A stretch of DNA of 64,000 nucleotides from Sulfobacillus thermosulfidooxidans DSM 9293. GTDB taxonomy: Bacteria; Bacillota; Sulfobacillia; Sulfobacillales; Sulfobacillaceae. Positions within the stretch are counted from its first letter, which is position 1, and every line of letters begins with the position of its first letter. Where the stretch lies: positions 1,039,819 through 1,103,818 of the forward strand of contig NZ_FWWY01000001.1 in NCBI RefSeq assembly GCF_900176145.1, read 5' to 3'. Below the pieces are notes generated by a model. That model did no database searches and had not been told where the DNA came from. It saw only the letters and a program-made list of their open reading frames with translations. Below are positions 1 through 64,000 of the stretch, piece by piece. A program made the translations under genes and the position numbers.

Positions 1-54
1 TCCCTTTCCTAATGATGAAACCACGCCACCCGTAATAAACACAAACTTTGCCAC
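1..54 (-). CDS. pyrG: CTP synthase, N-terminal fragment (runs off the left edge)
   Basis: Only the first 18 codons are inside the window. They read from a GTG start at 54 and give MAKFVFITGGVVSSLGKG, the nearly invariant CTP synthase N-terminus that leads into the ATP-binding P-loop of the amidoligase domain. The enzyme makes CTP from UTP with glutamine or ammonia. A GGGGAGG ribosome site lies about 5 bases upstream of the GTG. It follows rpoE on the same strand, the usual Bacillota rpoE-pyrG order. Identification is secure despite the short length. Confidence 0.9.
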   Translation of the reverse strand, partial: MAKFVFITGGVVSSLGKG

Positions 55-138
55 AATGTCCTCCCCTTAATGTTCACAGATAGCCGTTGTATGAATTTAC
101 CGAAGTCGTAATGCTAAAAGGAGAAGGAGGTCCGAAGG

Positions 139-429
139 TTACCCTTCGTCCTCCTCACTGTCACCATTGTCGTCGTCGTAAGACAGCTCATTGCCACGCG
201 ATGTGGATCCTTTTGCTACCGATTTCGGTAGCCACTCCTTGAGGCCCCACATCGCATTGCCGCGGTACTGAAATCGAACGTCGAGATTGATGTCCGTATA
301 AATTCTCGCTGCCCGCTTGGGTTCCCGATCCAGTCCCAATTTGCGGAGAGTTTCATCAAGTAAATCTTGAACCTCCATGGGTTGTCCATGTTCCTTAAGA
401 ACTTCATAGGCTGCATCGGTGACTTGCAT
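139..429 (-). CDS. rpoE: DNA-directed RNA polymerase delta subunit
   Basis: The 96-residue protein has an N-terminal HARE-HTH-like domain (residues about 1-70, ending near WLPK) and an acidic tail (DDDNGDSEEDEG), the two-part plan of Gram-positive RNA polymerase delta. Delta binds core polymerase and speeds its recycling from weak complexes. The tail is much shorter than in Bacillus subtilis. The ATG at 427-429 is preceded by GGGGG. The gene lies just upstream of pyrG and has its own promoter at 463-491. Found essentially only in Bacillota, so it is a good lineage marker. Confidence 0.9.
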   Translation of the reverse strand: MQVTDAAYEVLKEHGQPMEVQDLLDETLRKLGLDREPKRAARIYTDINLDVRFQYRGNAMWGLKEWLPKSVAKGSTSRGNELSYDDDNGDSEEDEG

Positions 430-462
430 GGCAATTACCCCCGTCGCACTAAATTCTCCAGT

Positions 463-491
463 ATTATACCATCTACAATTTTAAAACGTAA
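463..491 (-). promoter_or_regulatory. Sigma-A type promoter of rpoE
   Basis: Read on the minus strand: TTACGT (-35), 17 bases, TATAAT (-10). The -10 lies about 35 bases upstream of the rpoE start codon. Confidence 0.6.
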
Positions 492-733
492 TATTCTGCT
501 GGAACCAAAAAACATGGTATCTTCCTGGTTATTGTCCCCTGCCTTCTGGCTTTTGCCAACACGCTGGCTGCACATGGTAATCCCTATCTCCTCTAGCGAG
601 AGTGAATTGGGGCCCTTTCATGCAATGCCTGGGTTTCATTTGGTCACCTCATGCGTCTGTGAAAACCCGTCAGGATAACGTCAGCTTCCATTGCTAACCT
701 TGACTACACGATAACATCGCTAATGAACACCGC
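492..733. other. Intergenic stretch
   Basis: Between the rpoE promoter and the FMN-binding protein gene I see no convincing gene or structure. A TTGACT near 702 could be a -35 for the rightward operon, but no good -10 follows it. Confidence 0.4.
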
Positions 734-748
734 GAGGAGGATCATGTT

Positions 749-1258
749 TTGCCTAATCTTACGGGTGCAAAATTTTTGAGCTTATGCACGGTGGCCGTCG
801 GAGCGATTTATGCGGCCGGCTATGTCTACACGGAACCTTTGGCCCAGGCTAATCCCTTAAGCGCCAAAGCCCCTATCAGCACTTCGAAGTCATCTCGCCC
901 GGGATTGTCCGCTACGTCTGTTTCATCTCACAGTACGTCCAGCACCAAGGGTCCATCTTCTATGTCCCCATCAACACCGAGTTCGGCCCCCGTTTATAAA
1001 GACGGGACTTATACCGGTTCTGGAGCGAATCCCTATGGCACCTTATCCGTAGCCGTCGAAATCGTGCATGGCAGGATTGCCCGGGTACAAATTACGCAAT
1101 ACAACATGCACTATCCCGAGTCGATTATCGATCCCATACTCCCAAAGGAAGTGATATCGATGCAAACATGGCGTATTTATGTTGTCACGGGTGCTACAGC
1201 CAGCACCTATAACTTTGCCGAAGCCGTCTATAACGCCTTACAAAAAGCGAAAGGGTAG
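749..1258 (+). CDS. Exported FMN-binding domain protein
   Basis: The 169-residue product has an N-terminal hydrophobic signal/anchor (about residues 6-26), a Ser/Thr/Pro-rich linker (30-85) and an FMN_bind domain starting at YKDGTYTGSGANPYG. The C-terminal VTGATASTYNF matches the motif in which FMN is joined covalently to a Thr by ApbE. The start is the TTG at 749, 8 bases after GAGGAGG (734-740); the ATG at 744 is out of frame. It is likely a surface flavin electron carrier working with the ApbE and RnfD-like products encoded directly downstream. Confidence 0.8.
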   Translation: MPNLTGAKFLSLCTVAVGAIYAAGYVYTEPLAQANPLSAKAPISTSKSSRPGLSATSVSSHSTSSTKGPSSMSPSTPSSAPVYKDGTYTGSGANPYGTLSVAVEIVHGRIARVQITQYNMHYPESIIDPILPKEVISMQTWRIYVVTGATASTYNFAEAVYNALQKAKG

Positions 1259-1265
1259 AGGAATC

Positions 1266-2210
1266 ATGAAACATTCTAGCCATTATGCTTTATCCCACGT
1301 CACCGAATCTTTCCTATTAATGGGCACCACCGTCACATTTCAGGTCGTGGGTCACAAGCCTATCCATGATATCCAAAAAAGTATCCAGCGAGCACTCACG
1401 GCGATGACCGCCGTGGAACAGATTTGCAGCCGGTTCGATGAAAGCAGCGCACTAAACCAGTTATGTCAGCAGCCCGGAAAGAAAGTCGCGGTATCCCCGA
1501 TTCTCTTTCATGTCTTGCGCATGAGTTGCGAACTGGCTTCCATAACGAACGGCGTCTTCGATCCCACTGTCGGTTCCCAATTGGAGCAGTTGGGATTTAA
1601 CCAGCATTATTTAACGGGCCAAATCGTCCATGCACATCCTCAGTCGTATGATGAAGGCGCGAGTTACCGTGATATTACATTATTCGAAGACGATTTATCC
1701 GTTTGTCTCAACAAACCGATGCAGCTCGATCTCGGGGGCATCGCGAAAGGACTCGCCATCGATCTCGCCGCCAAAGAACTCGCAGAATATGAGGGATTCG
1801 CGATTAATGCCGGCGGGGACATTTACGTCTTTGGCATCGATCCCCAAGGAGATGCCTGGACTATCGGTATCGAAAATCCCCTGAGTCCGCATGCCCTTAT
1901 CGGAACGGTTCAGGTCACCAATATGGCCATCTGCACATCAGGAAGTTATAAACGGAAAAGTCCCAGGAATCCTCTTGTTCATCACCTGTACAATCCTTTA
2001 ACAGCTCAGGTCGCGACTGGGCTCTTAAGCTGTACAGTTATGGCACCTTTAGCCGTTGTCGCCGATAGTCATGCAACAGCCGCCTTTTTGCTCGGTCCGC
2101 AAGACGGCTTAACCTTTTTGACGGATATGGGATTTGCTGGTTTATTCATCACAGAACACATGGAACGCCTTCTTACACCACTCATGCCAATAAAGGAGTA
2201 TTTGCCGTGA
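1266..2210 (+). CDS. apbE: FAD:protein FMN transferase (ApbE)
   Basis: 314 residues from the ATG at 1266, which follows an AGAGG site. The protein shows ApbE features: MGTTVTFQV near the N-terminus, FDPTVG, LDLGGIAKGLAID, NAGGDIYVFG, and a late DSHATAAFLLG. ApbE moves FMN from FAD to a Thr in target flavoproteins such as RnfG/RnfD and FMN_bind proteins. Both neighbours are such candidates: the FMN-binding protein ends 7 bases upstream, and the RnfD-like reading frame overlaps the apbE end by 4 bases. The reading frame is open further upstream, but that part is out-of-frame overlap with the previous gene. Confidence 0.9.
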   Translation: MKHSSHYALSHVTESFLLMGTTVTFQVVGHKPIHDIQKSIQRALTAMTAVEQICSRFDESSALNQLCQQPGKKVAVSPILFHVLRMSCELASITNGVFDPTVGSQLEQLGFNQHYLTGQIVHAHPQSYDEGASYRDITLFEDDLSVCLNKPMQLDLGGIAKGLAIDLAAKELAEYEGFAINAGGDIYVFGIDPQGDAWTIGIENPLSPHALIGTVQVTNMAICTSGSYKRKSPRNPLVHHLYNPLTAQVATGLLSCTVMAPLAVVADSHATAAFLLGPQDGLTFLTDMGFAGLFITEHMERLLTPLMPIKEYLP

Positions 2211-3050
2211 CTCGTTCTGCAAAAAAGATTCCACAGCCGTCTTGGACGCGGTTTTTCAAAACCCCGAAAGGTTACGTATTAGTTGCTTTGGTCGTCCTCA
2301 GCATGATCGCTGGTATCTTTTCCCCAGGACCCAAGGAATGGCTTTTGCTCATCACAGCCAGTGCAACCGCAGTGATCACGGAAGCGGGGATCGCATGGTT
2401 CCTTCACCGCAGCATCACTCTATCCACTGCTCATTACCGCACTCATCATTAGTGACATTGTCAGTGTTGTGACCCCGCTTTATCTGGTGATGTTGACCAC
2501 CGTTATAGCCCTGGCATCCAAACATGTCTTAAAGCGCGGACGAAAACCCCTGTTTAATCCGGCAGCATTTGGCTTACTGGTTTCTCTGCTGGTATTTCAA
2601 ACCCCACAAAGTTGGTGGGCGGCTTTGAGCCTGCTTCCGCCCTACTTCGTGCTCATTCTATTAATCGCGGGAATTGTTGTGGCCGTTCGCGTCAAAAAAT
2701 ATGTGCAGGTTCTGGCATTTTTGGGAACCTACTTTAGCCTCTTACTCGTTATGGCCCTGTTCCACATGGGGCTTGCCTCAGATACCCCAGGTGACGCTTT
2801 GCGGGCGCCATTTGTCAATTCCGCTCTCTTTATGGCCTTTTTTATGTTAACAGATCCACCGACGACCCCATCCTCCCTTGGGCGCCAAATCCAATTTAGC
2901 GTGATCGTTGCCAGTATTGCCGTAGCGATCTTTGCGGTGTTTGGCGGACTGGCCTACCTTTTCATTGGGCTTCTGGTGGGCAATAGTTGGACCATGTGGA
3001 TGGGACGCAAAAAGCCGCGAGTCCTTCCCGCTCAATCCAAACAAGCCTAG
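2207..3050 (+). pseudogene. RnfD/NqrB-like membrane subunit, frameshifted
   Basis: Two reading frames together make one RnfD-like integral membrane protein. The first begins at 2207 (TKPKGYVL-type membrane start) and breaks at 2452. The second is in another frame, and its homology begins well before its first ATG at 2469: LYPLLITALIISDIVSVV can be read directly upstream. It continues with NPAAFGLL and FFMLTDPPTTPSSLGRQ, typical of RnfD/NqrB. A single extra or missing base around 2370-2400 explains the break. It is translationally coupled to apbE. It could be a real inactivation or a sequencing error; I see no programmed-shift signal. Confidence 0.7.
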
Positions 3051-3081
3051 CACCCTAAATGAGGCACGGTAGCGTTTTTGA

Positions 3082-4410
3082 TTAGGATTTCCTCGGCGAA
3101 ATCCCGTGTTCCCGGTGAATCCGGCGAAAAATCACCGTGACATGGGTTCCTTGTCCCGGGACACTAGATAGAATCAATTTGGCGCGGTGGGCTTGAACAA
3201 TCTTTTGGGCAATAGCTAAACCGAGCCCCGAACCTTTAGGGGATACTCCCTCTCCCTCATCCCCGCGGACAAACCGCCGGGTCGCTTTGGGTAACACGGC
3301 CGCTGACATTCCGCTGCCGGTATCTTCTAGATGAATTTCGGCGTGATGTTTGCGCACTCTGATCCGAATCGTGCATCCGCCTTGGTGAGTATATTTGTGC
3401 GCGTTATCCAAAAAAATGAGGAGTAATTGACGAAGGCGCTGGGGATCGGCACGAACGAGGGCATCGTCAGCAATGTCCAGCGCCAAATTAAGTCCCGAGA
3501 GCTCACAAACCGGCTGATAAATCGCAAAAACCTCCTCACAAATCTCTTGCAATGAGACGGTACTGAGATTTAAAGATCCAGCCCCTTCCTCCAAATGCCC
3601 TATCTCTAACAAATCCTTGACCAAATTGGCCATGCGCTGGGTCTCACTATAAAGCGCCTCAATCCAGGGAAGGTGTTCTTCAATCCGGTCGTGGGAATGG
3701 GACAGGAGCAACTCGACATGCGCAGTCATGGCAAAAAGGGGTGTTCGCAGTTCATGCGACACATCCGAGAGAAATTCTTGTTCGCGGCGTCTCACCGCTA
3801 AGATCGGTCGAAGAGTCCATAGTCCCATGAGAAATCCCCCTAGGACCGACAAAATGAGCCCCAGGGCACCTCCCCACACTAATAGGGTGAGCAACCGGGC
3901 CAAACGGGATTCATCATCTTGAATGTTTTCAAATACTTGGCCTGTTAAACCCGGACGAATGGGCCACTGCATGACCCGGTAGGATACGTTGAGGATTCGC
4001 ACCGAATAATATACGGGGTGGCTAGACAAATGCGCATCCAATAGCGATTGGATTTCGGATTTGCTGGTCTGGGGAAAGGGGTGATAGGAGGCTACCACAT
4101 GTGGCGGATTTGAGGAATCCCATAACAGGAGGTGCACATCGGGAACCTGGGTTAACGGTTCATGCTCCATTTCAGCCACCACGGCCTTTTGACAATGTGG
4201 GCAGGAACGGCTCATATGCCAAGCAAGATTCTCGAGTTGATGATCGACCGCCTGAAGATATTGTCTTTGATCCATACTGTAGACAAACCCAGCTAACACC
4301 GTCCAAATCACGGCCAGTACCGCCATGTTAATGAACGCCACAGATATCCGCTGGCGAATAATCTCGCGTTCTTCGACCCGCTTAAATTTCAACCACTGCC
4401 GGGTATTCAT
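3082..4410 (-). CDS. Sensor histidine kinase with an extracytoplasmic CPHC motif
   Basis: 442 residues: TM1 (about 23-45), an outer sensor region (46-170), TM2 (about 172-196), HAMP-like linker, HisKA with SDVSHELRTP (His about 219), then HATPase_c with DNAHKYTHQGG, EDTGSGM and GSGLGLAI. The sensor region contains C-P-H-C at about residues 70-73, a thiol-disulfide or metal-binding type motif, so redox or metal sensing is possible (inference). The start codon overlaps the response-regulator stop by 4 bases, so the pair is co-translated. It is convergent with the flavin electron-transfer genes. Confidence 0.88.
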   Translation of the reverse strand: MNTRQWLKFKRVEEREIIRQRISVAFINMAVLAVIWTVLAGFVYSMDQRQYLQAVDHQLENLAWHMSRSCPHCQKAVVAEMEHEPLTQVPDVHLLLWDSSNPPHVVASYHPFPQTSKSEIQSLLDAHLSSHPVYYSVRILNVSYRVMQWPIRPGLTGQVFENIQDDESRLARLLTLLVWGGALGLILSVLGGFLMGLWTLRPILAVRRREQEFLSDVSHELRTPLFAMTAHVELLLSHSHDRIEEHLPWIEALYSETQRMANLVKDLLEIGHLEEGAGSLNLSTVSLQEICEEVFAIYQPVCELSGLNLALDIADDALVRADPQRLRQLLLIFLDNAHKYTHQGGCTIRIRVRKHHAEIHLEDTGSGMSAAVLPKATRRFVRGDEGEGVSPKGSGLGLAIAQKIVQAHRAKLILSSVPGQGTHVTVIFRRIHREHGISPRKS

Positions 4411-5087
4411 ACCGTCTCACCTAAGCGGTACCCTAATCCACGAACCGCAACAATATCCGGCCCCCCACACGCCACAAGGCGCCTCCTGAGCTTGGAAATA
4501 TGGGCTTCCAACGCATTGTCCAGAATTTCTGTTCCTTCTCCCCATAACCGGTCCATTAACTGCTGCCGTGTTAAAACCCAGTGAGGATAACGCAAGAACA
4601 GTTCCATTAGCAATGCCTCTTTAGGAGATAATGCTAAAGTTTGGGACCCAATAGTCAGCTCACGGGTTGCAAACCGGTAGCGCATATTATCAAACTCTAA
4701 GACGTCGCTTTCCTGATACCCTAAAGCACTTCGCCGCAGTTGTGCTCGAATTCGGGCATGGAGCTCGGTCAAGGCGAAAGGTTTGACTAAATAATCATCA
4801 GCCCCGGCATCAAGACCTTGTACACGGTCATCGACCCGGTCTTTGGCCGTAATCATAATAATCGGAGTGGGGATTTTGTGCTGTCTAACCTGAGCCGCAA
4901 TATCATAGCCATTAAGCCCAGGCAGAAGGACATCTAACAGGATAAGGTCATACGATCCATTCAAGGCCTGGTCTAGTGCATCGTCGCCGTGGGAACAAGT
5001 ATACACATCATAATGCTCCGCTTGCAACATGTCACAAAGTGCCACGCGCAAGGTCTGATCATCTTCTGCCAATAAAATCGTCGGCAT
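4407..5087 (-). CDS. OmpR/PhoB-family response regulator
   Basis: 226 residues. The receiver domain shows AEDD near residue 8, the phosphoacceptor Asp in LILLDVLLPG (about residue 52), a Thr/Ala switch in MITAKD and the conserved Lys in YLVKPF (about 102). The C-terminus is a winged helix ending in VAVRGLGYRLGE. It is the first gene of a two-gene operon with the histidine kinase. AAGGAG lies just before the ATG. Targets are unknown; the neighbouring flavin electron-transfer genes are candidates only by proximity. Confidence 0.9.
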   Translation of the reverse strand: MPTILLAEDDQTLRVALCDMLQAEHYDVYTCSHGDDALDQALNGSYDLILLDVLLPGLNGYDIAAQVRQHKIPTPIIMITAKDRVDDRVQGLDAGADDYLVKPFALTELHARIRAQLRRSALGYQESDVLEFDNMRYRFATRELTIGSQTLALSPKEALLMELFLRYPHWVLTRQQLMDRLWGEGTEILDNALEAHISKLRRRLVACGGPDIVAVRGLGYRLGETV

Positions 5088-5430
5088 GCACCGCTCCTTG
5101 TCTTCTCGTCACCAATGCTCAGCACAAACCTAAGTGATCAACCGAACGTGATTATCCCATGTTTAGTGTATCGGGGTTAGGCGTCATTCGTCTAGAGGCT
5201 CTACCACGCTTCGAAAAGAGGAGCGGATCAGCTTGATGAAATCAATAGCTATCTTACAAAGAATCTGGCGTGTCTTCCCATGCCACAGAAGATCTTTTTA
5301 GGAAATTCTCGGGCGGATTAGCTGACCCTTTTATGAGAAAAACGTCCCGCCAAAGTCGCAAAAGATCGCAAGACTCCGCAGCTTATACCACCAAAAGAGG
5401 GAAATACCGAGACATTCTATTCATAATAAA
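5088..5430. other. Intergenic region between divergent genes
   Basis: About 340 bases with no convincing ORF, RNA gene or strong hairpin. It must contain the promoter of the leftward two-component operon, which I could not place. Confidence 0.4.
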
Positions 5431-5459
5431 TTGACCATTTTCATCGCAATTGGTTACAC
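5431..5459 (+). promoter_or_regulatory. Sigma-A type promoter of the GH3-like gene
   Basis: TTGACC, exactly 17 bases, TTACAC. It is about 48 bases upstream of the GTG start at 5507. Confidence 0.55.
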
Positions 5460-5506
5460 TAGTTGTGTGCAGTTTTGTTGATTAACTCAAAGGGGTTAAG
5501 TCACCG

Positions 5507-6835
5507 GTGAAGCATCTGGGGCAATTATTGCTGATGACATGTGAAGAACCTCAGGTGTCACCATCTCTCCTAGCAGCCATTCGCTTGGGATATGTTGGGG
5601 GCATTGTACTCAATCCCGCTGTCCTTCCGAGTGCTGAGTCCTTACAAGACATTATTTGGCTTCTTCATGATACCGCCAAATTGGGCAACCAGCCCTCACC
5701 TGTGATCCTTCTTGACACCACCGATTCAGTATCCTCATTATGGCCGTTGCCGTCATTGCGGTCGATGGCCGTGGCCGGCTTAACCGATGATGTGCATCGT
5801 CTATTAAACACCATGGCTTTGATTTGGCGGCAAATGGGCATAACCGGCATCTTGTCGCCCACACTGGGTGTCGGAGACAAGACACCCAGCCCTTGGACAG
5901 ACAAGCGTACGAAATATTTGCAGTTATGGGTCCGAGAGCTGCGTCAAGCAGGTCTCCAACCCTTTATCCGCATTGTCCCAACGCCTTCCGCACCGGACGT
6001 CAGTGATGCCCTCATTGCTACCATTGATAGCGGCTTAGGCGCAGCCATCCTCGACGGACACGAGCCGGTAAATGCGTCATTGTGGCGGGACTCCTTGAAT
6101 TTTCGCGGACTTTTAGTCCAAGATTTCCGGTTTACACATTTTGATGTGAATCTTATCCCCGCTAGCATTGCCAATGGGCTTGATATGATTATTTTGCCAT
6201 CCGATGCCGATATGGATGAATCATACCGGGCATTACTCGTGGAAATGAACCGTCATCATTTATCGAAACGGAAAATCTATTCGGCACTCACGCGCATCCG
6301 GATGCTGAAGGAACCCAAGCCGCTCTTCTCATGGAGTCTTGAGGTCAGCCAGCGGCCTATTAATGAATGGGCGCAAAATATTTGGAATCATGCCCTCGTC
6401 CACACCGGCCCTGTCTATTCTCCGAAGGTCGGCACTCAAGAATTGGGGCTGATTGAATTTGGTAAACCGTCGCCGTTAAAATCCTTGTTGCAACGTCATC
6501 TGGCTTTTTATCACTGTCTTGATATCGATCCCGATGTGAGGGATCTATTTCAGATTCATCTGCAAAGTCAAAAGAACTCCGTACAGCTTGTCATTCATCT
6601 CAATGATGCCTGGCACCATTTAAACCAATCCTTACTATTTCCCTTGTGCCAGCCAAGACCCCTTGGCGTAGCCATGCATCACCCGGCTGATCTATTTTTG
6701 CTGCCCCGTGATGCCACAGGTTTAACCAACTTTGATACCCAGCTCGGGGCATTTGGAGCAGTAGCATCCGCCATTATAGGAAAAATTTCTATTCACGGCC
6801 AATGGCCCAACCCCCAGGAGGTTACCCAGCTATGA
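5507..6835 (+). CDS. Divergent glycoside hydrolase family 3 / NagZ-like protein
   Basis: 442 residues from a GTG start. The order of conserved blocks follows NagZ-type GH3 proteins: GYVGGIVLNP, GITGILSPTLGV, LNFRGLLVQDF (where GH3 has its nucleophile Asp), NGLDMIILPSD and ALTRIRMLK. The KHFPGHG block carrying the NagZ acid/base His is not recognisable; the equivalent place reads RIVPTPSAPDV. It may be a degenerate or altered-specificity hydrolase acting on cell-wall sugars. No signal peptide is seen. The stop overlaps the start of the next gene (ATGA), so the two are coupled. Confidence 0.6.
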   Translation: MKHLGQLLLMTCEEPQVSPSLLAAIRLGYVGGIVLNPAVLPSAESLQDIIWLLHDTAKLGNQPSPVILLDTTDSVSSLWPLPSLRSMAVAGLTDDVHRLLNTMALIWRQMGITGILSPTLGVGDKTPSPWTDKRTKYLQLWVRELRQAGLQPFIRIVPTPSAPDVSDALIATIDSGLGAAILDGHEPVNASLWRDSLNFRGLLVQDFRFTHFDVNLIPASIANGLDMIILPSDADMDESYRALLVEMNRHHLSKRKIYSALTRIRMLKEPKPLFSWSLEVSQRPINEWAQNIWNHALVHTGPVYSPKVGTQELGLIEFGKPSPLKSLLQRHLAFYHCLDIDPDVRDLFQIHLQSQKNSVQLVIHLNDAWHHLNQSLLFPLCQPRPLGVAMHHPADLFLLPRDATGLTNFDTQLGAFGAVASAIIGKISIHGQWPNPQEVTQL

Positions 6836-7173
6836 CACCGGAAAAAATCGTGTTAACAGGCATCCGGCGCAAATCGGCTCGGCGCGTCAATCCTTACGGT
6901 CTCTTACGGTTATTAATCGTGGCCGTGGTTTTCGCGCTGTTAGCGTTAGGACACGGCTTGTCGTGGTGGATTGGTTTTTCCCTTCTCACAGCCGTCCTCA
7001 TTACCCTAAGCGGAAACAACATGAGGCCGATTGGTCCATGGTTGGGATCGATCGGCCTGATCTTTTTAGCCTTTGTGCACGTGGGCATTATCCCGTTTCT
7101 CTATGGGATTGTTCCCATGGCATTATTGTTCGTGAGCTATTTCGCCTTGGTCTTCCGCCGCTTGGCGGGCTAG
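6832..7173 (+). CDS. Small membrane protein coupled to the GH3-like gene
   Basis: 113 residues from the ATG at 6832, chosen because AGGAGG (6816-6821) sits 10 bases upstream and the ATGA overlap couples it to the previous gene. A basic N-terminus (RRKSARR) is followed by about four hydrophobic segments. I do not recognise the family. Its last 51 bases overlap the convergent acyl-CoA synthetase gene. Confidence 0.6.
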   Translation: MTPEKIVLTGIRRKSARRVNPYGLLRLLIVAVVFALLALGHGLSWWIGFSLLTAVLITLSGNNMRPIGPWLGSIGLIFLAFVHVGIIPFLYGIVPMALLFVSYFALVFRRLAG

Positions 7174-8781
7174 TTCCCGGCGCAAGATTTTCCCGATCGC
7201 CGATTTCGGCAGCTGATCGACGACTTGATAGGACCGGGGCCGTTTATAGGACGCCAAGTTTTGCTGGCAAAAGCGGTCAATGTCCTCAAGATCGGGCGTG
7301 ACACCGGCTTTGGGGACAATATAGGCTTTAACTCGTTCCCCGTGGTAGGCATCGGGCACTCCGACGACGCACGCCTCCTTGACCGCTGGGTGGTGATATA
7401 AGACTTCTTCCACTTCCCGGGGATAGACGTTAAACCCGGAATAGATGATTAAGTCTTTTTTGCGGTCTTGAATGGCAAAGAAACCTTCCTGATCCATTGT
7501 GGCCAAGTCCCCTGTATAAAGCCATCCCTCTTTTAAGACCTCACTTGTCTCCTCAGGACGTCGCCAGTATCCTTGCATGACTTGGGGGCCTTGAATAATG
7601 AGTTCGCCCACTTCCCCGGGTTCCACATCCTTTCCCATATTATCCACAATCCGCACCGCGGTTGAAGGATAGGGTAATCCAATGCCAGGCGCTTGATAAT
7701 CGACCGGCCACAAAGGCTGACAGTGGGTTACCGGAGACGCTTCGGTTAGCCCATATCCTTCGACAATGCGGCCATGCGTCAATTTCTCAAAATTTTCTTG
7801 CACAGACCGCGGCAAGGGCGCCGAACCGCTAATGCACCCTTTAATCGAAGTCAGATCCAAATCATGGGCTAGAGCATACTGCGTGAGTGCCACGTACATG
7901 GTCGGCGCCCCCGGGAATAACGTCGGTTTCGTACGAGCAATCCATAAGGCCGCTTGTTCGGGATTAAACCGCGGCATTAAGACCAGGCGGGCACCAATGA
8001 GCAAGCCTAAATTCATCCCCACCGTCATGGCATAGGCGTGAAACAAGGGCAAAGCAATCAACACGGTATCTTGCGTCGGGGACAAGAGATTTGCCATCCA
8101 TAAACGGGATTGTTCCGCGTTGGCCAATAGGTTCCAGTGTGTCAGCATGGCCCCTTTGGGCCATCCTGTCGTGCCTCCCGTGTATTGGAGTAGGGCTAAA
8201 TCTTTTTGGGGATCGATGGCGGGCACATCGTCATCTTCAATAGGCGGCAAATCAAGCCATTGTGTAAGCATTGAGGCCGTGGGATATACATTTTTGGCTT
8301 CCTGCTCTGATTTAGGGTCATTATTAGCCGATGCCATCACCACAGGCCAGGGCAGGGGTAATAGCGTGGGCGGCACTTTTGCAACCATTTCGGGAGGCAC
8401 AATTAACGCTGTGGGTTCGGCATCTTGCAAAAGCTTGGTTAACTCGGGCAGTGTATACAACGGATTTAATGCCACCACTGTTGCCCCCACGAGTAACGTT
8501 GCAAAATACGCTTGAACAAAAGCTAAACTGTTGGGCAAAATTAATGCCACCCGGTCACGCGGTTTGACTCCCAGTCGGCGAAGACCTTCCGCCACGCGCT
8601 GCACCATATTCCATAACGCTTGATACGTGACGTCTTTGTCCTCTAACACGATCGCAATGCGGTCATCACAGTTTTTCCAGCGCGCAATAATATCGTACAG
8701 GGGTACGGGCTGGCAATCGATCTCTTCCGGCACCGTACCGTAGTGATGGACCCATGGTTTTTGATCATATACGGACATCAT
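7123..8781 (-). CDS. fadD: Long-chain acyl-CoA synthetase (AMP-forming)
   Basis: 552 residues. It has the AMP-binding P-loop YTGGTTGWPKGA, EGYGLTEASPV (A5), YTGDLATMD (A7) and the C-terminal Lys motif SAIGKILRREL. It activates fatty acids to acyl-CoA through an acyl-adenylate. It is the last gene of a beta-oxidation operon with the hydratase and the 3-hydroxyacyl-CoA dehydrogenase, and its start overlaps the hydratase stop (TAATG). The 3' end overlaps the convergent small membrane protein gene. Chain-length preference cannot be read from the sequence. Confidence 0.88.
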   Translation of the reverse strand: MMSVYDQKPWVHHYGTVPEEIDCQPVPLYDIIARWKNCDDRIAIVLEDKDVTYQALWNMVQRVAEGLRRLGVKPRDRVALILPNSLAFVQAYFATLLVGATVVALNPLYTLPELTKLLQDAEPTALIVPPEMVAKVPPTLLPLPWPVVMASANNDPKSEQEAKNVYPTASMLTQWLDLPPIEDDDVPAIDPQKDLALLQYTGGTTGWPKGAMLTHWNLLANAEQSRLWMANLLSPTQDTVLIALPLFHAYAMTVGMNLGLLIGARLVLMPRFNPEQAALWIARTKPTLFPGAPTMYVALTQYALAHDLDLTSIKGCISGSAPLPRSVQENFEKLTHGRIVEGYGLTEASPVTHCQPLWPVDYQAPGIGLPYPSTAVRIVDNMGKDVEPGEVGELIIQGPQVMQGYWRRPEETSEVLKEGWLYTGDLATMDQEGFFAIQDRKKDLIIYSGFNVYPREVEEVLYHHPAVKEACVVGVPDAYHGERVKAYIVPKAGVTPDLEDIDRFCQQNLASYKRPRSYQVVDQLPKSAIGKILRRELARQAAEDQGEIAHEQ

Positions 8782-9533
8782 TACCGCCCCCGAAATTGTG
8801 GTCGCCTTTTTTGCAAAAAGGCTGTGATGCCTTCTGTGGCATCGTCCGTGCGCATGAGCTGGGCCATTTTTTCACTTTCCCCGGCTTGCCCTAATTCGGG
8901 ATTCGCTAATAATTCTTTGATGGCTTGGAGCGCTAAAGGGGGAAGACTGGCCAATCGATCAGCCTGGTTCAACGCATATTCCACGAGTAAGTGACTTGGG
9001 ACAATATGATGAATCAATCCAATCCGTAATGCCTCATCGGCATCAATCGCATCCCCCGTTAACAATAGGCGCGTGGCCTGAGAGCGACCAATTAATTTCG
9101 GCAGACGAACACTACCTCCCCAGCCAGGAATAATGCCTAGATTGACTTCGGGCTGGCCAAAGCGCGCATCGGGACAGGCAATCCGCAAATCGCAAGCCAT
9201 GGCCATTTCATTTCCCCCGCCCAAAGCGGGTCCATTAATGGCGGCAATGATGGGTTTGGCACTCTGTTCAATGCGATCAAATAACTTAACCCCATAGCGT
9301 AGAAATTCATTCACGTCGTTGCCTAATTGCAAAAAGCTCGGGATGTCCGCTCCCGCGGCAAAAAATGAACCATGGCCGGTAATGACCATGGCCCGAATGT
9401 CATCATTGGCCAGGGCCATATCTAAAGCCTCAGATAATTCTTGAAGAAGGGGAAAACTTAACGAATTGACAGGAGGATGATTGAGTTCGAAAAGCATGAC
9501 ATGATCACGTTGTTCTTGTGAAACAAGAGCCAT
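8781..9533 (-). CDS. Enoyl-CoA hydratase/isomerase
   Basis: 250 residues in the crotonase fold, with FAAGADIPSF and the oxyanion-hole region GPALGGGNEMAMACDLRIA, followed by GQPEVNLGIIPGWGG, where the Glu is the usual catalytic position. It hydrates trans-2-enoyl-CoA. I chose the ATG at 9533 over the upstream GTG because GAGGTGA lies at proper spacing before it. It is the middle gene of the beta-oxidation operon. Confidence 0.88.
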   Translation of the reverse strand: MALVSQEQRDHVMLFELNHPPVNSLSFPLLQELSEALDMALANDDIRAMVITGHGSFFAAGADIPSFLQLGNDVNEFLRYGVKLFDRIEQSAKPIIAAINGPALGGGNEMAMACDLRIACPDARFGQPEVNLGIIPGWGGSVRLPKLIGRSQATRLLLTGDAIDADEALRIGLIHHIVPSHLLVEYALNQADRLASLPPLALQAIKELLANPELGQAGESEKMAQLMRTDDATEGITAFLQKRRPQFRGR

Positions 9534-9559
9534 TTTTTTCACCTCTTTCGGCTTGTCAC

Positions 9560-10750
9560 CTAATAATTAAAGTACCCGCGGGAAGTTTTTACACCGAGTT
9601 GTCCGCGCTCTACACGCTCTTTAAGCGACGCTGGCGGTGTAAAGCGTTCCCCGAGCCGCTTGGTCATTTTTGTGAGCTTCTCATAGACCACATCTAAACC
9701 CATAGAATCTGCGAGGGCTAAAGGACCTGTGGGAAGACCCGCGCCTGCTCGCATGGCAATGTCTATAGAACGTGCGCTAGCAATCCCTTCTTCAAACACC
9801 CGTGCCGCTTCCATAAAGGTGGCCATGGTAAATTGGTCAATCAGGTCGTGTTCTTGTTCGGGAGTAAAGGGGGCGCTCTTAAGTGAAGCATTAGCCTCAG
9901 GCGTGGTATAGGAGTAAAAGCCTTGACCCGTTTTAACCCCTAAATGATGTTGTTGGACTAATTCTCCTAATTCAGGTCCGGGATAAAAACGGTCTCCATA
10001 CGCCTTTTGCAGGGTATTGGCAACGTCCCATGCAATGTCGAGTCCCAAAGCGTCGGCTAAAACAAAAGGTCCCATCGGTGCTAAGTGATTTTTGGTAATC
10101 ACGGCATCAATATCGTGAGCTGAGACATGGTGCTCCGCTTTAAAGCGCATGACTTCAGCCATCGATGCCGTTAAAATCCGGTTGACGACAAATCCCGGAC
10201 ACTCTTTGACGACCACAGGGATCTTCCGCAATTCTTCACTCAGACGGGTTAACGTATCCAGGACATCTTGATCGGTACTGTCACCGGCAATAATTTCGAC
10301 GAGCTTCATGGTATGTGCGGGATAGAAAAAGTGCATGCCTGCCACGCGCTCGGGTCTTGTGGTGGCATTGGCCATTTCTGATATACTGAGTGCTGATGTA
10401 TTACTCGCTAAAATCGCTAAGGGCGGTAAAATCCGGTCTAATTCGCGAAAGACTTGCTGTTTTAATGCCATTTTTTCTGGCACAGCTTCAATCGCCACTG
10501 ACACATCATAAAGATCCTTGTCCTGGGCGCTAAAGCGGATTTGGGCGAAACGTTTCTCCGCTTCTTGGGGACTGAGCCGCCCTTTGTCAACGCGGCCCTG
10601 CATCACATGGCGAATATGTTCTTGAGCCCTTTGCAAAGCATTTTCATCGACATCTCGTAAAACCACAGGAATGTTGGCCATCGCCAGGCTATAAGCAATA
10701 TCTGCCCCCATGGTTCCTGCCCCCACCACGGCAACTTTTTTCACGTACAT
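9560..10750 (-). CDS. 3-hydroxyacyl-CoA dehydrogenase
   Basis: 396 residues from the ATG at 10750; GGCAGGG lies 6 bases upstream, whereas the upstream GTG at 10780 lacks a site. The N-terminal NAD-binding motif is VAVVGAGTMGADIA. The catalytic region reads MHFFYPAHTMKLVEII, and ECPGFVVNRIL follows. Two 3HCDH C-terminal domains are present, the second ending LGVKTSRGYFNY, as in PaaH/FadB-type stand-alone enzymes. It oxidises 3-hydroxyacyl-CoA and leads the operon, divergent from the MarR regulator. No thiolase or acyl-CoA dehydrogenase is in this cluster. Confidence 0.88.
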   Translation of the reverse strand: MYVKKVAVVGAGTMGADIAYSLAMANIPVVLRDVDENALQRAQEHIRHVMQGRVDKGRLSPQEAEKRFAQIRFSAQDKDLYDVSVAIEAVPEKMALKQQVFRELDRILPPLAILASNTSALSISEMANATTRPERVAGMHFFYPAHTMKLVEIIAGDSTDQDVLDTLTRLSEELRKIPVVVKECPGFVVNRILTASMAEVMRFKAEHHVSAHDIDAVITKNHLAPMGPFVLADALGLDIAWDVANTLQKAYGDRFYPGPELGELVQQHHLGVKTGQGFYSYTTPEANASLKSAPFTPEQEHDLIDQFTMATFMEAARVFEEGIASARSIDIAMRAGAGLPTGPLALADSMGLDVVYEKLTKMTKRLGERFTPPASLKERVERGQLGVKTSRGYFNY

Positions 10751-11021
10751 GAAAAGCCCTGCCTTTCGCGATATTTTCACGAGCGGCTATCTGCCATCCT
10801 CATTGTTTGGATAAGCGCCCTATCCGCTCGATATTGTTGTGGCCCATTTCCCAATATCAGGTCACCACTTTCAGTATAAAAACATGCCAAGGTCCCGGTG
10901 TGTCGTTTTAGAAATCCCATATTTCCGACAATTCGGGATCATGGCAATCATTCCTTTGAGGTATAGCATTGCGCAGGACCAGTATATCGCCTATATGCAA
11001 TATTTGTCAATGGCAAGTTTA

Positions 11022-11050
11022 TTATCGATAAGCGAAATCTTTGCTATGAT
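11022..11050 (+). promoter_or_regulatory. Putative promoter/operator region upstream of the MarR gene
   Basis: A perfect 10-bp palindrome TTATCGATAA (11022-11031) precedes TATGAT (11045-11050), a likely -10. The palindrome covers the -35 position, where a MarR repressor could act on itself and on the divergent beta-oxidation operon. The rest of the 330-base gap 10751-11083 holds nothing else I recognise. Confidence 0.35.
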
Positions 11051-11083
11051 GAAATAAATGGAAAGGATATAGGGGGGACTTTA

Positions 11084-11551
11084 ATGGACAGTCAGCTTCA
11101 GGCCTTTATTGATGAGATTCAAAAACTCTTTCCGCGCATTATGCAATATCTAGAAGCTGAAGCTAGTCGCGAACTAATAGGCCTTGAGGTGACACCGTCC
11201 CAAATGAATGCGCTGTTTGCTCTCTATGGGGTCAAAAATATGCCAATGGGCGAATTAGCAGACCAACTTGGGTTAACGGAAAGTGCCGCCACGCGCTTAG
11301 TCGACCGGCTCATCAATATGAACTTAGTGAGGCGCGAGCGCGACGATCAAGACAGGCGGGTCGTCCGCGTGCGTTTGTCCTCTTATGGTAAACAACTTGC
11401 CGAACTCGTGTTTGAACGCCGCCAAGCCCAAGTGACCCGATTTGCTGAACGCTTACCCCAGGACTCGCGCGACGCCCTCATCCGCGGCCTATCGGATTTG
11501 CTCGACGTGTTTCAACGCCTTGAACAAGAATCAAAAGCCCAAAAGAAATAG
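11084..11551 (+). CDS. MarR-family transcriptional regulator
   Basis: 155 residues with the MarR winged helix: MGELADQLGLTESAATRLVDRL (recognition region) and a wing around RERDDQDRRVVRVRLSSYG. AGGGGGG lies just before the ATG. The gene is divergent from the beta-oxidation operon, which suggests it controls that operon in response to fatty-acid or acyl-CoA ligands (inference from position). Confidence 0.85.
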   Translation: MDSQLQAFIDEIQKLFPRIMQYLEAEASRELIGLEVTPSQMNALFALYGVKNMPMGELADQLGLTESAATRLVDRLINMNLVRRERDDQDRRVVRVRLSSYGKQLAELVFERRQAQVTRFAERLPQDSRDALIRGLSDLLDVFQRLEQESKAQKK

Positions 11552-11666
11552 AGGACCCCTCGTTCCTCTCTAACGTCCGAATCTGCGAGATAATTGGCCA
11601 TGCCATTCAGGCATAGGTTGACAAAGGGTTTTTACCCGGTTTAATAAAAATCCGGTTCTAGCGAAA

Positions 11667-11696
11667 TTGACCGCATCAAATTTTTAAGAATATGGT
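11667..11696 (+). promoter_or_regulatory. Sigma-A type promoter of the IscA-like gene
   Basis: TTGACC, 18 bases, TATGGT, ending about 47 bases upstream of the chosen TTG start. Confidence 0.5.
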
Positions 11697-11743
11697 ACAG
11701 TATTACTATCTCAATTTGTATTGATGTTGTGGAGGTGACGCAT

Positions 11744-12100
11744 TTGATTACCCTGACTGAGACGGCAGCGGACAAGGTTAAAGAGTTTATGGCATCGAAG
11801 GATCACCCCGATCTGGCGCTAAGAATTTACGTCAGCAAAGGCGGCTGCAGCGGATTTAGCTATGGAATGGCTCTTGATGCGGCTCAAGAAGATGACAATG
11901 TGTATGAATTCAATGGGATTAAGGTTGTTATTGACCCGCAGAGTGCGCCTTATCTTGAAGGCATTGAAGTCGATTATGTCAATTCCATGATGGGTGGCGG
12001 TTTTTCGATCACAAACCCCAACGCCGTATCCTCTTGTGGTTGCGGTCACTCCTTCCGAACCAAGGACGATGCGGGAGCAGCCAACTCGTGCAGCCATTAA
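11744..12100 (+). CDS. HesB/IscA/ErpA-type iron-sulfur carrier
   Basis: 118 residues. It has the A-type carrier Cys set: Cys in SKGGCSGFSYGM and the pair in SSCGCGHSF near the C-terminus, with a short extra tail (ANSCSH). It accepts and hands over Fe-S clusters. I chose the TTG at 11744 (MITLTETAADKVKEF) because GGAGGTGA ends 6 bases before it; an upstream GTG at 11729 would overlap that site. Monocistronic, with its own promoter and terminator. Confidence 0.88.
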   Translation: MITLTETAADKVKEFMASKDHPDLALRIYVSKGGCSGFSYGMALDAAQEDDNVYEFNGIKVVIDPQSAPYLEGIEVDYVNSMMGGGFSITNPNAVSSCGCGHSFRTKDDAGAANSCSH

Positions 12101-12112
12101 CCTAAGGATAGT

Positions 12113-12143
12113 AAAAAAGCCTTCGGAATCCGAAGGCTTTTTT
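12113..12143 (+). terminator. Intrinsic terminator after the IscA-like gene
   Basis: Stem GCCTTCGG / CCGAAGGC with loop AAT, flanked by A6 and T6, so it could work in both directions. Confidence 0.85.
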
Positions 12144-12173
12144 CCTTTTGGTCGTCCCTAAAAAGACCCGATG

Positions 12174-12208
12174 AAAAGCCTAGTGAGCTTTTTTCTCACT
12201 AGGCTTTT
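12174..12208 (-). terminator. Intrinsic terminator of the leftward MFS gene
   Basis: 14-bp perfect stem AAAAGCCTAGTGAG / CTCACTAGGCTTTT with a 7-base loop, directly after the MFS stop codon. It sits back-to-back with the IscA-gene terminator. Confidence 0.75.
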
Positions 12209-12211
12209 CGT

Positions 12212-13618
12212 CTACGCGGTCACTTGATGCGACTGAGGGTCTGAACCACCCTCGCCCGCTTCCTCCAAGGATTTACCCGCGGTTTCAAATCCAAAGGCCC
12301 ACGTCACCAAAAATCCTAAAAACGAGGCTGCTGCAATCATCCCTAAGGTCAAGCCTAATCCCCACGCTTGCTCAATCACCGGCAAGAGAAAGATACCGAC
12401 CGCTGCCCCGAATTTTCCCGATGCGGCAGCTAATCCATGTCCCGATGCCCTGAGGCTTGTGGGAAATACTTCGGTGGGTAAAATCCATGTGGTCGCGTTA
12501 GGTCCGGTGTTGACCGCCAGATTAAAGAGGGCAAAAGCAATGAATATCACCGTGGTCAAAGAACCGGTAGCACCCTTAGGAACCCCTACAAAAGCCAATA
12601 ATGTCATGGCAATACCCATACCCGCAAAGCCGAGAAGCTGAAGCCGGATACGACCCAATTTTTCAATCAGCAAGATACTCAAAGCAAATCCAATCACCAA
12701 GAAGACGTCGAGAAAAATCGCCCCTTGTGTCGACAAGATATCTTTGTGAATGAAATTCCCATGACCAGCAAACGCCATAACGGACAAAATGGTGGGAGTA
12801 AAAATTCCGATGCCATAAAGGCCAATATCCATCAAAAACCATGGTACCGTAACTAAAATTGTCCGGGTCAAATAACGACCACGAAACAAATCTTTATAAA
12901 CCATTTTTCGCGAATGCGTTTTCTCCGTGGTAATACTCTGTCCAGTGATTTCCTCGGCTAAAGCCCGGGCGCCTTCGGCATCCCCGTGTTCCATCTTCCA
13001 CCGGGGACTTTCGGGAACACTGGTACGAAGAATCATCACCGCCACAGCTGGCACGACCCCGATGGCCAACATAATCCGCCATGCATCGGGTGCGGGGTTT
13101 AGCATGAGAATCGATAGTCCTACCGCAGCACCAAATAACGCACCGAGCGCCTGAAAACTAAAGGCTCCCGATAGCATACGTCCACGAATCTTTTTTGGCA
13201 TTAACTCCGAAACATACGTCGAACTGATTGGATAGTCTGCGCCGATACCAATGCCTAACAAGAACCGAAATACGAGTAACGAGGTGGGATTCCATGACAA
13301 CGCGGATAACCCAGCAAAGACGACAAAAAAAAGCAGGTCAAAAAGATACATCGCTTTTCGACCCAACTTATCCGTAAACCGTCCCAAAGTAAATGCACCA
13401 ATCATGGCACCAAGAGGAGCTGCCGCTCCGATTAGTCCAATTCCGGTTTTTGTCACGTGCATTTGATGAGCAATAAGAGGAAGGGCGACACCGATAATAA
13501 ACAAATCAAATCCGTCGAGAAAAACCCCCATTGCCGACAAAAACCAAACCTTCCAATGCACCCCTTTTAACTTCGCATGATCTAGGGCCGACTGGAAACC
13601 TGTAGACTCAGATGGCAT
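12212..13618 (-). CDS. MFS transporter (phosphate or organic-acid:H+ symporter type)
   Basis: 468 residues with 12 predicted membrane segments. MGVFLDGFDLFIIGVALPLI in TM1, GRFTDKLGRKAMY in loop 2-3 and FLLGIGIGADYPISSTYVSEL in TM4-5 are typical of the AAHS/PHS groups of the sugar-porter-like MFS. GPNATTWILPTEVFPT matches the second-half signature. The ATG at 13618 is chosen because GGAGGAG lies 6 bases upstream; the longer frame starts at a TTG without a site. It is a homologue of the transporter at 39204-40583. The substrate cannot be assigned from the sequence. Confidence 0.8.
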   Translation of the reverse strand: MPSESTGFQSALDHAKLKGVHWKVWFLSAMGVFLDGFDLFIIGVALPLIAHQMHVTKTGIGLIGAAAPLGAMIGAFTLGRFTDKLGRKAMYLFDLLFFVVFAGLSALSWNPTSLLVFRFLLGIGIGADYPISSTYVSELMPKKIRGRMLSGAFSFQALGALFGAAVGLSILMLNPAPDAWRIMLAIGVVPAVAVMILRTSVPESPRWKMEHGDAEGARALAEEITGQSITTEKTHSRKMVYKDLFRGRYLTRTILVTVPWFLMDIGLYGIGIFTPTILSVMAFAGHGNFIHKDILSTQGAIFLDVFLVIGFALSILLIEKLGRIRLQLLGFAGMGIAMTLLAFVGVPKGATGSLTTVIFIAFALFNLAVNTGPNATTWILPTEVFPTSLRASGHGLAAASGKFGAAVGIFLLPVIEQAWGLGLTLGMIAAASFLGFLVTWAFGFETAGKSLEEAGEGGSDPQSHQVTA

Positions 13619-13747
13619 TTCAAGCTCCTCCTGCCGCCTTCTTGGCGTCAACGAATTATTTTCTTTAGCTTTATCATGCCACCGTCACATTATGAGTGGT
13701 TTAAGCCCTTGTTAAGGTTGCATTAACAAAACCCAGACTATTTGCAA

Positions 13748-14932
13748 TTAATCCACAGCACAGACAAGGCACTTGAGATAACGCGATTCTGGCAGTCCCG
13801 GCGCCATCGGATGATCAAGTCCTTGACCACGAATTTCCAAGATTTTCACCGGACGCTTGGCGTCTTTGGCCGCATCCCGGATCACCTCTATAAACTGGGT
13901 TTCAGAAATATGATAGGAACAACTGGATGTGACTAAGATGCCTCCCGGTTTAATCAACTTCATGCCTCGTAGGTTAATTTCTTTATATCCTCTAAGTGCT
14001 CCAGCCACGGCATCTTTGGATTTGGTAAAGGCGGGCGGATCCAAAATCCCAAGATCATATTGCGGCCCCTTATCACTTTCCTGACGGAGCCAATCAAAGG
14101 CATTAGCCGTCACAAATTCCATGTGTTGTTCCAAACCGTTTTGCCGGGCATTTTCTTGAGCCCGGGCGATAGCCCTTTCGTCGATATCAATTCCGATCAC
14201 ATGCTTTGCCCCATATTTTGCACAAAGTAAGCCAAAAGCTCCGGTGTGGCAAAAAGCATCAAAGACCTCTTTGCCCCCAGCCAATTCAGCCGTACGCTTA
14301 CGGTTCGCATATTGGTCAAGAAAGTGACCGGTTTTTTGCCCCCCTGCCACATCAATCGTTAAGCTGACCCCATTTTCCTGAATTGTCACCGGGCTTACCA
14401 GCGTACCATACAGGAGTTGGTCTTCGCGCGGTAAGCCTTCTTTAGCGCGCACCGCCACATCGCCACGTTCATAAATCCCTTGAGGATGATAGATGTCCAC
14501 CAGGGCTTCAACAATCGCTTGGCGAAAGGGTTGAAGTCCTAGACTTAAAATTTCCATAACCAACATGGGCCCATATTTGTCGACAATAAGCCCAGGCAAT
14601 TGGTCAGCTTCGGAATTTACCACCCGGTAGGCTTCGCGGTCCTTTAATAACTCAAAACGCAACCGTGCGGCTTCCCCTACCCGCGCTTGAAACCAGTGAT
14701 CATCAATGACGTCATGGACATTGCGGGTCAATAAACGAAACGCAATCAGCGATGCGGGATTAAAAAAACCGCGGCCGACAAAGCGACCATTAGACTCCTC
14801 TAGCGCAACAATCGAACCCGGTTGAAGATTTGAATGATACAATTCGCCCCGATATGCCCAAGGGGCGCCCTCCAATATCCGGTGAGGTCCCGGTTTTAAC
14901 CGTAAAACATCTGTCACATCAAGCGCCTCCAT
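13748..14932 (-). CDS. Class I SAM-dependent rRNA methyltransferase (RlmI/RlmK-like)
   Basis: 394 residues. The N-terminal PUA-like domain (1-75, PHRILEGAPWAYRGEL) is followed by a linker and a Rossmann methyltransferase with FDAFCHTGAFGLLCAKYGA (SAM site), GIDIDERAI and LDPPAFTKSKDAV, then VTSSCSYHI with a Cys consistent with m5C chemistry. The RlmI family makes m5C1962 in 23S rRNA. It is monocistronic. The specific target base is inferred from the family. Confidence 0.85.
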   Translation of the reverse strand: MEALDVTDVLRLKPGPHRILEGAPWAYRGELYHSNLQPGSIVALEESNGRFVGRGFFNPASLIAFRLLTRNVHDVIDDHWFQARVGEAARLRFELLKDREAYRVVNSEADQLPGLIVDKYGPMLVMEILSLGLQPFRQAIVEALVDIYHPQGIYERGDVAVRAKEGLPREDQLLYGTLVSPVTIQENGVSLTIDVAGGQKTGHFLDQYANRKRTAELAGGKEVFDAFCHTGAFGLLCAKYGAKHVIGIDIDERAIARAQENARQNGLEQHMEFVTANAFDWLRQESDKGPQYDLGILDPPAFTKSKDAVAGALRGYKEINLRGMKLIKPGGILVTSSCSYHISETQFIEVIRDAAKDAKRPVKILEIRGQGLDHPMAPGLPESRYLKCLVCAVD

Positions 14933-15014
14933 TCATCTTTGGCTAGTATAGGCCTAAATGGACAATTTTGACCATATCACGGATCATGTGCCCACTTGCG
15001 TTTAGCCTCACCAA

Positions 15015-15057
15015 ACAACAAAAACGCCCGGAGACGAAGAAGCTTTCTCCGAGCGTT
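15015..15057 (-). terminator. Intrinsic terminator of the GH18 gene
   Basis: On the minus strand AACGCTCGGAGA pairs with TCTCCGGGCGTT (one wobble), followed by a T-rich run. Confidence 0.8.
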
Positions 15058-15072
15058 GGCAACGATCAGCCG

Positions 15073-16620
15073 TTAATGGCTAAATCCCATGCGGGATAAA
15101 ACCGTCCACAAATGGGGATCTTCATCACCGAGGCGCCAGATGGCTACCCCACCCAAGTGATATTTTTTCACCAATTGCAATTTAAAAGCGTCACTATATC
15201 CATTTTCAAAATAGACGGTATGGGTAATCCCCTGACTTTGATAGGTAAAGTCCGGTTCATCGCTGAGGGGATTCCACTTAATGGGCACACCATATTGGGC
15301 TGCTAAAGACCTAGCTTGATTGGCATGAATCTCCACAGTTTGTCCATTACTGGCCCAGTTGTATCCATAGACAGCTAAGCCGAGTACAATTTTTTCGGGA
15401 TTCACGCGGGCGATTGCATACTGAATCGCTTGATTCACCCAATTAATGGGGGCAACAGGTCCTGGTGCACTGCCAATATCGTGATAGTCATATGTCATCA
15501 ACACAATCTTGCTGACGTATGGGGCTAAAGCCTGGTAATTATAGGCGCGATTATACGGATCTTGGGCTGTTCTTGGGATCACCGCAATAGTCACCGTTTT
15601 GCCCAGCGGCGTCAATTTTTCGGATAACGCTTTGACAAATGCGGTCAAAGGCCCTTCGTCCCAGTAGTTTAATCCTTCAAAATCAATATTGTAACCTTGA
15701 TATCCATCTTCCCTGGCCATTACAGCCAATTGATTCACAATCTGTTGACGCAAAGTCTGATTAGTTAAAATCCGGTCGTTGCCGTAGGCATTGGTGACAA
15801 CAGGATAAAGCGCAATATGATGTTCACGCGCATACGCTCTGACCCATGCCCGGTGATATCCATGCTTGATTAATTCGCCATTTGCACGGTACGTATACCA
15901 TAAGGGAGCAATAGCCGAAATCGTATGAAGATGCTGCGCTAAACTATTTTGAGAACTGGTGGACGTCTGTGTATATTGCGTGTAATAGCCTAATACCCAA
16001 GGACTGGAGGATACCTGGGATGAAGGCGAAGAGACAGGCGTGGGCGCAACAGGCCCAGAAGCGTTAGACCCAGAGGAATAACCTAATGCCTGACAAAGAG
16101 CCTGATAGGTTTTGGGACCCACAATTTCATCGACTACTAGGCCTTCATGCGATTGAAAAGCCATGACAGCTTGTCCTGTTTGCCGGTTAAACACGCCATC
16201 CGCGGGTCCTGGATTATAGCCCAACTGGCTTAAATCCCCTTGCAGGGTGACGACCCCAGGCCCGTAATCGCCATATGTCAAATCCGTTTGACCGAGCGGT
16301 GCTTGGATATCGTCATAGTGTCTTTTTAGGGCACGGATTAACGCCCTATGTGTTAAAGGGCCTAGAATCCCATCCACTTGCAGATGGGCCTGTGATTGAA
16401 ATTCTTCCAGGGCGAAGGTAGTCTGCGCATTAAAATATCCCCGGCTAGGCCCAGGATTGTATCCTAAATCTTGCAGTTCTTGCTGCAAAACACTCACCGA
16501 CCAGCCCACACTGCCTTGCTGTAGGAAAGAGGGGCTTTGTGATGCGGCACGGGCGGGAGAAGACAGGAGTAATAAGGAGCAAGCCGTGGACAAGGTCGCG
16601 ACGAACGGGAAAATCTTCAT
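15073..16620 (-). CDS. Secreted GH18-family protein with two peptidoglycan-binding domains
   Basis: 515 residues from the ATG at 16620 (GGAGG upstream). A signal peptide ends near ARA; two PG_binding_1 repeats follow, each with an LGYNPGP and DG(I/V)-type core. After a Ser/Pro linker comes a GH18 TIM barrel with GYNIDFEGLNYWDE (the DxxDxDxE site reads NIDFE), LMTYDYHD and AIWRLGDEDP. This plan is like the spore-cortex or cell-wall glucosaminidases YaaH/SleL, though those use LysM modules. It probably cleaves peptidoglycan during growth or spore germination. It has its own terminator. Confidence 0.82.
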   Translation of the reverse strand: MKIFPFVATLSTACSLLLLSSPARAASQSPSFLQQGSVGWSVSVLQQELQDLGYNPGPSRGYFNAQTTFALEEFQSQAHLQVDGILGPLTHRALIRALKRHYDDIQAPLGQTDLTYGDYGPGVVTLQGDLSQLGYNPGPADGVFNRQTGQAVMAFQSHEGLVVDEIVGPKTYQALCQALGYSSGSNASGPVAPTPVSSPSSQVSSSPWVLGYYTQYTQTSTSSQNSLAQHLHTISAIAPLWYTYRANGELIKHGYHRAWVRAYAREHHIALYPVVTNAYGNDRILTNQTLRQQIVNQLAVMAREDGYQGYNIDFEGLNYWDEGPLTAFVKALSEKLTPLGKTVTIAVIPRTAQDPYNRAYNYQALAPYVSKIVLMTYDYHDIGSAPGPVAPINWVNQAIQYAIARVNPEKIVLGLAVYGYNWASNGQTVEIHANQARSLAAQYGVPIKWNPLSDEPDFTYQSQGITHTVYFENGYSDAFKLQLVKKYHLGGVAIWRLGDEDPHLWTVLSRMGFSH

Positions 16621-16800
16621 TCCATTTCCTCCGAAGTGCCATATTTTACGCGATTTGGTATCTTTGGAAAGCATTGAAATACCCTTTTACCATAGCGATT
16701 CTCCTAAAACTTGTCAGATGTGCTATCATACTCGGGAAGCGCATTTCCGCGAGGTAATCTCTTTCTCAGCCGCGGGAAACCCGCTTTATAAAAATTTTCA

Positions 16801-16819
16801 CCGCAATGGTAAATTGCGG
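16801..16819 (+). promoter_or_regulatory. Hairpin just upstream of the selD ribosome site
   Basis: CCGCAAT / ATTGCGG with a 5-base loop, followed by GTTTTA and then AGAGGAGGTGAT. It could be a weak terminator or attenuator in the selD leader; function unknown. Confidence 0.3.
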
Positions 16820-16840
16820 GTTTTAGAGGAGGTGATCCGG

Positions 16841-17884
16841 GTGCACCCACGATTAACGCAAATGACGAGCAAATCCGGGTGAGGGTGCAAATTAGGTCCG
16901 GAGGACCTAACGAGCGCTTTAAGCTTTATCCCGCCTACCAAGTTTCGGGATGAAGACGTCCTGGTCGGCAATGAGACACACGATGATGCGGGAATCTACC
17001 GGTTAAGTCCGGATCAAGCTCTCGTTCAAACCGTAGACTTTTTAACTCCGGTTGTGGACGATCCCGAATTATTTGGGAAAGTGGCGGCGGCCAATTCCTT
17101 ATCCGATGTCTATGCCATGGGTGGAATTCCGATCACCGCGTTGAACTTATTGGCGGTTCCCGAAGGCGTCTTATCAGCAGAAGAAGTCGGAGCGATGTTG
17201 CGCGGGGGACAGAGTATTTTAGATGAAGCCGAATGCCGTCTTTTAGGCGGGCATTCTATCGACGACAATGAACCTAAAATGGGGTATTCCGTGACGGGTT
17301 TGGTGCATCCCGATCATATTTGGCGCAATAGCACGGCCCATCCTGGTGATGTGCTTTATCTTTCCAAACCCATTGGGAGTGGAGTGGTGATTAAAGCGAT
17401 CAAAGACGGGGAAGCCAGCCAAGAAATGATTGATGGGGTGATTGCCATGATGTTAACGCTGAACAAAAAGGCCAGCGAAACCATCAAACGTGTCGGCGAT
17501 CCCACGGCTTGCACCGATGTCACGGGGTTTGGACTGCTCGGACACTCGTGGGAAATGGCCCAAGGTGCCAATGTGGCCATTGAACTTTATGCGTCCTCAG
17601 TGCCGACCCTTCCGGGGGCCAAGGAATTGGCGCAACAAGGCAAGTTCCCCTCAGGAAGCCGGCGCAACTTGGAATATGTGGCGCCTCATCTTGAGGTGGA
17701 TCCTGGCTTCGATCACAATATTCTGACCTTATTGGCCGATGCGGTGACCTCAGGCGGACTGCTCTTCACAGTCAAAGAAGAAAACGCCGCCTCGTTCGAA
17801 GCGACGTTTTCTGATCAGCACGTCCCACTCTACCGCATCGGACGCGTGTTACCGGGTCCGGCCCAAGTTAGGGTGTTGGGATAA
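16841..17884 (+). CDS. selD: Selenophosphate synthetase with in-frame UGA (selenocysteine) in the active site
   Basis: Read from the GTG at 16841 (AGGAGGTGA 5 bases upstream) with UGA at 16880-16882 decoded as Sec, the product is 347 residues, the usual SelD length. It begins MHPRLTQMTSKSG-U-GCKLGPEDL. U14 is exactly where SelD has its catalytic Cys or Sec (C/U-G-C-K). The frame continues with VLVGNETHDDAGIY, VQTVDFLTP, DVYAMGG and ACTDVTGFGLLGH. A hairpin follows the UGA. Without recoding only an N-truncated 276-residue product from the GTG at 17054 would be called. The enzyme makes selenophosphate from selenide and ATP. Its 3' end overlaps the convergent gltX by 17 bases. Confidence 0.9.
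16880..16910 (+). other. Sec codon and putative bacterial SECIS hairpin of selD
   Basis: UGA at 16880-16882 is followed by stem TTAGGTCC (16892-16899) / GGACCTAA (16903-16910) with loop GGA. The loop G lies about 17 bases after the UGA, within the spacing known for bacterial SECIS elements bound by SelB. Confidence 0.7.
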
Positions 17885-19325
17885 GGCGTTCTTCTTCAAT
17901 AGCCGTGGCCACCTCTTTGAGGCGAGCCACGGTTTCTTTTTGCCCTAAGACCTCAAGCAGTTCAAATAATCCCGGTCCTACCGTCTTACCCGTAACAGCC
18001 AAACGGGTGGGATGAATGAGTTCGGCCCGTTTAATATTTTCGCGTGCCGCTTCCTCATCGTATAAGGCCACCAAATGATCGTGATCCCATACCGTCAGTT
18101 CTTGTAAGCGCTCTGCCAATGTTCTTAAACGGGCAGGCGTGCTCTCGACGTGAAAATGCTTAGCCATTCCTTTGGGATCAAAACTCGTCGGCCGTTGATA
18201 GAGAAAGACCAAACTTTCCGCAAGCTCCTTTAGGGTATGAGCGCGTTCGCGGACCAATTCGACAGCGACGGGTAAGGCTGGGCCCTTAGACAGATCCAGA
18301 TGGAGGTCTTCAAGAAAAGGCATTAAATACTCAATAACCTGGTCAATCGGTAACAACCGCAAGTATTGGCTGTTCATCCATTCCAGCTTTTTATAATCGT
18401 AAATGGCGGCCGTATGCTGCACCCGGTCAAGATCAAACCATTTTGCCGCTTGATCGAGCGTCATGATTTCTGTTTCATCAGGCGCAGACCACCCCAACAG
18501 CAAAAGATAATTCACCAAGGCTTCAGGCAAAATGCCTTGCTGCCGGTATTCTTCCACCGATGTCGCGCCGTGGCGTTTGGACAACTTGGACCGGTCTGGA
18601 GCTAAAATCATGGGCACATGCGCAAATTGTGGCGTGGGCAGATTTAACGCCTGGTAAATAAGAATTTGTTTGGGAGTATTGGAGAGATGTTCTTCTCCCC
18701 GGATCACGTGCGTAATCCCCATGTCATGATCATCTAAGACCACCGCAAAATTATAGACCGGGGTTCCATCGGATTTGGCCAACACAAAATCATCTAAAAT
18801 GCGATTCTCAAAGACGACGGTGCCACGAATCAAATCGTGAACAACCGTCTCTCCCTCGGTTGGTACCTTCATCCGCACGACAAACGGTTTATCCGATTGG
18901 TAAATCGGATCATCAGGCGGGCGTAACCGGCATTTTCCGCTATACCGGGGTGGTAATTTGAGTGTCGCCAGCCGTTTTTTCTCCGCCTCGAGTTCCTCTG
19001 GTGTACAATAACAGCGGTACGCTAAGCCTTGGGCCAGCAGTTGTTCTAAGGCTTGTTGATGCCGTTTAACCCGTTCCGATTGCCGGTAAGGCCCATAATC
19101 GCCTCCCACATCGGGTCCCTCATCCCAAACAATTCCCAAGGAACGAAGACCTTTCATCATGGCCTCTTCGGAGCCCGGCACTAAACGTGCCCGGTCGGTA
19201 TCTTCCACTCGCAAGATAAAGCGTCCATGATGATGCTTCGCAAATAAATAATTAAAGAGCGCCGTTCTGGCCCCACCGATATGTAAGGTACCAGTGGGAC
19301 TCGGCGCATAACGTACCCTAACCAC
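17868..19325 (-). CDS. gltX: Glutamyl-tRNA synthetase
   Basis: 485 residues. Class I signature RYAPSPTGTLHIGGARTA at the N-terminus, YRCYCTPEEL, VIRGEEHLSNTPKQ, and the second signature KLSKRHGA near residue 250. The C-terminal helical anticodon-binding domain is present and the length is normal. The GTG start at 19325 follows GGAGGG. Whether it is discriminating or non-discriminating cannot be told here. The gene is convergent with selD. Confidence 0.95.
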   Translation of the reverse strand: MVRVRYAPSPTGTLHIGGARTALFNYLFAKHHHGRFILRVEDTDRARLVPGSEEAMMKGLRSLGIVWDEGPDVGGDYGPYRQSERVKRHQQALEQLLAQGLAYRCYCTPEELEAEKKRLATLKLPPRYSGKCRLRPPDDPIYQSDKPFVVRMKVPTEGETVVHDLIRGTVVFENRILDDFVLAKSDGTPVYNFAVVLDDHDMGITHVIRGEEHLSNTPKQILIYQALNLPTPQFAHVPMILAPDRSKLSKRHGATSVEEYRQQGILPEALVNYLLLLGWSAPDETEIMTLDQAAKWFDLDRVQHTAAIYDYKKLEWMNSQYLRLLPIDQVIEYLMPFLEDLHLDLSKGPALPVAVELVRERAHTLKELAESLVFLYQRPTSFDPKGMAKHFHVESTPARLRTLAERLQELTVWDHDHLVALYDEEAARENIKRAELIHPTRLAVTGKTVGPGLFELLEVLGQKETVARLKEVATAIEEERLIPTP

Positions 19326-19415
19326 GTGTGTCCCTCCTGAAAAGCTTTGCTAAGAACAAGCCGCTCTCTTGATAATTATGACATGCGTTAAGTGTAGCTA
19401 AGGACTTACAGCGGG

Positions 19416-19694
19416 TCAAGAAAGTCCGTACCGGATTGTCACTAATGAAAGTAATCCCGGCACGCCAAGAACTCCTGTGACCGCCAAGGTCAGGATATTG
19501 AAACCAATATGCCCAAGTCCCGTCCACGACGCGATGACATTCCACGCCCCGATCAGTGAAGCCCCTGCCACTCCCCGTATAGCAAATCGGCGCCACGACG
19601 GCTTCAAAAAGCCTCTGGTCAAAATCGCCCAGATAGCTCGTCCTAATATGACGAGAACGAGAAGAATAAAACCTGTGGCCAACAGTCCTTGCAT
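19416..19694 (-). CDS. bofA: BofA-family membrane protein
   Basis: 92 residues, with hydrophobic segments at about 5-25 and in the C-terminal half. The end GFNILTLAVTGVLGVPGLLSL matches the BofA family, whose B. subtilis member inhibits pro-sigma-K processing in the forespore outer membrane. Its position downstream of dnaX-ebfC-recR is the same as in Bacillus, which supports the assignment and suggests a spore-former. Confidence 0.78.
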   Translation of the reverse strand: MQGLLATGFILLVLVILGRAIWAILTRGFLKPSWRRFAIRGVAGASLIGAWNVIASWTGLGHIGFNILTLAVTGVLGVPGLLSLVTIRYGLS

Positions 19695-19887
19695 ATCTCT
19701 AGCCCCTTTTTATTTAAGAATCGCAGGAGACCATAACGCCGGGTTATTTGGCTAACATTATAGATATGCCTAAAAGGACATGCTTAGAACCCCCAGTTCC
19801 TAGCACAGGTCCTCTCAAAATTTTGGGGGATGACATGACCTGGCCTGAGGAATTATATCTTAGCTGCCGACGAGAAGAGAACGGCCC

Positions 19888-20085
19888 TTAGGATTTAGCG
19901 CGCCGGCAATAATGATGATATTTCTTGACCTCAGATGGGTAATAATCCTCAGGGTTTGGCAAGGACAAACCTTGGAACTCTTTGGTGTGGCCAAGCACAT
20001 CCCATCCCCACTTTTTGGACACATCCCGTAATTCGTTTTCGTCCCAACCGGGATGCGTGAAATCCTGTCGATTTCGTCTCATCAT
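19888..20085 (-). CDS. Small conserved-position protein of the recR-bofA interval
   Basis: 65 residues from the first ATG of an ATGATG pair at 20085, which follows GGGGG; a longer frame from 20121 has no better site. The sequence is polar and aromatic-rich (KKWGWDVLGHTKEF, NPEDYYPSEVKKYHHYCRR) with no membrane segment. I do not recognise it. It occupies the place where Bacillus has yaaL. Confidence 0.5.
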   Translation of the reverse strand: MMRRNRQDFTHPGWDENELRDVSKKWGWDVLGHTKEFQGLSLPNPEDYYPSEVKKYHHYCRRAKS

Positions 20086-20143
20086 GATGATTGCCCCCTG
20101 TGCTAGGGTATGCGTCACCATTCAAATTTGGCAGTCATTAACA

Positions 20144-20434
20144 TCAATCTTTGGATTGAGCCACAAGCTCCGCATACGTGAGTTCCGCTTGGGACAGGGG
20201 TTGACCCACTTGTTGGATGACCTCTTTTAACCGGTCCACAGGATGTTCCACGCCCGCAGCTTGCGCAGCATGAATAAACTTTTCTATCCATAATTGCCGG
20301 TAGCGAGCGCGAATCCACCACAGTGTGCGCACAATTAAATATTTCTTGCGGTACCCTTGCACCAAGATGATCAGGACCATCGTTTCGACACCTAAATCTA
20401 CCCACTCAAACAAGGTCAGAAAGACATCACCCAT
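20144..20434 (-). CDS. Uncharacterised protein downstream of recR
   Basis: 96 residues from the ATG at 20434 (GGGGGCG 6 bases upstream; an upstream ATG at 20455 has no site). There is one hydrophobic stretch (about 10-28, ETMVLIILVQGY), then a basic, Trp-rich segment (YLIVRTLWWIRARYRQLW) and a soluble helical tail. Family unknown. It lies in the dnaX-ebfC-recR-bofA transcription unit. Confidence 0.5.
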   Translation of the reverse strand: MGDVFLTLFEWVDLGVETMVLIILVQGYRKKYLIVRTLWWIRARYRQLWIEKFIHAAQAAGVEHPVDRLKEVIQQVGQPLSQAELTYAELVAQSKD

Positions 20435-20489
20435 AACATCGCCCCCATACGGCATAATATGCCAAAAATCTGCGGGGGGTGTCTCACAA

Positions 20490-21086
20490 TTAGACTTCTT
20501 GTCGTCCTTCTAAGGCTTTGAGCAATGTCACTTCGTCGGTATAGTCAAGGTCGCCACCCATCGGCAACCCGCGGGCAATACGGGTTACTTTAAACCCCAT
20601 CGGCTTTAACAAGCGTCCCAAATATAGGGCCGTCGCTTCCCCTTCCAAACTAGAGCTAGTAGCCAACACAATTTCCTGCGGGGGAGTTGCCTGGATGCGC
20701 ATCAACAATTCTTTGATGCGCAGATCGTCAGGTCCTATGCCCTCCATCGGAGAAATGGCCCCATGGAGCACGTGATAGCGCCCTTTAAATTCCCGTGTTT
20801 TCTCCATTGCCACGACGTCTTTGGGCTGTTCCACGACCATAATAATCCGGTTATCGCGAGCATTATTTCGACAAATAGCACAGGGATCGGTGTCGGTAAA
20901 ATTAAAACAGACAGAACAGTACCGAATTTTGGTCCGAGCATTCACAATCGCGGTGGCTAATAATTCGGCCTCACCTTGAGGCATATTTAACAGAAAAAAA
21001 GCCAAACGCTGGGCGGTCTTGGGACCTACCCCGGGCAATTTGGCTAATTGGCTGATAAGATCTTGAATAGGTTCTGGATAAATCAT
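20490..21086 (-). CDS. recR: Recombination mediator RecR
   Basis: 198 residues, the normal length. HhH region [18 protein letters not shown], a zinc finger with four Cys ([17 protein letters not shown]) and a Toprim domain ([17 protein letters not shown]). RecR works with RecF/RecO to load RecA on gaps. It starts 2 bases after the ebfC stop, so they are coupled. Confidence 0.95.
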
Positions 21087-21088
21087 CT

Positions 21089-21418
21089 CTACATGAGCCC
21101 GGGAATATTCGGTAGATTCATACCCTTAGTCACATCGTTTAACCGGCTGCTGGCCAGTTCTTGAGACTTTTTCTGCCCTTCCCGCACAGCCGCCAATATT
21201 AAATCTTGCAGCATTTCTACATCGCTCGGATCCACAGCCTCCGGTTGGATGGTGATCGATTGAATTTCCCCATGTCCGTTAAAGACCGCTTTGACCACTC
21301 CGCCTGTCTCCACTTCCACCATTTCATGCTGTAACTCTTCTTGGACCCGCGCCATATCTTGTTGCATTTTCTGCACTTGCTTCATCATCTTCTGCATGTT
21401 ATTGGCATTAAATCCCAT
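21089..21418 (-). CDS. ebfC: YbaB/EbfC nucleoid-associated protein
   Basis: 109 residues. An N-terminal Met/Gln-rich helix ([22 protein letters not shown]), then [20 protein letters not shown] and [16 protein letters not shown], typical of the YbaB/EbfC DNA-binding family. It forms the standard trio dnaX-ebfC-recR with only 1-2 bases between genes. Confidence 0.92.
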
Positions 21419-21419
21419 G

Positions 21420-23084
21420 TTATTGTCCTCCTTCGTTGGATTCCTCGATATTCTTTACCGGAAGTTCGGCACCGAACCATGATCGAATTTCATCGACAAG
21501 AGCTGCACGATCATTTTGCGATAATGGTGGTGCAGTGGGTTTAGACACCATCACAGGACGCTCATTGCCTACCAATAAATAATACTGCATTTCGGGCCCA
21601 TAAACCTTGTGCAACACTTGCTCTAATAACGCTTTATGATGTGATGCCATCATTAAATCACGATGGGCCGGAAAGGAAAAGATCACTTCGAGCGCCTTTG
21701 GCGTCACTTGAAGGCGGGCTTCTTGTAATAAAGCATAGGTGGACGGCCGTTCTTGACGAATCGCTTCCAAAAACAGCTTTAGACGCTCATCTTGACTCAT
21801 GTCTTGAGAATCGATGGGAGCGACGTCATTGTCATGGTTTTTGTCGGCTGACGACTTCGGAGCGCTCGAAACTCGTTCGGGATTATGGACCGCTTCTTCC
21901 GCATAAACAACCGGTGCAGCTTTGGGTGGCGAGGTCACACGATGCGCCCTCTCTCTTTCCTCTTGCACGGAAGAGGGCTCTGTCGGATAAGCTAATTCTT
22001 CTCGAATTTTCAATAGCGCCAATTCCACCGATAACTGCGCAGGAAATCCACTACGCAGACGGGTATCCGCTTCTGCTAACAGTTCTAAAGCATGAAACCA
22101 CGACGCAGCCGAAATTTTGGCAGGCAGCCTCGCGTCCAGTTGTTCAAGCCATTCCCGGCGGTATTGAGGAAAGAGATCTTTTCCCGCCTGGCGCCAAATA
22201 ACGATGTCACGAATCTGTTGCGCAATACTGCGTAACACAGTGCGGTAATCTTTACCTTGGCGGTAAATGTCATCCAATGTCCGCATCACATCGCCTAAAT
22301 CCGTCGGCGATGTTAAAGCCGTCATAATCTGTTCCATCATGATCGGTTCCACAGTACCCACCAGTTCGCTGACGGTTTGGTAGGTAATGTTTTTGCCGCT
22401 TACCGCAATGGTTTGATCAAGCAAACTCAAGGCATCTCGCATGGCGCCATCGGCATATTCCGCAATGAGTTCGAGTGCTGCCGGTTCAACCTGCACGTGT
22501 TCTTCTGCAATAACTTGCCTAATCCGCTCCTCGATTAACCCCACCGTCAAGCGCTGAAATTCATAGCGTTGGCAGCGGGACAAGACGGTTACCGGAAGCT
22601 TTTGGGGCTCAGTCGTCGCCAAGACAAAAATCACATGCGGAGGTGGTTCTTCCAGCGTCTTGAGTAAGGCGTTAAACGCTTCGGTCGTGAGCATATGGAC
22701 TTCGTCAATAATATAAATCCGGTAGCGTCCCATAACCGGCGATTGATCAATGCGCTCTTTAATTTCCCGAATTTCATCAATTCCACGATTAGAAGCCGCG
22801 TCAATTTCCAGAACATCCAAGTGCTGGCCCTTTTCGACGGCTATACATGCCGAACACTGAAGACACGGTTCTCCCTCCTCGGTCAAGGCTTCACATTGAA
22901 TCGCCTTGGCTAAAATACGGGCGACACTCGTCTTGCCCGTTCCGCGGGGGCCAGCAAATAAATAGGCGTGGGTAAGGCGAGACTGGCGCACCGCTTGACG
23001 CAAAGTCTCAACCACCCGACTTTGCCCGATTACCTCGTCAAATGACCGAGGCCGATAAATTCGGTATAGTGCTTGGTGTGCCAC
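21420..23084 (-). CDS. dnaX: DNA polymerase III subunit gamma/tau
   Basis: 554 residues from the GTG at 23084 (VAHQALYRIYRPRSFDEVIGQ); GGGGG lies upstream and a TTG one codon earlier is the alternative. Walker A GPRGTGKTSVARILAKA, a four-Cys zinc module (CEALTEEGEPCLQCSAC), Walker B YIIDEVHMLT, and the LEEPPPHVIFVLATTE and SRCQRYEF motifs. The tau-specific tail after about residue 370 is short compared with E. coli. It is the clamp-loader ATPase of the replisome. The SRP RNA and two tRNA-Ser genes lie upstream on the same strand. Confidence 0.93.
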   Translation of the reverse strand: MAHQALYRIYRPRSFDEVIGQSRVVETLRQAVRQSRLTHAYLFAGPRGTGKTSVARILAKAIQCEALTEEGEPCLQCSACIAVEKGQHLDVLEIDAASNRGIDEIREIKERIDQSPVMGRYRIYIIDEVHMLTTEAFNALLKTLEEPPPHVIFVLATTEPQKLPVTVLSRCQRYEFQRLTVGLIEERIRQVIAEEHVQVEPAALELIAEYADGAMRDALSLLDQTIAVSGKNITYQTVSELVGTVEPIMMEQIMTALTSPTDLGDVMRTLDDIYRQGKDYRTVLRSIAQQIRDIVIWRQAGKDLFPQYRREWLEQLDARLPAKISAASWFHALELLAEADTRLRSGFPAQLSVELALLKIREELAYPTEPSSVQEERERAHRVTSPPKAAPVVYAEEAVHNPERVSSAPKSSADKNHDNDVAPIDSQDMSQDERLKLFLEAIRQERPSTYALLQEARLQVTPKALEVIFSFPAHRDLMMASHHKALLEQVLHKVYGPEMQYYLLVGNERPVMVSKPTAPPLSQNDRAALVDEIRSWFGAELPVKNIEESNEGGQ

Positions 23085-23115
23085 CAAGAGCCCCCTTCCC
23101 CGAATGAAAAGATTG

Positions 23116-23248
23116 AGGCCACAGGGCGGCACCGATCAGGCGACTCCGCGGCACCACAACGTTCCCGCTTACCGCTGCTCCCTTCCGGGCCTGACGGGGT
23201 TCACAGGTGTTGTCCGCGCGGGACCCAATCGATGCGGCTCCATGGCCT
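23116..23248 (-). ncRNA. ffs: Signal recognition particle RNA (4.5S-like)
   Basis: The minus strand contains the SRP domain IV core around GTCAGGCCCGGAAGGGAGCA with its GGAA tetraloop and internal loops. The outer ends GGCCATGGAGCCG and TGCCGCCCTGTGGCC pair, giving one long hairpin of about 130 nt followed by a T-rich run. Ends are approximate. The position between tRNA-Ser and dnaX is as in Bacillus. Whether an Alu domain exists beyond these ends is not clear; I see none. Confidence 0.88.
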
Positions 23249-23283
23249 ACGCAAATACCATTCCCAATTTCTCATGTGATTAA

Positions 23284-23377
23284 TGGCGGAGGAGGAGGGA
23301 TTCGAACCCTCGAGGCAGGATTTGGCCCACCAACACGCTTTCCAGGCGTGCGCCTTAAACCGCTCGGCCACCCCTCC
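23284..23377 (-). tRNA. tRNA-Ser (anticodon GGA)
   Basis: Minus strand GGAGGGGTGGCCGAGCGG start, anticodon stem CACGC/GCGTG around loop CTGGAAA (GGA), long variable arm as expected for serine, GTTCGAATCC T-loop, encoded CCA. 94 nt. Confidence 0.93.
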
Positions 23378-23392
23378 AGGTTAAATAATTCG

Positions 23393-23486
23393 TGGCGGAG
23401 AGGGTGGGATTCGAACCCACGAGACGGGGTTAAACCGCCTACCCGATTTCGAGTCGGGCTCCTTCGACCAACTCAGACACCTCTCC
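23393..23486 (-). tRNA. tRNA-Ser (anticodon CGA)
   Basis: Minus strand GGAGAGGTGTCTGAGTTGG start, anticodon stem CCCGA/TCGGG around loop CTCGAAA (CGA), long variable arm, GTTCGAATCC T-loop, encoded CCA. 94 nt. Confidence 0.93.
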
Positions 23487-23517
23487 ACGCTCTATTCAAT
23501 TTGCGTTGGCGATCTGG

Positions 23518-23949
23518 TTACCGCCGGGCACGAAAAAATTCTCGCAAAAGATTTTGTGCCGCTTCTTGTTGAAGACCTGAAATCACTTCAACTTGATGAT
23601 TTAATCGCGCATCACTTAACGTCTGATATAAGCTATGCACCGCCCCACCTTTCGGATCAGGTGTGGCATAAATCAGCCGGTCAATCCGGCTCAAGATAAT
23701 CGCTCCTGCACACATTATACAAGGCTCAAGGGTAACCAGCAATGTGGTTCCATTAAGTCGCCATCCACCCAATTTTTGGGCCGCTTCGCGAATGACCAAT
23801 AACTCGGCATGCGCCGTGGGATCGTGGTCCTGTTCTCGACGGTTATGGTTTTTTGCTAGAACCGTACCGTCTTCGCGAATTAAGACCGCTCCAACCGGGA
23901 CTTCCCCCGATTGAGCGGCGTTTTTGGCTTCCTGTAGGGCCAGCTCCAT
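23518..23949 (-). CDS. tadA: tRNA-specific adenosine deaminase
   Basis: The CDA-fold enzyme converts A34 of tRNA-Arg(ACG) to inosine. Zinc and catalytic residues are visible in PTAHAELLVI (HAE) and LEPCIMCAGAI (PCxxC); GEVPVGAVL is the family N-terminal block. The open frame runs upstream into the tRNA-Arg gene, so the true start must lie after 23988. The first ATG is at 23949 (143 residues) but has no clear ribosome site, and homology (DYEPFMELALQEA) starts just before it, so the start is uncertain. Confidence 0.85.
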   Translation of the reverse strand: MELALQEAKNAAQSGEVPVGAVLIREDGTVLAKNHNRREQDHDPTAHAELLVIREAAQKLGGWRLNGTTLLVTLEPCIMCAGAIILSRIDRLIYATPDPKGGAVHSLYQTLSDARLNHQVEVISGLQQEAAQNLLREFFRARR

Positions 23950-23988
23950 AAAGGGTTCATAATCTAGCGTGACACAATCCCCATTTTT

Positions 23989-24064
23989 TGGTGCGCCCGG
24001 GAGGACTCGAACCACCGACACAAGGTTTAGGAAACCTCTGCTCTATCCCCTGAGCTACGGGCGC
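23989..24064 (-). tRNA. tRNA-Arg (anticodon CCT)
   Basis: Minus strand GCGCCCGTAGCTCAGGGGAT start, anticodon stem AGGTT/AACCT around loop TTCCTAA (CCT), T-loop GTTCGAGTCC, acceptor pairs GCGCCCG/CGGGCGC, A73 and encoded CCA. 76 nt. Confidence 0.93.
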
Positions 24065-24090
24065 AGATTCTTGACCTTGCACAACGATTA

Positions 24091-24119
24091 ATATTACCGG
24101 GCCTCACTGTTTGTGTCAA
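24091..24119 (-). promoter_or_regulatory. Strong sigma-A promoter for the tRNA-Arg/tadA/tRNA-Ser/SRP RNA unit
   Basis: Minus strand TTGACA (consensus -35), exactly 17 bases, TAATAT (-10), about 27 bases upstream of tRNA-Arg. It may drive the whole leftward cluster down to dnaX. Confidence 0.75.
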
Positions 24120-24247
24120 GACAAGGTGCTGAGATGTTTCTGGCCCAGGGCATCGACATTTTATGAAAAACACGGTATCGTGCAAGTATCTCGCGTTTAC
24201 ACGTTATCTTTTTTTATAATATGGGGAACTTATAAGGAGGATCCATG

Positions 24248-24493
24248 ATGAAAGTGATTGTTTATACGCAACCGGGCTGACACGCGTGTACCGAGGAGAA
24301 AGCGTGGCTTTCCCAACAGCATGTTGAGTTTGAAGAGCGCAACATTCGCCATAATGTGTCCTACATCGATGAAGTCGTGGCCTTAGGTTCACAAGCGACT
24401 CCGACCACGGTCATTGAAGACGATGACGGACAGCAACATGTCGTAATCGGCTTTCAAATTCGTAGTCTCAAAGAACATCTCAAATTATCCTAA
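24248..24493 (+). CDS. Glutaredoxin-like selenoprotein with an in-frame UGA (UxxC)
   Basis: With UGA at 24278-24280 read as Sec, the frame gives an 81-residue thioredoxin-fold protein: MKVIVYTQPG-U-HACTEEKAWL at the start, then VEFEERNIRH, an ATPTTVIED block (cis-Pro) and VVIGFQIRSLKEHL at the end. This is the full glutaredoxin/NrdH plan with U-H-A-C where the family has CPxC. AAGGAGG (24234-24240) fits the ATG at 24248 with 7 bases spacing (ATG at 24245 is the alternative), so translation is intended despite the early UGA. A hairpin follows the UGA at SECIS spacing and a terminator follows the stop. It is likely a thiol/selenol oxidoreductase of the cytoplasm. Confidence 0.82.
24278..24314 (+). 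other. Sec codon and putative SECIS hairpin of the glutaredoxin-like gene
   Basis: After the UGA, GGAGAAAGC pairs with GCTTTCCC (6 bp, a bulged A, then 2 bp) around loop GTG. The loop GU is about 24 bases after the UGA, within the bacterial SECIS range and resembling the GU loop of E. coli fdhF. Confidence 0.6.
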
Positions 24494-24513
24494 ACTGCCG
24501 GAGAAATTTTCAA

Positions 24514-24545
24514 AGCCCACCGTCATACGGTTGGGCTATTTTTTC
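24514..24545 (+). terminator. Intrinsic terminator after the glutaredoxin-like gene
   Basis: AGCCCACCGT pairs with ACGGTTGGGCT (one bulged T), loop CAT, followed by ATTTTTT. Confidence 0.8.
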
Positions 24546-24607
24546 TGGTCTCATCTCGTGTTATTCTATTCATGCATATTATAATACTCGTAATACAGAT
24601 TATGAAT

Positions 24608-24700
24608 GACGGTCATGGAACTGGGTTCCCCACCGGCTGCAAACCGGTTGGCAGTCTCGGGTAGAGATTGGTTGGGTTCGATTCCCAATGACCGTCTCCA
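24608..24700 (+). tRNA. tRNA-Sec-shaped tRNA with Cys anticodon GCA (selC-like variant)
   Basis: 93 nt. The acceptor stem has 8 bp (GACGGTCA/TGACCGTC), the T stem 5 bp (TTGGG/CCCAA, loop TTCGATT), so an 8/5 arm as in bacterial tRNA-Sec. The D stem is GGAA/TTCC with loop CTGGG. The anticodon stem ACCGG/CCGGT encloses CTGCAAA, anticodon GCA. The variable arm is a 7-bp stem CAGTCTC/GAGATTG with loop GGGTA. U73 and encoded CCA follow, then T7. GCA, U73 and G1-C72 are CysRS identity features, whereas the 8/5 arm and long variable arm belong to tRNA-Sec. Ordinary tRNA-Cys has a short variable loop. TATAAT at 24580-24585 may be its -10. Confidence 0.85.
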
Positions 24701-24812
24701 TTTTTTTCATATCATGGTAACAATCCACGGTGTAACGCAGTCTTTCCCATCTTCGTTATGGCTTCTTATCTTCAGCCTCATACCGGCTCAAGAGCGCTCG
24801 GGCCCCCGGCAT

Positions 24813-24846
24813 ATAAAAACCGCCTGTCGTAATCAACAGGCGGTTT
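24813..24846 (-). terminator. Intrinsic terminator of the 2-oxoacid dehydrogenase/lipBA operon
   Basis: 11-bp perfect stem AAACCGCCTGT / ACAGGCGGTTT, with T5 after it on the minus strand, just downstream of lipB. Confidence 0.85.
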
Positions 24847-24864
24847 ATTCACTCTCTTCAATAA

Positions 24865-25551
24865 TTAGGAGGCATAATCGATGAGTGAGGATAACGACAC
24901 CGGGTCAAAATCAATCTGAAAGACCGAAGAGAGATGTTGAACGACGATGGGTTTCACCTCATCTAATGTGACATGTTTGCCCAATACTTTTTCCATAGAC
25001 GTCACACCCTTATCCTGGATACCACAGGGAATGATGCCAGAAAAATGTTCAAGATTAGGCGCAACATTTAAGGCGAAACCATGCTGCGTAATCCAACGGC
25101 TCGCTTTGACACCAATCGCTGCAATTTTTTCGTCGCCTACCCAAACACCCGTATTAGGCGGAAATCTCCCCGCCGTGATGCCAAAGTCTCCTAGAGCCCT
25201 AATCAACGCTTCTTCCAGATTGCGTAAATACTGGTGGAGGTCACGGCCGTAGCGGGTCAGATTTAAAATCGGATACCCGACCAATTGGCCTGGGCCGTGG
25301 TAGGTGATATCCCCTCCACGGTCGACCTCGACAAACGTAATGCCTTCCTGGGCGCGTTTGGCTTCATCCCAGACCAAGTTTTGATACGATCCGTGAGCGC
25401 CTTTGCCGAGCGTATAGACCGGAGGATGCTCAACAAGCAAGAGGACATCGGGGATTTGGTTTTGAAACAGCGCTTGGCCGATACGGCGCTGCACATCCCA
25501 CGCCTTCAGATATTCCATCTTGCCGAGATCAACCAGAACTCCGGAATTCAT
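24865..25551 (-). CDS. lipB: Octanoyl-[ACP]:protein N-octanoyltransferase
   Basis: 228 residues. The LipB signature [18 protein letters not shown] is intact, with the catalytic Lys in [21 protein letters not shown] and the acyl-thioester Cys in [16 protein letters not shown]. It moves octanoate from acyl carrier protein to lipoyl domains, after which LipA inserts sulfur. The start overlaps the lipA stop by 4 bases. It is the last gene of the 2-oxoacid dehydrogenase operon. Confidence 0.95.
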
Positions 25552-26444
25552 CGACTGACCTCAGGAACTTGAGATGCGGCATGGTAGGAACTACGAACCA
25601 AAGGTCCCGATTCCACATGCGCAAATCCTAATGCTAAGGCTTCCTCTTTAATCTCGGCAAATTCTTCCGGCGTGTAGTAACGCTCTACGGGCAAATGCTT
25701 CATATCCGGCCTTAAATATTGCCCCACCGTCAGTACGTCGACGTGATTGGCACGCATATCCACAAACACTTGATGGATTTCTTCACGTGTCTCTCCAAGT
25801 CCCACCATTATTCCGGACTTGGTGACAATGGTCGGGTCCTGGTCTTTAATCCGGCGTAAGAATTCCATGGTTCGTTCATACTGGGCTTTGGGACGGACAT
25901 GTCGGTATAAACGGGGAACAGTTTCCGTATTATGGTTAAAGATTTCCGGACGCGCTTTGACCACCGTTTGTAACGCATCCCAATTTCCCATAAAGTCGGG
26001 GGTCAGAACCTCGATACTGCAGCCTGGCACCCGCTCCCGAATCGCCTCGATGGTTGCTGCAAAAATGGCAGCACCCCCATCTTCTACATCATCACGGGTC
26101 ACCGAGGTAATCACCACATGTCGAAGTCCCATGTGTTCCACCGTATCAGCCACCCGCTTCGGTTCTTCCCAGTCGAGATGAGTAGGTCGGCCTGTGGTAA
26201 TGGCACAAAATCCGCAGTTACGGGTACAAATATCCCCGAGAATCAAGAATGTTGCCGTTCGGCTTTCCCAGCATTCGTAAATATTGGGGCATAACGCTTC
26301 TTCACAGACCGTGTGCAGTGTCTGTTCGCGCATCAGGTTTTTCAAATCGAGATAATTTTTTCCCTGTGTCAACCGGACTTTCAGCCACGGTGGCAAAGGT
26401 TTCGATGGCGCTTTGCGGTCCGAGTGTAACGGTAATGGTTCCAT
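25548..26444 (-). CDS. lipA: Lipoyl synthase (radical SAM)
   Basis: 298 residues. The auxiliary-cluster motif C-x4-C-x5-C is [12 protein letters not shown] and the radical-SAM motif is CTRNCGFC; the RSSYHA motif near the C-terminus (RSSYHAA) is also present. It adds two sulfurs to octanoyl-E2. It lies between the E2 gene and lipB, so the operon supplies both the dehydrogenase complex and its cofactor. AAGGAGG precedes the ATG. Confidence 0.96.
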
Positions 26445-26503
26445 GTCTTCGGACCTCCTTTCCGTAAATCCCTCGTCTTCCAGCCAGTGTCTACCTGCTC
26501 ATC

Positions 26504-27835
26504 TTAATATATCGATGTGGATGGGCCAATGGCCTCGAGGTTTTCTTTGACCAATCGGACAAATTTTCCAGCTTCAGCCCCATCCACAACCCGGTGGTCA
26601 AAGGAGATGCAGATATTCATCATGGGGCGAATCGCCACCATGTCCTGAATCACCACCGGGCGTTTGACAATCGATTCCATAGTAATGATTCCGACTTCCG
26701 GTGCGTTAATAATAGGATAGGTTAAGACGGTCCCAATCGCTCCGGTATTGTCGACAGTAAAAGTGCCCCCTGTCAAATCATCCATGGTCAGGCGCCCAGC
26801 CCGGGCCCGCTTGACGAGATCTTGCGACGCTTTAGCTAATCCCACAATATTCTTTTGGTCCGCATCCTTAATCACCGGAACCACTAAACCGCGGTCCGTG
26901 GCGGTAGCCATGCCGATGTTAATCCGCTTTTTCATCACAATGCTGTCGCCATTCCATTGCGCATTCATTTCCGGAACCGCTTTAAGCGCTTGGACCACGG
27001 CGCGCAGCATAAATGGCATGTAGGTTAAGGATACCCCTTCTTTAGCCTTGAATTCCTCCTTCAACTGCTCGCGCAAAGCCACGAGGCCACTCACATCGAC
27101 CTCCATCATCAACCAGGCATGGGGAACGGTTGTCTTGGACCGCACCATTCGCTCGGCAATGACCTTGCGGATAGAGGAGAGTGGGACAATCTCATCTTCC
27201 GGATCTATGACGGCGGGAGCGCCATTGACGACGGAAACGGTTCCCGGAGCGGGTGCAGGCGGTGGCGATGCAGGCTTCTGGGCCCTGGGTTCTTCGTGTT
27301 CACTGGGGGTTACCTTGGGCGCCTCAGCTTGTTTGGCCACCGCATTTAAGATATCTTGACGAGTGACCCGGCCTTTGGCCCCTGAACCGGTAATGGTATC
27401 GGGATTAATGTGATTTTCCATCGCCAGCCGACGCACCGCAGGAGAATACCGTCCCCGTAATGATTCACTAGCACCCTCCGTATTCTCCACAGTGGTCGCA
27501 GCGGACAAAACGGCCTTCTTTGGTGTGCTATCCTCTTGAGATGGAGATGCTGCTGGCTGGGTGTTTGCCGTAGCGCTATGATCGCCTGTCTCTTCTCCCT
27601 CGACCGTAATTTCACAAATGGGCGTCCCTACGGCAACGGTTTGACCCTCTTCCACCAAAATTTTGCTGACGGTGCCGCCAACGGGAGCCGGAACCTCGGC
27701 ATTGACTTTGTCCGTCAATACTTCAAGCAACGACTCGTATTTTTCGACCGGATCCCCCACTTTTTTTAACCACCGTCCGATCGTCCCTTCAGTTACAGAC
27801 TCCCCTAATTGCGGCATCAATACGACTTCTGCCAT
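26504..27835 (-). CDS. pdhC: Dihydrolipoamide acyltransferase (E2) of a 2-oxoacid dehydrogenase
   Basis: 443 residues: one lipoyl domain (1-78, lipoyl Lys 43 in LEVLTDKVNAEVPA), a Pro/Ala/Glu-rich linker, a peripheral subunit-binding domain (about 130-165, YSPAVRRLAMENHI...GRVTRQDIL), another linker, and the catalytic domain with SFDHRVVDGAEAGKF at the end. It is closer in style to branched-chain/acetoin-type E2 proteins than to Gram-negative PDH E2. It follows E1 beta. Confidence 0.92.
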   Translation of the reverse strand: MAEVVLMPQLGESVTEGTIGRWLKKVGDPVEKYESLLEVLTDKVNAEVPAPVGGTVSKILVEEGQTVAVGTPICEITVEGEETGDHSATANTQPAASPSQEDSTPKKAVLSAATTVENTEGASESLRGRYSPAVRRLAMENHINPDTITGSGAKGRVTRQDILNAVAKQAEAPKVTPSEHEEPRAQKPASPPPAPAPGTVSVVNGAPAVIDPEDEIVPLSSIRKVIAERMVRSKTTVPHAWLMMEVDVSGLVALREQLKEEFKAKEGVSLTYMPFMLRAVVQALKAVPEMNAQWNGDSIVMKKRINIGMATATDRGLVVPVIKDADQKNIVGLAKASQDLVKRARAGRLTMDDLTGGTFTVDNTGAIGTVLTYPIINAPEVGIITMESIVKRPVVIQDMVAIRPMMNICISFDHRVVDGAEAGKFVRLVKENLEAIGPSTSIY

Positions 27836-27877
27836 TGTTCTCCTCCTTGCATTCCAAGGTCGTGAGTCCGATCCTGG

Positions 27878-28861
27878 TTAAAATTTCGCTAAATCTCTCG
27901 CGGCCTCGGTAATTTTATCAGTCGTCACCATAAAGGCGTGCTCTAACGGCGGACTATAGGGCATGGCTGGTACATCGGGACCCGCTAGCCGTCTGATGGG
28001 TGCGTCCAGATAGAACAAGGCATGCTCGGCGATCAGCGCACTCACTTCACCGCCGACGCCCCCGGTTAAATTGTCTTCATGAACAATGAGCACTTTTCCT
28101 GTTTTCTTGGCCGTATCCAATATCATTTCCACGTCCAAAGGTCGGATCGTGCGCAAATCGAGGACTTCGACCGAAATGCCTTCCTGCTCTAGGGTTTCCG
28201 CTGCTTTCAAAGCATAGGTGACGGTTAACCCGTAGGTAATGATGGACAGATCTTTTCCTGTTCGTTTGAGATCGGCCTTGCCAATAGGAATTAAATATCG
28301 TTCCTCGGGCACTTCCCCTTTTAGCGAGCGGTAGGCGGCCTTGTGCTCAAAGTAGAGCACGGGATCTTCATCTTCAATCGCTGCCGCTAACAAACCTTTA
28401 GCATCATAGGGGGTGCTCGGGATGACTACTTTTAGTCCCGGCACATGCGCAAAAAAGGCTTCGACACTCTGCGAATGGTATAAGGCACCGTGCACTCCGC
28501 CTCCAAAAGGCGCACGAATGACCATGGGCACTCCAAAGGCTCCATTCGAGCGGTAACGAATACGCGCTGCTTCCTGAACAATTTGGTTCATGGCAGGAAA
28601 AATAAAGTCGGCAAACTGAATCTCAGGGATAGGTCTCAACCCGTTGACCGCGGCGCCAATAGCCGTTCCGACGATAGCCGCTTCCGCCAGCGGAGAGTCG
28701 ATAACCCGGTCTTCTCCAAATTCTTTTTGCAATCCTTCGGTAACTCGAAACACGCCACCGCGTATACCCACATCTTCTCCATAAATGATAATGCGGCTGT
28801 CCCGACGCATTTCTTGTCGTAACGTTTCCCGGATTGCTTCTAAATAACTCATCACTGCCAT
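27878..28861 (-). CDS. pdhB: 2-oxoacid dehydrogenase E1 component, beta subunit
   Basis: 327 residues from the ATG at 28861 (GGGAG upstream; longer frame from 28879 possible). Typical E1 beta blocks: YGEDVGIRGGVFRVTEGL, DSPLAEAAIVGTAIGAA, PEIQFADFIFPAMNQ, GPDVPAMPYSPPLE. With E1 alpha it decarboxylates a 2-oxoacid with thiamine diphosphate and acylates the E2 lipoyl arm. It is the only beta subunit for two alpha genes. Confidence 0.92.
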   Translation of the reverse strand: MAVMSYLEAIRETLRQEMRRDSRIIIYGEDVGIRGGVFRVTEGLQKEFGEDRVIDSPLAEAAIVGTAIGAAVNGLRPIPEIQFADFIFPAMNQIVQEAARIRYRSNGAFGVPMVIRAPFGGGVHGALYHSQSVEAFFAHVPGLKVVIPSTPYDAKGLLAAAIEDEDPVLYFEHKAAYRSLKGEVPEERYLIPIGKADLKRTGKDLSIITYGLTVTYALKAAETLEQEGISVEVLDLRTIRPLDVEMILDTAKKTGKVLIVHEDNLTGGVGGEVSALIAEHALFYLDAPIRRLAGPDVPAMPYSPPLEHAFMVTTDKITEAARDLAKF

Positions 28862-28960
28862 TGTGACTCCCGGCATCATGAACCCATTTCCCTATTTCGC
28901 CGGGGCTACCCTCCTTCTGGTGATTGCTCGTATGAGCATCCAAGGGAAATGAGTGAAAAT

Positions 28961-29938
28961 TTATTCGGCGTAAACATACCGTCCTAGCGTACTCGGATCG
29001 GGTAATGGTGCCTTTTCGGCAAAGTCTGTGGCATCATTGACTTCGTCCTTAATCCGTTGCTGCATGGCTTTAAGTTCATCGGGCGTCATAATCTTTTCGT
29101 CTAGCAGCCGTTTTTCAAAGGTAATAACCGGATCACGCTTCTTCCATTCCGCCACTTCTTCCCGGGACCTATAAGCCCGGTCGTCGTCATCACTCGAGTG
29201 CGGCACAAACCGGTAAGTTTTGGCCTCAATTAACGTCGGCCCTTCCCCGCGTCGTGCCCGTTCCACGGCCTCAGCCGTGACTTCATAGACCTTGACCGGA
29301 TCATTGCCGTCGACGATGACTCCGGGCATGCCATAGCCTTGGGCCCGGGCGGCCACATCCATAATGGCCATTTGCTTACGCGCCGGAACCGAAATGGCGT
29401 ACCCATTATTTTCATTGAGGAAAATGACGGGAAGTTTGTGAACTGCCGCAAAATTCAACGCTTCGTGGAATTCACCTTGACTGGTTGAGCCTTCGCCAAA
29501 GGAGGCGAGGGATACCCGTCCATCTTTGAGTATTTTCGAAGCCAGTGCCAAACCCGTCGCATGCACATCCTGGGTTGCCACCACAGACCCAGTCGTAAAA
29601 ATGTGCCGCCGTTTGAGTCCCCAGTGAGCGGGCATTTGCCGCCCTCCGGAGTTGGGATCATCCGCACGTCCCAACAAGTGCAACATGACTTCCCGCGGTG
29701 TCTCCCCATAAGCTAGGACCATAGCTAAATCTCGGTAATAGGGAACAATCCAGTCTTCGCCGCGATTTAACGCCATCACCGACCCCACTTGGGCCGCTTC
29801 ATGGCCATTCGCCGAGTAAACCACTGGCGCCCGTCCTTGGCGGTTTAAAATCCACATCCGATCATCCAAGGCCCGTGATAACGCCATATAATAATACATT
29901 TCCTTCAACAGTTCGGGAGTTAAATTAATACTTGCCAC
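28961..29938 (-). CDS. pdhA: 2-oxoacid dehydrogenase E1 component, alpha subunit (copy B)
   Basis: 325 residues from a GTG start at 29938 (AAAGGAG upstream). The ThDP/Mg motif is GEGSTSQGEFHEALNFAAVH...NENNGYAIS. The phosphorylation-loop region reads YRFVPHSSDDDDRAYRSREEV, as in branched-chain-type E1 alpha. It directly follows a closely related alpha gene and precedes E1 beta. Confidence 0.9.
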   Translation of the reverse strand: MASINLTPELLKEMYYYMALSRALDDRMWILNRQGRAPVVYSANGHEAAQVGSVMALNRGEDWIVPYYRDLAMVLAYGETPREVMLHLLGRADDPNSGGRQMPAHWGLKRRHIFTTGSVVATQDVHATGLALASKILKDGRVSLASFGEGSTSQGEFHEALNFAAVHKLPVIFLNENNGYAISVPARKQMAIMDVAARAQGYGMPGVIVDGNDPVKVYEVTAEAVERARRGEGPTLIEAKTYRFVPHSSDDDDRAYRSREEVAEWKKRDPVITFEKRLLDEKIMTPDELKAMQQRIKDEVNDATDFAEKAPLPDPSTLGRYVYAE

Positions 29939-29983
29939 AACAGTCCCACTCCTTTCGCAATCCCCGCACAGCTCTTTTCCTTT

Positions 29984-30991
29984 TTAGGATGATGGCGGTG
30001 AAAAATAGACATGATCCATCAACGTCTTGGGATCGGGATCTTCCGCATTTAACGCGTAATCCGTGGCATCATCCACGATTTGACGCACCTGGTGAAGAAG
30101 CTCTTGTTCTTGCTGGTCATCCCACTGCCCCTGGTCTGTGAGCCACTGCCGAAAAACCACCACGGGATCATCGGCTTTTTCCCGGGCTAATTCGCCTTCG
30201 GGACGATACGTCTTGTCATCGTCGTCACTGGAATGGGGCGTATAACGGTGTGTCTTCGCTTCAATCAGTGTCGGCCCTTCCCCGCGCAGTGCTCTTTCGC
30301 GCGCAGCCAACGTCGCTTCATATACAGCAAGGGGATCCGACCCTTGAACGACGACACCCGGAATCCCATATCCTTGCGCCTTATCGGCCACATTTAATAC
30401 CGCCATTTGATGGGCTTGGGGCACCGATATGGCATATCCATTATTTTCTACCACGACAATCAAGGGCAATTTGTGCACCGCCGCAAAATTTAAGGCTTCA
30501 TGAAATTCCCCCTGGCTGGTTGAGCCTTCGCCTAAAAACACCGCGGCAATCCCTGGTTGGTGGCGTAATTTAATCGCCAAGGCCAGTCCTGCGGCGTGGG
30601 TCACCTGGGTTGTAACGGGTGAGGAACCGGTAAAAATTCGCTTGGCACGGTGACCATAATGCGCGGGCATTTGACGGCCTCCCGAGCTCGGGTCGTCCTT
30701 TTTCGCCAAAAGCCCTAACATCACTTCTCTGGGCGTCATACCAAAAGCCAACACCACACCCAAATCGCGATAATATGGCGCAATCCAATCCACCGATGGA
30801 TCTAATGCCATAGCCACGCCGGCTTGCGCGCCCTCTTGTCCTTGACAAGAAATCACAAACGGCGCTTTCCCCTGCCGGTTCAAAATCCACATGCGTTCGT
30901 CAAGCTTCCGACTTAGTACCATGTAATAGTACATGGTCTTTAATTTTTGCCAGTCAATGTGGAGCCCAGAGAGTGTCTCTCTCTGCGCCAT
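29984..30991 (-). CDS. 2-oxoacid dehydrogenase E1 component, alpha subunit (copy A)
   Basis: 335 residues from the ATG at 30991; GGGAGGGAGG sits 8 bases before it, inside the longer open frame that begins at a GTG at 31018. The sequence parallels copy B almost block for block (MYYYM(V/A)LSR, DRMWILNRQGKAP versus RAP, GEGSTSQGEFHEALNFAAVHKLP, PHSSDDDDKTYR). This is a tandem duplication that has diverged, with changes such as VENNGYAIS for NENNGYAIS. Both could share the single E1 beta and give two substrate specificities (inference). Confidence 0.88.
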   Translation of the reverse strand: MAQRETLSGLHIDWQKLKTMYYYMVLSRKLDERMWILNRQGKAPFVISCQGQEGAQAGVAMALDPSVDWIAPYYRDLGVVLAFGMTPREVMLGLLAKKDDPSSGGRQMPAHYGHRAKRIFTGSSPVTTQVTHAAGLALAIKLRHQPGIAAVFLGEGSTSQGEFHEALNFAAVHKLPLIVVVENNGYAISVPQAHQMAVLNVADKAQGYGIPGVVVQGSDPLAVYEATLAARERALRGEGPTLIEAKTHRYTPHSSDDDDKTYRPEGELAREKADDPVVVFRQWLTDQGQWDDQQEQELLHQVRQIVDDATDYALNAEDPDPKTLMDHVYFSPPSS

Positions 30992-31035
30992 GGCGTATGC
31001 CTCCCTCCCAAACCGCACGCATCCATCTTTGTTTA

Positions 31036-32442
31036 TTAGATATGAATGGCCATGCCATCCACTGCCAAAGCCGCTTCATGAAGCACTTCCGAAACGGTCG
31101 GATGAGCATGCACGCTTTCAGCCACTTCCCATGCTGTCGCTTCCAAAAACTTGGCCAGGGCCATCTCATTAATGAGGTCCGACGCGTGGGGACCCACAAT
31201 GTGTGCCCCAAGCAGTGCATCCGTTTTTTTGTCAGCGACTAATTTTACCATGCCATCGGCCTCTCCCAAAATCAGGGATTTACCATTGGCGCGAAATGGG
31301 AATATGCCCACTTTCACGTCATAACCTTGTGCCTTGGCTTCTTTCTCACTGAGGCCCACCGATGCCACTTCGGGGCGTGAATAAGTGACCCGTGGGATCC
31401 GGTGTGGATTCAGCAATTCTGGATTTTTACCAGCAATCGTCTCGACGGCAATCATGCCTTCATGAGCTGCCACGTGCGCTAACAAATATCCTCCAATCAC
31501 ATCGCCGATGGCATACACGTGAGGGACATTGGTGCGGTAGTGATCATCCACCACAATAAAACCGCGCTGAATCTCGACACCGACTTCTTCCAATCCCAGA
31601 TTTTCGGTGACGGCTTTACGGCCAATAGCCACTAATAAGACATCGCCCTCTACCGGGACTCGACTTTGATCGGCTTTTACGACGTCTGCATGAATCTTGT
31701 TGTCGTCAATCTTCAACGAAGATGGATCAAAACTTGCAGAGGTGTAAATCTTAATGCCGCGCCGAGTTAACAGCTTGGTTAATTGCTCGGCCACTTCTTC
31801 ATCATCTTGCGGTAAAATATGCGGTAACATTTCCACGATGGTGACCTGAGACCCAAAATCATTGTACATGGAAGCAAACTCCACGCCAATAGCGCCTCCA
31901 CCTAAAATCACCACCGAGGACGGAATATCGGCACGACTTAAAACATCATCCGAGCTTAACACCCGTTGACCATCAAAGGGTACATTTGGTAATTGGCGCG
32001 GGACAGAGCCTGTGGCAATGAGAATATCTTTGGCCTCTAAGAGGGTGGTCGAGCCGTCTTGAGCTGACACTTCGACATGCTGAGCGCCTTTAAGCCGTCC
32101 GTAGCCTTCGAACACGCTCACTTTATTCTTTTTCAACAAAAACTGTACACCCCGGTACAGTTGATCGACAACTTTGTTCTTCCTAGCTACCGCTTTAGGA
32201 TAATCTAACGCCACCTCTTGCGCCACAAGCCCATAATCGCCCGCATGTTTAAAGGTATGTAGCACTTCTGCCGTGTTCAACAGGGCTTTAGTGGGAATAC
32301 ATCCCTGGTGCAGGCAGGTTCCTCCCACCTTCGCTTTATCAACCAAAGCGGTTTTGAGTCCGAGTTGGGCTGCACGAATGGCGGCAACATATCCGCCAGT
32401 GCCCCCACCCAATACAATGAGATCAAATTGCGTTTCTGCCAT
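31036..32442 (-). CDS. lpdA: Dihydrolipoamide dehydrogenase (E3)
   Basis: 468 residues from the ATG at 32442 (GAGGAGG 12 bases upstream). FAD-binding GGGTGGYVAAIRAAQLG, redox-active disulfide GGTCLHQGCIPTKALL, NAD-binding VILGGGAIGVEFASMY, and the C-terminal His-Glu pair HAHPTVSEVLHEA. It reoxidises dihydrolipoamide on E2 with NAD+. It is first in the operon order lpdA, E1 alpha A, E1 alpha B, E1 beta, E2, lipA, lipB. Confidence 0.94.
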   Translation of the reverse strand: MAETQFDLIVLGGGTGGYVAAIRAAQLGLKTALVDKAKVGGTCLHQGCIPTKALLNTAEVLHTFKHAGDYGLVAQEVALDYPKAVARKNKVVDQLYRGVQFLLKKNKVSVFEGYGRLKGAQHVEVSAQDGSTTLLEAKDILIATGSVPRQLPNVPFDGQRVLSSDDVLSRADIPSSVVILGGGAIGVEFASMYNDFGSQVTIVEMLPHILPQDDEEVAEQLTKLLTRRGIKIYTSASFDPSSLKIDDNKIHADVVKADQSRVPVEGDVLLVAIGRKAVTENLGLEEVGVEIQRGFIVVDDHYRTNVPHVYAIGDVIGGYLLAHVAAHEGMIAVETIAGKNPELLNPHRIPRVTYSRPEVASVGLSEKEAKAQGYDVKVGIFPFRANGKSLILGEADGMVKLVADKKTDALLGAHIVGPHASDLINEMALAKFLEATAWEVAESVHAHPTVSEVLHEAALAVDGMAIHI

Positions 32443-32484
32443 GATGATTGAGGTCCTCCTCATTTTCGTCTGTGTCTATTGCCC

Positions 32485-34083
32485 TTAATACCCTAAGGTT
32501 TGGCCAATTCCGCGGGGATCCGATGCGCCGACCCAATTTCCCAATCGTCGCATAATTACTTGGGCCGATCCGCCCCCGCTTAAAGGTCCAATAACGCGCA
32601 CATTGTGACCGCGCTTTCGCAAATCGTCAATCACGTGAGGAGCAAAACGTGATTCCAGGACCACATAGGATTGTTGACTCAGGGTATGAGCATCAGTCGC
32701 CGGTCCAATCGTGAGCCTCGGAGCGCTCACCGCCTCATGGGGTAAGGCCTGTGCTTGCAACAAATCGAGTAGAATCATCAAATTCCATTGCGGCTGTCCG
32801 TCCCCGCCTGGCGTATTGCCAGCCAGATAGAATTGGTCGCCGTAGGTCACCATATAGGTGTTTAAGGTGTGCATAGGCCGTTTCCCTGGAGTCGCTTGAT
32901 TGGGGTGACCGACAATCCGGTTAAAGGACCGACCGGCACGATTATTTAAAAAGAAGCCGCGTTCGGGCACGAAAACATATGACCCAAAGGACAACGCCAA
33001 ACTATGAATAAATGAGACCACGTGTCCCTCGTCGTCTACGGCTAATAAGGAGGTGGTATCCCCCTCTTTTAACGTAGTGTCAATCAACGAGGCCCGGGGT
33101 AAGATGCCCGCCCGTCGTTTCTCAATCCACTGTTCGGTTAATAACTGAGTCGGATCAAAATGCTGCCAGAGCGGATCTCCCAGGTATTCACGGCGGTCAT
33201 AAAAAGCCCATCTGAGGGATTCAATCACCTGGTGAACGTTTGCCCCCGTTTGGCGCCAATCCTTGGGAAAATCTGGTCCCAGCATAGCGAGTGCCTCTAA
33301 CATAACAACTCCTTGCGAGGGAGGCGGTGTCTGATAGATGGTATAAGGTCCGAAAGACAGGGAAAGCGGTTTGGTCGTTTCGGTTTCATGCGCACGGAGA
33401 TCGTCGTCATCAAGAAAGCCACCGGCTCTTGTGACAGCCTTGACAATATCATGAGCAACCTCGCCTCGGTAAAAACCGTCTCGACCTTGTTCCTGAAGAA
33501 GCTTCAACGTATTGGCCAACGCGGGCTGCTTCAGTAATTCTCCTTCAACCAGCGGTTGTCCCTGAGGGAAAAAGACTTCTTGACAGGACGGCGCCTCTTC
33601 TTGCAACACCGTCATCTCTTGGAGGGACTCCGCTAAGCGGGCATCGACCGGAAACCCCTCTTCCGCCAATCGTTGGGCCGGTTCGATAACCCGGGCCCAC
33701 GGAAGGCGACCCCCGTCTTGATGCAAGCGCCAATATAAATCGAGGGCTCCCGGGACAGAAACTGATGCCCCTTGATGGAGCGGTAATGTGAGCGACTTGG
33801 GGAGTTTCGATTCATCATAGCCTTGGGGCAATCGTCCACTCCCTAAATAGGCTGTGATCTCTCGATGAGGAGCCTGATAGAGAACGAATGCTTCCCCTCC
33901 GAGCCCCGCCATATCCGGCATTAATACGCCGGTAGCAAAGGCCATGGCAATAGCGGCATCCACCGCATTACCACCTTGATGCAGCATCTGTAGCCCGGCT
34001 TGACTAGCCAAGGGATGCCCTGATGCCACCATAGCATGAGAGGCCCATACACTGGCGTTCGGACACTGAGCCTTTACATTCAT
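32485..34083 (-). CDS. ggt: Gamma-glutamyltransferase-family protein
   Basis: 532 residues from the ATG at 34083. N-terminal GNAVDAAIAMAFATGVLMPDMAGLGG, and the small-subunit start GDTTSLLAVDDEGHVVSFIHS, where the Thr is the autocleavage and catalytic nucleophile. GSYVFVPERGFFLNNRA and GNTPGGDGQPQWN follow. No signal peptide, so probably cytoplasmic, as in many archaeal and Bacillota YwrD-like members. It may act on glutathione or other gamma-glutamyl compounds. It lies upstream of lpdA on the same strand. Confidence 0.85.
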   Translation of the reverse strand: MNVKAQCPNASVWASHAMVASGHPLASQAGLQMLHQGGNAVDAAIAMAFATGVLMPDMAGLGGEAFVLYQAPHREITAYLGSGRLPQGYDESKLPKSLTLPLHQGASVSVPGALDLYWRLHQDGGRLPWARVIEPAQRLAEEGFPVDARLAESLQEMTVLQEEAPSCQEVFFPQGQPLVEGELLKQPALANTLKLLQEQGRDGFYRGEVAHDIVKAVTRAGGFLDDDDLRAHETETTKPLSLSFGPYTIYQTPPPSQGVVMLEALAMLGPDFPKDWRQTGANVHQVIESLRWAFYDRREYLGDPLWQHFDPTQLLTEQWIEKRRAGILPRASLIDTTLKEGDTTSLLAVDDEGHVVSFIHSLALSFGSYVFVPERGFFLNNRAGRSFNRIVGHPNQATPGKRPMHTLNTYMVTYGDQFYLAGNTPGGDGQPQWNLMILLDLLQAQALPHEAVSAPRLTIGPATDAHTLSQQSYVVLESRFAPHVIDDLRKRGHNVRVIGPLSGGGSAQVIMRRLGNWVGASDPRGIGQTLGY

Positions 34084-34178
34084 ACTCTCCATCCTTTCAG
34101 ACTATTAGTAGCCTACCGCTTTGCTCTACCCCTGGCAAGCCTGGTTATTTTACAAAATATTTTCCCCATTCTGGTATT

Positions 34179-34925
34179 TTAACAGTGCCAGGTATAGGCA
34201 TTAAAGTGCAAATGATGGGGCGTTAGCACTTTAAATGGTTCCGCGCGTTTGACTCCAATCTTTTGTCCATTTTCTTCGGCGTATAATGTCAAATACATCA
34301 TCAGCTGAGGCCCTAACGGGGGGCCGAACTGGCTTTTATGCGCTGCCAAAGCGGCTAATTTCAGATCAAAGGTCTCGGTCACATCGATAAATGTATTGGG
34401 CCAGGCGCTGCCATAAAATGCAATGGCCGGGGAGGGCACTGGCGTCGCGCTTTGCCCAAAGGCGCGGGCAAAAGGCGCCATAATCACACCCGTGGCCACA
34501 GCATGGCCCAAGGTGCGGTGATCAGGATGGGCTTCATAAGGCAACCACGGATCGGGGGCCATCACGAAATCGGGTTGATATTCGCGAATCACTTTTAACA
34601 CGTCTTGTTGGAGGGCTTTTTCATGATCTTTGAGCAACGTATCGGGATAGTCCCAAAAAACAATAGGGCCATCCCCCAAGATTTGTAAAGCACGCTGTTG
34701 TTCTTGCTGCCGTAATCGCACGAGCTCATCCGCTGTCAATTGGGGATCGTCACTGCCTGCATCTCCCTTCGTGGCAATGACATAAATGACTTCACACCCT
34801 TGCCGCCTTAAGCGCGCAACGGTGGCCCCTGCCCCCACCTCGTTGTCATCGGGGTGGGGAGCAAAAGCCATGAGTCTTTTCGCTTGCAATAAATCAGGAA
34901 TGGGCAGTAGCGAGGATAAATCCAT
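34179..34925 (-). CDS. PIG-L/LmbE-family deacetylase (BshB-like)
   Basis: 248 residues. Metal-binding AFAPHPDDNEVGAGATVARL and the second His in PYEAHPDHRTLGHAV. The family de-N-acetylates GlcNAc-linked substrates. B. subtilis BshB1, for bacillithiol synthesis, is encoded close to a MazG-like gene (ypjD), and the same pairing occurs here, which makes a bacillithiol role plausible. It starts 3 bases after the MazG-like stop. The exact substrate is inferred. Confidence 0.82.
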   Translation of the reverse strand: MDLSSLLPIPDLLQAKRLMAFAPHPDDNEVGAGATVARLRRQGCEVIYVIATKGDAGSDDPQLTADELVRLRQQEQQRALQILGDGPIVFWDYPDTLLKDHEKALQQDVLKVIREYQPDFVMAPDPWLPYEAHPDHRTLGHAVATGVIMAPFARAFGQSATPVPSPAIAFYGSAWPNTFIDVTETFDLKLAALAAHKSQFGPPLGPQLMMYLTLYAEENGQKIGVKRAEPFKVLTPHHLHFNAYTWHC

Positions 34926-34928
34926 AAT

Positions 34929-35291
34929 CTACCCACCTTTCTGGGCATCAGAATGACTGCAGTCTAGACTTTCGGAAGATTTTTTCGTCCACCGGTTTTG
35001 ATCTCGCGTTTGAAATTTGGTCATCACGGCTTGAAAAACGTCAGTTAAATCCAAGTGCAAGGAATTGGCGAAGGACACTAAAACAAACAGCATATCCCCC
35101 AGTTCCATCGCAATGGATCCGTCGGGCTCTGTGGGCTTTTTCGGTTTTTCCCCATAAACATGGTTGACTTCACGCGCCAGTTCACCTAATTCTTCGGCCA
35201 AGCGCAAAATCATCGTCGATGGGGCAAAATATCCTTCTTCAAACTGGCTAATCCAGGCATCCACTTGTTGCTGCATTTCTTGGATCGTCAT
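34929..35291 (-). CDS. MazG-like nucleotide pyrophosphohydrolase
   Basis: 120 residues. All-alpha NTP pyrophosphatase motifs: RLAEELGELAREV (ExxE) and MELGDMLFVLVSFAN (ExxD), the Mg-binding set of MazG/YpjD proteins. It hydrolyses abnormal or excess NTPs to NMP. Coupled to the PIG-L deacetylase gene downstream and close to the flavin reductase gene upstream. Confidence 0.85.
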   Translation of the reverse strand: MTIQEMQQQVDAWISQFEEGYFAPSTMILRLAEELGELAREVNHVYGEKPKKPTEPDGSIAMELGDMLFVLVSFANSLHLDLTDVFQAVMTKFQTRDQNRWTKKSSESLDCSHSDAQKGG

Positions 35292-35300
35292 AGCGCCATC

Positions 35301-36341
35301 TCACTCGTGGGCCCGTTGCACAAAGTCTTTGGGAAACGCACGGTCATATTCAGGAGGCACTTGAATGGTTCCACCCAGTACTTGCGCTGCGGTATTGGCC
35401 CAGTAAGGATTGCGCAACATGCCCCGCGCAATCGCAATCACGTCGGCTTGCTGTTGCTCTAACACAAATTCGGCGAGTTCCGGCGTTTCCAACATGCCGA
35501 CCGCAATCACCGGCACATTCAGATGCTTACGCAATGTGGCGGCATAGGAAACTTGGTACCCTGGGTACATCTTGGGCACAACGGGAGCATTTCCCCCAGA
35601 AGACACATCAAACATATCGACACCGTGATCGCGGTAGACCTGAGCCATTTTCTCAAGTGCTGGGAAATCATAACCCCCGTCCACATACTCGGTCGCGGAC
35701 AGTCGCATGATCAGAGGCATCCCTTGGGGCATGTGACTTTTGACCGACTCAATCACCTCGACCCCAAAACGGGTCGGTTCCCCATAGACATCGCTCCGGT
35801 GATTGGATAAAGGCGACATAAACTGGTGAATCAAATACCCATGCGCCCCATGAAGTTCGATGGTATCGACTCCCGCTTTTATCGCACGCTTCGCGGCGAG
35901 CCCAAAATTGTCGATTAAGCGGTGAATCTCATCGATGCTCAAAGCCTTAGGAACCCGGTAGCGATCAGAAAATGCAATGGCTGATGGGGCCACGGGCTGC
36001 AAACTGGGCGATTCCGTTTTGCGACCGGCATGTGCAATTTGTATCCCAATTTTGGCACCATACTGATGAACCTGATCAATAATCCGGCGAAAGGCGGGAA
36101 TTTGATCATCAGACCATAACCCTAAATCTCTTACGGTAATACGGCCATTGGGATCCACATCGGTCATTTCTATCATAATGAGAGCACTGCCCCCGACAGC
36201 GCGCGATATGTAATGGACATAATGCCACTCATTGGGTTTGCCATCTTCATCCCACACAGAGTATTGACACATGGGCGACATCATAATCCGGTTCTTTAAC
36301 GTTAAGTCTTTGAGGGTAAACGGTTCAAACAATTTTGCCAT
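35301..36341 (-). CDS. NADPH dehydrogenase, old yellow enzyme family (YqjM/NamA-like)
   Basis: 346 residues. TIM-barrel flavoprotein with RIMMSPMCQYS (FMN-near Cys typical of the thermophilic-like YqjM class), GIQIAHAGRK (His-Ala-Gly active site), ELHGAHGYLIHQFMSPLSNHRSD and IAIARGMLRNPYW. It reduces activated alkenes with NADPH. The full normal length is present. Confidence 0.9.
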   Translation of the reverse strand: MAKLFEPFTLKDLTLKNRIMMSPMCQYSVWDEDGKPNEWHYVHYISRAVGGSALIMIEMTDVDPNGRITVRDLGLWSDDQIPAFRRIIDQVHQYGAKIGIQIAHAGRKTESPSLQPVAPSAIAFSDRYRVPKALSIDEIHRLIDNFGLAAKRAIKAGVDTIELHGAHGYLIHQFMSPLSNHRSDVYGEPTRFGVEVIESVKSHMPQGMPLIMRLSATEYVDGGYDFPALEKMAQVYRDHGVDMFDVSSGGNAPVVPKMYPGYQVSYAATLRKHLNVPVIAVGMLETPELAEFVLEQQQADVIAIARGMLRNPYWANTAAQVLGGTIQVPPEYDRAFPKDFVQRAHE

Positions 36342-36438
36342 ATGATCTGCCTGCCTTTCTCGCTACGATGTTTACGCTTGTTGTAAATCCGCAATTTCTC
36401 CTCAGGGAAAGTCCCTTGGGCGGACATGTAATCCCGCA

Positions 36439-36912
36439 TCAGGCTTTGTGATAGGGGTGATGATGAATAATGCTAAAGGCCCGGTAAATCTGTTCGACCG
36501 TAATTAATTGAGCCAAAGCATGCGGTAACGTCAAAGATGAAAGAGACCAGCGCCAATTAGCTCGCTCTCGAATTCGCGAAGCGACTCCAAGGCTGCCGCC
36601 GATCACAAAAACTACCGCCAAACTTTGTTCCTGATACCGGGCTAATTGCCGGCTCAAGAATTCAGATGTTACTTGTTGACCATCAATATCCAAGAGAATA
36701 ACAAAGTCCGTGGGATCCAAATGTTTGCTAATCGCTTTGGCTTCGCGTTCCAGGGTCTCGCTTTCCTGACCATTTTTATAGCCAATTTCAGGTGCGACCA
36801 CCCAATCAAGCGGCTGCCATGATCCTAAACGCATCCGGTATTCATCAATCATCTGGGAAATTGCACGGTCTTTGGGCCGGCCCACCGTCAAAAGGCGCCA
36901 ATGTTGTGCCAT
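36439..36912 (-). CDS. rlmH: 23S rRNA pseudouridine1915 N3-methyltransferase
   Basis: 157 residues. SPOUT fold with FVILLDIDGQQVTSEFLSRQL, VFVIGGSLGV and the C-terminal EQIYRAFSIIHHHPYHK. It methylates pseudouridine 1915 in helix 69. The ATG at 36912 is chosen over the preceding GTG because AAAGGCAG is better spaced. Confidence 0.93.
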   Translation of the reverse strand: MAQHWRLLTVGRPKDRAISQMIDEYRMRLGSWQPLDWVVAPEIGYKNGQESETLEREAKAISKHLDPTDFVILLDIDGQQVTSEFLSRQLARYQEQSLAVVFVIGGSLGVASRIRERANWRWSLSSLTLPHALAQLITVEQIYRAFSIIHHHPYHKA

Positions 36913-37200
36913 CACTTGCTGCCTTTCTTCAAAATGAATTCCCCACCCATATTAGTGTACCGATTTTCTCGATCAAGAACCAGATGCCCCCATTTGGCTT
37001 GTACTATTGCGAGCTTTGGGGAAATAAATATGAAGTACATGGGAAGTCAGGGACAGTATGGGAAACCAGAGACTTCCAGATTGCAAAAGACACAGATGAG
37101 GGTCCCTTATCACAGCAACAAGTTTGGTCCCTTGAAACAACATCTAAAAAGTCGGGACGACGAAAAGACGGAAAGACGGAAACAGGGAAAGAAGGTATGT

Positions 37201-37536
37201 ATGATGCATGATGATAATCCGATTGAAAACCGGCAAACTGCAGGTCATGCCTTATTTTTTGCACTAGCCACCACCTTTGGCGGCGGAGCAGCCCTTCATT
37301 TAATTCGCGCGGCTTTATGGCACAAATCTCTTCCTCTTTCCGAGGTGATTACCTTTGTGTTGACGGCTTTAGCCAGCATTTTATTGTTATCGGTGATTTG
37401 GTCCGGCCGTCCCGAAAAGACCTGGTCTCTTAACCGCCACATTCTCTGGATTTCGGTGTTGGCGGTCGCAACAACCATTTTTGCCACCACAATCTGGCCC
37501 ATATTCTGGCACTGGGCCTTCCCTTCTGGCTATTAA
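37201..37536 (+). CDS. Small three-helix membrane protein
   Basis: 111 residues from the ATG at 37201, with AAGAAGG 5 bases upstream. A polar start (MMHDDNPIENRQ) is followed by three hydrophobic segments (about 16-33, 45-65, 80-100). Family not recognised. The 285-base gap before it holds purine-rich sequence and no other gene. An imperfect hairpin CCTGACA/TGTCAGG at 37634-37662 with a T-run some 15 bases later may end this transcript. Confidence 0.5.
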   Translation: MMHDDNPIENRQTAGHALFFALATTFGGGAALHLIRAALWHKSLPLSEVITFVLTALASILLLSVIWSGRPEKTWSLNRHILWISVLAVATTIFATTIWPIFWHWAFPSGY

Positions 37537-37771
37537 GTACGTAACGACCATCTCCCTCCCCGTTCTTGTTCTCCTCCCACGCTCGCCATCATTTTTACTC
37601 CAAAGACCTTTTGGCATGATAAGGGCTCTATCGCCTGACAGTTCTCCCTGGGAAGTGTCAGGAAAACCTGGCCTCTTTTTTAACAAGACGTTAACACAGG
37701 ATTAACACGTCGTTCATACAATCTTCCCACTGTCTTAACGTCCTTTTCGCATACTAAGGTCAAGTCCTAAT

Positions 37772-37784
37772 TTGTGTGTAAAAG
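37772..37784 (+). repeat. Left terminal inverted repeat of the IS256-type element
   Basis: TTGTGTGTAAAAG, matched as reverse complement at the right end; homology beyond 13 bases is poor. Confidence 0.75.
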
Positions 37785-37806
37785 CGTTCCCTTGGTTTGC
37801 GAGGCG

Positions 37807-39036
37807 TTAGGCGACGACCGCGGGTCCCGCATGAGGCGGCTCATCCGTCGCCGCTTGAGACCGTTTCGCTTGCCAGTAAGGCTCGAGATTCAGATACCGC
37901 TTACCCGTGGTCCACACCTCATGCTGCTCGAGCAACAGCGCGCCCACCAGGCGGATCGCCGACTCCCGGTTCGGAAAAATCCGAATCACCCGTTCTCGGC
38001 GCCGGATCTCAGCATTGAGCCGCTCGACGCCATTCGTGGTGCGTAATCGCTGGCGCAGCGACTCGGGGAGTTGCAACACCGCTAGCGCGTCCTCGAGCCC
38101 GTTCTCCAGAATCGCCACGGCGCGGGGAGCCCGCTCGGCAAAGTCCTCGAGCAGTTTGGTCCACAAGGTGTCGACGGTGGCCCGGTCGGGGGCTTCGAAG
38201 AGCGCGCGGAGGCGGCCGTGCAGCTCCTCCTGCACCGCTTTGGGCGCGGCATCGAGGATATTCCGCGTGAGGTGCGTTTGGCAGCGCTGCCAACTCGCCC
38301 CTTGGAATTGCTGTTCGATAGCCTGCCGCAGCCCGCGGTGGTCATCCGACACCACCAGGTCGACGCCCGTTAAGCCTCGATCCTTGAGGTCGGTAAACAC
38401 GGCCGTCCACGTCTGCTTCGATTCGCTATCCCCGATCCAAAACCCGAGAATTTCTCGGTACCCCGCCGCATTAATGCCGGTCACCACACACCCGCTCCGG
38501 GACCGGACGGCCCCGTTCTCGCGGATTTTCAAGACCAAGGCATCGACAATCAGGAACGGGTACGGCGTCTCCGCGAGGGATCGGGTTCGCCATTGCTGGA
38601 CGGCCGCCTCTAAGCCTTTCGCGAGGTCCGACACCGTGGACTTCGAAAATTCGGTGCCACAGAGTTCTTCGGTCACGCGCCGAATTTTGCGGGTTGACAC
38701 CCCATTCACCACCATTTCCATCAACGTGAGGACGAGGGCTTTTTCATGCCGCTGGTACCGCTCAAAGAGTGTCGGACTGAACTCCCCGTCCCGCGTCCGC
38801 GGGACCTCCAGCGTCAACGTGCCGACGCGCGTCGTGAGCTGCCGGCTCCGTGAGCCGTTGCGATATCCGCGCCGGTCTTCGGTCCGCTCGTACCGGTCGG
38901 CTTGAAGATGTTCCGTCACTTCGGCTTCTAACACCTGATTTAAGACCTGTTGCAACAAGAGCGCGAAGGCCTGATCCTTTTGTCCGACCAGGGCTTGGAT
39001 TGTTTGATCATCCAGTGTAATCTGATAATGAGCCAT
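37807..39036 (-). CDS. IS256/Mutator-type transposase
   Basis: 409 residues. RYERTEDRRGYRNGSRSRQL near the N-terminus, LTLEVPRTRDGEFSPTLFERYQR, PYPFLIVDALVLKIRENG (first catalytic Asp), VVSDDHRGLRQA (second Asp) and the late Glu in TTNGVERLNAEIRRR. This is the full DDE transposase of the Mutator-like family, with no frameshift, so probably active. GAGGATC precedes the ATG. Confidence 0.95.
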   Translation of the reverse strand: MAHYQITLDDQTIQALVGQKDQAFALLLQQVLNQVLEAEVTEHLQADRYERTEDRRGYRNGSRSRQLTTRVGTLTLEVPRTRDGEFSPTLFERYQRHEKALVLTLMEMVVNGVSTRKIRRVTEELCGTEFSKSTVSDLAKGLEAAVQQWRTRSLAETPYPFLIVDALVLKIRENGAVRSRSGCVVTGINAAGYREILGFWIGDSESKQTWTAVFTDLKDRGLTGVDLVVSDDHRGLRQAIEQQFQGASWQRCQTHLTRNILDAAPKAVQEELHGRLRALFEAPDRATVDTLWTKLLEDFAERAPRAVAILENGLEDALAVLQLPESLRQRLRTTNGVERLNAEIRRRERVIRIFPNRESAIRLVGALLLEQHEVWTTGKRYLNLEPYWQAKRSQAATDEPPHAGPAVVA

Positions 39037-39118
39037 TGCGTGATCCTCCTAAGATTTGTCAGTTGTGTCGCTTTCAAATCTACCAAGGAAACGCAATGGC
39101 TTTGAAATTTTTAAGCCC

Positions 39119-39131
39119 CTTTTACACACAA
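39119..39131 (-). repeat. Right terminal inverted repeat of the IS256-type element
   Basis: CTTTTACACACAA on the + strand, the reverse complement of the left repeat. Confidence 0.75.
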
Positions 39132-39203
39132 TATCGGACTCTACTCATACTAATCATGTCACCTTTGTGTAAATAGGATAGCTAACTCGCCAGGGAGGTT
39201 TTT

Positions 39204-40583
39204 ATGTCCACCAAAACTGTTAGTGAAACACTCAATGAAGCGCCGCTCAATTTATTTCATTTACGTGCGGTTCTTACCGCCGGTATGGGCTTTTTTACCG
39301 ATGCTTATGACTTGTTCATCATTGGAGCCGCTCTCATTCTGATTAAAGAACAATGGCATCCATCGGCCACAATGACTGGTCTTCTCGGATCTACCGCTCT
39401 TATTGCAGCTTTTGTCGGGGCCTTTGTTTTTGGTCGCTTAGCAGACGTTTTCGGACGGAAAAGTATCTATGGATTAGAAGCTGGCTTAATGGCATTAGGG
39501 GCTATTCTGTCGGCATTCTCCCCCAATATTTTTTGGCTCATTGTGTTTCGTTTCATTATGGGGATTGGTATTGGAGGCGATTACCCGGTATCGGCCGTCT
39601 TAATGAGTGAATATGCCAATGCCAAAGACCGGGGTAAACTGGTCAGTTTAGTCTTTTCCATGCAAGCCTTAGGATTAATTGCCGGTCCTATCGTGGCTTT
39701 GACTTTACTCGCTTCAGGTATCCAAGCGGATATTGCTTGGCGGTTGATGTTAGGCTTGGGTGCTGTGCCGGCCTTAGCCGTGATTATTTTACGGCGGCGC
39801 ATGCCTGAATCTCCTAGGTATGTGGCTCAAGTCAAAGGCAAAACCAAAGAGGCCATCGTGAGTCTCAAAGGCTACACGGGTCAAGAAGCTCAAGCCATCG
39901 ATGAGATCAATCCTCGTCAAAAACTCAGTTTGGGACAAATGTTGTCACAAGGGCGCTACTGGCTCCTTCTTCTCGGTACCGCCGGCAGTTGGGCTGTTTT
40001 CGACTACGCATACTATGGTAATTCCATTTCCTTGCCTCTGGTGCTGAAAATGGTGGCTCCCCATAGTTCGGCCATGACATCGATTGCCTGGTCATTAATC
40101 ATCTTTGCCGTCGCTGCAGTGCCTGGTTATATTTTAGCCTTCTTGACTATCGATGCGATTGGTCACAAAAAATTACAGTGGATCGGCTTTTTGGTTATGG
40201 GATTGGCCTTTGCCACCTTAGGTCTGGTTCCCAACATCACCCACGATGTCCTACCCTTTCTTCTCATCTTCGGATTAAGCTACTTCTTCGCCGAATTTGG
40301 TCCGAACACCACCACATTTGTCATGGCGAGTGAGGTCTACCCGACCAGTGTCAGGACCACCGGTCACGGCATTTCAGCAGGGCTGGCGAAGGTGGGAGCC
40401 TTTATCGGTGTGTTTATCTTCCCGGTTATGAGTAAAGACTTAGGATTAAATGGGACCCTCCTCATTACCGCCGGTTTCTCGATGTTGGGTATCCTTTTAA
40501 CTATGCTGTTACCAGAACCCAGTCGGCAAACACTTGAAGATGTCAGTAGCTCCGAGCCACCCGTCCTCTCCAAACACGCATAA
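39204..40583 (+). CDS. MFS transporter (phosphate or organic-acid:H+ symporter type)
   Basis: 459 residues, 12 membrane segments. MGFFTDAYDLFIIGAALILI in TM1, GRLADVFGRKSIYG, FIMGIGIGGDYPVSAVLMSEY and FGPNTTTFVMASEVYPTSVR closely parallel the transporter at 12212-13618, so the two are paralogues. AGGGAGG lies before the ATG. The IS256-type element ends only about 70 bases upstream and may have replaced or altered the promoter. The substrate is unknown; phosphate or carboxylate is typical for the group. Confidence 0.82.
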   Translation: MSTKTVSETLNEAPLNLFHLRAVLTAGMGFFTDAYDLFIIGAALILIKEQWHPSATMTGLLGSTALIAAFVGAFVFGRLADVFGRKSIYGLEAGLMALGAILSAFSPNIFWLIVFRFIMGIGIGGDYPVSAVLMSEYANAKDRGKLVSLVFSMQALGLIAGPIVALTLLASGIQADIAWRLMLGLGAVPALAVIILRRRMPESPRYVAQVKGKTKEAIVSLKGYTGQEAQAIDEINPRQKLSLGQMLSQGRYWLLLLGTAGSWAVFDYAYYGNSISLPLVLKMVAPHSSAMTSIAWSLIIFAVAAVPGYILAFLTIDAIGHKKLQWIGFLVMGLAFATLGLVPNITHDVLPFLLIFGLSYFFAEFGPNTTTFVMASEVYPTSVRTTGHGISAGLAKVGAFIGVFIFPVMSKDLGLNGTLLITAGFSMLGILLTMLLPEPSRQTLEDVSSSEPPVLSKHA

Positions 40584-40612
40584 AACACCTTCCGATTTCC
40601 ATAATTGGCCAC

Positions 40613-40655
40613 AAAAAACCCTGAAATCACGGGAACGTGTATTTCGGGGTTTTGA
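40613..40655 (+). terminator. Intrinsic terminator of the MFS gene
   Basis: AAAACCCTGAAAT pairs with ATTTCGGGGTTTT (one G-U), 13-base loop, then TGATTTTGAT. Confidence 0.7.
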
Positions 40656-40785
40656 TTTTGATCATAATGTCCTAAACAAAACGGTTATCTTTTCAGACGC
40701 GTGTACCCATGTATTCCTCATATTTTCTATAGAAGGATTTTTGTTGTCGAACAATGACAGAAAAATACCCCCAAGGAGATTACCC

Positions 40786-40947
40786 ATAATTTCCTTACAA
40801 TTCTTTTTACGCAAGGCATCGTCCCATATTGAACAAGAAGCCAATCGTATTCTGTCAGTGATTTCGGAATTCATGGGGATCAATACCCTCTTTGTAGCTT
40901 TCAATGATGAGAATACCAACTATATTGTCAAAGTAAGTGTCAAATAA
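40786..40947 (+). pseudogene. Possible GAF-domain fragment
   Basis: The frame reads FFLRKASSHIEQEANRIL and GINTLFVAFNDENTNYIVKV, which looks like the start of a GAF domain of a GGDEF signalling protein, then stops. There is no good start codon (AAGGAG precedes an ATA). It may be the 5' remnant of the gene whose GGDEF end lies at 42366-42840. Confidence 0.3.
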
Positions 40948-41448
40948 TATCCACCTTGCGCTGGGAATGAGTTTGGTTTAGATAGGAGACGGTCGGGGCA
41001 GCTCTTTCACGCGGGCCGGTCAAGCGGGCAACCAGGGTAAGCAATCGGCTCAGGTCGCGCCGCGGTAATTGTTCGGACAGATATTGGATAGGCCCGAATC
41101 ACATTGAATCACATTCAAGGCAATCGCACTGCCTTGCGTCCCCCTCGGGTTGCTCTCCACCTTCAGCGGCCCATTTTTCGAGAAACCGCGTGAGAGGTTT
41201 CCATTAATTCAGACGATAGGTCACCGTCTTGCTCAAGGGGCACTTCGGAAAGATGTGACGTCGCGGTAGCCAAGCATTGCAAATAAGTGTGAAATCCGGT
41301 AATAAATTTTCACCCATAGCGTTTATGGCGTCCGGGATGATATTCGTATAACATAATGAGTGAGTTTATCCGTCCGCTTCAATACAGCCAATTGAAGTAT
41401 ACGCCTATGCGGCCATCAAGAGTCGCGAAAGGTATAATGGAGCCGTTT
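40948..41448. other. Intergenic, no recognised gene
   Basis: About 500 bases of mixed composition with no intact gene on either strand. The minus strand has short broken frames around 41000-41340 that I cannot assign. Confidence 0.4.
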
Positions 41449-41718
41449 ATGCCGAAAATAGCTGAGTGGGGCCGAATAAGGATTTATATGTATTACCCTC
41501 CTAAGGAACACCCACCCTGTCATATACATATTAAAGGGATAGGGTGTGAAGTTTCAGTAGACTTTTTAGGAAATATTTTGAAAGGGATTTCAATTTGCTT
41601 TTCTACTAGCGAATGGAAGAATGTGATGAACTGGATTAACAACCATCAAAAAGAATTACAGGAAAACTGTACACGAGCGCAGAATCATAGAAATTTGAAC
41701 TCTATTCCATATCCCTAG
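41449..41718 (+). CDS. DUF4160-family protein (putative toxin-antitoxin partner)
   Basis: 89 residues from the ATG at 41449, chosen because MPKIAEWGRIRIYMYY is the usual family start and GGAG lies 6 bases upstream. The family block HPPCHIHIKGIGCEVSVDF and the W..NH.KEL C-terminal helix are present. DUF4160 genes usually sit next to DUF2442 genes, as here, and the pair has been suggested to be a toxin-antitoxin-like module; activity is not established from sequence. The AT-richer composition than the neighbours suggests transfer. Confidence 0.75.
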   Translation: MPKIAEWGRIRIYMYYPPKEHPPCHIHIKGIGCEVSVDFLGNILKGISICFSTSEWKNVMNWINNHQKELQENCTRAQNHRNLNSIPYP

Positions 41719-41740
41719 AAAGAAGGTGAAGAGGGTGTTG

Positions 41741-42037
41741 ATGCCAAATGGCTTTAGTCGCCCTCCCGAAGGCTCAAACGGGAATTTACCTCAGGTGATT
41801 GCTGTGAGGCCTTTTCCGGAATATCTACTAGTCTTGAAGTTTAAAGATGGAGACCTTCGTGTTTTTGATATGAAACCAATGCTGTGGGGAGAAATGTTTG
41901 AACCATTACGTGCTAAAGACTTGTTTAACCAAGTACGCGTAGAGGATGGCACGATTGTATGGCCTAACGGGGCTGATATCGACCCAGAACAGTTATATGA
42001 GGAATCAAGCCCACTCTTTCCTCTAGACTGTCTATAA
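41741..42037 (+). CDS. DUF2442-family protein (putative toxin-antitoxin partner)
   Basis: 98 residues from the ATG at 41741 (GAAGAGG 5 bases upstream; GTG at 41726 would collide with its own ribosome site). The family core is VRPFPEYLLVLKFKDGDLRV, FDMKPMLWG, FEPL and IVWPNGADIDPEQLYEE. It is separated by 22 bases from the DUF4160 gene, so the two are one operon. Confidence 0.78.
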   Translation: MPNGFSRPPEGSNGNLPQVIAVRPFPEYLLVLKFKDGDLRVFDMKPMLWGEMFEPLRAKDLFNQVRVEDGTIVWPNGADIDPEQLYEESSPLFPLDCL

Positions 42038-42365
42038 AACGCAACGCGGTGCATACTAGTATTGATGTGGGATCATTTGCCACAGCAAAATCATAAGCGC
42101 GTCTCGTGCAGTTAGCATGGGTGAATAAATACGCGCACGCGGAAATTAGATGGTGTGCCGTTAGAATTCCACAATTTGAAAAAGGCTGTCCCTACCCATT
42201 TACTTGCGCCCTCTAGTGCCTAGGATGATACGGTATCCGCACGATTTCTGTAAATGCGACTACGGTCCTTCATTCTGAATAAATCAAAGAGGTAAGTTGA
42301 TTAAACGTTTGCTCTATCCACCATCTTGCCTCTTGAAAAGACAAGACACTCTCTAATGGATCCCA
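42038..42365. other. Intergenic, no recognised gene
   Basis: No open frame with recognisable content; probably decayed sequence linked to the flanking GGDEF remnant. Confidence 0.35.
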
Positions 42366-42840
42366 AAACTACCGATACTCTTCACAAAACGCACCATCAC
42401 CATTCTTCAAACTCCGTTATCTCAACAAGAGCTATTGAACATGATGGCTAGATTGTTGGAGCATGTTGTGCAACTGAAGTGAGCTGCGTACAAGGAGATG
42501 TCGACAGTCTCAAACTCATTAACGATACGTGGGGGCACCATATCGGAGATGAGGCCATTTCTCACGTTATCAAACACATCCGTGCCGCATTACCGAACAA
42601 TCATGTGTTTGCCGGATTGGTGGCGATGAATTTGTGGCGTTCTTACCGCAATGCGGTTCGGACGACGCCCAATCTTTAGCCATGTATATTAGTTAACGCC
42701 TTCACCATTCCTCTATACTCGCTCCCAATGGAGAAGACATATCGATAGAGATTACCACCGGCGTGGCCACGACTTCGAATATGGCCCATCTCTGGCAAGA
42801 ACTGTTGAAAGAAGCGGATAGGGCCATATATCAAGCGTGA
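42366..42840 (+). pseudogene. Diguanylate cyclase (GGDEF) remnant, multiply frameshifted
   Basis: Successive frames give one GGDEF domain. A linker ends LLNMMARLLEHVVQLK, then DVDSLKLINDTWGHHIGDEAI (metal and substrate site), then in another frame RIGGDEFVAFLP (the signature), a stop, and finally GEDISIEITTGVAT with LLKEADRAIYQA. At least two frameshifts and stops break it, so it is not functional. An intact version would make cyclic di-GMP. Confidence 0.75.
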
Positions 42841-42890
42841 ACACATCATTCATCGTTGCCTTTTCTATACTAAGAATAACTTACACCCGA

Positions 42891-43901
42891 TTATCCCGCG
42901 GCCAACGCCCGGTGCGTTACTGGAAGCTCACCAAGCCTTAATGAGACTGTGAGATTCTCGGTACCGCGCAATAAGCCAACGCGGATTATTGTTCCAACCC
43001 CAGCCCTTTGAATCACAGGGATCATGTCTTGCAGTTGGTGCACACGAATTCCGTTGACAGAAACGATAAAGTCGCCAGCTCGAATCCCTGCTTTTGCAGC
43101 AGGACTTCCCGGAATAACCCGAACCACCAGTAGCCCCACCGATTGTGAACCCGCTGACTGCACGGTGGCGCCAAGCCATGGACGGCGCACATGACCGTAT
43201 GCAATAAGCTGTTGCGTAATGCTTTTGACGGTATCACTGGGAATAGCAAATCCGATTCCTTCCACTCCTGTTTGAGCAATTTTGCTAGCGTTTATGCCAA
43301 TGAGTTGCCCTTGGGCATTCACCAACGCACCGCCACTGTTCCCGGGATTTATTGCCGCATCGGTTTGGATCAGATGATACTCCCATCCGTCGCGAAACAT
43401 CACCCGATCTTTAGCCGAAATGATGCCTGTGGTCACGGTATGGGATAATCCTAAGGCGTTGCCTATGGCGACCACCAGCTCGCCCGGTTCAATGGTGCGT
43501 GACGAGGCAAATTCAATCGGCCTCAAATGGTTCGCATGAATACGGATGACCGCTAAATCCGTGGGCGGATCTTCACCCACGATTTGGGCGTGATACCGTT
43601 GCCCATTCGATAACACGACGATTAACGCATGTGCATTGGCCACCACATGATAATTGGTGACAATGTCGCCTTGACGATTCAGGATAACTCCGGAACCGAT
43701 GCCCTTGGTCTGTAATTGTCCCTGATCGTTTTGCTTGTTTAAGACAATGACCACCGAAGGATCCACTTTCTTGGCAATACTCACCACGGGCCAGTTCAAC
43801 GCTCTCGGAGTACGGTTTAAGGTCTGATATACAATCAGAGCTCCCAAAAAAACCCCAAAAAGACCAAATAGAAAAGGCGTCCACTCTTTCCGCCGCCACA
43901 T
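42891..43901 (-). CDS. HtrA/DegP-family membrane-anchored serine protease
   Basis: 336 residues from the ATG at 43901, since GGGAGG is 7 bases upstream and earlier ATG/GTG codons overlap it. One N-terminal membrane anchor (about 8-28); trypsin-like domain with catalytic His in VTNYHVVANAH, Asp in PPTDLAVIRI and Ser in INPGNSGGALVN; one C-terminal PDZ domain (GLLVVRVIPGSPAAKAGIRAGD). It degrades misfolded exported proteins. A decayed copy of its 5' part lies just upstream. Confidence 0.9.
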   Translation of the reverse strand: MWRRKEWTPFLFGLFGVFLGALIVYQTLNRTPRALNWPVVSIAKKVDPSVVIVLNKQNDQGQLQTKGIGSGVILNRQGDIVTNYHVVANAHALIVVLSNGQRYHAQIVGEDPPTDLAVIRIHANHLRPIEFASSRTIEPGELVVAIGNALGLSHTVTTGIISAKDRVMFRDGWEYHLIQTDAAINPGNSGGALVNAQGQLIGINASKIAQTGVEGIGFAIPSDTVKSITQQLIAYGHVRRPWLGATVQSAGSQSVGLLVVRVIPGSPAAKAGIRAGDFIVSVNGIRVHQLQDMIPVIQRAGVGTIIRVGLLRGTENLTVSLRLGELPVTHRALAAG

Positions 43902-44060
43902 GCCCATTCCTCCCGTCACGACAGACTATGTCTTAGCCGGACAGGTTATGACGGTACGGTGTGGGACAAAGAAGTATGGACTTGTGTCACTAGAATGGAC
44001 CCTAGAAATTCGTAGCTTTTAAATCTCGACGCTGCATTAAACCGTTCTATACCAACTCGT

Positions 44061-44244
44061 CATGATAATTGGTGACAATATCGCCTTGACGATTCAGGAT
44101 GATACCGAAACCGATGCCATGGGTTTGTCATTGGGCCTAATTACTTTGCTGGTTTACGACAATGACAACCGAAGGATTCAGTTTCTTGGTAATACTGACA
44201 ACGGGTCAATTCTCGGGATTATGCCTAAGCCGGACAGGTTATGA
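44061..44244 (-). pseudogene. Decayed partial duplicate of the htrA 5' region
   Basis: The + strand from CATGATAATTGGTGACAAT matches the intact htrA from about 43648 with many substitutions and small gaps. The tail TAAGCCGGACAGGTTATGAC at about 44225-44244 matches the intact gene's upstream region near 43935-43948. It has no usable frame. Confidence 0.65.
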
Positions 44245-44714
44245 CCCACGGGATGCACTGGGTAACTTTCCGAAGCCCAAAGAAGACGCTTGAAGTCAAC
44301 CCAACTCACTAGTCCACGCTTTCTGGTCATACAAACCTTCGAAGCACATATTCTCTAACACTCATAATTATACCGCGGGTCGGCATATCTCGGATTACAT
44401 GATCCTCCAGTATGACATCAAAGATCGATGACTCATTCACACATACCGGGGGCCATCAGTAGCACTGAAGTGCGGATGAATACCGGCCAGTTCTTCCTAG
44501 TTTCGAGAGTGCTTACCTACGTGCATTTGGAAGGCATGCGGTTGGCTTGATCAACCGAATTAGTGAAGACCATAGTGCTTGAACAACAGCCAAAATGTTG
44601 GAAGAATTGTGGAGAAAAGGACAATATCCCCATTGATTAGGAAAATATTTGTTTCCTAAGCGAGGACGAAGCTCTTCCTGAAATCCGATTAGTTTGGCTG
44701 ACTTCTCCCAAAAT
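44245..44714. other. Intergenic, no recognised gene
   Basis: About 470 bases downstream of the membrane protein gene; no convincing frame, RNA or terminator. Confidence 0.35.
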
Positions 44715-46025
44715 CTAAAAAACAGCGAACGATTTTTGGTCTTTACGAGGATGAGCCCCATGGTATAACGCACGCCCAATATCACACGTTGCGACCTCCG
44801 CTGCGAACATGGCTCCCCGAAACACACCGGTCCAGCCCCAACCTAAACTCACCGTCCCAACAGCGATAGCAGCAAAATAGAGGAGAAAGGCGTAATGATC
44901 TCGGGATTCGTTGACCAATTCTTGCACACGAGGCGGGCGGCCGGTACCAAGTCGCGTCCCAAAGTGGGTGAGCCATGTTAAAAAGGGCACAATTTTATAG
45001 AGTTGGGTGAGAACCAGCCCACCAAGCCATCCATAAACGGCGAGAAAGGCCAGTGCTATATCCCAGCGTGTGACCATGCCACCCAAACGGACTAAAAGCC
45101 CCCCCAACACGACCAGCACAAGAAATCCCAGCGGAATCACGGCGTAGCGGGTATTGAGTTCCAAATGGCGCCGCTTGCGCTGACGAAATAATACACGCAT
45201 ATCCCACAAATAGGATACTAAGCCCAGTAGAATCAGAAACCATCCGACCTGGGCAACCACATTAGTCCCAAGCCACCGCGCCACCCACACGGTCATTATG
45301 CCAATGCTCGTCGCCACATACGCCGTCCATCCCCAAAGCCCTTGGCGCTCTTCGGAGAGCGTAAACATGGCAAACAGTTTATAAGACACGCCCATAGCCG
45401 TGAGCGTCAGCCAGCCTGCCACGCCACCCACGACGTGCGCCGCCAGTCCTCTGCCGCCCATGACTTGTACTTGTTGCGGCGTAAACCATGTCGGCACCGC
45501 TAAGGATAAAGCCAAAAACAGACCGGCCAGCACCGTAAGCATTACAAAAAAGAGGCCCGATGCGACAAACCATGTCGAAAGCGTCCACGGCCAAGCCCGC
45601 CCCATTGTGACCCACATATTCATCACGGCCAAAACCACACCCACCACGACAAGCGCCCCACCCATAGGTAAAATCCATGGAATGGGTGGAAAAATTCCGC
45701 CAGGCACGGTTCCCGGCAATGCTAAAAATCCCGCAATCATGCCGAACAGCCCAAGACTGACCAAAATTAGTGTAAAACCGGATAACACCGGATATGCCAA
45801 ATCTTTTTTAGTTAAAACTGGGACGAATTGGTGCAAAGCGCCTAACATCACGAGTGTTAAAAAACCTATGGTCGTCAAGTGCACCGCGACTAACACACCC
45901 GCATTGCCGATATTCGCAAGAGGACTGGCCCACTTTGTGGTCAAAATTCCCTCGGCTAAAACTAATGATGCCACTGCCACAGCAAAATATTGCATAATCC
46001 ACCGCGATCCTTGAACTCGTCGCAT
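44715..46025 (-). CDS. Polytopic membrane protein, NnrS/heme-copper-oxidase subunit I-like (A)
   Basis: 436 residues with about 12 hydrophobic segments. Histidines lie within or at the ends of helices: LVAVHLTTIGFLTLVMLGALHQFVPV, GLAAHVVGGVAGWLTLTAM and YKIVPFLTWLTHFG. This arrangement suggests heme or copper binding as in NnrS and short COX1-like proteins. A divergent paralogue is at 47303-48562. An AGAAGG site precedes the ATG. A CRP/FNR-type palindrome lies in the divergent promoter region shared with the SufT-like gene. A role in nitric oxide or respiratory metabolism is inferred. Confidence 0.6.
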   Translation of the reverse strand: MRRVQGSRWIMQYFAVAVASLVLAEGILTTKWASPLANIGNAGVLVAVHLTTIGFLTLVMLGALHQFVPVLTKKDLAYPVLSGFTLILVSLGLFGMIAGFLALPGTVPGGIFPPIPWILPMGGALVVVGVVLAVMNMWVTMGRAWPWTLSTWFVASGLFFVMLTVLAGLFLALSLAVPTWFTPQQVQVMGGRGLAAHVVGGVAGWLTLTAMGVSYKLFAMFTLSEERQGLWGWTAYVATSIGIMTVWVARWLGTNVVAQVGWFLILLGLVSYLWDMRVLFRQRKRRHLELNTRYAVIPLGFLVLVVLGGLLVRLGGMVTRWDIALAFLAVYGWLGGLVLTQLYKIVPFLTWLTHFGTRLGTGRPPRVQELVNESRDHYAFLLYFAAIAVGTVSLGWGWTGVFRGAMFAAEVATCDIGRALYHGAHPRKDQKSFAVF

Positions 46026-46113
46026 AGCTTGCCTTCTTTCGTATGTTCAATGGGTCGACACCCACTGGGGCGTTGCCCTTGAATTTAAAGTAATTCAAGA
46101 GCAGCACGCGCAC

Positions 46114-46129
46114 CGTGATCACGATCACA
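46114..46129. promoter_or_regulatory. CRP/FNR-type operator between divergent genes
   Basis: CGTGATCACGATCACA fits TGTGA-N6-TCACA on both strands with one mismatch. It shares CGTGATCA and TCACA with the site at 49132-49147 upstream of the DUF2249 gene, and a CRP/FNR regulator gene is only 400 bases away. Confidence 0.6.
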
Positions 46130-46209
46130 AGCACGTCATTCAGACCTTGACATAATGAAATCCAAGACGAAAGAGAGCACGACGACCTTATCGCGAAGGA
46201 GAACTCGAC

Positions 46210-46484
46210 ATGTCTTTGACTCCTGCCATCATCCTCGAAGCCTTAAAAACGGTGAATGATCCGGAACTGGGATACAATATTGTCGATCTGGGGTTAGTCT
46301 ATGCGGTAACCATTGAGAGGCAACCGTTCATGTAAAGATGACGATGACAACGCCTGGATGCCCCACGAGTCAATTTATCCAAGAAGGTGCCCGCCAATGT
46401 TTGTTAGCCTTACCACCCGAGGTTAACGCTGTGACAGTCGATATTGTCTGGTCTCCACCTTGGGATCCCTCCATGATGACCTAA
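46210..46484 (+). pseudogene. SufT/MIP18-type (DUF59) Fe-S assembly gene, frameshifted
   Basis: From the ATG at 46210 the frame reads LTPAIILEALKTVNDPELG and YNIVDLGLVYAVTIE, the DUF59 start, then hits a stop near 46334. In another frame from about 46326 the family continues as VHVKMTMTTPGCPTSQFIQE (with the conserved Cys), then VTVDIVWSPPWDPSMM. One missing base near 46310-46326 explains the break. DUF59 proteins help Fe-S cluster maturation. It is convergent with the CRP/FNR gene. Could be a true lesion or a sequence error. Confidence 0.72.
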
Positions 46485-46507
46485 GACGCGAAAAGTCTTT
46501 TGGGACT

Positions 46508-47173
46508 CTAATCTCGATCTTTATCCACTACGGCAATCCATTGCTGCAGCTTGGCCGCATCGGTCACTTCAAGCATCCCATGGTGCGAATGGATAACGCC
46601 ATCGCGGGCAAGTGCGTGAATCGCCCGTGTCACGGTTTCCCGACGGGTTCCAATCAACCGGGCGACATCTTCATGGGTCAAATTAATCATGCGTCCCATG
46701 CGGATAAACAAGGTCCATATAACCGAAGCGACTTGGTTAACCATTGGTAATCCTTTACGATCGGCGATGGACTCTTGGATGAATCGCAGACGTTCGGCCA
46801 ACACCCGACTAATTTCAAGGCCAAATGACGGGATCTCTTGATGCAGCCGCAGCACCGTATTGCGTGCAATCCAGCCCATCACGGTGGGTGTTGATAACGC
46901 CCGTGCCGACGCAGGATAGCCGCTTTGATCCCAAAGACCTGCAATCCCGACAATATCGCCCAAAATCCACACACCCGTCGTGGTTAATTGACCTTCGAAT
47001 CCGACGCGCTCCATCGCCACCCGCCCTTCGAGGACAAACCACAATCCTGACGTCGGCTCGCCTTGTTCAAAAACACGGTTGCCCGCCTGATAATGACGCA
47101 TCACAAGGATCTCGGACAATGTCGATTCCGGAATTAATTGAAGTAGGGGCACATCAGCGCACTTACCAGTCAT
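46508..47173 (-). CDS. CRP/FNR-family transcriptional regulator
   Basis: 221 residues from the ATG at 47173 (GGGAGGG upstream). cNMP-binding-like beta-roll (GNRVFEQGEPTSGLWFVLEGRV), a long dimer helix, and a C-terminal HTH with LTHEDVARLIGTRRETVTRAIHAL. There is no N-terminal Cys cluster as in FNR, so an O2-labile 4Fe-4S is unlikely; heme, NO or metabolite sensing is possible. It lies between the two membrane-protein genes and is the obvious candidate to bind the palindromes at 46114 and 49122. Confidence 0.85.
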   Translation of the reverse strand: MTGKCADVPLLQLIPESTLSEILVMRHYQAGNRVFEQGEPTSGLWFVLEGRVAMERVGFEGQLTTTGVWILGDIVGIAGLWDQSGYPASARALSTPTVMGWIARNTVLRLHQEIPSFGLEISRVLAERLRFIQESIADRKGLPMVNQVASVIWTLFIRMGRMINLTHEDVARLIGTRRETVTRAIHALARDGVIHSHHGMLEVTDAAKLQQWIAVVDKDRD

Positions 47174-47302
47174 GGCGTCCCTCCCTATGCCCGATATTAT
47201 ACGCGTCATAAAGCGAGTGGCAATCTGTATAGGCTCAACATCCCGTCCCTTGTGCGCGTGCCCATGGCCGATTGTGTTAGCAAAGGCGATCCGTGGACAC
47301 CC

Positions 47303-48562
47303 TTACGCCTTTGCTTCACGTGCCTTGGAAGCGTGTCCTATTGCCACAACTATATTAATCACCTGCGTAGCAAGCAACCCCAGCGCCACAACGCCGCTCG
47401 CTGACACCATAGCGCTATAGTGGCCGTCCCATCCGATCAGGCTTAACAGCGCTCCCGTAACCCCTAGAACAGCGACCACAATGGGTTGGCGAGGAGAATA
47501 CATCATTTGAGCCAAAAAGAAAGCCTTAAACGCAGGACCAGGCAGTTTATTCGATACGACTAAAGCCACCATAAAGGGAATTATCCGGGATTGATAACTA
47601 AAGATTAGAATAAGAAACCCCCAAAACGCCATAATCACAGCCAAAGGGTTAAGCCATATCTCTAATACGGAAGACACGAGCAATAGAACCCAAGCGGTTC
47701 CCACCCCCACAAACACCCAATCAAATGCCTTCCCCCGCCGTACCGTACGTACAAGCTGCGCGATAGATCCCAACACCGCCCCCATCCAGACTACGGCCCC
47801 AAACCGCATGACCAGCGAAGAGGTCAAAAGCGACGCCCATACCATCAGTGTTCCTACTCCCCCTAAAACAATCGGAATAACTGATCGGGTGCGTTCGGAT
47901 TTAGACATCGAAAACATTGGGTTCAGCTTTAATTGCACACTCAACACTAAAAGACCCAGCCAAGACCCTAGAGCTGTCGCGATATGTACACGCAGCACTT
48001 GATATTCAGGCCACCATCCCAAGAAAGACAAAGCCATAAACAAACCCAGCACCCACGTCGCGTTAAACCCCAAAATGGCACCTTGAATGCCTCGATACAC
48101 ACTGACCTGGACTTTCTCGGATCGCGTCATTTGTCCCCATAGCGCCATCGACCACAACACAATGGCAACGGCTAAGATGCCTCCACTTAGCGCCAACACA
48201 CGCCAGTCATCGAACATCAATCCCCACGCAAAAACGATGACACCGGTGAGATACACAAGAAAATGGAAGACAGTACGGCGAAAAGATAGGGGTGGCACAT
48301 CAAACACCACCGGAATCCACTGTGTCAAGATGCCTTGAGCCGTCATGGACAAAAATCCTAGCGTAAAAAAGTGAATGGCCATAATCACGTGCGGATCACC
48401 TGCACGTCCCAGAGCAATAGGCCGCCCCAGTACGATAACGCCTATCGCCGCCAAGATGAAAAATCCATATCCCGTGCCCATGTAAAGCAACGGCGCCGTA
48501 ATTCGCGGGGCCTGCGCGATATTGATACTCGGTTTATAACGCGCTGTTTCGGACAAGTCCAT
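47303..48562 (-). CDS. Polytopic membrane protein, NnrS/heme-copper-oxidase subunit I-like (B)
   Basis: 419 residues with about 12 hydrophobic segments. DPHVIMAIHFFTLGFLSMTAQG and ILTQWIPVV in the N-terminal third and LRVHIATALGSWLGLLVLSVQLKL in the middle parallel the His-bearing helices of paralogue A, and YQSRIIPFMVALVVS corresponds to its YKIVPFLTWL. GGAGG precedes the ATG. It begins 12 bases after the DUF2249 gene and is transcribed with it. Function is inferred only. Confidence 0.6.
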   Translation of the reverse strand: MDLSETARYKPSINIAQAPRITAPLLYMGTGYGFFILAAIGVIVLGRPIALGRAGDPHVIMAIHFFTLGFLSMTAQGILTQWIPVVFDVPPLSFRRTVFHFLVYLTGVIVFAWGLMFDDWRVLALSGGILAVAIVLWSMALWGQMTRSEKVQVSVYRGIQGAILGFNATWVLGLFMALSFLGWWPEYQVLRVHIATALGSWLGLLVLSVQLKLNPMFSMSKSERTRSVIPIVLGGVGTLMVWASLLTSSLVMRFGAVVWMGAVLGSIAQLVRTVRRGKAFDWVFVGVGTAWVLLLVSSVLEIWLNPLAVIMAFWGFLILIFSYQSRIIPFMVALVVSNKLPGPAFKAFFLAQMMYSPRQPIVVAVLGVTGALLSLIGWDGHYSAMVSASGVVALGLLATQVINIVVAIGHASKAREAKA

Positions 48563-48574
48563 CCCCGTTTCCTC

Positions 48575-49078
48575 CTATTTGACTTTCAAAATTTTAACAA
48601 TGACTGAATCATCAGGTCCTGCAATGATTTCGTAAGGAAATCCCTCCTCATCAAGCTGACCCAGCAAGAATATCGGTACGCGGTCGTTGTGAATCACAAG
48701 GACGGACCCTGTGGGTATAGCCGCCAACGCTTCCCATGTCCGCTGCATCGGTTCAGGTGGCAAAAAACCTCTATTGTCTAAAAACTCTTCTGGTCCTACA
48801 ACGGGTACGACGGTATCACATTCTTGGCTTGGTGGCATTTCTGTCATCGGCGCCGATACATCCGGGGTAAAGATTGTGATAATCATTCTGCTGGCATGCT
48901 CCTGACGGACTGTATAACCACGCCGCTTCATTTGGGAGATTAGTGGTCGCGGACTGAATGTCGACCGCACTACCAAAGATTGTCCAGGTTGTAACGTGTC
49001 GACCGCTGTCATCACTGCACTAAATAATCCTAGCCCTTGCTTAAGGAGACTTTTTACTTCAATCACTATCGGTTCCAT
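48575..49078 (-). CDS. Tandem DUF2249 protein
   Basis: 167 residues forming two TusA-like DUF2249 domains. The first is at about 1-72 (LQPGQSLVVRSTFSPRPLISQMKRRGYT), the second at about 100-167 (IPTGSVLVIHNDRVPIFLLGQLDEEGFPYEII), joined by an acidic Pro-rich linker. Such proteins often accompany hemerythrin, NnrS and nitric-oxide genes. GGGAGG precedes the ATG. It is the first gene of the operon with membrane protein B, under the perfect palindrome at 49122-49148. Confidence 0.75.
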   Translation of the reverse strand: MEPIVIEVKSLLKQGLGLFSAVMTAVDTLQPGQSLVVRSTFSPRPLISQMKRRGYTVRQEHASRMIITIFTPDVSAPMTEMPPSQECDTVVPVVGPEEFLDNRGFLPPEPMQRTWEALAAIPTGSVLVIHNDRVPIFLLGQLDEEGFPYEIIAGPDDSVIVKILKVK

Positions 49079-49121
49079 GGGACCTTTCCTCCCTTCATGC
49101 CCTCAGTCTATCTTGTTCATG

Positions 49122-49148
49122 CCGTGATCATTGTGACAATGATCACGG
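49122..49148. promoter_or_regulatory. Perfect 13-1-13 palindrome, CRP/FNR-type operator of the DUF2249 operon
   Basis: CCGTGATCATTGT, one central G, ACAATGATCACGG. Within it TGTGA-CAATGA-TCACG (49132-49147) fits the CRP-type spacing and resembles the site at 46114-46129. It lies about 45 bases upstream of the DUF2249 start. Confidence 0.7.
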
Positions 49149-49675
49149 GACTGGCGGCGGTTCCAAAAGAAACCAGCGAGAAATACTCTATGTTTTCATA
49201 ATCACCATGAAAGATTCTTGAGACTGCTAAACCTCTCATGGGTTAAGAGGAAAGATGGTTCGATGAGTCGGCAATGCATTGAAATGCATGCAAACAACAG
49301 TGTCCAAGAAGCTAGATACATAAAAAGGCAATGGGCTGCACGCCGTCATCCACTCAATCTGTCTATGATCTGTCTATAATGTTACGTACGGTACAAGAGG
49401 CTACGCACGCGACCCACAATTCATGAACCCGGTGGGTACAAAATGAATGCGAAAGACATGATTAGGGGAAAAGATCTGCCGAAGGTCATGCATCACAATT
49501 GGCTGCAGAAAGGATTCATTCATGGGGGTATGGTCGAGTTTTCGGGGACCATCTCGCTGTTTTAAGTCATTACTGACTCACACTGAACGTTGACGTTTTC
49601 TATCATTATCTTGTGTTATTTTTAAAATTGAGGTTAGTTGGCGTTAACTCGTACGCGTGCAACGAAGGAGTGTCC
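49149..49675. other. Intergenic between divergent units
   Basis: About 530 bases with no gene. TATAAT at 49375-49380 follows a short direct repeat (TCTGTCTAT), a possible rightward promoter without a clear -35. Confidence 0.35.
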
Positions 49676-50197
49676 ATGGGTGCCTACATCGATCGCCTAC
49701 GCCTAATCTCCGTGGGTTTAATAACCGCAGGCGCTGTCGCCTATGTACTCACGCTGATTGGAATATCCGCCGTGCCGGCCAGTATGGGATGTATCTCGGC
49801 ATTCTTCATTTGGGCCGTACTCGCGGAGCATTGGCCTGCAGTTCCCGGCCATTCGTGGTTTGCAATACTTAGATCGCCTTCGATTCCTCAGTCTTAGCCA
49901 GAGCTTATTCGTCGGCTGCTGCGAACGGGAAGTCCCGATGCCTTACGTCATGCCCGACAGCCTGTCTTGGAGGCCACGAAACGTCTTGAACGATGGCTCT
50001 ACCGGACCATTCAATGGAGCGCGTCCCTGGCACTAGTTGTCGTCATCAACGGTCTTTGGCTATTCCATCACCAAGTACCCGTAAGAACCGTATGGAGTCT
50101 CGGAATAATGGCCCTTGGAGTTGTAGTGCAAGCAACTTGGCAACTCTGGTTTCTCAACCGGATACGATACATTCGTCGTCACTACGGAGCATCCTAA
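49676..50197 (+). pseudogene. Small membrane protein interrupted by an in-frame UAG
   Basis: From the ATG at 49676 (AAGGAG 5 bases upstream) the frame encodes two hydrophobic helices, then meets TAG at 49895-49897. The same frame continues open for 99 codons: PELIRRLLRTGSPDALRHAR, a linker, then two more hydrophobic helices (SLALVVVINGLWLF; WSLGIMALGVVVQATWQLWF). Read through, it is one roughly 173-residue four-helix protein. It could be a premature stop, or two ORFs of which the second may restart at the codons near 49967. The family is not recognised. Confidence 0.5.
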
Positions 50198-50370
50198 ATA
50201 AGAATAATTAAGAGTAATCGACCATCCGGTTCGACTTCAGCTAACTACGATTGACTGTACTCCAACCGGCGTGATGACCGTAACCAAATATTATTAAGGA
50301 GTATCAACAAGGTGATCCAAGATACGGAAACGTTCTTCATGAGTTTCAGACCCATCTGTAGCGTTTTCCT

Positions 50371-51783
50371 TCAAGATTTTGGAGTCGGTCCCCCTAAAAA
50401 CTTCAGGGCTTGTGGAATGCGGCCGATCCCTTGCGGATAATCGAAAACATTTAACGGGTCGTAGTGTTGCTTGACGTCCATTAACCGAGCAATATTGTCA
50501 TCGTAGTAGGCCCTGGGCCAATCCACAATATTGGCATCGCAATAATTCACATATGCTCCTCGGGTATAAGGCAGCATCGCCTGCCGAAATGACTCAACCC
50601 AATTGATGTGCGCCTCTGCTTGACTATCCTCGGTCCAATAGGCCTGATATTGCACACTAGCCCGTACTCCCCGTCGATGCGGATCGGCAGTGCCATGATT
50701 GGAAATCAAACTGACAGCTCCGCCGTATCCATCAAATTGCACCAGAGTCGCAGGACCCGGAGTCTGTGAGAGATGATCGACGATAACCTTTAAGGCGTCA
50801 TCGCTAAAGGGTTGATATTGGAACGCCGACGTATTTTTAAACTTGGTTATTTCAGATCCATGAGCTAAAAATTGTGGCATATCCGGTTTAACTCCCCCAA
50901 AATAATAGACGGCTTCTATGAAGGGAACCGTACGGATAATGATGTCGACCGGAGTGACTTCTGCAATCAGCGGAGAAAGAACTGGAGCAAACGCTTCTTG
51001 AGGACCGGTAAACTGCCCGACTACGACAACCTGACCTACCTCTTTTGATGTCAGTTTCAGCAGCGGCACACAACGAAAATCAAGCTTTTCGGGCTCGGCC
51101 CAGTTTTGAAATGCCTTAACCACCCTGGGAAGTTCAGCCCATGGCCACTGTAAATAAAAGATGGTGACATCGGCGACTTTATGGGTTTTAAAATAAAAAT
51201 GGGTAACAATCCCGAAGTTTCCACCTCCGCCACCACGACAGGCCCACATTAAATCTGGATGGTTTTGGTCGTCGACATGCCGCACTTGTCCATCCGCCAG
51301 CACCATATCCAATCCCATAACATTATCGCAGGTCAATCCAAACAGTCGACTAGTCAAACCAAATCCACCACCCAACGTCAGACCCGCAATACCGACAGTC
51401 GGGCAAGTCCCCGCTGGAATTGTGACTCTGCCTTGATTCCACAGTTCTTGATAGACTTTCAATAATGGAACGCCAGCCCCTATCTTTGCAATTCCGGTTT
51501 GCTGATCCAAAACCACCGCATCGATTTGACTAACATCAATAATGAGGCCACCATCAACCAACGAATAGGCTTCATAACTGTGACGGCCGCTGCGGGTGCG
51601 GATGGGAATTTGGTGATCGATGGCCCATTTTACGGCTCGTTGTACATCATCTTCGTCCTGACAAAAATTTATATACCGGGGGGTAAATGGCGGAAATCGC
51701 CGGTTATAGTCTTGACGTGCATCATCGTAACCAGGACTGTGCATATTCAGCACTAGACCCGTTAAAGTCGATACACCTCCCAT
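50371..51783 (-). CDS. FAD-linked oxidoreductase, berberine bridge enzyme type
   Basis: 470 residues from the ATG at 51783 (AAAAGGA 10 bases upstream; the longer frame from 51855 has no site). PCMH FAD domain with SGRHSYE (His for covalent FAD) and AGTCPTVGIAGLTLGGGFG (Cys, the second FAD attachment point), then GGGGGNFGIVTHFYF. The BBE C-terminal segment NYCDANIVDWPRAYYDDNIARL is complete. Such enzymes oxidise sugars, alcohols or secondary metabolites with O2. No signal peptide is seen at this start. It is divergent from the leader/MFS unit. Confidence 0.85.
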   Translation of the reverse strand: MGGVSTLTGLVLNMHSPGYDDARQDYNRRFPPFTPRYINFCQDEDDVQRAVKWAIDHQIPIRTRSGRHSYEAYSLVDGGLIIDVSQIDAVVLDQQTGIAKIGAGVPLLKVYQELWNQGRVTIPAGTCPTVGIAGLTLGGGFGLTSRLFGLTCDNVMGLDMVLADGQVRHVDDQNHPDLMWACRGGGGGNFGIVTHFYFKTHKVADVTIFYLQWPWAELPRVVKAFQNWAEPEKLDFRCVPLLKLTSKEVGQVVVVGQFTGPQEAFAPVLSPLIAEVTPVDIIIRTVPFIEAVYYFGGVKPDMPQFLAHGSEITKFKNTSAFQYQPFSDDALKVIVDHLSQTPGPATLVQFDGYGGAVSLISNHGTADPHRRGVRASVQYQAYWTEDSQAEAHINWVESFRQAMLPYTRGAYVNYCDANIVDWPRAYYDDNIARLMDVKQHYDPLNVFDYPQGIGRIPQALKFLGGPTPKS

Positions 51784-52198
51784 AGAGATCACATCCTTTT
51801 TGTGATCCATGATATGGAAATACAGATTACTGGCCACCACATTCTGATTGTCCATTAATAAAATCTTTTAGGTGTCTTATGAGGGGGCTGTATTTGGACG
51901 GTTTTTCTATAGAAGTTTCGATCTGATATAGGATAATATCTCCAGACATATCCAAAGAGTCTCAATTGAAAAGGTGCCTACTCTTCAGTTTCCTGACAGG
52001 AATCAACACCGCGACATCTCACCGTCAAAAAGATTTCGCTCAACGAACGCTGCCTACGAGTCTTTACGAAAGCCGACCGACTCAGCGTAAGCCAAGAGGC
52101 GAATCGCGGCACGCAGTAATCTTGGCCCTTTTTGCACAAAGATCAAGAAATAGTTTGATATACTTGATGTAAGATTTAATCGAAAGGAGGCCTATGAC
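51784..52198. other. Intergenic with leader-region promoter
   Basis: About 410 bases with no gene. TATACT at 52159-52164 is the best candidate -10 for the leader/MFS transcript; no strong -35 is seen. Confidence 0.3.
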
Positions 52199-52339
52199 AT
52201 GGTGATATTGATGGGAAATATTTCCTTTCCTTATGACCAAGGACATGTCCTAGAGCCTGGTAACGGGATAGAGTGTCCTTTTCCGGGTTTAGGCTCGTCG
52301 GACCGCCACGGGAGGCCTCCTCGCATCCATATGCGATAG
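52199..52339 (+). CDS. Putative leader peptide upstream of an MFS exporter
   Basis: 46 codons from the ATG at 52199, 8 bases after AAAGGAGG (52183-52190). The peptide begins MVILMGNISFPYDQGH and ends RPPRIHMR. An overlapping three-codon frame (M-T-W) starts at 52194. A hairpin TCGCAT/ATGCGA overlaps the leader stop, and a strong terminator lies 10 bases after it, ahead of the MFS gene. This layout is that of ribosome-mediated attenuators of antibiotic-resistance genes; the inducing drug cannot be told. Confidence 0.55.
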   Translation: MVILMGNISFPYDQGHVLEPGNGIECPFPGLGSSDRHGRPPRIHMR

Positions 52340-52349
52340 CTCCTCATCG

Positions 52350-52386
52350 GAATCTCGGGCGACCTCAACCCGAGATTCTTTCTTTT
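52350..52386 (+). terminator. Leader terminator (attenuator) ahead of the MFS gene
   Basis: 10-bp perfect stem GAATCTCGGG / CCCGAGATTC, 9-base loop, then TTTCTTTT. It stands between the leader ORF and the MFS start. CGGGTTTAGG at 52284-52293, inside the leader ORF, can pair with CCTCAACCCG (52363-52372) with one mismatch, a possible antiterminator. Confidence 0.75.
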
Positions 52387-52401
52387 GGGGGGAGACTGAT
52401 C

Positions 52402-53735
52402 GTGGCCCAAAAGCCAAATAATGCGTTGATCGCGTTTTACTTCTTTACCGGTCTCTGGTCTTTCGATGCGACTAATGGCCTGTGGATTCTCTACTTGGTC
52501 CACTGCCACTGGTCCTTATTTCAAATTGGTATGGCGGAAGCAGGATTTCATCTGGTGTCGCTGCTGTCTGATGTACCGACCGGAGCTTTTGCCGATCGGT
52601 TCGGTCGACGTCAGAGTCTCGTGCTTGGTTTGCTAATTTGGACCACGGCTCCCGTGATGACGTTCGTATTTGCACCGCTCAGTGTTGTTTTCGGGGTGTT
52701 TAGCATATCTCTTGGAGCACTCAGTTGGACATTTATTGGCGGTGCTGATCAGGCATTGCTTTATGGATTGACCCAATCGCAACCACTGAGCTACGCGCGG
52801 ATCTATGGTCGTTTGACTGCACTGTCCTTAAGCGCGACAGCTATCGCGATTACTGCAGGAGGGTTTCTTGTGAGTCATGGTGGCTGGATATATCCTTATC
52901 TGCTCACACCAGCGACGAATCTCATAGCGGTGATACCAATTCTGAGTATACCGGAGCCTGAACCTAAGGAGCCGAAATCCGAAACCCGTGTTTTGACAGC
53001 GATACAGCAGGCCGGCCGTATTACGAGTCAGGATGTGACGTTAAGGTGGACCCCTCTGTCAAGACAGATTTTTGACCCCCAAAGTGTGAGACTGGCCTCC
53101 TTCCCTTTTGGTTATCATAGGGGACTTTACCCTCCCGTTTGGCGGGGGCCGCTTATTGGCCCGCCGCCAAACGGGAGGCCCAGCCCGAAGGGCTGTCTGT
53201 CGGGTCTGACCTGAATCCCTGGCCAACATCTCCACGGGTTTTCTTCCCGTCAATCGGGGTCCGGTGCCGGGAGGGGCGAATACCAGGCGGCGGGGGGGTA
53301 GCCACAGGAATCGCGGCAGTGGGCAATATCATTGGCGGGCACCTAGCTTATCGCCATCGTCGTCAACGTTTTGGTTTGGGATTAACCGTCTACGGTTTGG
53401 CACTGGTGGGCTTTGGCGTCTTACCGGTAACAAAAGTGGTGTCAGGATACTTGCTGGGTAATGGTGTCGATGGGATAATTGATCCAATCTATGCAGCGGA
53501 GTTGAACGAGAAGGCGCCAGAGAAATATCGCGCCACTATCTTGTCGTTGCCAGGAACAGGTTTCAGTTTGGGAATGATAATCCTGTTTCCCTTGGCTGGT
53601 TGGTTAATGGCACACGGACAATGGGTCAGCGTGTATGGGACAATAGGCTTGGCATTGTTCTTAATGGGAACCATGGTACTCCTTGGTAATCGACGGAAAA
53701 CATCTCAGAATACACACCCGATGTCTACAAAATAG
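52402..53735 (+). pseudogene. MFS drug-exporter-like gene split by an insertion/replacement
   Basis: Starts at the GTG at 52402 (GGGGGGAG upstream). The first half (TM1-6) is intact: LWSFDATNGLWILYLVHCHW, FADRFGRRQSLVLG, GGADQALLYG, and ends in the central loop at about 53046. Foreign structured sequence follows and shifts the frame. From about 53300 another frame resumes the transporter: GIAAVGNIIGGHLAYRHRRQ, NEKAPEKYRATILSLPGTGFSLG, ending at 53735. About 45 residues (TM7) are lost, so the protein is presumably inactive. Confidence 0.75.
53047..53290. mobile_element. Structured mobile-element remnant inside the MFS gene
   Basis: About 240 bases unrelated to the transporter. It holds a 15-bp perfect stem CCTCCCGTTTGGCGG (53131-53145) / complement (53164-53178), then a second stem CAGCCC/GGGCTG (53181-53195). 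The left boundary reads CTGTCAAGACAGATTTTTGAC, reminiscent of some IS21-type ends (from memory). No transposase is present. Confidence 0.5.
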
Positions 53736-54289
53736 CTCTCGCGAAAATCAAAACTGACGTCAAGTAACGCACTGCGCTGCCAAATTAGTCCGCCGCATGA
53801 TTGGAGAGTAACGTCGCGCTGGTCATTACGTCGCATAATTATCGGGAGCGAATTTAGACTTGTATCAATGGCATGGGCACAAAAAAGTTGCAAAATGCCT
53901 CTGCTGAATGCGTCTCATACCTTGAAAGAAGTACATTATCGCTGTCCGCAGTATTGCGCAAAAGCATTTTCCACGGGCGTTAGGCATTGGATCCTCAAGG
54001 CCATAGATGCATTATCCAAGCGCCTTTCCCTTAACATTTATGCTGCGCGATTCACAACGCGCACTTGGTAAGGTAATTGCCTCACCGTCACGCCATGCAT
54101 CGCAGAGGATTAGGCCGACATTATTAGTTCACTTGATTGACCTACGCAAAAAGGAAAGATGGATGACCACCTAGAATAAGATTACGATTTTGGAGTCATG
54201 TGGGCGCACGATTATAAATGCTTTGGTGTGTTTTGAAAAGAAATTTGAAGCCATTGTCATCGTAGCGAAATGACATGGGAGGTATGGTA
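53736..54289. other. Intergenic, no recognised gene
   Basis: About 550 AT-richer bases between the two MFS genes. Short frames have no recognisable content. Confidence 0.35.
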
Positions 54290-55471
54290 GTGCAATATAA
54301 AAACACGGAACGCTCTCGCTTAATGACCGGATGGTTCACATTGTTTGTTATCGGAACGGATTTATTCGTCATCTCTCCTCTTTTGTCTCTGATTGCAAGA
54401 ACTATCCGGATCAGCCCCGCGGCAGCCGGATGGATGGTCACTATCTTTGCCGTTATCTATGTGATTGCAGCTCCTAAAATCGGTGCGCTATCTGACATAC
54501 TAGGACGAAGACGTATCATAGTCGGGGGATTGCTTCTTTTTTCCACAGCGAATTTTTTGACTAGTATAGCCTCGTCTTTCATTTTGTTGCTCGTGAGTCG
54601 AGCGTTTGCTGGCTTAGCTGCGGCAGCCGTAACTCCCTCTGTGTATGCCATCGCCGGGGACACTGCCCCTGAGGGTCGCCGGGGATCATGGCTCGCCATT
54701 GTGGGTTCGGGCTTGTTAACAGCTTTATGGATTGGGGCACCCGTGGGAACGTTACTCGCTCAGCGCTGGGGATGGCCGAGTGTGTTTGGGATTCTCAGCG
54801 GTTCGGCTTTGGCGTTAGCATTTCTCAATGAACGGGCTTGGCCGCATCAAGTATCGGCATCTTCGTCTCGATCGACGGTAGAATGGTGCCAACTAATCAC
54901 TGCCGTGGGACCAACGGTTTTTTGGGGAGCCGGAGTTTACGGTTTTTATACGTATCTAGGAGTCATATTGCACCTTTATCATTATAGCGCATCCCAATTG
55001 GCGATGGCCTTGGTAGCCTACGGACTCGGCGCAGTCAGTGGAAGTTTGAGTGGGGGTAAATTCGCTGACCGGTTCGGAGCACGCCGGATCGCGACCACAA
55101 GTCTCATACTCCTTGGTGCAACCCTTCTTGTTATCCCGTTCAGTTTGTTCATCCCCATTTTGCTCATCGTTAATTTGTTTCTCTACGCCCTCATGGGATA
55201 TGCATTTTTTCCATCCTATCAATCCAAGTTATCTCACGATTATCCCGGACATCGAACCACCATTTTGGCGTGGAATAATAGCGCCTTATATATCGGCATT
55301 GCTCTGGGTTCCGCTATGGGGAGTTTCGTCATCCAGGAATGGCAAGCTGATATTTTACCCATACTCAGTGGCGTGATTATCCTGATTGGATCGGCTGTCA
55401 GCGCAAAAGAGAAACAATGTCTACCAATATCTGATAGCTCTCGTACCGACTCTATCCAAAGACGGAGGTAG
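54290..55471 (+). CDS. MFS transporter, DHA1-type exporter
   Basis: 393 residues if started at the GTG at 54290 (GGGAGG 7 bases upstream; ATG codons at 54275 and 54284 overlap the site). 12 hydrophobic segments, LSDILGRRRIIVGGLLLF in loop 2-3 (DHA1 motif A) and GAPVGTLLAQRWGWPSVFGIL (motif C-like) in TM5. This is typical of H+-driven drug or sugar exporters of the AraJ/Bmr group. It is intact, unlike the broken exporter gene upstream. Confidence 0.8.
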   Translation: MQYKNTERSRLMTGWFTLFVIGTDLFVISPLLSLIARTIRISPAAAGWMVTIFAVIYVIAAPKIGALSDILGRRRIIVGGLLLFSTANFLTSIASSFILLLVSRAFAGLAAAAVTPSVYAIAGDTAPEGRRGSWLAIVGSGLLTALWIGAPVGTLLAQRWGWPSVFGILSGSALALAFLNERAWPHQVSASSSRSTVEWCQLITAVGPTVFWGAGVYGFYTYLGVILHLYHYSASQLAMALVAYGLGAVSGSLSGGKFADRFGARRIATTSLILLGATLLVIPFSLFIPILLIVNLFLYALMGYAFFPSYQSKLSHDYPGHRTTILAWNNSALYIGIALGSAMGSFVIQEWQADILPILSGVIILIGSAVSAKEKQCLPISDSSRTDSIQRRR

Positions 55472-55796
55472 GATGTAATCCCCAACTTTTAAATTGGCTG
55501 GTGCCGTTACATCAGTGACACTGAGATAACATATTTAAAACTTACTAATCCCTTCGTGACTCCCAGATGCGCTGATGGCATAGTCAGTGACGATCCGGCA
55601 TTGTGGGGAACGACGATGAATTAACGGGCAAAATTTTGAGACCCCGTTACATAAAAGATCGTGGTGCATAAGCCACTGCAGACAATCCCGTCACCTGGGC
55701 TTTTGTAAGGGAAACCGATTGCGCTACTAACAATCAAAAACGCGAATCCCTTACTGCAGAAAAACCCCCGCGAGGGCTGTATCACCTGTTAACGAA
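55472..55796. other. Intergenic between convergent genes
   Basis: 325 bases with no gene. CCCCCGCGAGGG near 55766 is a weak hairpin without a T-run. Confidence 0.35.
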
Positions 55797-56951
55797 TCAA
55801 AATGCTTGAGATGACGGACTGTAAAGAATCGGCAGCGGAATAGAAACTTTAGTGACCTTATCCCCGTTATTGTTGAGGATGTTTTGCCCGACCAATTCAT
55901 ATCCATAAAAATTCGGGATAGTCGCCGACGATGGCAACATCGTCCGTTGTCCGGTGACTTCGTTGTATGTCACCACACTGGCAGAGATCTTTCCATTGAC
56001 ACCCAAACTCGCCTCCCCATCTAAAACAAGACCATTCCACACGGCAACCCCCATGAACAGACCTCCCCCATTACTAAGACTGGCGAGTCCCGTAATGGTT
56101 CTCTGTTGGAGATTGAGATAATAGACGTTAAACGCGACTCCTTGAGCCGCATTGAACAGATGCGTCTCAATGACCAAGATGATCCCGTTATATGCTGGAT
56201 AGAGAGTTTCAGGCCACGCGACAGTAGGGAATTGACCCTCTCGAACAGGACCTGGGTTGTAAGGATGAGATACCAGACCCCAATGAAACCACTTTATCCA
56301 CGCCGTCTCCGCCATACTCGCCACATTCATTCTCTTGGCAAAGATCGATTGACCCGTCGTACTCCAAATGGGAGGAATGTCGCTCGTCAATAACTGAGCC
56401 CCTCTCGACAATAACCCGCCCTGAGAGCGCCACGGCGTCATCCACAGTTGAGCCGGAGCCTCAGGATATCGCGAAACGCCATTTCCCGTATAATGGCCCA
56501 AATGAGCCCAGATAAGATAGGGCCGACCGGATATAACAGTAGGAACAACCAGGTAATCGTTCGGATGCGTATCGCCTTGGGGCCAAAGCCAATGCACGCC
56601 GTCAATGACAAATCCTTGTCGCGTAAACTGTTCGGTTGAAAAAGATGTTCCCGTGTGTGATATCTGACTTCCCCTTATCGGCCATGCCTCATTGCTTGCG
56701 ATGGCACCGGGTGTCCCAACAATGATCGGCGCCTGATCCGTATAATTGCCGGACGACGACGTCTTCTTGGCTGCCGGGCTCGAAGGAGTTGGAATGGAAC
56801 TGGAGGGCGCAACCGGTGATTGGGCGCTCGGCAAGGGCGACCCATGACTTTTGGGTGATACACCGGATGTAGACAAGCTCATTCCACACCCTGCTAACAA
56901 CCCGACCAAAATCCCGGTGATACCCATAAGTCGAAGCTGATGCCTCACCAT
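55797..56951 (-). CDS. Predicted lipoprotein of unknown function
   Basis: 384 residues. The signal peptide ends in a lipobox LLAGC (Cys about 22). A Ser/Pro/Lys-rich linker (25-70) leads to a domain rich in Trp and aromatic residues (GVHWLWPQGDTHPNDYLVVP, WIKWFHWGLVSHPYNPGPV, NGGGLFMGVAVWNGLVLDGE), suggesting a beta-propeller-like or beta-rich surface domain. GGAGG precedes the ATG. Family not recognised. It is divergent from padR. Confidence 0.65.
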   Translation of the reverse strand: MVRHQLRLMGITGILVGLLAGCGMSLSTSGVSPKSHGSPLPSAQSPVAPSSSIPTPSSPAAKKTSSSGNYTDQAPIIVGTPGAIASNEAWPIRGSQISHTGTSFSTEQFTRQGFVIDGVHWLWPQGDTHPNDYLVVPTVISGRPYLIWAHLGHYTGNGVSRYPEAPAQLWMTPWRSQGGLLSRGAQLLTSDIPPIWSTTGQSIFAKRMNVASMAETAWIKWFHWGLVSHPYNPGPVREGQFPTVAWPETLYPAYNGIILVIETHLFNAAQGVAFNVYYLNLQQRTITGLASLSNGGGLFMGVAVWNGLVLDGEASLGVNGKISASVVTYNEVTGQRTMLPSSATIPNFYGYELVGQNILNNNGDKVTKVSIPLPILYSPSSQAF

Positions 56952-57160
56952 GTCGCCTCCTAAAAATGCGCAGCCTGAAACCGAAATACCTATCCCTAAT
57001 AACGTCCTTAGAACCCATCAGGTTACAGCAGTGAACCCTTTAGTGACCGTATTTCTCTAAAATATCCACTCCCTCCCCCTTTGAAACCAAAAAGAAAGGG
57101 GATCTATAGCTTTTGAATTCCTAATGTATCCCTAACCACTCTTGCTGGTATCTTGTTTCG

Positions 57161-57172
57161 CATGGTACCATG
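57161..57172. promoter_or_regulatory. Palindrome at the padR promoter
   Basis: CATGGTACCATG, a perfect 12-bp palindrome, lies between TTGTTT (57153-57158) and an AT-rich -10-like region, 6 bases before the padR start. PadR proteins bind ATGT/ACAT-type palindromes, so autoregulation is plausible. Confidence 0.45.
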
Positions 57173-57178
57173 TAGAAT

Positions 57179-57550
57179 ATGATAGAAAAAGACGATCCAT
57201 GGGGATTAGGACAATTGCGGCGTGGGGTTGTTGAATGGTGCGTGTTAGCCCTGCTACAACAGCACGAAAGATATGGTTTTGAGTTGGCTAAAACACTGTC
57301 AGCGGCCAATCTGATTGCCAGTGAAGGAACTATCTATCCCTTATTAGGTCGTCTCCGGCGAGATGGATTAGTGGAAACTCTATGGCGTGAATCGCCAGAA
57401 GGTCCCCCGCGGCGTTATTATGTTTTGACAGTAGCCGGAAAGGAATCTTTACAGCAATTTCGCAACCAATGGCAACAGTTCAAAGAAGCTGTTGACCATT
57501 TTCTCGGTGAAACCCAGGAGGAACACCATGACCACCACGAACCAAAATGA
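57179..57550 (+). CDS. PadR-family transcriptional regulator
   Basis: 123 residues. The PadR winged helix: RRGVVEWCVLALLQQHERYGFEL, ASEGTIYPLLGRLRRDGLVE, then RRYYVLTVAGKESL, followed by a coiled dimer helix and a His-rich tail (EEHHDHHEPK). No ribosome site precedes the ATG, so it may be translated leaderless. Its 3' end overlaps the next gene by 23 bases. PadR with a membrane HAAS protein is a common Bacillota pair. Confidence 0.85.
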   Translation: MIEKDDPWGLGQLRRGVVEWCVLALLQQHERYGFELAKTLSAANLIASEGTIYPLLGRLRRDGLVETLWRESPEGPPRRYYVLTVAGKESLQQFRNQWQQFKEAVDHFLGETQEEHHDHHEPK

Positions 57551-58136
57551 TCAACTTATTCAGCAATATATGGACCAAATGAGGCGCGCGCTGAAAGATT
57601 TACCTCCGTCTCGGCGACAACAAATTTTAGAGGATATTGCTGAACACATTCGCAGCGCACGCATGCAACTCCCTGAGGAAAACGAAGTAAGCATTCGCCA
57701 AATCCTCGAGAATCTAGGCGATCCTGAAATGATTCGCCACGAAGCTATGCTCCCCTCCTCTCGCTCTTCCAATGGCTTTGACCAGTGGGTGCCCTGGCTC
57801 TTATTGTTTGGCGGATTTTTATTTTTGATCGGATGGGTTACCGGGTTGATCCTCCTGTGGCGATCGCCTACTTGGCGAACACGTGATAAAATCCTGGGCA
57901 CACTGATTTGGCCTGGAGGTCTTGCGACCGTTTTCGTAGAGCTAGCATTACCAGCTGGTGCCACCACCCAATCATGTGCCGGTTTACCCAACGGGACCGT
58001 TCATTGTGTGACCAGCACCTCGGGATTTCATCTTCCCCTAGTGATAGGCATTCCGTTTTTGATTCTTGAAATATTCGCGCCCATTTGGGTCACAATGCGT
58101 TTAATGAAGATTTCTCGTCAAAGCATTTTGACATAA
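57528..58136 (+). CDS. HAAS-domain (DUF1700-like) membrane protein
   Basis: 202 residues from the ATG at 57528 (CAGGAGG upstream). An N-terminal HAAS helical domain (about 10-70: YMDQMRRALKDLPPSRRQQILEDIAEHI, ENLGDPEMI) and then about three hydrophobic segments. These proteins are usually membrane anti-sigma-like partners regulated by the adjacent PadR repressor. Confidence 0.78.
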   Translation: MTTTNQNDQLIQQYMDQMRRALKDLPPSRRQQILEDIAEHIRSARMQLPEENEVSIRQILENLGDPEMIRHEAMLPSSRSSNGFDQWVPWLLLFGGFLFLIGWVTGLILLWRSPTWRTRDKILGTLIWPGGLATVFVELALPAGATTQSCAGLPNGTVHCVTSTSGFHLPLVIGIPFLILEIFAPIWVTMRLMKISRQSILT

Positions 58137-58668
58137 ACCCTACTCACGAATCAGTCTCCGTGCCTCTGCGAGTTTCAATGAATCCCTCGCTATGTCTTGA
58201 TATCTTGCGTTTCTCCATCGTAAGGACAATATTCCCTAAGAGACAAAAAGATTCCCTTTCGTGCCGCCTTATTTTTCGCGATGTGTACTCTGAAACGCTC
58301 CATACTGTATCTCCCCACCGTCATTACGCAAATGCCAATCTTAGCATGAGACGACGCCTCGCGTTGTCGTAGGGCTTGATGCTCGGTCAAATGATGGTTC
58401 AGGTGAATTGCTTGAGGTTAACAAATTTCCTGACTCTAGCCCCAGTGAAAGATCCTTGTGCTGCCATGGTGCATATTCCCTCTTCACACATGCCGAAATG
58501 AAGCGTCCCTTGGCTTCGCCTTGACGCGTTGACGAGGAAGAGCATTTAAAAATCGTTTCCGTTATCTGCATCCCGCACTTATTGATAATGATGGTTGCAA
58601 TGGATCCGAAATACTTGCGTTGTTCAAATTTTTCAAGTAGGGTAATAAGGAAGAGGAGGAAGCGCCTT
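58137..58668. other. Intergenic, no recognised gene
   Basis: About 530 bases with no convincing gene. TTGTTC, 17 bases, TAATAA at 58620-58648 looks like a promoter but would start transcription almost at the ribosome site of the next gene. Confidence 0.35.
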
Positions 58669-59643
58669 ATGGATAATACCAACATGGAACAAATAACGGA
58701 ACCGGTAGAAGGCGTCTTTCGCATTCCGATTCCCGTACCCTTGCCCTTAAAATATGTCTATAGTTATGCCATCACCCTAGGTTCTGAATATCTCATTCTC
58801 GATTTAGGCATGGATACGGAAGAGGCCCAACAGGCATGGAAGAACGCGAGTCAATATCTTGGCCTCAAACCCGGGCGCGTCAAAGCCGTCTTTATCACCC
58901 ACTTTCATCCCGACCATGTTGGTTTAGCCCAGTTTGCTAGTCAGTCGTGGGATACCCCCATTTTTATGTGGGAAAAGGAACTGCAAACCGTTTATCAAGT
59001 TTTCGACCAATCGCCGGCCCCTCTCACGCCGTTTTTCACCTACCACGGTATGCCTGGGGATCTGGCTGAATATCTAGATCAAGAACGGTGGCTAACTCGG
59101 TGGGTGGTAAAGTTACCCCATAATCCCCCGATTCAACCCCTTGATCCCGCTCAAACCTGGGGCCCTTTCCAGTTACTTGACCAAGCCGGACATACCGATC
59201 ATCAATTGTTATTGTATTGGCCCGAACGCAAGCTGTTGTTTACAGGCGATCAAGTGCTATCACGCATTACGCCCAATATTAGCTATTGGCCAGATGCTGA
59301 TCCTGATCCACTCGCCTCCTATTTACAATCCCTTCAACAACTCGACGCCTTACCGGTCAGCTTGGGACTCGCTGCCCATGAAGCACTCATAGAGGATGTT
59401 CCCCAGCGCATTCAGGAACTCTTAGCCCATCATGAGGACAGAGCCAGGCGCATCGTCGAATTGTTGACCACGCCGCAAACCGCTTTTGAGGTCGCCCAGC
59501 GTCTCTTTACCCGGCCGCTGACACGCTTCCAGTGGCGATTCGCTGTCAGTGAAACCTTGGCCCATTTAGAATATTTGCGACGACGCCACCAGATTATGTT
59601 TGAAGATGCCAAGACCCATGGCCTATATTTGGCCGTACGCTAG
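58669..59643 (+). CDS. Metallo-beta-lactamase-fold hydrolase
   Basis: 324 residues from the ATG at 58669 (GAGGAGG 9 bases upstream). Metal-binding FITHFHPDHVGLAQFA (HxHxDH), the following His in DQAGHTDHQLLLYW and Asp in LLFTGDQVL. The C-terminal 80 residues (ELLAHHEDRARRIVELL, LAHLEYLRRRHQIMFE) look like the winged-helix tail of LACTB2/GloB-like hydrolases. It probably cleaves a thioester or phosphodiester. Convergent with the glycerate kinase gene, with a 4-base gap and no terminator. Confidence 0.85.
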   Translation: MDNTNMEQITEPVEGVFRIPIPVPLPLKYVYSYAITLGSEYLILDLGMDTEEAQQAWKNASQYLGLKPGRVKAVFITHFHPDHVGLAQFASQSWDTPIFMWEKELQTVYQVFDQSPAPLTPFFTYHGMPGDLAEYLDQERWLTRWVVKLPHNPPIQPLDPAQTWGPFQLLDQAGHTDHQLLLYWPERKLLFTGDQVLSRITPNISYWPDADPDPLASYLQSLQQLDALPVSLGLAAHEALIEDVPQRIQELLAHHEDRARRIVELLTTPQTAFEVAQRLFTRPLTRFQWRFAVSETLAHLEYLRRRHQIMFEDAKTHGLYLAVR

Positions 59644-59647
59644 TTGT

Positions 59648-60748
59648 TTAAGAGGCCATCCACATGGCAATGCGAAAAGCCGCTTGTTCGAGCAAGTGGA
59701 TGCGCATCCGTTCTACTTCACGGGCACTGCGGGGTTTATCGACTAAGGGATAGATGCCTTTTAATGCTTGATTATAAAATTGCATATACTGATCGCCCAA
59801 CCGTTCAACAATAGCGACTAAGGGTACGGCCAAAGGGGCTAAGCGCCTCGATAAAGTCGCAACCAAACTGAGATTTTGGGTCTTGTCAAGCGTCATTTGG
59901 GCTGTTAATACCCACTGCACATTAGCCCAGTACGTATCTAAATGTAAAAGATCTAGCAAATAGTCGGCAGCGGCTCTACTTTGAGCACCCATTCCGAGAA
60001 GTGCTAATCCGAGTCCGCCCCCTTCGCCAGCGCCGGACTGATCCAATAAGGGGGTCGAAAAGAATTCTTCCAGCAGCTGTGCATAATGCTGCATCTGCAT
60101 ATCGATAACGGGTAATTGATACGGGGATAATCCTTTGACACTGCCATCGGTAAATGTCACGCCCTCTTTACCTGTTAACGGTAAGGCCCGCAGATATAAC
60201 ATCACCAGGGGAACAGGAGGAATATGCAATTCGGTTTGTGTAATGTGATGGACTCGTTCTAACCCTCGTAATCCCCGGGGAACATCAGCACCCTGTTCAT
60301 CGACAAAGCGTAACCCAAAGTACTCGAGTAAGCCCATGCCCCCATCATGCACCATCACGTCGCCTAGTGTAATGATGATTTGGCGAGGATGATAGCGCAT
60401 CACATCCATAATCAACGGGCCTAATCCCCAAGAACTTGCCCGCATCACGTCTTGGATTTCACTGGCTCCCAGTATTTCAGCCGCATCAATCATGGCGCTA
60501 CCATCAGGTAATAGCGCCCAGCGGCTATCCACTTCACGCCCCGCAGCATTCCATGTGTGTGAGCGGCGAATCCGTCCCGAAAGCGCACGAACTACGATGT
60601 CAATCGTACCACGTCCACCTTCGGGCACCGGACGCACAATCACCCGGGATGCACAACGACATTGGCGAATTCCCCGTTCTAAGGCATCCGCTACCGCTTG
60701 GGACCCGACATTCGGCAAAAACCTTGTTGGGGCAATTAAGATGTCCAT
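59648..60748 (-). CDS. Glycerate kinase-family protein (divergent)
   Basis: 366 residues from the ATG at 60748 (GGAG upstream). IAPTRFLPNVGSQAVADALERGI, VPEGGRGTIDIV, LGDVMVHDGGMGLLEYFGL and SGAGEGGGLGLALLGMGA follow the order of type-1 glycerate kinases (GlxK/GarK: DGG.G, GAAGG.G). The usual late VITGEG motif is replaced by VQWVLTAQMTLDKTQ, so activity or substrate may differ. It is likely cotranscribed or at least close to tRNA-Thr on the same strand. Confidence 0.65.
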   Translation of the reverse strand: MDILIAPTRFLPNVGSQAVADALERGIRQCRCASRVIVRPVPEGGRGTIDIVVRALSGRIRRSHTWNAAGREVDSRWALLPDGSAMIDAAEILGASEIQDVMRASSWGLGPLIMDVMRYHPRQIIITLGDVMVHDGGMGLLEYFGLRFVDEQGADVPRGLRGLERVHHITQTELHIPPVPLVMLYLRALPLTGKEGVTFTDGSVKGLSPYQLPVIDMQMQHYAQLLEEFFSTPLLDQSGAGEGGGLGLALLGMGAQSRAAADYLLDLLHLDTYWANVQWVLTAQMTLDKTQNLSLVATLSRRLAPLAVPLVAIVERLGDQYMQFYNQALKGIYPLVDKPRSAREVERMRIHLLEQAAFRIAMWMAS

Positions 60749-60776
60749 GTTAGACTCCGTTGTGCGCAAAATACAA

Positions 60777-60852
<76 letters not shown>

Positions 60853-60864
60853 GATCCATAGGGC

Positions 60865-60893
60865 ATTATACACGGATTTATTGCATTTGACAA
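60865..60893 (-). promoter_or_regulatory. Strong sigma-A promoter of tRNA-Thr
   Basis: Minus strand TTGTCA, exactly 17 bases, TATAAT, with the tRNA starting 12 bases after the -10. Confidence 0.8.
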
Positions 60894-60901
60894 CTCGCAA
60901 T

Positions 60902-61639
60902 TTATTCCCGTGATAAATACCCCGGCTTTTCACCCGCCTGGTTGGTATACTCTAAAAGTTTTTGTGTTGTTTCGAGTGACGCCACTCCGGTAACTGGCAA
61001 ATGGACCATGACTTGAAAACGTTCGATGGCCTTTTTCACCTCAGGAGTATAGACTCCACTCAAGGATCCGGAATACACCTTAGCCAGCCGCAATAAGCGC
61101 TGAAGCTCAACAACATCTTGCCCAATTTGACCGGGATTTATGGCACGGCGAATTTTGACATAGGGTGTAATACCTTCCACAATCACCGGAGTTCCTAAAC
61201 TAATCAATGCATAGACTTGCTCAACATCATGATTATACATCCGAAAACATCCGTGAGATGCCACCGTTCCGACCGACCAGGGTTTATTCGTGCCGTGAAT
61301 CCCGTAAATGCCCCACGGTGCCGAAAACCGTATCCAACGAGTACCAAATCCGTCTCCCCAAATCGCTTTTTGGGTCACCACAAATTCGCCGCGGGGACTG
61401 GGCGTTTCCGGCTTACCGACAGCGACGGGGTAGACGTTAAACAATTTGTTATTGCGGTAAAGATATAATTTCCGTTGAACCACATTAATCACGATTTTCG
61501 TGGGCACCTTCTCCGCGGCAGCCTTCACGGCGCGGTGCGGCATGCTCCAAATAAGGCCCCCATAAATGCCCACCAGCAATATCCCCGTCAGGATTAAAAA
61601 CCACGGCCACCTAAAAGACGACCTGCCTGTAACTTTCAT
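60902..61639 (-). CDS. L,D-transpeptidase (YkuD) with a peptidoglycan-binding domain
   Basis: 245 residues from the ATG at 61639 (GGGAGGTGG upstream). One membrane anchor (about 12-33), YkuD domain with GIYGIHGTNKPWSVG and the catalytic VASHGCFRM (Cys), then a C-terminal PG_binding_1 domain (VVELQRLLRLAKVY...KKAIERFQ). It forms 3-3 crosslinks or anchors proteins to the wall outside the membrane. The start overlaps the stop of the membrane protein gene upstream. Confidence 0.9.
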   Translation of the reverse strand: MKVTGRSSFRWPWFLILTGILLVGIYGGLIWSMPHRAVKAAAEKVPTKIVINVVQRKLYLYRNNKLFNVYPVAVGKPETPSPRGEFVVTQKAIWGDGFGTRWIRFSAPWGIYGIHGTNKPWSVGTVASHGCFRMYNHDVEQVYALISLGTPVIVEGITPYVKIRRAINPGQIGQDVVELQRLLRLAKVYSGSLSGVYTPEVKKAIERFQVMVHLPVTGVASLETTQKLLEYTNQAGEKPGYLSRE

Positions 61640-62031
61640 GGCGTGTCCACCTCCCACGCTGTCCACAAGGTAAAGGCTAGCCATACCGCTGCCATCACCT
61701 TGGCCGTGGGAAAATCCAGTAAGGACCATAGACTTTGTGGTCCAAATAGATTGGTGAAAGTTCCGGCAGGCGCCATCGCAACGACTAAAGCCGGAAGCCC
61801 ATGCGTAATGATTTTGAAGCGGTCAGCGCGTACGCTCAATCCCTTCTTCACATATCCTACAAGACGACTCACTTCAGCCAAACCGAGCACAATGACAGGC
61901 CATAACACCATTTGCCAGGCCATCCACTCCGGTCGTTCATCAATGGGCAAGTCCCGAAATCCCCAACTCAGGATAACTAAGCCCAAGACCATCAAAAACG
62001 AGGATACGATTATCGCTACTTTCCGTATCAT
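61636..62031 (-). CDS. Four-helix membrane protein coupled to the L,D-transpeptidase
   Basis: 131 residues with about four hydrophobic segments (5-23, 40-58, 72-92, 106-126) and a basic loop (GYVKKGLSVRADRFK). Its stop overlaps the transpeptidase start by 3 bases (ATGA), so they form an operon. Family not recognised. Confidence 0.6.
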   Translation of the reverse strand: MIRKVAIIVSSFLMVLGLVILSWGFRDLPIDERPEWMAWQMVLWPVIVLGLAEVSRLVGYVKKGLSVRADRFKIITHGLPALVVAMAPAGTFTNLFGPQSLWSLLDFPTAKVMAAVWLAFTLWTAWEVDTP

Positions 62032-62194
62032 GACAAGCCACCTCGATTCACCCTATGTCGCCAAGGCTTTGTCTATGACAGGAAGTCTCAAAACGATATA
62101 AAAGACAAGAACGCCAGGCATAACTTTAAGACGGTGAGCATATCGCATAAGATGTCGGTTCGCCTAGACGAAGAATAATGGAGGGTAATGCAAT

Positions 62195-62380
62195 GTGCCC
62201 ACACCCCTTACGGTCATGATTGTCATAGGAAGCGTAATTTTATCCACTCCGACCCTGTTTTGGGCTCTAGGCGCCCAGAGTCAACTTGTCCGTATCTTGC
62301 ACATCACTTCATGCCTTTTGATGGCCCGTTTACTTTTTGTCGTGGCGACTTTTCGCCCAGATCGCACCTGTACGTTCTGA
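62195..62380 (+). CDS. Possible small membrane protein
   Basis: 61 residues from a GTG at 62195, 10 bases after GGAGG. Two hydrophobic segments (PLTVMIVIGSVILSTPTLFWAL; ILHITSCLLMARLLFVVATF). No family recognised. It ends just before the IS-like element, which may have cut it short. Confidence 0.4.
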   Translation: MPTPLTVMIVIGSVILSTPTLFWALGAQSQLVRILHITSCLLMARLLFVVATFRPDRTCTF

Positions 62381-62449
62381 GTCGGAATGTTTTCGGGAAT
62401 GATGGGGCTTACCTTCCGCACGTGGTGAGAACAAAAAAATTATTTTTTT

Positions 62450-64000
62450 GGGGCTGATCGCAAAGGAGATAGTGCCTTGCATGGCGAAGTAATCTCTTAT
62501 GAACACACCAATGCCTACACCGCTCGTTGTGGGAGCCGGACCGGTCATCCGGGCCCTCTGTGAGGAAATCGGATTAGTCGAGGCCGTGAATCAGACCGTG
62601 GCGTGGGATGCGCAGCGTTGCCATCTGTCGCCCGGTGAACGGATTTTCGCGCTTATCGTCAATTTGCTCACCGCTCGTCAACCGCTGTATCGCGTTCACG
62701 AGCAATTTCAGTTGACCGATGTGCCCTTATTATTTGGATCCGGCCGCACCGCGGCCGATTTTACCGATGATGCGCTCGGACGCGCTTTGGACAAAGTCGC
62801 CGCGGCCGGCGGTGCCACCGTTTTCAGTGCCGTCGCAACGCGAGCCCTCGTGCACGACCACGTGTGGACGCCCGATCATCCGGTGTTTGTCCACTGGGAT
62901 AGTACGACTCGCTCGGTCTATGGCACGTATCCGGACCCTGACTCGGCAAGCGGAGTGCATCCCACCTATGGCCATTCCAAGGATCATCGTCCCGATCTCC
63001 GCCAAATTCTTCTGACGCTATTGGGGACCCGGGAAGGCATTCCCGTGGTGGGCACGGTGCAAGACGGGAATCTGAGTGATAAAACCCTCAATGCCGAGAT
63101 GATTGCGGCCTTAGACGATTACTTTTCGCCCCAGCAACTCCAACAACTCGTCTATGTGGCCGATTCCGCTCTCGTCACGGGCCCCAACTTAAAGGCGATG
63201 GCTGATCGTTCGCTCCGCTTTCTCTCGCGTTGTCCGGATACCTTTCGGGCGGCGCAAGAGGCGAAAACGGCCGCCTTGGCGGCCAACGCCTGGGTTCCCC
63301 TCGGCAAAATCGGGGAGCGTACCGATGCCACTTCCTATGCGGCCGCAGAACAGACCGGCCACATTGAGGGTCGATCCTATCGCCTTGTGGTTTATCGTTC
63401 CGATCATCTGGCTGAGCGAAAAGCTCACACCATCGCCCGCCAGATCGACCGGGCCTATGATCAGTTAACCCGGGCAGCGACTCGCCTCGCGGGGACCGTG
63501 TTTGCCTGTGCTCATGATGCCGAAGCGGCCGTGGCCGCTTGGCAGGCTACCGCGCAATGGCATCATGTCGAAGCGACGGTCGTCGCGGAAACACAAGTCA
63601 CCCAACGCGCGACTCGCGGGCGTCCTCGCCACGATGCGCCCGATCCGGCCACCACCACGGTATACCGGGTCCGTCCCACCATCGGGGCGGTCGATGCGCA
63701 ACGCGTGCAGGCCGCACAGGACCGCGCAGCGACCTTTGTGCTCATCACGAATCTGCCCTCCACGCCTTTTGATGCCCGCCGATTGCTCGAAGAATACAAA
63801 GGGCAGACGGTCATTGAACAACGCTTTCGCTTTTTAAAAGATCCGACCTTTGTGGATGCGCTCTATGTGCAAAAGCCGGAACGGGTCGAGGCCTTAGGCT
63901 ATGTGCTCTTGCTCGCCGCATTGGTGCTCAGCCTCATCGAACGCCGGGCTCGGCAGGCCCCGCCCCTTCCCACGCCAACCCGTGGTCTATTGGCGCGGCC
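62450..64000 (+). mobile_element. IS1634/DUF4277-type insertion sequence, right end outside the window
   Basis: The high-GC transposase region begins after an A/T-rich tract (62430-62449). The left end is probably near GGGGCTGATCGC (from about 62450), but the inverted repeat cannot be checked without the right end. Confidence 0.6.
62499..64000 (+). CDS. IS1634-like transposase (DUF4277 plus IS4-type DDE), truncated by the window edge
   Basis: 500 residues are visible and the frame is still open at 64000. The N-terminus has the DUF4277 plan: PLVVGAGPVIRALCEEIGLV, AWDAQRCHLSPGERIFALIVNLL, PLYRVHEQFQLTDVPLLFG. The DDE core follows: VHWDSTTRSVYG (first Asp), VYVADSALVTG (second Asp) and VIEQRFRFLKDP (Glu, the YREK-like region with EEYKGQTVIEQRFR). 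The ATG at 62499 is used; one at 62511 is possible. No strong ribosome site. Confidence 0.88.
   Translation, partial: MNTPMPTPLVVGAGPVIRALCEEIGLVEAVNQTVAWDAQRCHLSPGERIFALIVNLLTARQPLYRVHEQFQLTDVPLLFGSGRTAADFTDDALGRALDKVAAAGGATVFSAVATRALVHDHVWTPDHPVFVHWDSTTRSVYGTYPDPDSASGVHPTYGHSKDHRPDLRQILLTLLGTREGIPVVGTVQDGNLSDKTLNAEMIAALDDYFSPQQLQQLVYVADSALVTGPNLKAMADRSLRFLSRCPDTFRAAQEAKTAALAANAWVPLGKIGERTDATSYAAAEQTGHIEGRSYRLVVYRSDHLAERKAHTIARQIDRAYDQLTRAATRLAGTVFACAHDAEAAVAAWQATAQWHHVEATVVAETQVTQRATRGRPRHDAPDPATTTVYRVRPTIGAVDAQRVQAAQDRAATFVLITNLPSTPFDARRLLEEYKGQTVIEQRFRFLKDPTFVDALYVQKPERVEALGYVLLLAALVLSLIERRARQAPPLPTPTRGLLAR

What the first reader, a model, noticed from the sequence alone, without database searches (positions are those of the whole stretch)
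24608..24700. A tRNA with tRNA-Sec architecture but a cysteine anticodon (GCA) and U73
The fold is unambiguous by hand: 8-bp acceptor, 5-bp T stem, 7-bp variable arm, and a GCA anticodon in a normal CTGCAAA loop. Bacterial tRNA-Sec has the 8/5 arm, the longest variable arm and anticodon UCA. Normal tRNA-Cys has a 7/5 arm and a short variable loop. This hybrid carries CysRS identity bases (GCA, U73, G1-C72) on a SelB/SelA-like frame. It stands 115 bases after a gene with an in-frame UGA, in a genome with a Sec-type selD. It could be a minor cysteine tRNA or a route to put Cys or Sec at UGC/UGU, or could compete at Sec sites. From memory, Sec-like tRNAs with sense anticodons have been reported in metagenome surveys, so the class may not be wholly new, but its partner genes here would be.
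Basis: partly seen in the sequence, partly recalled or inferred. Interest (0 to 1): 0.92.

Follow-up and report, generated by a model that had tools for sequence, protein, structure and literature searches.

The report
Cysteine tRNA built like selenocysteine tRNA
This Sulfobacillus-type bacterium carries, beside its normal cysteine and selenocysteine tRNAs, a known but rare third kind of tRNA that looks made to put cysteine where selenocysteine belongs, and here it sits right next to a selenoprotein gene.

Summary
Window 24608-24700(+) encodes a 93-nt tRNA with 8-bp acceptor stem, 5-bp T stem, 7-bp variable arm, GCA anticodon, U73 and encoded CCA. Rfam's tRNA-Sec model accepts it (49.9 bits, cut-off 47); ARAGORN calls tRNA-Cys. 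The genome also has an ordinary tRNA-Cys, an ordinary UCA tRNA-Sec, SelA, one SelB, a Sec-containing SelD and one CysRS, so this is not the housekeeping tRNA-Cys. It belongs to a published class: tRNASec-shaped tRNA-Cys (selC*, 'tRNA-ReC'), charged with Cys and carried by SelB to Sec UGA codons. A census matched 115 stretches; 78 of the 80 listed fold as this kind, in several phyla. Outside Sulfobacillia, 30 of 68 lie within 3 kb of selenium genes (YedF, YedE, SelB, selenium LysR, SelD). In the window's genus the tRNA directly follows a glutaredoxin-like gene: a UGA selenoprotein with a conserved SECIS hairpin in three genomes, a UGC version in the fourth. Best reading: Cys-for-Sec insertion at UGA via SelB, probably a fallback when selenium is short. 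Charging and decoding were not tested. New member of a known kind.

The parts
24608..24700 (+). tRNASec-like tRNA-Cys (GCA), 8/5 branch, 7-bp variable arm, U73, encoded CCA (tRNA-ReC type)
   Evidence: ARAGORN, Rfam RF01852 49.9 bits, covariation across 11 distinct homologs
24245..24493 (+). Glutaredoxin-like UxxC selenoprotein gene (82 aa, U12), adjacent upstream gene
   Evidence: Translation with TGA=U; Pfam Glutaredoxin 4.2e-8; homologs in 31 of 41 related genomes, most with one in-frame TGA
24278..24280 (+). In-frame UGA (Sec codon) in the PGUHAC motif
   Evidence: the aligned codon is TGC or TGT in Cys homologs
24296..24314 (+). SECIS-like hairpin, GAAAGC-GUG-GCUUUC core
   Evidence: 92% of hairpin cells paired in 24 UGA homologs with compensatory changes, 62.5% in 6 Cys homologs
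16841..17884 (+). selD, itself a selenoprotein (U14, SGUGCK; UGA at 16880-16882)
   Evidence: TIGR00476 276.5 bits; read-through
16892..16910 (+). SECIS-like hairpin of selD, UUAGGUCC-GGA-GGACCUAA
   Evidence: Fold z -4.1, 0 of 200 shuffles as stable
24514..24545 (+). Terminator-like hairpin with T-run between the glutaredoxin-like gene and the tRNA (one bulge), suggesting separate transcription
   Evidence: Read from sequence; not called by the simple scan; weak

Best explanation
The gene encodes a tRNA of the tRNA-ReC / selC* class: a cysteine tRNA on a tRNASec frame. CysRS charges it with cysteine (U73, GCA). Its 13-layer acceptor branch and long variable arm make it a poor EF-Tu substrate and a SelB substrate. 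SelB brings the Cys-tRNA to UGA codons followed by a SECIS hairpin, so some selenoprotein copies (here the glutaredoxin-like protein and SelD, both in the window) carry Cys instead of Sec. This most likely keeps such proteins made in usable form when selenium or Sec-tRNA is short. Shown here: the tRNA, its conservation with covariation, the presence of canonical tRNA-Cys, tRNASec, SelA, SelB, SelD and CysRS, the SECIS-bearing UGA genes, and the selenium-gene neighbourhood of the class elsewhere. Inferred from published work on a relative: charging, SelB use and UGA decoding. Inferred only: the selenium-shortage role.
For: Structure and identity bases; covariation. U73, CCA and GCA invariant in all 12 homologs of the order. 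Separate canonical tRNA-Cys and UCA selC in the same genome. SelA at C1:47364-48647, one SelB over cut-off, one CysRS, Sec-SelD. All 12 genomes behind the alignment have SelB over cut-off. Census: 78 of 80 listed pattern matches fold as 13-layer, GCA, U73 tRNAs in several phyla, including Desulforamulus and Desulfotomaculum species, the group of the tested relative. 30 of 68 non-Sulfobacillia loci lie within 3 kb of YedF, YedE, SelB, selenium LysR, SelD or a cysteine desulfurase. The adjacent UGA gene has a SECIS hairpin conserved with compensatory changes and weakened in Cys homologs. Published: PMC11415595 states that in Desulfotomaculum nigrificans a GCA tRNACys with tRNASec-like structure decodes Sec UGA with Cys, delivered by SelB and not EF-Tu; PMC7609411 describes the selC* class.
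Against: No charging, delivery or peptide data for this organism. The D-arm is shortened, and the window's T stem lacks the A51a bulge described as the hallmark of selC* tRNACys (PMC7609411). The tRNA is patchy: four members of the genus have the UGA glutaredoxin-like gene without a detected tRNA (one is only 61% complete), so it is not required for that protein. In G004 (S. thermotolerans) the neighbour already uses UGC yet the tRNA is kept.
Confidence: 0.72

Rival explanations
1. A minor tRNA-Cys that reads ordinary UGC/UGU codons through EF-Tu; its tRNASec shape is a relic.
For: GCA anticodon in a normal loop and U73 suit standard Cys decoding. It persists in G004 beside a UGC version of the neighbour.
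Against: A canonical tRNA-Cys exists. The 13-layer branch with long variable arm is conserved with covariation, and EF-Tu is reported to bind 8-bp acceptor tRNAs poorly (PMC7609411). The class lies near selenium genes elsewhere.
Confidence: 0.13
2. A tRNASec variant that is serylated, converted by SelA and puts Sec at Cys codons, as reported for Aeromonas salmonicida.
For: 8/5 branch and long variable arm match the tRNASec model; GCA-bearing tRNASec exists in nature (PMC11415595).
Against: U73 is invariant in the homologs, whereas SerRS is reported to recognise G73 and SelA the 6-bp D-stem (PMC7609411); here the D-stem is 5 bp. The genome's own UCA selC keeps G73.
Confidence: 0.06
3. A regulatory decoy: it ties up SelB or CysRS to tune selenoprotein synthesis, with little direct role in decoding.
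For: Selenium-gene neighbourhood in other phyla; a single SelB gene to compete for.
Against: Anticodon, U73 and encoded CCA are invariant, as expected for a charged, decoding tRNA; the tested relative recodes UGA (PMC11415595).
Confidence: 0.07

Closest known systems
tRNA-ReC, the tRNASec-like tRNACys of Desulfotomaculum nigrificans (Vargas-Rodriguez et al. 2018, RNA Biol 15:471; read only through PMC11415595; the name ReC is from memory)
   Same: tRNASec frame, GCA anticodon, Cys identity, delivered by SelB in the relative; the census pattern built on the window's tRNA also recovers Desulforamulus and Desulfotomaculum species
   Different: Many Desulfotomaculia members have an interrupted T stem where the window has five plain pairs; the window's D-arm is shorter; its neighbour is a glutaredoxin-like selenoprotein
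selC* tRNACys (Mukai et al. 2017; described in PMC7609411)
   Same: tRNASec-like, U73, GCA, in Firmicutes, Nitrospirae and others
   Different: Described hallmark is a modified 8/4 branch with bulged A51a; the window's is a plain 8/5. No second SelB over cut-off and no second CysRS here
Bacterial tRNASec (selC, UCA)
   Same: 8/5 branch, long variable arm, passes RF01852
   Different: GCA not UCA, U73 not G73, smaller D-arm; a true UCA selC is present separately
Canonical tRNA-Cys
   Same: GCA, U73
   Different: 13-layer branch and long variable arm; the canonical copy is 75 nt

Membership tests
tRNA-ReC / tRNASec-like tRNACys | tRNASec-like frame: 13-layer acceptor/T branch and long variable arm | tested here: met
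   8/8 acceptor, 5/5 T stem, 7-bp variable arm; RF01852 above gathering score
tRNA-ReC / tRNASec-like tRNACys | CysRS identity: GCA anticodon and U73 | tested here: met
tRNA-ReC / tRNASec-like tRNACys | Host also encodes canonical tRNASec and SelB | tested here: met
tRNA-ReC / tRNASec-like tRNACys | Host also has an ordinary tRNA-Cys | tested here: met
tRNA-ReC / tRNASec-like tRNACys | Charged by CysRS, delivered by SelB, puts Cys at UGA | not testable with these tools
   Needs bench work; UGA decoding with Cys and SelB delivery reported for D. nigrificans in PMC11415595
selC* tRNACys with 8/4 bulged branch | 4-bp T stem with bulged A51a | tested here: not met
   Window and its order-level homologs have five uninterrupted T-stem pairs
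Bacterial tRNASec | UCA anticodon, G73, 6-bp D-stem | tested here: not met
   GCA, U73, 5-bp D-stem
Canonical tRNA-Cys | 7/5 branch and short variable loop | tested here: not met
   8/5, 7-bp variable arm
Bacterial selenoprotein gene (upstream ORF) | In-frame UGA aligned to Cys in homologs plus a SECIS hairpin shortly downstream | tested here: met

The most novel reading that the evidence does not exclude
tRNASec-like tRNA-Cys genes belong to a selenium-homeostasis module kept across several phyla (with YedE, YedF, SelB, a selenium LysR regulator, or a UGA selenoprotein). Expressed when selenium is scarce, they switch a defined set of selenoproteins, including SelD, from Sec to Cys at the same UGA codon: a regulated two-amino-acid codon rather than a translation accident.
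Probability: 0.35. Interest if true: 0.72.

Novelty: new member of a known kind. Interest (0 to 1): 0.45.

Why it matters
It extends a rare recoding tRNA to Sulfobacillus-type bacteria, in a plain 8/5 form, and gives a compact natural test case: a tRNA 114 nt from a small SECIS-bearing UGA gene, with sister species that lack the tRNA or carry UGC in place of UGA. The neighbourhood census ties the class to selenium genes in several phyla, which makes the open question of what these tRNAs are for directly testable.

Tried and rejected
(1) Only tRNA-Cys of the genome: rejected, a canonical copy exists. (2) Covariance model rejects the fold: no, RF01852 accepts it. (3) Strict partnership with the glutaredoxin-like gene: not supported; homologs with UGA occur without the tRNA, and the tRNA without the gene. 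(4) Second SelB or CysRS dedicated to this tRNA: not found in this genome. (5) Bootstrap of Sec-containing SelD: of 42 tRNA-bearing genomes, 39 had a SelD hit and every one of these has a UGA-SelD, but so do nearly all SelD genes in the window's class and in the Desulforamulus phylum, so the test does not discriminate. (6) Recent origin from the genome's own selC: a tRNA tree puts the selC genes apart from these tRNAs and the Sulfobacillia ones in one clade (0.975), but deep support is weak. (7) Plasmid origin: no match in PLSDB. (8) The original papers (10.1080/15476286.2018.1474074, PMC5389517, PMC4833512) are not in the library, so their surveys could not be checked for Sulfobacillus.

Full report
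Observation. The window holds a tRNA gene at 24608-24700(+). ARAGORN names it tRNA-Cys (gca) and Rfam names it tRNA-Sec, 49.9 bits against a gathering score of 47. Written out: acceptor GACGGTCA/TGACCGTC (8 pairs), D-arm GGAAC-TGG-GTTCC, anticodon arm ACCGG-CTGCAAA-CCGGT, variable arm CAGTCTC-GGGTA-GAGATTG, T arm TTGGG-TTCGATT-CCCAA, U73, encoded CCA. The one detail to correct is the D-arm: 5 pairs and a 3-base loop, where homologs in other genera of the family have 6 pairs and 4 bases as in bacterial tRNASec.

Not chance, not decay. Twelve homologs (11 distinct) from related genomes give 92.9% paired cells and a covariation score of 0.455 against 0.154 in shuffles, with none of 500 reaching it. 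U73, CCA and GCA are invariant. The eighth acceptor pair is A-U only in the window's genus; in other genera of the family it is an A.G mismatch, and the UCA selC genes of the family read G.A there by eye. The length of the 3' strand (13 layers) is kept throughout.

The genome. The window lies at C1:1039819-1103818 of a 3.86-Mb assembly in two contigs, 99.9% complete. The genome G004 of the same genus has the same length, 3,317,203 bases, as Sulfobacillus thermotolerans Kr1 (CP019454.1), so the window's genus is taken to be Sulfobacillus. The genome has a UCA tRNASec at C1:116893-116984 (64.5 bits), a canonical 75-nt tRNA-Cys at about C1:40021-40095, SelA, one SelB over the family cut-off, one CysRS and SelD in the window. 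The listed SelD ORF starts late because the gene has an in-frame UGA (U14, motif SGUGCK) followed by an 8-pair hairpin with a GGA loop, z -4.1.

The neighbour. The ORF at 24245-24493 reads MMKVIVYTQPGUHACTEEKAWLSQ..., a glutaredoxin-like UxxC protein (Pfam Glutaredoxin 4.2e-8; below cut-off to the Uxx-star and YruB/NrdH models). Homologs occur in 31 of 41 related genomes, most with a single in-frame TGA. In 24 UGA homologs the 19-base hairpin behind the UGA is 92% paired with compensatory changes (for example GAGAAAGC-GUG-GCUUUCUC and GAGAGAGC-GUG-GCUCUCUC); in six Cys homologs it is 62.5% paired. Folding the window's single sequence alone gives no significance for this hairpin (z 0.2), so the support is comparative. 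This is a SECIS-bearing selenoprotein gene.

The linkage. The tRNA lies directly downstream of this gene in four genomes of the genus: the window genome, G001, G003 and G004. In G004 the codon is UGC and the hairpin's first loop base has changed from G to U, yet the tRNA stays. The pair persists although the flanks differ: within the stretches fetched, lipB is not found in G003, and tadA is not found in G001 and G004. Four other members of the genus (G002, G005, G006, G007) have the UGA gene and no detected tRNA (G007 is 61% complete). In other genera of the family the tRNA lies elsewhere, without the gene nearby. So the adjacency is genus-level synteny and suggestive, not proof of a partnership.

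The class. A pattern for GCA anticodon, long variable region, 13-layer branch and U73-CCA was scanned over one genome for each of 84,980 species and matched 115 stretches; 80 were listed, and 78 of those fold as this kind. They span Nitrospirota, Desulfotomaculia and other Firmicutes, Sulfobacillia, Actinobacteria and Chloroflexi. Many Desulfotomaculia members have an interrupted T stem, while most others, like the window, have an uninterrupted 8/5 branch. In the window's GTDB class, members at 73 bits or more lie in the window's family plus one genome of another family of its order, and one further GCA tRNA from another family scores 71.5.

Selenium neighbourhood. Clustering ORFs around these tRNAs shows recurrent neighbours, whose representatives NCBIfam identifies as selenium YedF (TIGR03527), YedE putative selenium transporter (TIGR04112), selenium-metabolism LysR regulator (NF040786), SelB (TIGR00475) and a cysteine desulfurase family protein (TIGR01977). 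Counting these plus SelD and SelA by BLAST, 30 of 68 loci outside Sulfobacillia have at least one within 3 kb. A rough expectation for a handful of single-copy families and a 6-kb span in a 3-Mb genome is 1-2% (my estimate, not a tool result). These loci are related to each other, so 30 is not 30 independent events, but they cover several phyla.

What is known. [quoted passage not shown] 2018). PMC7609411 describes selC* tRNACys in Firmicutes, Thermodesulfobacteria, Nitrospirae and Proteobacteria, with a modified 8/4 branch, and in two deltaproteobacterial groups a second selB and in one of them a second cysS. From memory, the 2018 paper names the class tRNA-ReC and suggests a safeguard in selenoprotein production; that paper could not be read here.

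Mechanism. Shown: the tRNA, its conservation, the full set of Sec genes, two SECIS-bearing UGA genes in the window, and the selenium neighbourhood of the class. Inferred from the tested relative: CysRS charging, SelB delivery, Cys at UGA. Inferred only: that the purpose is to keep selenoproteins in a working Cys form under selenium shortage. Against the Sec-at-Cys-codon idea stand U73 and the reduced D-arm, since SerRS is reported to recognise G73 and SelA the 6-bp D-stem (PMC7609411). Against an ordinary minor tRNA-Cys stand the conserved 13-layer branch and the canonical copy.

A test that did not discriminate. Because SelD is itself a selenoprotein, this tRNA could supply Cys-SelD and restart the pathway. 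Of 42 genomes carrying the tRNA, 39 had a SelD hit, and each of these has a UGA-SelD. But almost all SelD genes in the window's class and in the Desulforamulus phylum have it too, so the association says nothing.

Verdict. Observation confirmed; interpretation partly supported; a new member, in plain 8/5 form, of a known recoding tRNA class.

Noticed in passing
window 16841-17884 (+): selD is itself a selenoprotein (U14, SGUGCK) with a strong SECIS-like hairpin at 16892-16910; ordinary ORF calling misses its N-terminus.
   Followed up: yes
L175-L254 (census loci): Across several phyla, tRNASec-like tRNA-Cys genes lie beside YedF, YedE, SelB or a selenium LysR regulator (30 of 68 loci outside Sulfobacillia).
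   Followed up: partly
L080-L085, L076 (other genera of the family) and the family's selC loci: The eighth acceptor pair is an A.G mismatch in these tRNAs and reads G.A in the family's UCA tRNASec, so the 13-layer branch is kept without a standard pair there.
   Followed up: partly
L079/L116 (G004, S. thermotolerans): The neighbouring glutaredoxin-like gene has UGC instead of UGA and a changed hairpin loop, yet the tRNA remains immediately downstream.
   Followed up: partly
L160 (G118:C67): A related tRNA scores 73 bits but ARAGORN cannot assign its anticodon ('gc'); possibly decaying or with an altered anticodon loop.
   Followed up: no
G002 and G022: No CysRS match was found in these draft genomes (98% and 95% complete); probably assembly gaps, but unexplained.
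   Followed up: no
G000:C2:119462-119662 (+): A second glutaredoxin-like homolog (51% identical) without an in-frame stop lies on the smaller contig.
   Followed up: no
window 41356-41718 (+): Weak match (E 6.9e-6, far below cut-off) to the DhiT toxin model, about 2.3 kb from an IS256-type transposase (37807-39036).
   Followed up: no
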